Shown piece by piece: positions 1-14,545 of a stretch of DNA of 14,545 nucleotides; position 1 is the first letter of the stretch; each line of letters opens with the position of its first letter. A program made the translations under genes and the position numbers. The DNA is taken from contig JAVCCG010000112.1 of assembly GCA_030765605.1 (NCBI GenBank), positions 1 to 14,545 of the forward strand. The letters run 5' to 3'. The notes under the pieces were generated by a model. The model was given only the letters and a program-made list of their open reading frames with translations, had not been told where the DNA came from and did not search any database. This DNA is from Candidatus Alcyoniella australis. GTDB taxonomy: Bacteria; Lernaellota; Lernaellaia; JAVCCG01; Alcyoniellaceae.

Positions 1-2302
1 GCTCGTCCTGGTGCTTGGTTCCCTCCTGCTCCAGCCGTTGGCGCAGGATCTGCGCCTCGCTGCGCAGGGCGTCGCTCTCAACAGCCGACTTCTTGGCCGA
101 CTCGGCCATCAGCTGCTCGTGGCGCAGGTCCTTGGCCTCAAGCTGCGTTTGCAGCGCGCGCAACCGCTCGTCGCGCTCGTTGCTCAACTGCTTGAGCTCG
201 TCTTGATGCTTGGACGCCGCCTGCTCAAGCCGCTCGCGCAGAGTTTGCGTCTGTTTTTGCAGCGACTCGAGCTCGGTCGAGGATCTTTTAGCAGCTGATG
301 CCAGCGTACGCTCGTGGCGCAGGTCCTTGGCCTCAAGTTGCGATTGCAGCGCGTGCAGCCGCTTGTCGCGCTCACGGCTGAGCTGCTTGACCTCCTGCTG
401 GTGCAGGGCCGCGGACTGCTCGAGCCTGTCGCTCTGCCGTCCGGCCTGCTCGCCCAGCCGCGCCACCTGCAGCTCCTGGGCGGTCTTGATCTCGCGTATC
501 TCGGCGTCGCGTTGTGTCGCGAGCTGCTTGAGCCGCGCCTCGTAATCCAGCCGCGCCTGCTCGCCGCGCTTGTTCAGCGAGCGAATCTCGGCGTTGAGCT
601 CCTTCTGCGCCGCGGCCGCGGACACGGACGCCTGCTCGAGCTTTTCCCCGACCTTGGCCAGCTGTTGCTCGTGGCGGGCCTTGATGCGCTCGATCTCCAC
701 GGACTTGGCGTCGGCGAGCTTGGTCAGCCGCTTCTGGAACTCGCGCTTCTCAGCCTCGAACCCGTCGCGCAGGGCGCCGAGGCGCGCCTCGTTGTCGCGC
801 ACCAGCCCGGCGATCTGCTGCTGCAGCTCGGCCAGCGATTTGTCGCGACGCTCGACCTCGCGCTCGATCTTCTCCTGGGACTTGCGCGATTCCTTCTCGG
901 TCTGGGACAGCTTGCGGTCGTGCTCCACGCTGACCTGGCGCAGGTGCTTGTCGTGCTCCAACGACAGGTCGCGCAGCTGGGCATTGAGCCCCTCGATCAC
1001 CCGACTCTTGTCCAGCAGGTCGACCTGGCCCTTGGTCGTGGCCTCGCGCAGCTCCTTGTGCAGCTTGACCAGCTCGTCGTCGCGCTCGCGGATCTTGCCC
1101 AACGACTCGGAGCGGATGTAGCTCTTAAATCCGTCGATCACCGAGCTGCGTTCTTTGCGGCGCACGGGCTTGTCCACCCACCGCGCCAGCGGAGCCACGG
1201 TGCGGTCCCAGGTGTAGCGCTCGCGCACCAGCCGGCGGGCGTTCTCGCCCTTGGCGCGCACCGCGTCGGGATCGGCGACTATCAGCTTGATCGTCTCCTT
1301 GATCGCCGCCTCGTCGTCGGGCGGAATCACCCAGCCCGCGTCATACTCGCGGATCGGCGCGGACAGCTCGGCGTAGTCGCCGTAGATCACCGGCAGCCCG
1401 CACCACAGGTATTCCACGGTGCGCGTGGTCACGGCCAGCCGACGCTCGTTGTTGGGCTGGAACAGGTCGTAGGCCACGTCCGCGCCCAGGTAGGCTTCGA
1501 TCAGCTCGTCGTGGCTGACCAGACCCTGCAATTGGACGTTCTTGCGGTGCGCCAGTTTCTCGCCGACGTCGGTGAAGATTCCGCGGTTGTTGCGATACAA
1601 CGGGTGATCGTAGTCCACCGGCGCCTCGCCCACGAACAGCTCCAGCCGCGCCCCTTTGGAGCGGGCCACGCTCGCCGCCAGCAGATCCAGCCCCGGGTCG
1701 GGGTCGATCCAGGGCCAGTTGATCCCGCCGTAGACAAAGCTCGCGCCCGCATCCTTTGGGCGACGGCGGCGCTTGGGCAGCTTGGGATCCATGCCCAGCG
1801 GCACCACCAGCACCTGGGCTTCGCGCGGCTCGGCCCCGGCGAGCATGAACCAACTCAGGAAGTAAGTCTGCTGCATCTTGCCCGGACAAATCAGCAGGTC
1901 GGCCTTCTGCAGGGTCTGTATCTTGCTCAGCGCGTCGGTGGTGAAGTTGCCCTGCCCCTTAAAGCTGTTCTCCAACGCAAGCGATCCGTGCAGGTCGATG
2001 ACCACCGGCACCTTGACGTCGTCCAGGTAGGTCGCCAAACCCCACTGCTCGAAGAGCACCACGTCCGGACCCAGATCGACGATCAGGCGGTTGAGGCTCT
2101 CGGGCGTGTGCGCGTATTTCTTGATCGAGTCGGGCAGGTCCCCATCGCCGTTTACAAGCTCGGAGGGCAGGCTGTAGGTCACACGATGGCCGAAGGTTTT
2201 GAGCCCCTGACCCAGGCTGAACACGCGCAGTCCGCCGCCGCAGACCGCCTTGCCCGGCAGCGGCAGCATCTCGCCGGTGACTATCAGTACGTGCCGTTTC
2301 AC
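1..2302 (-). CDS. GT4-like glycosyltransferase with long C-terminal coiled coil (partial, 3' end outside window)
   Basis: The minus-strand frame is open from a GTG at 2302 to the window edge, giving 767 codons without a stop. Residues 1 to about 385 read as a GT-B glycosyltransferase: a Gly-rich N-terminal loop (GGGLRVFSLGQGLKTFGHRV) and near residues 310-325 the donor-binding pattern TVEYLWCGLPVI. From about residue 395 the protein becomes a charged, Glu/Gln/Lys/Arg-rich coiled coil of at least 370 residues with almost no Pro. Part of it repeats at 65-residue spacing. The GTG is chosen because the nearby ATG (2304-2302) is followed at once by TGA; the GTG lies 2 nt after the stop of the upstream phosphodiesterase, implying co-translation. 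There is no signal peptide, so the catalytic domain is probably cytoplasmic. Family membership is seen in the sequence; the sugar and acceptor are unknown. Confidence 0.85.
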   Translation of the reverse strand, partial: MKRHVLIVTGEMLPLPGKAVCGGGLRVFSLGQGLKTFGHRVTYSLPSELVNGDGDLPDSIKKYAHTPESLNRLIVDLGPDVVLFEQWGLATYLDDVKVPVVIDLHGSLALENSFKGQGNFTTDALSKIQTLQKADLLICPGKMQQTYFLSWFMLAGAEPREAQVLVVPLGMDPKLPKRRRRPKDAGASFVYGGINWPWIDPDPGLDLLAASVARSKGARLELFVGEAPVDYDHPLYRNNRGIFTDVGEKLAHRKNVQLQGLVSHDELIEAYLGADVAYDLFQPNNERRLAVTTRTVEYLWCGLPVIYGDYAELSAPIREYDAGWVIPPDDEAAIKETIKLIVADPDAVRAKGENARRLVRERYTWDRTVAPLARWVDKPVRRKERSSVIDGFKSYIRSESLGKIRERDDELVKLHKELREATTKGQVDLLDKSRVIEGLNAQLRDLSLEHDKHLRQVSVEHDRKLSQTEKESRKSQEKIEREVERRDKSLAELQQQIAGLVRDNEARLGALRDGFEAEKREFQKRLTKLADAKSVEIERIKARHEQQLAKVGEKLEQASVSAAAAQKELNAEIRSLNKRGEQARLDYEARLKQLATQRDAEIREIKTAQELQVARLGEQAGRQSDRLEQSAALHQQEVKQLSRERDKRLHALQSQLEAKDLRHERTLASAAKRSSTELESLQKQTQTLRERLEQAASKHQDELKQLSNERDERLRALQTQLEAKDLRHEQLMAESAKKSAVESDALRSEAQILRQRLEQEGTKHQDE

Positions 2303-2304
2303 AT

Positions 2305-3945
2305 TCAGACCATATATCCCAATCCGGCGAGCCGTTGCCGAATCTGTTCGTTCTGTTCGCGACTCGGAGGTTCGAGGTCGCGCTGGATTGCCGCGGGCTC
2401 GTACTGGACCGCAGCGCTCGCGCCCGCCAGCGGCTCGAGCAGCCGTCCGTCGCACTGCGCGGGCACGGGCAGGCCCAGCAAATGCAGAACGGTCGGCGCG
2501 ATGTCGATCAGCGAAGCGCCCTGCAAGCGCGTCCCGGCCTCGATCCCGCGGCCGTGAGCGATCAGTATGCCGTTCTGCCGATGATTTCCCGTGTGCGGAA
2601 TCACCGGTTGAACGACGAGCTGATCGGCAAGGAACTCGCACGCGCCGCGCGTGATGTAGGCGTAGTCGCGCATCCGCAGCACGATATCCGGTGCCGCGTG
2701 CAACTGCGGCCCGTCGTACAGCTCGTCGCAAAACCAAACCTTGTCCACGATCGGCAGACCGTCGTCCGGATCGACCAGCCCGGCGAGCAGCTCGCGCAGT
2801 TCCTCCCGCGCGAGGTGATAATCGCGGCCGGGCCAGACCGCGCCCTGGGGCTCCCGGCCTCGCAGATTGATCGAGACGTTGCCGAACAGGCCGTGGGCAA
2901 AGGCGCGCGTGCGCGGCCAGTCCACGGTCTCGAAACTGCGCAGCCGCGGATCGATCCGGCCCTGGGCAATCGCCGCATCGGACTGCGGCAGCGCTTGCAG
3001 CGGCCCGGTCACCAGCCCCGCGTGCCACGCGTGACGCGGGTCGTCATCGTGCTCGGGTTCCACGTATTGCTCAGCCGCGCGACGCACCAATTGCGGGTCG
3101 AAGCACAGCAGTCCGGCCTGGATCAGCGCGTGGTTGAGGTTCACGTCGCGCTCGAGTCGGCCGAAGCCGTGGTCGCTGATCAACAGCAGGGTATCGTCCG
3201 GGCCAAGCATGTCGAGCATCGCGCCGACAAAGCTGTCGGCCTGCTCGTAGGCGCGCACGATCGACGCGGCCGCCGGGTCGTTGATCCCCAGGTCGTCGGC
3301 CTCAAGGTCCAGCCGACCGAAAAAGGCGTGGGACGTGCGGTCGATCCCCAGCAGCACGGGTACGAACAGTTGCGGACGATAGCGCTCGAACAATCCCAAA
3401 CAGGTCGCGCAATGCACCCTATCGAGCTGCTCCACGTCCTGGATAAAGGGCTGCTCGCCGTCGTACCAGTGACGCATCACGTCCAGCCGGTAATCCGGAC
3501 AGATCTCGAGCACCTCTCGCCAGAATTCGTCCGGATAGGTCCCGAGCTTGACCGAGGGCGCGTGCATGTCACCGAGCATGAAACCGTTGACCGGCCTAAA
3601 AGGCCAAGAAAGCGGCATATTTATCACGCCGACGCTCTTGCCGTGGCGTGAGGCGGTTTCCCACAGCGCCTCGCCGTGACGCTGCGCCGCAGTGACCAGC
3701 TCGATGTTGTAGGAGCCCGGTTTGCGCTGGCCAAAGTCGAACACGCCGTGACGGCCGGGGTTGGTCCCCGTGGCCATGCTGGCCCAGGCCTGGGGCGTCA
3801 GCGGGTGGATCGTCGAGTTCAGCTCGCCCCGCGCTCCGTGGTCGATCATCCGGCTGATGTGCGGCAACCGCCCCGAACGGACCAAGGGGTCGATCAGGTC
3901 GAACGTCGCGCCGTCCAGGCCGATGACTGCTACTGTGCCAGACAT
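2305..3945 (-). CDS. Alkaline-phosphatase-superfamily type I phosphodiesterase / nucleotide pyrophosphatase-like protein
   Basis: The protein has 546 residues and is complete. It opens with VIGLDGATFD, whose D11 is a metal ligand of the alkaline phosphatase superfamily. This is followed by LTPQAWASMATGTNPGRHG, where T50 sits at the catalytic nucleophile position. Further metal-site candidates are D202/H206 (GIDRTSHAFFG), D258/H259 (LLLISDHGFG) and H455 (HTGNHRQNG). DIAPTVLHLLGLPVP at 481-495 is the usual C-terminal signature. There is no signal peptide, so it probably acts in the cytoplasm, unlike classical secreted phosphatases. The start ATG is preceded by GAGGTG at a 5-nt spacing. The gene is the first of a two-gene unit with the glycosyltransferase 2 nt downstream, and a good promoter lies at 4015-4043. 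The likely reaction is phosphate mono- or diester hydrolysis or transfer on a glycan or lipid intermediate; the substrate cannot be read from the sequence. Confidence 0.9.
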   Translation of the reverse strand: MSGTVAVIGLDGATFDLIDPLVRSGRLPHISRMIDHGARGELNSTIHPLTPQAWASMATGTNPGRHGVFDFGQRKPGSYNIELVTAAQRHGEALWETASRHGKSVGVINMPLSWPFRPVNGFMLGDMHAPSVKLGTYPDEFWREVLEICPDYRLDVMRHWYDGEQPFIQDVEQLDRVHCATCLGLFERYRPQLFVPVLLGIDRTSHAFFGRLDLEADDLGINDPAAASIVRAYEQADSFVGAMLDMLGPDDTLLLISDHGFGRLERDVNLNHALIQAGLLCFDPQLVRRAAEQYVEPEHDDDPRHAWHAGLVTGPLQALPQSDAAIAQGRIDPRLRSFETVDWPRTRAFAHGLFGNVSINLRGREPQGAVWPGRDYHLAREELRELLAGLVDPDDGLPIVDKVWFCDELYDGPQLHAAPDIVLRMRDYAYITRGACEFLADQLVVQPVIPHTGNHRQNGILIAHGRGIEAGTRLQGASLIDIAPTVLHLLGLPVPAQCDGRLLEPLAGASAAVQYEPAAIQRDLEPPSREQNEQIRQRLAGLGYMV

Positions 3946-4014
3946 AGCTACACCTCTACCATTCGGGCCGATGCACCGATCGCAGGCACACTTCGGCTCG
4001 GACGGTGAACGTCT

Positions 4015-4043
4015 ATCTTAAGAGAATCGCAAGGGAGTGTCCA
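4015..4043 (-). promoter_or_regulatory. Sigma70-type promoter for the phosphodiesterase-glycosyltransferase unit
   Basis: On the minus strand, TGGACA (4043-4038) is one mismatch from TTGACA. A 17-bp spacer separates it from TAAGAT (4020-4015), which matches TATAAT at four of six positions. Transcription would start near 4007 and leave a leader of about 60 nt before the ATG at 3945. It lies back to back with the plus-strand promoter at 4076. Confidence 0.6.
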
Positions 4044-4075
4044 GCAAACAGGCCCTGCCGGATCAATGGCGAGAC

Positions 4076-4105
4076 TTGACTTGCATTGCTCCCGGCCGTT
4101 ACCAT
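4076..4105 (+). promoter_or_regulatory. Sigma70-type promoter of the acyl-transfer operon
   Basis: TTGACT (4076-4081) and TACCAT (4100-4105) are separated by 18 bp. Transcription would begin near 4112, about 20 nt before the TTG start at 4132. The promoter lies downstream of the first in-frame ATG (4066), so a transcript from it could not use that ATG; this favours the TTG. Confidence 0.6.
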
Positions 4106-4116
4106 TTCCGATTGGG

Positions 4117-4124
4117 AAAAGAGG
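4117..4124 (+). promoter_or_regulatory. Shine-Dalgarno sequence that decides the TTG start at 4132
   Basis: AAAAGAGG ends 7 nt before the TTG at 4132, which is good ribosome-binding spacing. No comparable site precedes the in-frame ATG at 4066. With the promoter at 4076-4105, this makes the TTG the preferred start. Confidence 0.6.
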
Positions 4125-4131
4125 CGCGCGA

Positions 4132-5259
4132 TTGGCTCAACCCCGTGATATAAATAATTATTTTAAAATCGCCGGACGGATCCTGCGCATCGGTCTGACT
4201 TTGTTCGCCCTGGTCTGGCTGCTCGATTGGGCGCTGTTGGGCTATTTCGACCGCCCCAACCTGCTGCTGCGCAACCAGACCGCGTCGATCTCGGCCATGC
4301 CCTATCTGCTCGAGGATTATCACGATCATCAGGGCCGACGCGTGGCGTTCCTGGGCAGCTCGGTAATCGCGGGCAACCTCTACACCCTGCCCCAGGAAGC
4401 CGCGCCCTATTTGGTCGAGCGCCGATTGCGCGGCGAATACGGCATGACCAACTTGCGCGCCTTCAACCTGGCGGTGCCCGGGATCACCATGGGCGATTGT
4501 TATCTGCTGCTCTCGAGCCTGGCCGACGATCCGCCGGACTTGGTGGTGCTGACGATCAACGTCAAGTTCTTCTGCAGCTATGTGGTCGACGCGGCCGCGA
4601 TCCGCTACTCGCGGCTGTGGGGCCTGGCGCGGCCCAAGGAGCGCGATTGCGCGGCAGCGCGCTCGGGGTTCAGCCGTCGGCAACGCTTTGAATCGCTGCT
4701 GGGCAACTCCATCGCCCGACGCTGGGCCATGCCGCGGCTGCTGCCGCTGTACAACGAGATCATCTTCGGCCGCCAAAACCCGCTGAACACGGCCCTGGCC
4801 GGCAACGTGCTCAGCGCGTCCGCGCCGGACTTGGTCGAGCCCGCGGGCTCCCCGGATTTCCTGCGCCAGCCCGACCGCTGGCGACGGCTCGAGCCAGGAC
4901 GCGTGGACCTGCTGCGCACGGTCTACGAGCAAATCGTGCCGGTGGAGGAAAACAGCAACTTCTTCTTCCTGGAGCAAGTGCTCGAGCTGCTCGGACGCGA
5001 ACAGATCCCCGCGGTGGTCTACATCACGCCGCTTAACAGCGAGTTCAACAATCAATCCGGCCTACTGGATCCCACGGCCTACGAGCAGTTCAAACGGCAA
5101 ATCGCAGTGATGGTCGAGGGCCGCGGCATAGGGCTGCTTGATTTGTCCGACGCGGTGCCCGGCCAGTGGTTCGGCGACCTGGACCACCTGCTCTACCCCG
5201 GACACCGGATTTTGGCCCAGCGGCTGGCCGGGCCGATCGCCGCAAAGCTGACGCAATGA
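4132..5259 (+). CDS. Membrane-anchored SGNH-fold (DltD-like) O-acyltransferase/esterase
   Basis: The protein has 375 residues from the TTG start. One N-terminal membrane helix (about 19-38) has a Lys/Arg-containing flank on the N-terminal side, predicting an extracytoplasmic catalytic domain. The SGNH blocks are visible: VAFLGSSVIAG (71-81), with S77 as the probable nucleophile, and FNLAVPGITMGD (111-122). DLDHLLYPGH (349-358) near the C-terminus supplies D349 and H352 in the DxxH arrangement used by DltD. The stop codon overlaps the MBOAT start (ATGA at 5256). In Dlt, Alg and Pat systems an SGNH protein paired with an MBOAT passes the acyl group to an envelope polymer; that role is inferred here. 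An ATG at 4066 would add 22 residues but lies upstream of the probable promoter. The acyl group and acceptor are not evident. Confidence 0.8.
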   Translation: MAQPRDINNYFKIAGRILRIGLTLFALVWLLDWALLGYFDRPNLLLRNQTASISAMPYLLEDYHDHQGRRVAFLGSSVIAGNLYTLPQEAAPYLVERRLRGEYGMTNLRAFNLAVPGITMGDCYLLLSSLADDPPDLVVLTINVKFFCSYVVDAAAIRYSRLWGLARPKERDCAAARSGFSRRQRFESLLGNSIARRWAMPRLLPLYNEIIFGRQNPLNTALAGNVLSASAPDLVEPAGSPDFLRQPDRWRRLEPGRVDLLRTVYEQIVPVEENSNFFFLEQVLELLGREQIPAVVYITPLNSEFNNQSGLLDPTAYEQFKRQIAVMVEGRGIGLLDLSDAVPGQWFGDLDHLLYPGHRILAQRLAGPIAAKLTQ

Positions 5260-6452
5260 GCTGGATCGTCACGGGCTTCGCGCTGTTCGTCTGCCTGGTG
5301 TGGGCGGTCTTCATGCTGCTGCCCGCGCGGCTGCGCGGCCATTGGATGCTGCTCGCCTCACTGTGCTACTTCGCGCTCGAGGGCTGGCGCTCGCTGCTGC
5401 TGGTGGCGGCCATGCTGCTCTGGGTCTGGCTGTTGGGGCTGCTCGTGGGCCGCGGCAGGCCCAGGCTCGGCGTGGGACTCGGGGTCGCCGGACTGCTGGC
5501 GATCTTGGCGGTCGGTAAATATTCCCAGTGGCTGCTCGGGATGTCCGGATCGCTGGCCGCGACGCTTGGACTACAGGAGTTCAGCTCGCCGCAGTGGCTG
5601 GCGCCCCTGGGCCTGAGCTACTTCGTGTTTCGCATGATCAGCTATCTGGCCGACGTGTCCTACGGCCGGATCCAGACCGCGGGGCCGCTGCGTTTGGCGG
5701 GCTACGTGCTGTTCTTCCCGACCCTGCCCGCCGGTCCCATCGAGCGCTTCGGCGCGTTCGACCCCCAGGCCGTAGCGGGCGCGCGTCCGACCTTCGACGA
5801 TCTGCGCGTGGGCCTGGGCCGCGTGGCCGCGGGCCTGTTTAAAAAGCTGGTGCTGGCCGACACGTTCTGGGAGCTGGGCCGGGCGCTGAAGTATGCGGAT
5901 GAGACGCCCACGGCCCTGCTGTGGTTGGCGCTCTACGCCTACACCCTGCACATCTACTTCGATTTCTCGGGCTACTCGGACATGGCGATCGGCATCGCGC
6001 GCCTGTTCGGAATCCGCATCCGCGAGAACTTCGATTGGCCCTACGCCCGGACCAACATCGCCGATTTCTGGCGGCATTGGCACATGAGCCTCACGGCTTT
6101 CATCACCGAGTACATCTACTATCCACTGGGCGGCAATCGCAGCGGGCAGCTGCGGGCCGGGATCAACACCTTGATCGCCATGGGGCTGTGCGGGATGTGG
6201 CACGGCTCGGGCTGGCATTTCCTGGCCTGGGGCCTGTACCACGGCGCGGGGCTGACGATCTATCGCCTGTGGCGCAACCTGCGCAAACAACACGGCCTGT
6301 ACCGGCCGCAGTCGACCTGGCGCAAATACGCCTCGTGGCTGCTGACCTTGAACTTCGTTGCCCTGGGCTGGGTGATGTTCCTGCTGCCGTTTAAAGAGGC
6401 GCTGAGCGCCTACTTGGCGCTGCTGGGAATCCAGGGGGTGCAGTTCAGATGA
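5256..6452 (+). CDS. MBOAT-family membrane-bound O-acyltransferase (DltB/AlgI-like)
   Basis: The protein has 398 residues, mostly membrane helices. Family signatures in order: FFPTLPAGPIERF (153-165), YFDFSGYSDMAIG (234-246), ENFDWPY...FWRHWHMSL (257-279), and MWHGSGWHFLAWGLYHG (314-330), with H316 in the position of the invariant MBOAT histidine. The start is the ATG at 5256, which overlaps the SGNH stop; longer in-frame starts (such as 5166) lie inside that gene. The length is like DltB (about 400) and shorter than AlgI or PatA (about 460-520). The C-terminus ends in GVQFR and lacks the FxYxxF shuttle motif that longer MBOATs carry. Its stop overlaps the start of the microprotein that does carry the motif. 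Expected role: moving an acyl group from a cytoplasmic thioester donor across the membrane. No donor-loading gene (DltA/DltC-like) is present in the window. Confidence 0.92.
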   Translation: MSWIVTGFALFVCLVWAVFMLLPARLRGHWMLLASLCYFALEGWRSLLLVAAMLLWVWLLGLLVGRGRPRLGVGLGVAGLLAILAVGKYSQWLLGMSGSLAATLGLQEFSSPQWLAPLGLSYFVFRMISYLADVSYGRIQTAGPLRLAGYVLFFPTLPAGPIERFGAFDPQAVAGARPTFDDLRVGLGRVAAGLFKKLVLADTFWELGRALKYADETPTALLWLALYAYTLHIYFDFSGYSDMAIGIARLFGIRIRENFDWPYARTNIADFWRHWHMSLTAFITEYIYYPLGGNRSGQLRAGINTLIAMGLCGMWHGSGWHFLAWGLYHGAGLTIYRLWRNLRKQHGLYRPQSTWRKYASWLLTLNFVALGWVMFLLPFKEALSAYLALLGIQGVQFR

Positions 6453-6565
6453 TTAAACGCTGGCTGATCGACGTGCTGATCGGCGCCGGGCTGTTCGCCG
6501 GACTGCTGCTGCTGCTGAGCTTCGCCGCGGGCAAACAGGCGCTGTTTATGTACGCGGTGTTTTAG
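6449..6565 (+). CDS. DltX-like single-pass microprotein with C-terminal FxYxxF acyl-shuttle motif
   Basis: This is a 38-residue open frame beginning in an ATGA overlap with the MBOAT stop (6449-6452) and ending at TAG 6563-6565. The N-terminus is MIKRW (basic, inside). A Leu-rich helix spans about residues 9-27 (LIGAGLFAGLLLLLSFAA), then a short tail GKQAL, ending in FMYAVF at the very last residue. DltX microproteins of Gram-positive dlt operons share size, topology (N-in, C-out) and a C-terminal FxYxxF hexapeptide whose tyrosine is acylated by DltB and hands the acyl group to DltD. The same pattern here (F33, Y35, F38), beside a DltB-sized MBOAT and a DltD-like SGNH protein, strongly suggests the same role. 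Function is inferred; the frame, overlap and motif are seen directly. Automated callers would probably miss it because of its length. Confidence 0.78.
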   Translation: MIKRWLIDVLIGAGLFAGLLLLLSFAAGKQALFMYAVF

Positions 6566-6567
6566 CC

Positions 6568-7758
6568 TCAGTGCATGCTGAAGGCGCTGATCAGTACCGG
6601 GGTTTTGCTGAAGCCGCGCACCGCGCCTTTGTCCTTATCGCCGGCCCAGGCGAGCATCGCCGAGCTGCCGCCGTCGAGGTTTAACGCGTCGACGCAGCCC
6701 AGGCCGCCGCGATCCTCGGGCCGGGCGAGCATGTGGCTCAGCTCGCTGAACGACAGCCCGTTGATCACCGCGTCGGTGGTAACAAAGATCACGTATTGGC
6801 CGCTGGTGCAGATCGCCGAGCGTCGATCGACCAGCCAGGGATTTTTAAACTCGGTCATCTGGCGGCCGGCGCGCACCAGCCACGGGCCGGTCTGCACCGC
6901 GTCCTCGTACTTGTAGGTGCGGAAACCCTGGCGATCGACCAGCTCCAGCGTTTGACCCTTGATCGCCACAACACCGCCGAGCTCTCCGCGGGTCACCAGG
7001 TGGCTGCGCTCCTGGTTGTTGATCAGCAGCATGCCCAGCGGCTGGCCCTGTTCGTTGTAGAACCCGCCGTTGATCAGCATCACGGCGCCCATGTTGCTGC
7101 GCAGCTTCGAGGCGTAAGTCGATTGCTTGTAGCCTTCGAGCTGTAGTACGTGGAAGTTGTACTCGCCCAGCCGCATCCGTACGCACTCCAGCGTAACTCC
7201 GGTTATGTTTCTGCTGCGCTTGAGCTTGATGCTGCGCACCTCCATGGCCGGGGCCACTTGCTGCCAAACTCCGCGCTTGACGATCTCTAGATTGCCACCG
7301 GCGTCGCCGCGATACTTGAGCAAGTTATCCTTGATCATCACCACCAAACGGTAGCTGGGTTCCGGGGCGAGGAAATACATCGGCACCGCGGTCAGCGCCG
7401 CGAGCAACAGCAGTGTCAGCACCAGCTTGATCAGCCCGCCGAACAATTTCGCGCTCGCCGATTTATCCGAGCGTTTGGCCTTGGGCTTGAGCACGGTGCG
7501 GGGCGGCTGTGGCGGCTCGCGTCGCGGCGGCTGCCCGCGACGCAACTGCAGTCCGATCGCATTGATATCGATCGACGCATCGCCGGGGCTGGTCTGTGGA
7601 ACCTCCTGGGAACGGTCGATCCAGGACGGGTCTTTGGATTCGACCGACTCCTCGTCGCGTTCGAGCTCCTTCCACAGCTTCTCCGTATGGCCCTCGTCGT
7701 CGCCTGATTCGTCGACCCGGTCGTCTTTCAAGTCGTGTTTATCTCTTTTATCATCCAT
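6568..7758 (-). CDS. Membrane-anchored phosphodiester glycosidase (NAGPA-domain) protein
   Basis: The protein has 396 residues from the ATG at 7758. Residues 1-60 are acidic and hydrophilic, followed by a Pro/Arg-rich stretch and a single membrane helix at about 106-130, placing the C-terminal domain outside the cytoplasm. The domain shows the phosphodiester glycosidase (NAGPA) signatures NGGFYNEQGQPLGMLLINNQ (230-249) and LNLDGGSSAML (360-370). In NAGPA this fold cleaves GlcNAc-1-phosphodiesters; bacterial members act on envelope or glycan phosphodiesters, mostly uncharacterised. The start is chosen because the longer alternative (7809) would overlap the AI-2E gene by 59 bp, whereas 7758 overlaps it by only 8 bp with purine-rich GGGGACGCGG upstream. 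It is the last gene of its operon; its stop lies 2 bp from the stop of the convergent microprotein. Confidence 0.85.
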   Translation of the reverse strand: MDDKRDKHDLKDDRVDESGDDEGHTEKLWKELERDEESVESKDPSWIDRSQEVPQTSPGDASIDINAIGLQLRRGQPPRREPPQPPRTVLKPKAKRSDKSASAKLFGGLIKLVLTLLLLAALTAVPMYFLAPEPSYRLVVMIKDNLLKYRGDAGGNLEIVKRGVWQQVAPAMEVRSIKLKRSRNITGVTLECVRMRLGEYNFHVLQLEGYKQSTYASKLRSNMGAVMLINGGFYNEQGQPLGMLLINNQERSHLVTRGELGGVVAIKGQTLELVDRQGFRTYKYEDAVQTGPWLVRAGRQMTEFKNPWLVDRRSAICTSGQYVIFVTTDAVINGLSFSELSHMLARPEDRGGLGCVDALNLDGGSSAMLAWAGDKDKGAVRGFSKTPVLISAFSMH

Positions 7759-8878
7759 CCGCGTCCCCACCGGCGGCGCTAAGGTATTGATCAGAATACC
7801 ACTTGACAAAGTCTTCCCAAAACACCTTGAGCACCGCGGTGATCGGCAGTGCCAGCAGAATGCCTAAAAAGCCGAGCACCTGTCCCCAGACCATGATCGA
7901 AAAAATCACCAACACCGGATGCAGGCCGAGCTTCTCGCCGACGATCTTGGGCGTGATGAAGTTCCCCTCCGCCAGTTGCACCACGACGAACACCGCGCAG
8001 ACCAGCGCCGGGTGCAGCAGGTCGCCGTGCTCGAGCCAGGCGAGCAACAGCGCCGGGATAATGCCCAGCACCAGCCCGAGGTACGGCACGAAGCTGATCA
8101 GGCCGGCGATGATGCCGATCGTACCGCCCAGCGGCACCTGGGCGATCCACTTCAGGCCCACGGCGTAGAGCACGGCGAGCAGCGCGCAGACCATCAGCTG
8201 CCCGCGCAGGAAGTTGCCCAGCGCCTCGTCGATCCGACGCAGGTGGTCGACGATTGTCTGTTTGTGTCGCGCCGGCAGCATCGAACGGCAACGCTGGATC
8301 AGCGAATCGATATCTTTGAGCAGATAGACCCATGCCACGGGGATCACCACCAGCCACAGCAGCGAGACCGCCACGCTGGAGAGGCTGGAGAAGACCTTGG
8401 ACAGGGCGGCCGTCGCCGGCTGCCGCAACTTTTGGGCCAGCCAGCCCAGGCGCTGCTCGTCGGCCAGCAGTCGGTCGGTGAACTCCGAGTAGCTGTGCGG
8501 CAGCTCGACCGAGAACGTGTCCTCGATCCAGGGCACTACATCCTGTGTGACGCGTTGGGCGTAGTCGTTGGTGCGCTGGCCGACCCGTCCCATCTCCTGG
8601 GCCACGCCGGGAAACACGATCAGCAACAGCAGGGCCAGCAGCAACGCCAGCGCCAATATCAGAATCAGAATCCCAAGTGAGCGCCGCACGCCCAGGTTCT
8701 CCAGGCGGTCGATGATCGGATCGCAGATGTAGGCCAGCAGAAAGGCCGCGGCAAAGGCGGTAAGCAGGGTGCTGAAGTACCACACCAGGCCCACCGCCGC
8801 GATCACGGCAACGACGTAGGTCGCCAGCCGCACCCAGGGATTGTTCCACAGGACATTGAGCGGTACGTGTTGGTTCAT
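7751..8878 (-). CDS. AI-2E family (PerM-like) membrane transporter
   Basis: The protein has 375 residues, typical for the family. Hydrophobic pairs near the N-terminus (about 15-55 and 60-85) flank a long extramembrane helical region (about 90-160). Several further helices follow. Family motifs are present: FLRGQLMV, FVPYLGLVLGIIPALLLAWL, FITPKIVGEKLGLHPVLV and GILLALPITAVLKVF near the C-terminus. The start ATG (8878-8876) shares an ATGA with the stop of the pgsA-like gene; an upstream in-frame extension to 9205 would lie wholly inside that gene and is rejected. Members are proposed to export small molecules or ions, or to act as Na+/H+ antiporters; the name comes from one AI-2 exporter and does not prove quorum signalling. 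The substrate is unknown. Confidence 0.88.
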   Translation of the reverse strand: MNQHVPLNVLWNNPWVRLATYVVAVIAAVGLVWYFSTLLTAFAAAFLLAYICDPIIDRLENLGVRRSLGILILILALALLLALLLLIVFPGVAQEMGRVGQRTNDYAQRVTQDVVPWIEDTFSVELPHSYSEFTDRLLADEQRLGWLAQKLRQPATAALSKVFSSLSSVAVSLLWLVVIPVAWVYLLKDIDSLIQRCRSMLPARHKQTIVDHLRRIDEALGNFLRGQLMVCALLAVLYAVGLKWIAQVPLGGTIGIIAGLISFVPYLGLVLGIIPALLLAWLEHGDLLHPALVCAVFVVVQLAEGNFITPKIVGEKLGLHPVLVIFSIMVWGQVLGFLGILLALPITAVLKVFWEDFVKWYSDQYLSAAGGDADG

Positions 8879-9516
8879 TGGATCTCGTCCGTCTCGCGGT
8901 CGCCGCCGCGCAGGATCAGCAGGCCGCGGATGAAGTACTTTACGCCCGACCAGACGGTCAGCGCCACGGCAACGGTGATCAGCGTCCAGAACAGCGCACG
9001 CGCGTAGTCGGTCCCGGGCCAGTCGGCGGCCACCGTGCTCAGGTAGGCCAGCAGGATCGCGCTCGAGGCGGCGTAGAATTGGAAGTTGGTGCAGACCTTG
9101 CCGATCCACAACGGATCGATCGGCACCGGGCGTCCGATCTTTCGCAGGTAGACGATCCCGCCGGTGATCATCAGGTCGCGGGCCACGATCACCAGCGCGA
9201 TCCACAACGGGATCAGCGGCCGCGCGTTCTCCTCAAGCGGCACCAGCGCCAGCGGCAGGAACGCTCCGAGCTGGGTCAGCTTGTCGGCCAATGGATCGAG
9301 GTTGGCGCCGAAATCGGTGCGGCTGTCCAGCAGCCGGGCCAGCAGTCCGTCGAACAGGTCGCTGACCGCCATCGCCACGAACAGCCAGAAGGCGATCTCG
9401 TACGAGCGGCGGCACAGCAGCACCACCAGCAGCGGCACGGATGCGGCGCGCGCCACGGTCAGCGCGTTGGGCAGGTTGAAATTCCCCCGCTGCGAGCCGT
9501 TGACCGCACTCACCAA
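8875..9516 (-). CDS. pgsA: CDP-alcohol phosphatidyltransferase, probably CDP-diacylglycerol-glycerol-3-phosphate 3-phosphatidyltransferase
   Basis: The protein has 213 residues and several membrane helices. It carries an exact CDP-alcohol phosphotransferase signature D(x)2DG(x)2AR(x)8G(x)3D(x)3D: D53, D56, G57, A60, R61, G70, D74 and D78. NLPNALTVAR (14-23) is the typical N-terminal lead-in and VARDLMITGG (111-120) matches the PgsA-like region. It likely makes phosphatidylglycerol phosphate in the inner membrane. The start is TTG at 9516 or GTG at 9513, immediately adjacent; GAGGGA upstream serves either at 6-9 nt spacing. A strong promoter at 9561-9590 precedes it. Its stop overlaps the start of the AI-2E permease. 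Another CDP-alcohol transferase specificity cannot be excluded by motif alone, but length and surroundings favour PgsA. Confidence 0.85.
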   Translation of the reverse strand: MVSAVNGSQRGNFNLPNALTVARAASVPLLVVLLCRRSYEIAFWLFVAMAVSDLFDGLLARLLDSRTDFGANLDPLADKLTQLGAFLPLALVPLEENARPLIPLWIALVIVARDLMITGGIVYLRKIGRPVPIDPLWIGKVCTNFQFYAASSAILLAYLSTVAADWPGTDYARALFWTLITVAVALTVWSGVKYFIRGLLILRGGDRETDEIQ

Positions 9517-9560
9517 CTTCTATCCCTCAATGTCTCACCAGCCGTCTGCATAAAGAATTA

Positions 9561-9590
9561 ATTAGATCGCCCCCTTGCGTTGCGTGTCAA
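9561..9590 (-). promoter_or_regulatory. Strong sigma70-type promoter for the pgsA-like operon
   Basis: On the minus strand an exact TTGACA (9590-9585) lies 18 bp before TCTAAT (9566-9561), five of six matches to TATAAT. It is followed by an AT-rich initiation region (TAATTCTTTA). Transcription would start near 9554, with a leader of about 38 nt. The TGA stop of the polyferredoxin gene is embedded within TTGACA, so the promoter uses the last codon of the upstream gene. Confidence 0.72.
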
Positions 9591-10768
9591 GGATCGACGG
9601 AATCGGCCGCAGTCACGGCATGGACGGACTCGACGGGCAACGAGGGCGGACCCCAGACCGGACGGTAGTGGATCGCGTCGACCGGGCAGACGCGCAAGCA
9701 ACGCATACACGAGAAGCAATCCGCGGGCAGCAGGCGTTTGTCCAGCCGGTCCTTGGCCGCGCTCAAGGGGCAGGCCTTTTCGCAGGCGCGGCAGTCGATA
9801 CAACGCTCGAAGTCGATCCTGACCCTGGTCAGGCTCAGCCGCTCGACGACCCACGATATCAGGCCGAAGGGGCAGATCAACCGACAGAACGGCCGGTAGA
9901 AAAACAGGCTCAGCACCAAATAGAGCGCGGCGAAGCCGATTATCAGCATGTCGCTGAAATCGAGGTTGAAAAGATTGAACGGGTTGAGCTTGTGATAGAT
10001 CACGTAGCCCTTACGGCCGATCACGCCGTAGAGCAACAACAGGAAGACCACGAACAGCAGCACGCGCAGGCCGTTGGTCAGCCAAAACGGCATCCGCCGA
10101 CGCTTGATTTTGCGCGCCAGCGGCAGCATGTAGATCAATTCCTGCAGCGACCCGAAGGGGCAGGCCCAGCCGCAGACCGCCTTGTTGGCCACGATTGCCA
10201 GGGCGAGAAAGAAGGAGGCCAGCCCGAACTTGACCCAGAACGATTCGTAGAGCCCGACCGAGGACTTGAAGACCTTGACCGCGCCCTCCATCGGGTTGGG
10301 GCTCTTGCCCAGGGCGAATCCGAGGACCAGCACGCTGAAGATCAGCACCGCGACGTAGACCCACTGCGGGTAGTACGACCGGCGCTGTTTGGGATCGGCG
10401 TTGCGCGGGATGCCCAGCTTGAGCAGGTAGGCCATGGCTATCATCACAAGCAACACGTAGAGCGGATACTTCAGATATTGCGCCCCGCTCTCCTCGTGGC
10501 CCAACAGATGCGCTACTTGCGCTTCGAGCTGCTGTTGGTTCACGCCCAGCTCGTCAAGGGGCGTGTTCTTATCCACATCGACTGCAAGCTCAAGCTCGTG
10601 GGCCAACGCCTGGCCGGTGATCGCCAGACCGGGATGCTGCGCCTTGAGCGCGCCGATCACCTGCCTGATCGTCATTGATGTGTCGATCTGCTGCGGCTCC
10701 TGGGCAATGGCAGCCAACGGCGAGCACAGCGCAATGGCGATCAGCAGCACAACAATGGTCCGCTTCAT
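9587..10768 (-). CDS. Periplasm-facing 4Fe-4S polyferredoxin membrane protein (NapH/NosR C-terminal/YccM-like)
   Basis: The protein has 393 residues from the ATG at 10768, preceded by GGGAG at about 6 nt. An N-terminal signal peptide (MKRTIVVLLIAIALCSPLAA) precedes a roughly 75-residue soluble domain not recognised. Membrane helices follow at about 102-120, 137-154 and 180-197, with further helices later. Two CxxxCP motifs at helix ends (C199/C203 in CGWACPFGS; C295/C299 in CRLICPFG) match the NapH/NosR family. The C-terminal ferredoxin domain has two 4Fe-4S sets: C323, C326, C329, C333 and C351, C354, C357, C361. All cysteines are present, so it should carry electrons between the quinone pool or cytoplasm and a periplasmic acceptor. 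No partner reductase lies nearby. A longer in-frame start exists at 10840 but would add 24 residues in front of the signal peptide. Confidence 0.85.
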   Translation of the reverse strand: MKRTIVVLLIAIALCSPLAAIAQEPQQIDTSMTIRQVIGALKAQHPGLAITGQALAHELELAVDVDKNTPLDELGVNQQQLEAQVAHLLGHEESGAQYLKYPLYVLLVMIAMAYLLKLGIPRNADPKQRRSYYPQWVYVAVLIFSVLVLGFALGKSPNPMEGAVKVFKSSVGLYESFWVKFGLASFFLALAIVANKAVCGWACPFGSLQELIYMLPLARKIKRRRMPFWLTNGLRVLLFVVFLLLLYGVIGRKGYVIYHKLNPFNLFNLDFSDMLIIGFAALYLVLSLFFYRPFCRLICPFGLISWVVERLSLTRVRIDFERCIDCRACEKACPLSAAKDRLDKRLLPADCFSCMRCLRVCPVDAIHYRPVWGPPSLPVESVHAVTAADSVDP

Positions 10769-10809
10769 ACTCAACTCCCACCGATCGTTGTTTCCCCTAA
10801 CATATCCCA

Positions 10810-10840
10810 GTGCGGATCTACGATAAAACACAATCCGCAC
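10810..10840. repeat. 8-bp inverted repeat in the polyferredoxin/sfsA divergent region, possible operator
   Basis: GTGCGGAT (10810-10817) and ATCCGCAC (10833-10840) are perfect inverted copies separated by 15 bp of AT-rich DNA. Half-site centres are 23 bp apart, about two helical turns, which would suit a dimeric regulator. It lies 42-72 bp upstream of the polyferredoxin start. No clear promoter could be matched beside it, so the operator role is a guess. Confidence 0.35.
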
Positions 10841-10882
10841 CCGGTTGACGAATTGCAGGCGATCTCTCAGGCTGGGCGCACC

Positions 10883-10906
10883 ATGCGCAGGCTGGTAAAA
10901 CCATGA
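10883..10906 (+). promoter_or_regulatory. Possible seven-codon upstream ORF coupled to sfsA
   Basis: ATG at 10883 opens a 7-residue frame (MRRLVKP) whose TGA (10904-10906) overlaps the sfsA ATG (10903-10905). sfsA itself has no good Shine-Dalgarno site directly upstream. The two ATGs sit in two copies of a 20-bp unit (CAGGCTGG, five variable bases, CCATG). The arrangement could couple translation, or it may be a by-product of the small duplication. Confidence 0.25.
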
Positions 10907-11661
10907 TCGTCGACGGTCCGCTGATCAGCGGCAAGCTGGTGCGCCGCTACAAGCGTTTTCTAATGGACCTCGAGCTCGACGACGGATCGCTGCTCACGGT
11001 GCACTGCCCCAACTCCGGAAGCATGGAGGGCTGCCTCGAGCCCGGCGCGCGCGTGCTGGCAAGCCCTGGCAAGGGCAAGGGGCGCAAGCTCAGTCACAGC
11101 GCCGAATGGATCGAACTCGCGATCGGCTGGGTCGGAATCAACACCATGCGCACGAATCAGATCGCGCGCGAGGCGCTGCTCGAACGTTGGATCCCCGAGT
11201 TGGCGCAGTACGACCAAGTGCGGCCCGAGTACAAGATCAGCTCGAGTAGCAGGATCGATTTTCTGCTCCAGGGCAACGGGCTGCCCGACTGCTACGTCGA
11301 GGTTAAGAACACCACCCTGCCGATGCCCCAGGGCGCCATCGCCTTTCCCGACTCGAGCACCGAGCGCGGGCGCAAGCATCTGCGCGAACTGATCTTGGCG
11401 CGGCAACGCGGAATCCGCGCGGTGATGCTCTACGTGGTCAACCGGCCGGACGGCGAATTCTTTCGCGCGGCCCACGAGAAGGATCCGCAATACGCCGACC
11501 TGCTGTGCCAAGCCCTGCAATCCGGGGTCGAGGCCCTGGCTTATCGCACACTGATCCAGCCGCCCGCCGTGCGCCTGGATAGGCCGATACCAATCAAGAT
11601 CGACGAACAGTGCAACAGCAATTTATCATCAGGCGAGCAACCGCAATCGGAGGATCGATGA
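10903..11661 (+). CDS. sfsA: SfsA family protein (sugar fermentation stimulation protein)
   Basis: The protein has 252 residues, slightly longer than the usual 230-240 because of a C-terminal Ser/Gln/Asn-rich tail. Family motifs run throughout: RRYKRFLMDLEL, TVHCPNSGSMEGCLEPG, GINTMRTNQ, the nuclease-like core SRIDFLL...CYVEVKNTTLP, and FPDSSTERGRKHLREL. The core residues D (SRID), E and K (EVK) resemble a PD-(D/E)XK-type active site as described for SfsA. The family is reported as a DNA-binding or nuclease-fold protein linked to sugar metabolism; the exact function is unsettled. Its stop overlaps the start of the glycosidase-like gene (ATGA at 11658), making a two-gene unit. Confidence 0.93.
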   Translation: MIVDGPLISGKLVRRYKRFLMDLELDDGSLLTVHCPNSGSMEGCLEPGARVLASPGKGKGRKLSHSAEWIELAIGWVGINTMRTNQIAREALLERWIPELAQYDQVRPEYKISSSSRIDFLLQGNGLPDCYVEVKNTTLPMPQGAIAFPDSSTERGRKHLRELILARQRGIRAVMLYVVNRPDGEFFRAAHEKDPQYADLLCQALQSGVEALAYRTLIQPPAVRLDRPIPIKIDEQCNSNLSSGEQPQSEDR

Positions 11662-12569
11662 AACTCGAGCTGGCAGACGCGCAATGGATCGACCATCCGG
11701 CCAACCCGCTGATCGAGCCGCCGCGGCCGCAGTGGATGATCGCCGACCCCACGCTGCTGCCTCCGCAACGCACCCACGACGGACGCTGGCAGATGATCGC
11801 CAACAGCGTGGGTTTTTTAAACCGTTACGTCTCGGACGACGGCATCGCGTGGGAGCGTTGCGGTAAGCGGCTGTGCCGCGGGATCAGGCCGCACATCTTC
11901 CGGCACGAGAAGACCTACCACCTGTTCTACGAGCTGCACACCCGGCCCTGGCTCAGCGGAATCTATTGCCGCACATCGCAGGACCTGCAAGCCTGGAGCG
12001 AGCCCCGGCCGCTGCTGATCGCGGGCCACAACGAGTTCGACGGCCGCGCGATCCGCTTTCTGGGCAACCCGTGCATGGTGCAGACGGGCGACGAGTTTCG
12101 GCTGTACTTCAGCTCGGGCTGGATCTGGCTCTGGGACTGCCTGTACTTCGAGCCGGAGTACATCGGCGTGGCAACGTCGCAATCAATCGACGGGCCGTTC
12201 ACCAGGCGGCCCGGCGCATTGCTCGGGCCGCAGCCGGACAACCCGCTGCTCAACTTCGGCGCGGGCTCGATCAAGGTACTTAACGACGGCGAGGGCGGCT
12301 GGTGGGTTTTCAACAACGGGATCTACCGCGACGCCCAAGGTAAATCGCGCTCAGCCATCGTGCTGATGCACTCTGCCGACGGCTTCGAGTTTAGACAGGT
12401 TTCGCCCGAGCCGATCGTCGCGCCCGAGCCGGGGTGGAAGAACGCCTTTGTCTACGCCTTTGACCCGGTGGTCTACGGCGACGAGCTGCGGCTGTATTAC
12501 AACGCGCGCGACGGCTGGTTCCGCGGCTCCGAGCGCATCGGCCTGGCCACAGCCAAGATCAGCACTTAG
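11658..12569 (+). CDS. GH43/GH32-like five-bladed beta-propeller glycosidase-related protein
   Basis: The protein has 303 residues from the ATG at 11658, which has GGAGG 4 nt upstream and overlaps the sfsA stop. There is no signal peptide, so it is cytoplasmic. Blade-like repeats occur: RPHIFRHEKTYHLFYELH (78-95), GIYCRTSQDLQAWSE, FRLYFSSGW (147-155), IGVATSQSIDGPF (169-181), IVLMHSADGFEF (234-245) and LRLYYNARDG (277-286). The early ADPTLL (D30) matches the position of a catalytic Asp in GH43/GH32-type propellers, and Glu candidates (E92, E165) exist but are not assigned. It could be a glycoside hydrolase or a GH130-like phosphorylase. Coupling to sfsA hints at a shared role in sugar use. 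Confidence 0.65.
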   Translation: MKLELADAQWIDHPANPLIEPPRPQWMIADPTLLPPQRTHDGRWQMIANSVGFLNRYVSDDGIAWERCGKRLCRGIRPHIFRHEKTYHLFYELHTRPWLSGIYCRTSQDLQAWSEPRPLLIAGHNEFDGRAIRFLGNPCMVQTGDEFRLYFSSGWIWLWDCLYFEPEYIGVATSQSIDGPFTRRPGALLGPQPDNPLLNFGAGSIKVLNDGEGGWWVFNNGIYRDAQGKSRSAIVLMHSADGFEFRQVSPEPIVAPEPGWKNAFVYAFDPVVYGDELRLYYNARDGWFRGSERIGLATAKIST

Positions 12570-12588
12570 GGGCACCTTTGAGGTGCCC
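12570..12588 (+). repeat. Hairpin abutting the GH43-like gene stop; copy of the repeat-array hairpin
   Basis: GGGCACCT-TTG-AGGTGCCC forms a perfect 8-bp stem with a 3-nt loop, starting at the base after the TAG stop. It is the inverted form of the hairpin in the array at 13424-13565, and the bases after it (CGCATAGCTCGC) resemble the inverted flank of those copies. No T-tract follows, so a rho-independent terminator role is doubtful, though the stem may stabilise mRNA 3' ends. Confidence 0.6.
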
Positions 12589-12692
12589 GCATAGCTCGCA
12601 TATTTCCCCGATCGTTTAGCGCCGATCTGCCCCGCGTCGCGGGATTGGCTTACTTCCCGACCTTCTTCGCATCGGACGATGGTGGGGAGGGT

Positions 12693-12714
12693 AATAATGT
12701 TGAATAACATTATT
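12693..12714. repeat. AT-rich 9-bp hairpin
   Basis: AATAATGTT and AACATTATT are perfect inverted arms with a GAAT loop. It is strikingly AT-rich against its GC-rich surroundings. No T-tract or gene end is next to it; a role is not apparent. Confidence 0.45.
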
Positions 12715-12750
12715 GGGTGGGCGCGAGCAGGGCATTGTCGAGGGATTTAC

Positions 12751-12910
12751 GCGCGATGGATCGTTCAGCGCGTTCTCAAAGACCCTTGGTGCATCGAGAC
12801 AAGCTGTTTACTACGATGATCAATTGGCGGTTGTGGCATGGCACCTGTACCTGCCAAGTCCGATTATCAGTCCATCCACGGATGAGAACGCGCAGAGCGA
12901 TCCATCACGC
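12751..12910. repeat. 160-bp segment bounded by 28-bp imperfect inverted repeats (MITE-like)
   Basis: Arms 12751-12778 and 12883-12910 are inverted copies with 25 of 28 positions matching, around a 104-bp interior with no transposase. The layout resembles a miniature inverted-repeat element, but no flanking target-site duplication was seen. Confidence 0.45.
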
Positions 12911-12946
12911 TTCAGGTTTTGTCCCGCCACTGCTCGCGCGGGGGAG

Positions 12947-12980
12947 AAAAAGCGGCGCAGCCCGTCTCGCGCTGCGCCGC
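12947..12980 (-). terminator. Rho-independent terminator on the minus strand
   Basis: Reading the minus strand, a 9-bp GC stem (GCGGCGCAG / CTGCGCCGC, 12980-12972 and 12960-12952) with an 11-nt loop is followed by TTTTT (12951-12947). This is the canonical intrinsic terminator layout. The nearest minus-strand gene upstream is gspC, about 590 nt away, so it ends either a long gspC 3' UTR or an unrecognised transcript. Confidence 0.65.
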
Positions 12981-13240
12981 CTGCATTTCCACCCCCTGGC
13001 GAGCGGTGCGTTGAATCAGGGTTTTCATCCGGAGGGGACCGAAAGACGTCGTGTTCCTCGGGCAACGAAGCGAATCGATTTCGATTAAAAATTGGCCTCG
13101 GATTTATGCCGAGAGAAGAGGTGTTGATCAAGGTGGCAAGGTGAGGAGTTTATGAAAACCCTGAGGCAATGCGCCGCTCGCCCCACACACAAAGATCGAT
13201 TTCTCGATCTTTACTCCGTCTCCCCAACATCTTCCTACGC

Positions 13241-13565
13241 GGGGAGGCTCGGTGCATTACGACCAGCGAACTACGCGAGTTTTGTGGCGGCTCTAAGCCG
13301 CCCGGGCGCGGGGTGGGTCGTGGCGCTACGACCAGCGTACTGCGCGAGTTTCGCAGCGGCTCGAAGCCGCCCGGGCGCGGGGAGGGTCGGTGCATTAAGA
13401 CCAGCGTACTGCGCGAGTTTTGTGGCACCTCAAAGGTGCCGCGAGTTTTGTGGCACCTCAAAGGTGCCGCGAGTTTTGCAGCGGCTCTAAGCCGCCCGGG
13501 CGCGGGGAGGATCGGTGCATTAAGACCAGCGTACTGTGCGAGTTTTGTGGCACCTCAAAGGTGCC
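13241..13565. repeat. Array of 69-bp and 28-bp repeats, each carrying a three-nucleotide-loop hairpin
   Basis: Units begin near 13241, 13310 and 13379 at exact 69-bp spacing (the GACCAG anchor is at 13261, 13330 and 13399). Short 28-bp units follow at 13441, then a final unit from 13469 with GACCAG at 13524. Each unit has GCGAGTTT followed by a hairpin. Two stem types alternate: GGCGGCT-CTA-AGCCGCC (13286-13302; shorter variants at 13356 and 13481) and GGCACCT-CAA-AGGTGCC (13424-13440, 13452-13468, 13549-13565). The GC-rich stems are followed by a self-complementary CGCCCGGGCG. Units abut with no unique spacers, so it is not a CRISPR. It resembles REP/BIME-type intergenic palindrome arrays. 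Confidence 0.8.
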
Positions 13566-13568
13566 GGG

Positions 13569-14459
13569 TCAGCGCAGGTTGATGGTCAGCGGGATCGTTT
13601 GGCCGCCGCGATCGACATCGATCGTAATGCTGGAGGTCGTGCCCAAATCAGCCATCAGGCGCAGCAGCTCGGCGGTATTGTTGGCCGGCCGGCCGTTGAT
13701 CGAGGTCACGATGTCGCCGCGTTTGAGCCCCATTTGCGACAGCGGGCTGTTTTTCGGAATCCGGCCGAACTTGAAGCCGTCCTCCACGGGTCGACCGCGA
13801 ATCTGGCCGGCCAGGGCCGCGGGATTCTCGATCATCTGGTCGACGAACTCGCGTGCCACATTAAACTCGCCGTCGCCGACCTCCTCCACCGAGTTCTCCA
13901 TCGGCGAACCCGAGGACGTGCCGGTGGAACGGCTGCGGCCGATCGAGGTCGATGAGTTGGCGTTCTTGCCGCTGTAGTATGGAATCTGCCGCAGGATCTG
14001 TTGTTCGCCACTGCGGTCGATGGTCACCACGCCGCTGTCGATAGCCATGATCGTGGCGTCGGCGAGCAGGGTGTCGCCCAAAGTGTAGACCTCGGTCAGT
14101 TTGGAGCCGCGGTCGGTGATGATCGCGTAGCGGCCGTGCTCGCCCCAGATCACCGTTCCGTTGAGCTCGACGTTGAGGTCGGTCTCAACCGCCTCGGAAT
14201 GCCCCTGGCCGATCAGGTTCTGCCCCACGGCGGCCGAGTTGAACAGCGAACGATCGACGATCATGCGCAGGATCGTGTTGCGCGGCGGCGGCGGTTTGGG
14301 ACGCTGGACCTGCGCCGAGAGCACGGATGGACTGGCGGCCTGGAGCTTGCCGCTGATCGCCGAGGTGAAGACCCCGGCGGTGAGATAGGCGCTCAGACCC
14401 AGGAAGCACAGGGTCAAAGCCCAGAAGTATTTCTTGAGGATTGTGTTTATCAGACCCAT
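13569..14459 (-). CDS. gspC: Type II secretion system protein C (GspC) with HR and PDZ domains
   Basis: The protein has 296 residues from the ATG at 14459, preceded by GGGTGA. A short cytoplasmic N-terminus and one membrane helix (about 10-34) are followed by a Pro-rich linker. DRSLFN (70-75) leads to the homology region (about 93-158: LNGTVIWGEHGRYAIITD, YTLGDTL, IDSGVVTIDR), then a Ser/Thr-rich linker (164-187) and a PDZ domain (226-296: GFKFGRIPKNSPLSQMGLKR, GDIVTSINGRP). This order is that of GspC, the inner-membrane clamp that contacts the GspD secretin in the periplasm. Downstream lies a repeat-filled 1 kb and then genes on the other strand, so gspD does not follow it; the other gsp genes must be elsewhere or beyond the window edge. 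A longer start at 14513 lacks a good ribosome site. Confidence 0.88.
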   Translation of the reverse strand: MGLINTILKKYFWALTLCFLGLSAYLTAGVFTSAISGKLQAASPSVLSAQVQRPKPPPPRNTILRMIVDRSLFNSAAVGQNLIGQGHSEAVETDLNVELNGTVIWGEHGRYAIITDRGSKLTEVYTLGDTLLADATIMAIDSGVVTIDRSGEQQILRQIPYYSGKNANSSTSIGRSRSTGTSSGSPMENSVEEVGDGEFNVAREFVDQMIENPAALAGQIRGRPVEDGFKFGRIPKNSPLSQMGLKRGDIVTSINGRPANNTAELLRLMADLGTTSSITIDVDRGGQTIPLTINLR

Positions 14460-14481
14460 GTATTCACCCATCAAAGGCGTA

Positions 14482-14494
14482 ATGCTAATAGCAT
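14482..14494. promoter_or_regulatory. 13-bp palindrome upstream of gspC, possible operator/promoter overlap
   Basis: ATGCTA-A-TAGCAT is a perfect odd palindrome 23-35 bp upstream of the gspC start. On the minus strand it overlaps a plausible extended -10 element (TGGTATGCT). No good -35 partner was found, so promoter assignment is weak. Confidence 0.3.
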
Positions 14495-14545
14495 ACCATC
14501 TGCTGCCGCACAAGCTCGTATCGTGGACAACTTCACGAATAACCA

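Follow-up and report, generated by a model that had tools for sequence, protein, structure and literature searches.

The window analysed here, a stretch of 14,545 nucleotides from Candidatus Alcyoniella australis, carries a 38-aa microprotein that is a real, conserved gene. It is encoded directly behind an MBOAT acyltransferase gene, which is itself preceded by the gene for an SGNH-type protein. The three proteins very probably form one transmembrane acyl-transfer machine, with Tyr35 of the microprotein as the shuttle between the MBOAT and the SGNH protein. MBOAT-SGNH pathways other than Dlt were stated in 2025 to be without a DltX-like microprotein (PMC12148441); the microprotein family described below is a counterexample to that claim. 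Several bacterial lineages outside Dlt probably have the shuttle as a protein of its own, and no description of such a stand-alone shuttle was found in the literature searched, in which subscription papers were sparsely covered.

The three-gene operon and its proteins

The following features were located in the window.

2305-3945, minus strand: phosphodiesterase/nucleotide pyrophosphatase-family gene (PF01663), upstream of the operon and divergent from it
4066-5259, plus strand: putative SGNH/GDSL-type extracytoplasmic acyltransferase with an N-terminal membrane anchor (motifs, Foldseek)
4360-4362, plus strand: codon of SGNH Ser99, the predicted nucleophile (invariant in homologues)
5256-6452, plus strand: MBOAT acyltransferase of the short form, 398 aa (PF03062; DltB-like predicted fold)
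6201-6203, plus strand: codon of MBOAT His316, the invariant catalytic histidine (two MBOAT alignments)
6449-6565 including the stop, plus strand: DltX-like microprotein, 38 aa, the candidate stand-alone acyl shuttle (ORF, family profile, conservation)
6464-6517, plus strand: predicted transmembrane helix of the microprotein, residues ~6-23 (hydropathy and charge count)
6545-6562, plus strand: C-terminal motif FMYAVF (Y35 and F38 shared by all 27 microproteins)
6551-6553, plus strand: codon of Tyr35, within FMYAVF
6568-7809, minus strand: phosphodiester glycosidase of the NAGPA type (PF09992); its end and the microprotein stop are two bases apart
13569-14513: GspC-like gene (146.5 bits vs. a cut-off of 150)

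The operon occupies 4066-6565 on the plus strand in the order SGNH, MBOAT, microprotein. The stop of the SGNH gene overlaps the MBOAT start in an ATGA at 5256-5259, and the MBOAT stop overlaps the microprotein start in a second ATGA at 6449-6452. Since genes on the opposite strand bound it on both sides, the operon consists of exactly three genes; dltA and dltC are absent from it. Translation of the 6449-6565 frame gives MIKRWLIDVLIGAGLFAGLLLLLSFAAGKQALFMYAVF, followed by the stop codon, with Phe38 as the terminal residue. The predicted helix has a mean hydropathy of 2.5 and is preceded by two basic residues, Lys3 and Arg4. A first-pass annotation of this DNA had already described the 38-aa frame with its MBOAT overlap, the single membrane helix behind a basic N-terminus, and FMYAVF as the C-terminal end, which is exactly the last six residues; all of these were seen again, and its numbering of Tyr35 and MBOAT His316 agrees with ours. 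Profile search of the window genome found a single microprotein, and only one MBOAT was present there at E <= 1e-5.

The MBOAT matched PF03062 with an E value of 2.9e-26 (93 bits vs. a cut-off of 27). It ends in GIQGVQFR, where DltB also ends, and is devoid of the shuttle motif and the C-terminal helices, whereas the fused MBOATs sampled were mostly ~460-510 aa long with FIYFQF-like ends. An AlphaFold2 model of the MBOAT, built with 49 sequences, reached a mean pLDDT of 91.7. Its best structural matches were the DltB structures 8jem (Z 35.1) and 6bug (Z 34.6), aligned along the full length of the model over 368 residues, and PORCN trailed at Z 29.

The GxS, Asn and Asp-x-x-His motifs and an SGNH fold were found in the SGNH protein. 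Across 14 homologues, eight of which matched Lipase_GDSL_2, no variation was seen at Gly97, Ser99, Asn134, Asp373 and His374, and hardly any at Asp371. The nucleophile had earlier been given as S77; counted from the ATG at 4066 it is Ser99, and the number 77 would require a start at 4132. The model of the SGNH protein had a mean pLDDT of 64.5, with a poor middle part and a much better SGNH core. This core matched SGNH hydrolases with Z up to 19, and the ten best Foldseek matches of the model were all DltD.

Conservation of the microprotein and the proposed acyl transfer

We examined 2,237 ORFs of at least 25 codons in the host-phylum loci and the window for a YxxF end. Only 28 rows ended in this way, and all were either microproteins of this family or the ends of fused MBOATs, with no background match; one microprotein was counted in two overlapping loci, leaving 27 distinct YxxF ends. 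A microprotein profile run against whole host-phylum genomes separated true matches (E <= 3.5e-8) from noise (E >= 0.012). Searched alone against Pfam, NCBIfam and the PDB, the microprotein gave no useful match, and a gene of this size is easily missed by a gene-length cut-off. Between related microproteins dS was ~0.8-2.8 (one pair being saturated) vs. a dN of 0.11-0.31; synonymous change thus far exceeds amino-acid change, indicating purifying selection on the microprotein.

The family as collected comprises 27 microproteins over four groups labelled as different phyla. All 27 end in YxxF and terminate at that Phe. The Tyr and the terminal Phe are the sole invariant residues, and the helix varies freely. 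It had been proposed that homologous MBOAT operons would contain a small frame with a conserved C-terminal Tyr; the frame is present and the Tyr is invariant. Across the family, 51 Lys and Arg residues precede the helix and 15 follow it. Such a concentration of basic residues before the helix predicts a topology with the N-terminus in and the C-terminus out, in line with the earlier expectation that the C-terminus is not cytoplasmic.

In PatA the same motif is fused to the MBOAT and is acetylated on Tyr, and a peptide with acetyl-Tyr can serve PatB as donor. The Dlt pathway has the motif on the separate microprotein DltX, which forms a heterotrimer with its two partners (PMC12148441). By analogy, the microprotein Tyr may be the acyl carrier between the MBOAT and the SGNH serine. 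The acyl group would come from a cytoplasmic thioester, and the MBOAT, by way of its His316, would load it onto Tyr35 of the separate 38-aa microprotein. From the microprotein C-terminus, on the outer side of the inner membrane, the group would move on to Ser99 of the membrane-anchored SGNH protein, and this protein would then esterify an envelope polymer. In this scheme we infer the topology, the acyl-Tyr intermediate, the direction of transfer and the formation of a complex. A minimal three-part system of this kind, working with neither DltA nor DltC, would be useful for reconstituting transmembrane acyl transfer.

The microprotein could instead be a structural subunit that joins the MBOAT and the SGNH protein, with Tyr35 unacylated and the acyl group passing directly from the MBOAT to the SGNH serine. 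DltX likewise binds both of its partners, and sequence cannot reveal acylation. We nevertheless regard a purely structural role as unlikely, given that the only residues held invariant are the Tyr and the terminal Phe of a motif that in PatA has been shown to bear the acetyl group.

Relation to the Dlt, PatA/AlgI and OatA systems

The microprotein resembles DltX in being a separate, predicted single-helix protein with [F]xYxxF at its extreme C-terminus. Its setting resembles that of DltB and DltD, with an MBOAT that lacks the motif, an SGNH partner, and similar predicted folds. Membership in the Pfam DltX family is another matter. PF12459 was run on the window protein and on 19 family members and matched none of them. 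It was absent from the host phylum and gave no match above its cut-off in 145 genomes, while the B. subtilis and L. lactis controls were positive, and DltX was likewise not found in ten genomes reached via Bacillota-labelled loci. As references we used five DltX proteins from plasmid-borne dlt operons. These end in FIYNEF or YIYNDF, whereas the microproteins end in AVF, AMF or VDF instead of NEF or NDF. Alignment of the microprotein profile with the five DltX proteins by hhalign gave a probability of 59, which is too low a value to settle homology to DltX at this length; weak similarity is to be expected of so short a protein. The microprotein gene is also placed after the MBOAT or SGNH gene, and not ahead of dltA as DltX is. 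The first-pass annotation had called the microprotein a DltX equivalent. This holds for its likely function, in that it would work like DltX, but not for its family, because by sequence it falls outside Pfam DltX.

We also considered whether the operon is a relocated Dlt system, with D-alanine as the acyl group and true orthologues of DltB, DltX and DltD. The separate microprotein and predicted MBOAT and SGNH folds closest to DltB and DltD would agree with this. The curated models do not: TIGR04091 (DltB) scored 195.1 bits on the MBOAT, under its cut-off of 375, which makes the protein DltB-like and not DltB, and TIGR04092 (DltD) scored 14.3 bits on the SGNH protein, under its cut-off of 150. 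TIGR01734 (DltA) was above cut-off in none of seven host-phylum genomes, so that transfer of D-alanine through the Dlt carrier is not likely there. Together with the missing Pfam DltX match and the position of DltB on its own long branch in the MBOAT tree, these results make a relocated Dlt system very unlikely.

With PatA-PatB and AlgI-type systems the operon shares the MBOAT and SGNH pair, the C-terminal hexapeptide, the invariant His and Tyr, and the lack of an adjoining carrier-protein gene. It differs from them in that the motif and its helix form a separate gene and the MBOAT stops at the DltB end. A profile of the fused-MBOAT C-terminus matched 25 of 26 microproteins, weakly. OatA-type AT3-SGNH proteins have a comparable tyrosine relay to an SGNH serine (PMC12148441); there, however, the membrane domain is AT3 in place of the MBOAT, and no microprotein is involved.

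Distribution and origin of split MBOATs

The host phylum was sampled with seven genomes (G000 to G006). They contained 18 short, motif-less MBOATs vs. 17 microproteins found by the profile, in ratios of 1:1, 4:3, 2:2, 3:3, 1:1, 5:5 and 2:2 from G000 to G006, so that one short MBOAT was without a matching microprotein. The remaining MBOATs of the phylum bear the motif at their own C-terminus. A locus with an interrupted MBOAT frame (L075) was excluded from this count. Interrupted MBOAT or SGNH frames were also seen at four loci of G005 (L069, L056, L057 and L061), a genome that is 77% complete, and are probably assembly errors.

Thirteen of the 17 microproteins lie within an MBOAT locus and four elsewhere, none of the four being the next gene after a motif-less MBOAT. 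Three of these four, in G001, G003 and G005, are found directly behind genes for an ArsA-like ATPase, moeA and moaC, and in each of these genomes a short MBOAT belonging to one subgroup has no adjoining shuttle. The fourth unlinked microprotein is in G005. The one in G001 has another short MBOAT ~0.6 kb away, encoded on the other strand. The counts suggest that the unlinked microproteins pair with particular short MBOATs. As the shuttle gene is far from its MBOAT in some genomes, paralogous transferases may be able to exchange shuttles. The moeA-moaC/ArsA-like-ATPase-linked shuttle microproteins (L097, L098 and L099) come from three genera of one family.

Beyond the host phylum (taxon names of MAGs are record labels), a short-MBOAT scan of named genome contigs gave 80 loci. 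These included 78 intact MBOAT frames, of which 76 were fused and two were not when the motif was defined strictly. One of the two is in a MAG labelled Candidatus Chisholmbacteria (L104), which has the same three genes as the window in the same order and with the same overlaps. Its locus contains a further SGNH gene of weak similarity, located behind the microprotein (L104:3602-4672). The other is in a MAG labelled Actinomycetota (L102), which has a split MBOAT and a microprotein ending in FIYIAF. The microprotein profile added one further lineage from 386 genomes; in its phylum 8 of 45 genomes have the microprotein, with the end FIYVDF. The gene order there is SGNH-microprotein-MBOAT in one family, and in the others the MBOAT is set apart from an SGNH-microprotein pair (MBOAT...SGNH-microprotein). 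A Myxococcales contig breaks off within its MBOAT, which groups near the split ones in the tree.

Maximum-likelihood MBOAT trees were built without the C-terminal region. In two trees all fused (PatA/AlgI-like) MBOATs fell on one side of a branch with support of 100/96 and 100/99, and the split MBOATs and DltB fell on the other. Rooted with DltB, the trees indicate one fusion event. A single fission in the opposite direction may also account for this arrangement, given the long branch of DltB and the uncertain position of the root. We give even weight, for and against, to the reading that the separate shuttle is older: the MBOAT core, the shuttle peptide and the SGNH transferase would have begun as separate proteins, one fusion would have given rise to the whole PatA/AlgI-like class, and the three-protein state would have persisted both in Dlt and in the lineages reported above. 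The split family makes it possible to test how the fused enzymes arose in evolution.

That the microprotein is simply a fragment broken off the end of a PatA/AlgI-type fused MBOAT, through frameshift, sequencing error or recent fission, would fit its position directly after the MBOAT with a four-base overlap and its resemblance to the last helix and motif of fused MBOATs, but is highly improbable, as the extra C-terminal helix that precedes the motif helix in PatA is missing from the MBOAT, as it is from DltB, the split is kept across the phylum along with other gene orders and unlinked copies, the split MBOATs fall outside the fused group, and the microprotein DNA is under purifying selection. 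Gene order and the tree led us to reject a frameshift or broken fusion.

The host had been taken for a Gram-negative-type bacterium, and the GspC-like gene of the window supports this, being a sign of a type II secretion system and a two-membrane cell. Occurrence in a probable two-membrane lineage is a further difference between the microprotein and the Dlt system. Just before the GspC-like gene, at 13238-13478, we noted tandem repeats with units of 69 and 28 bases.
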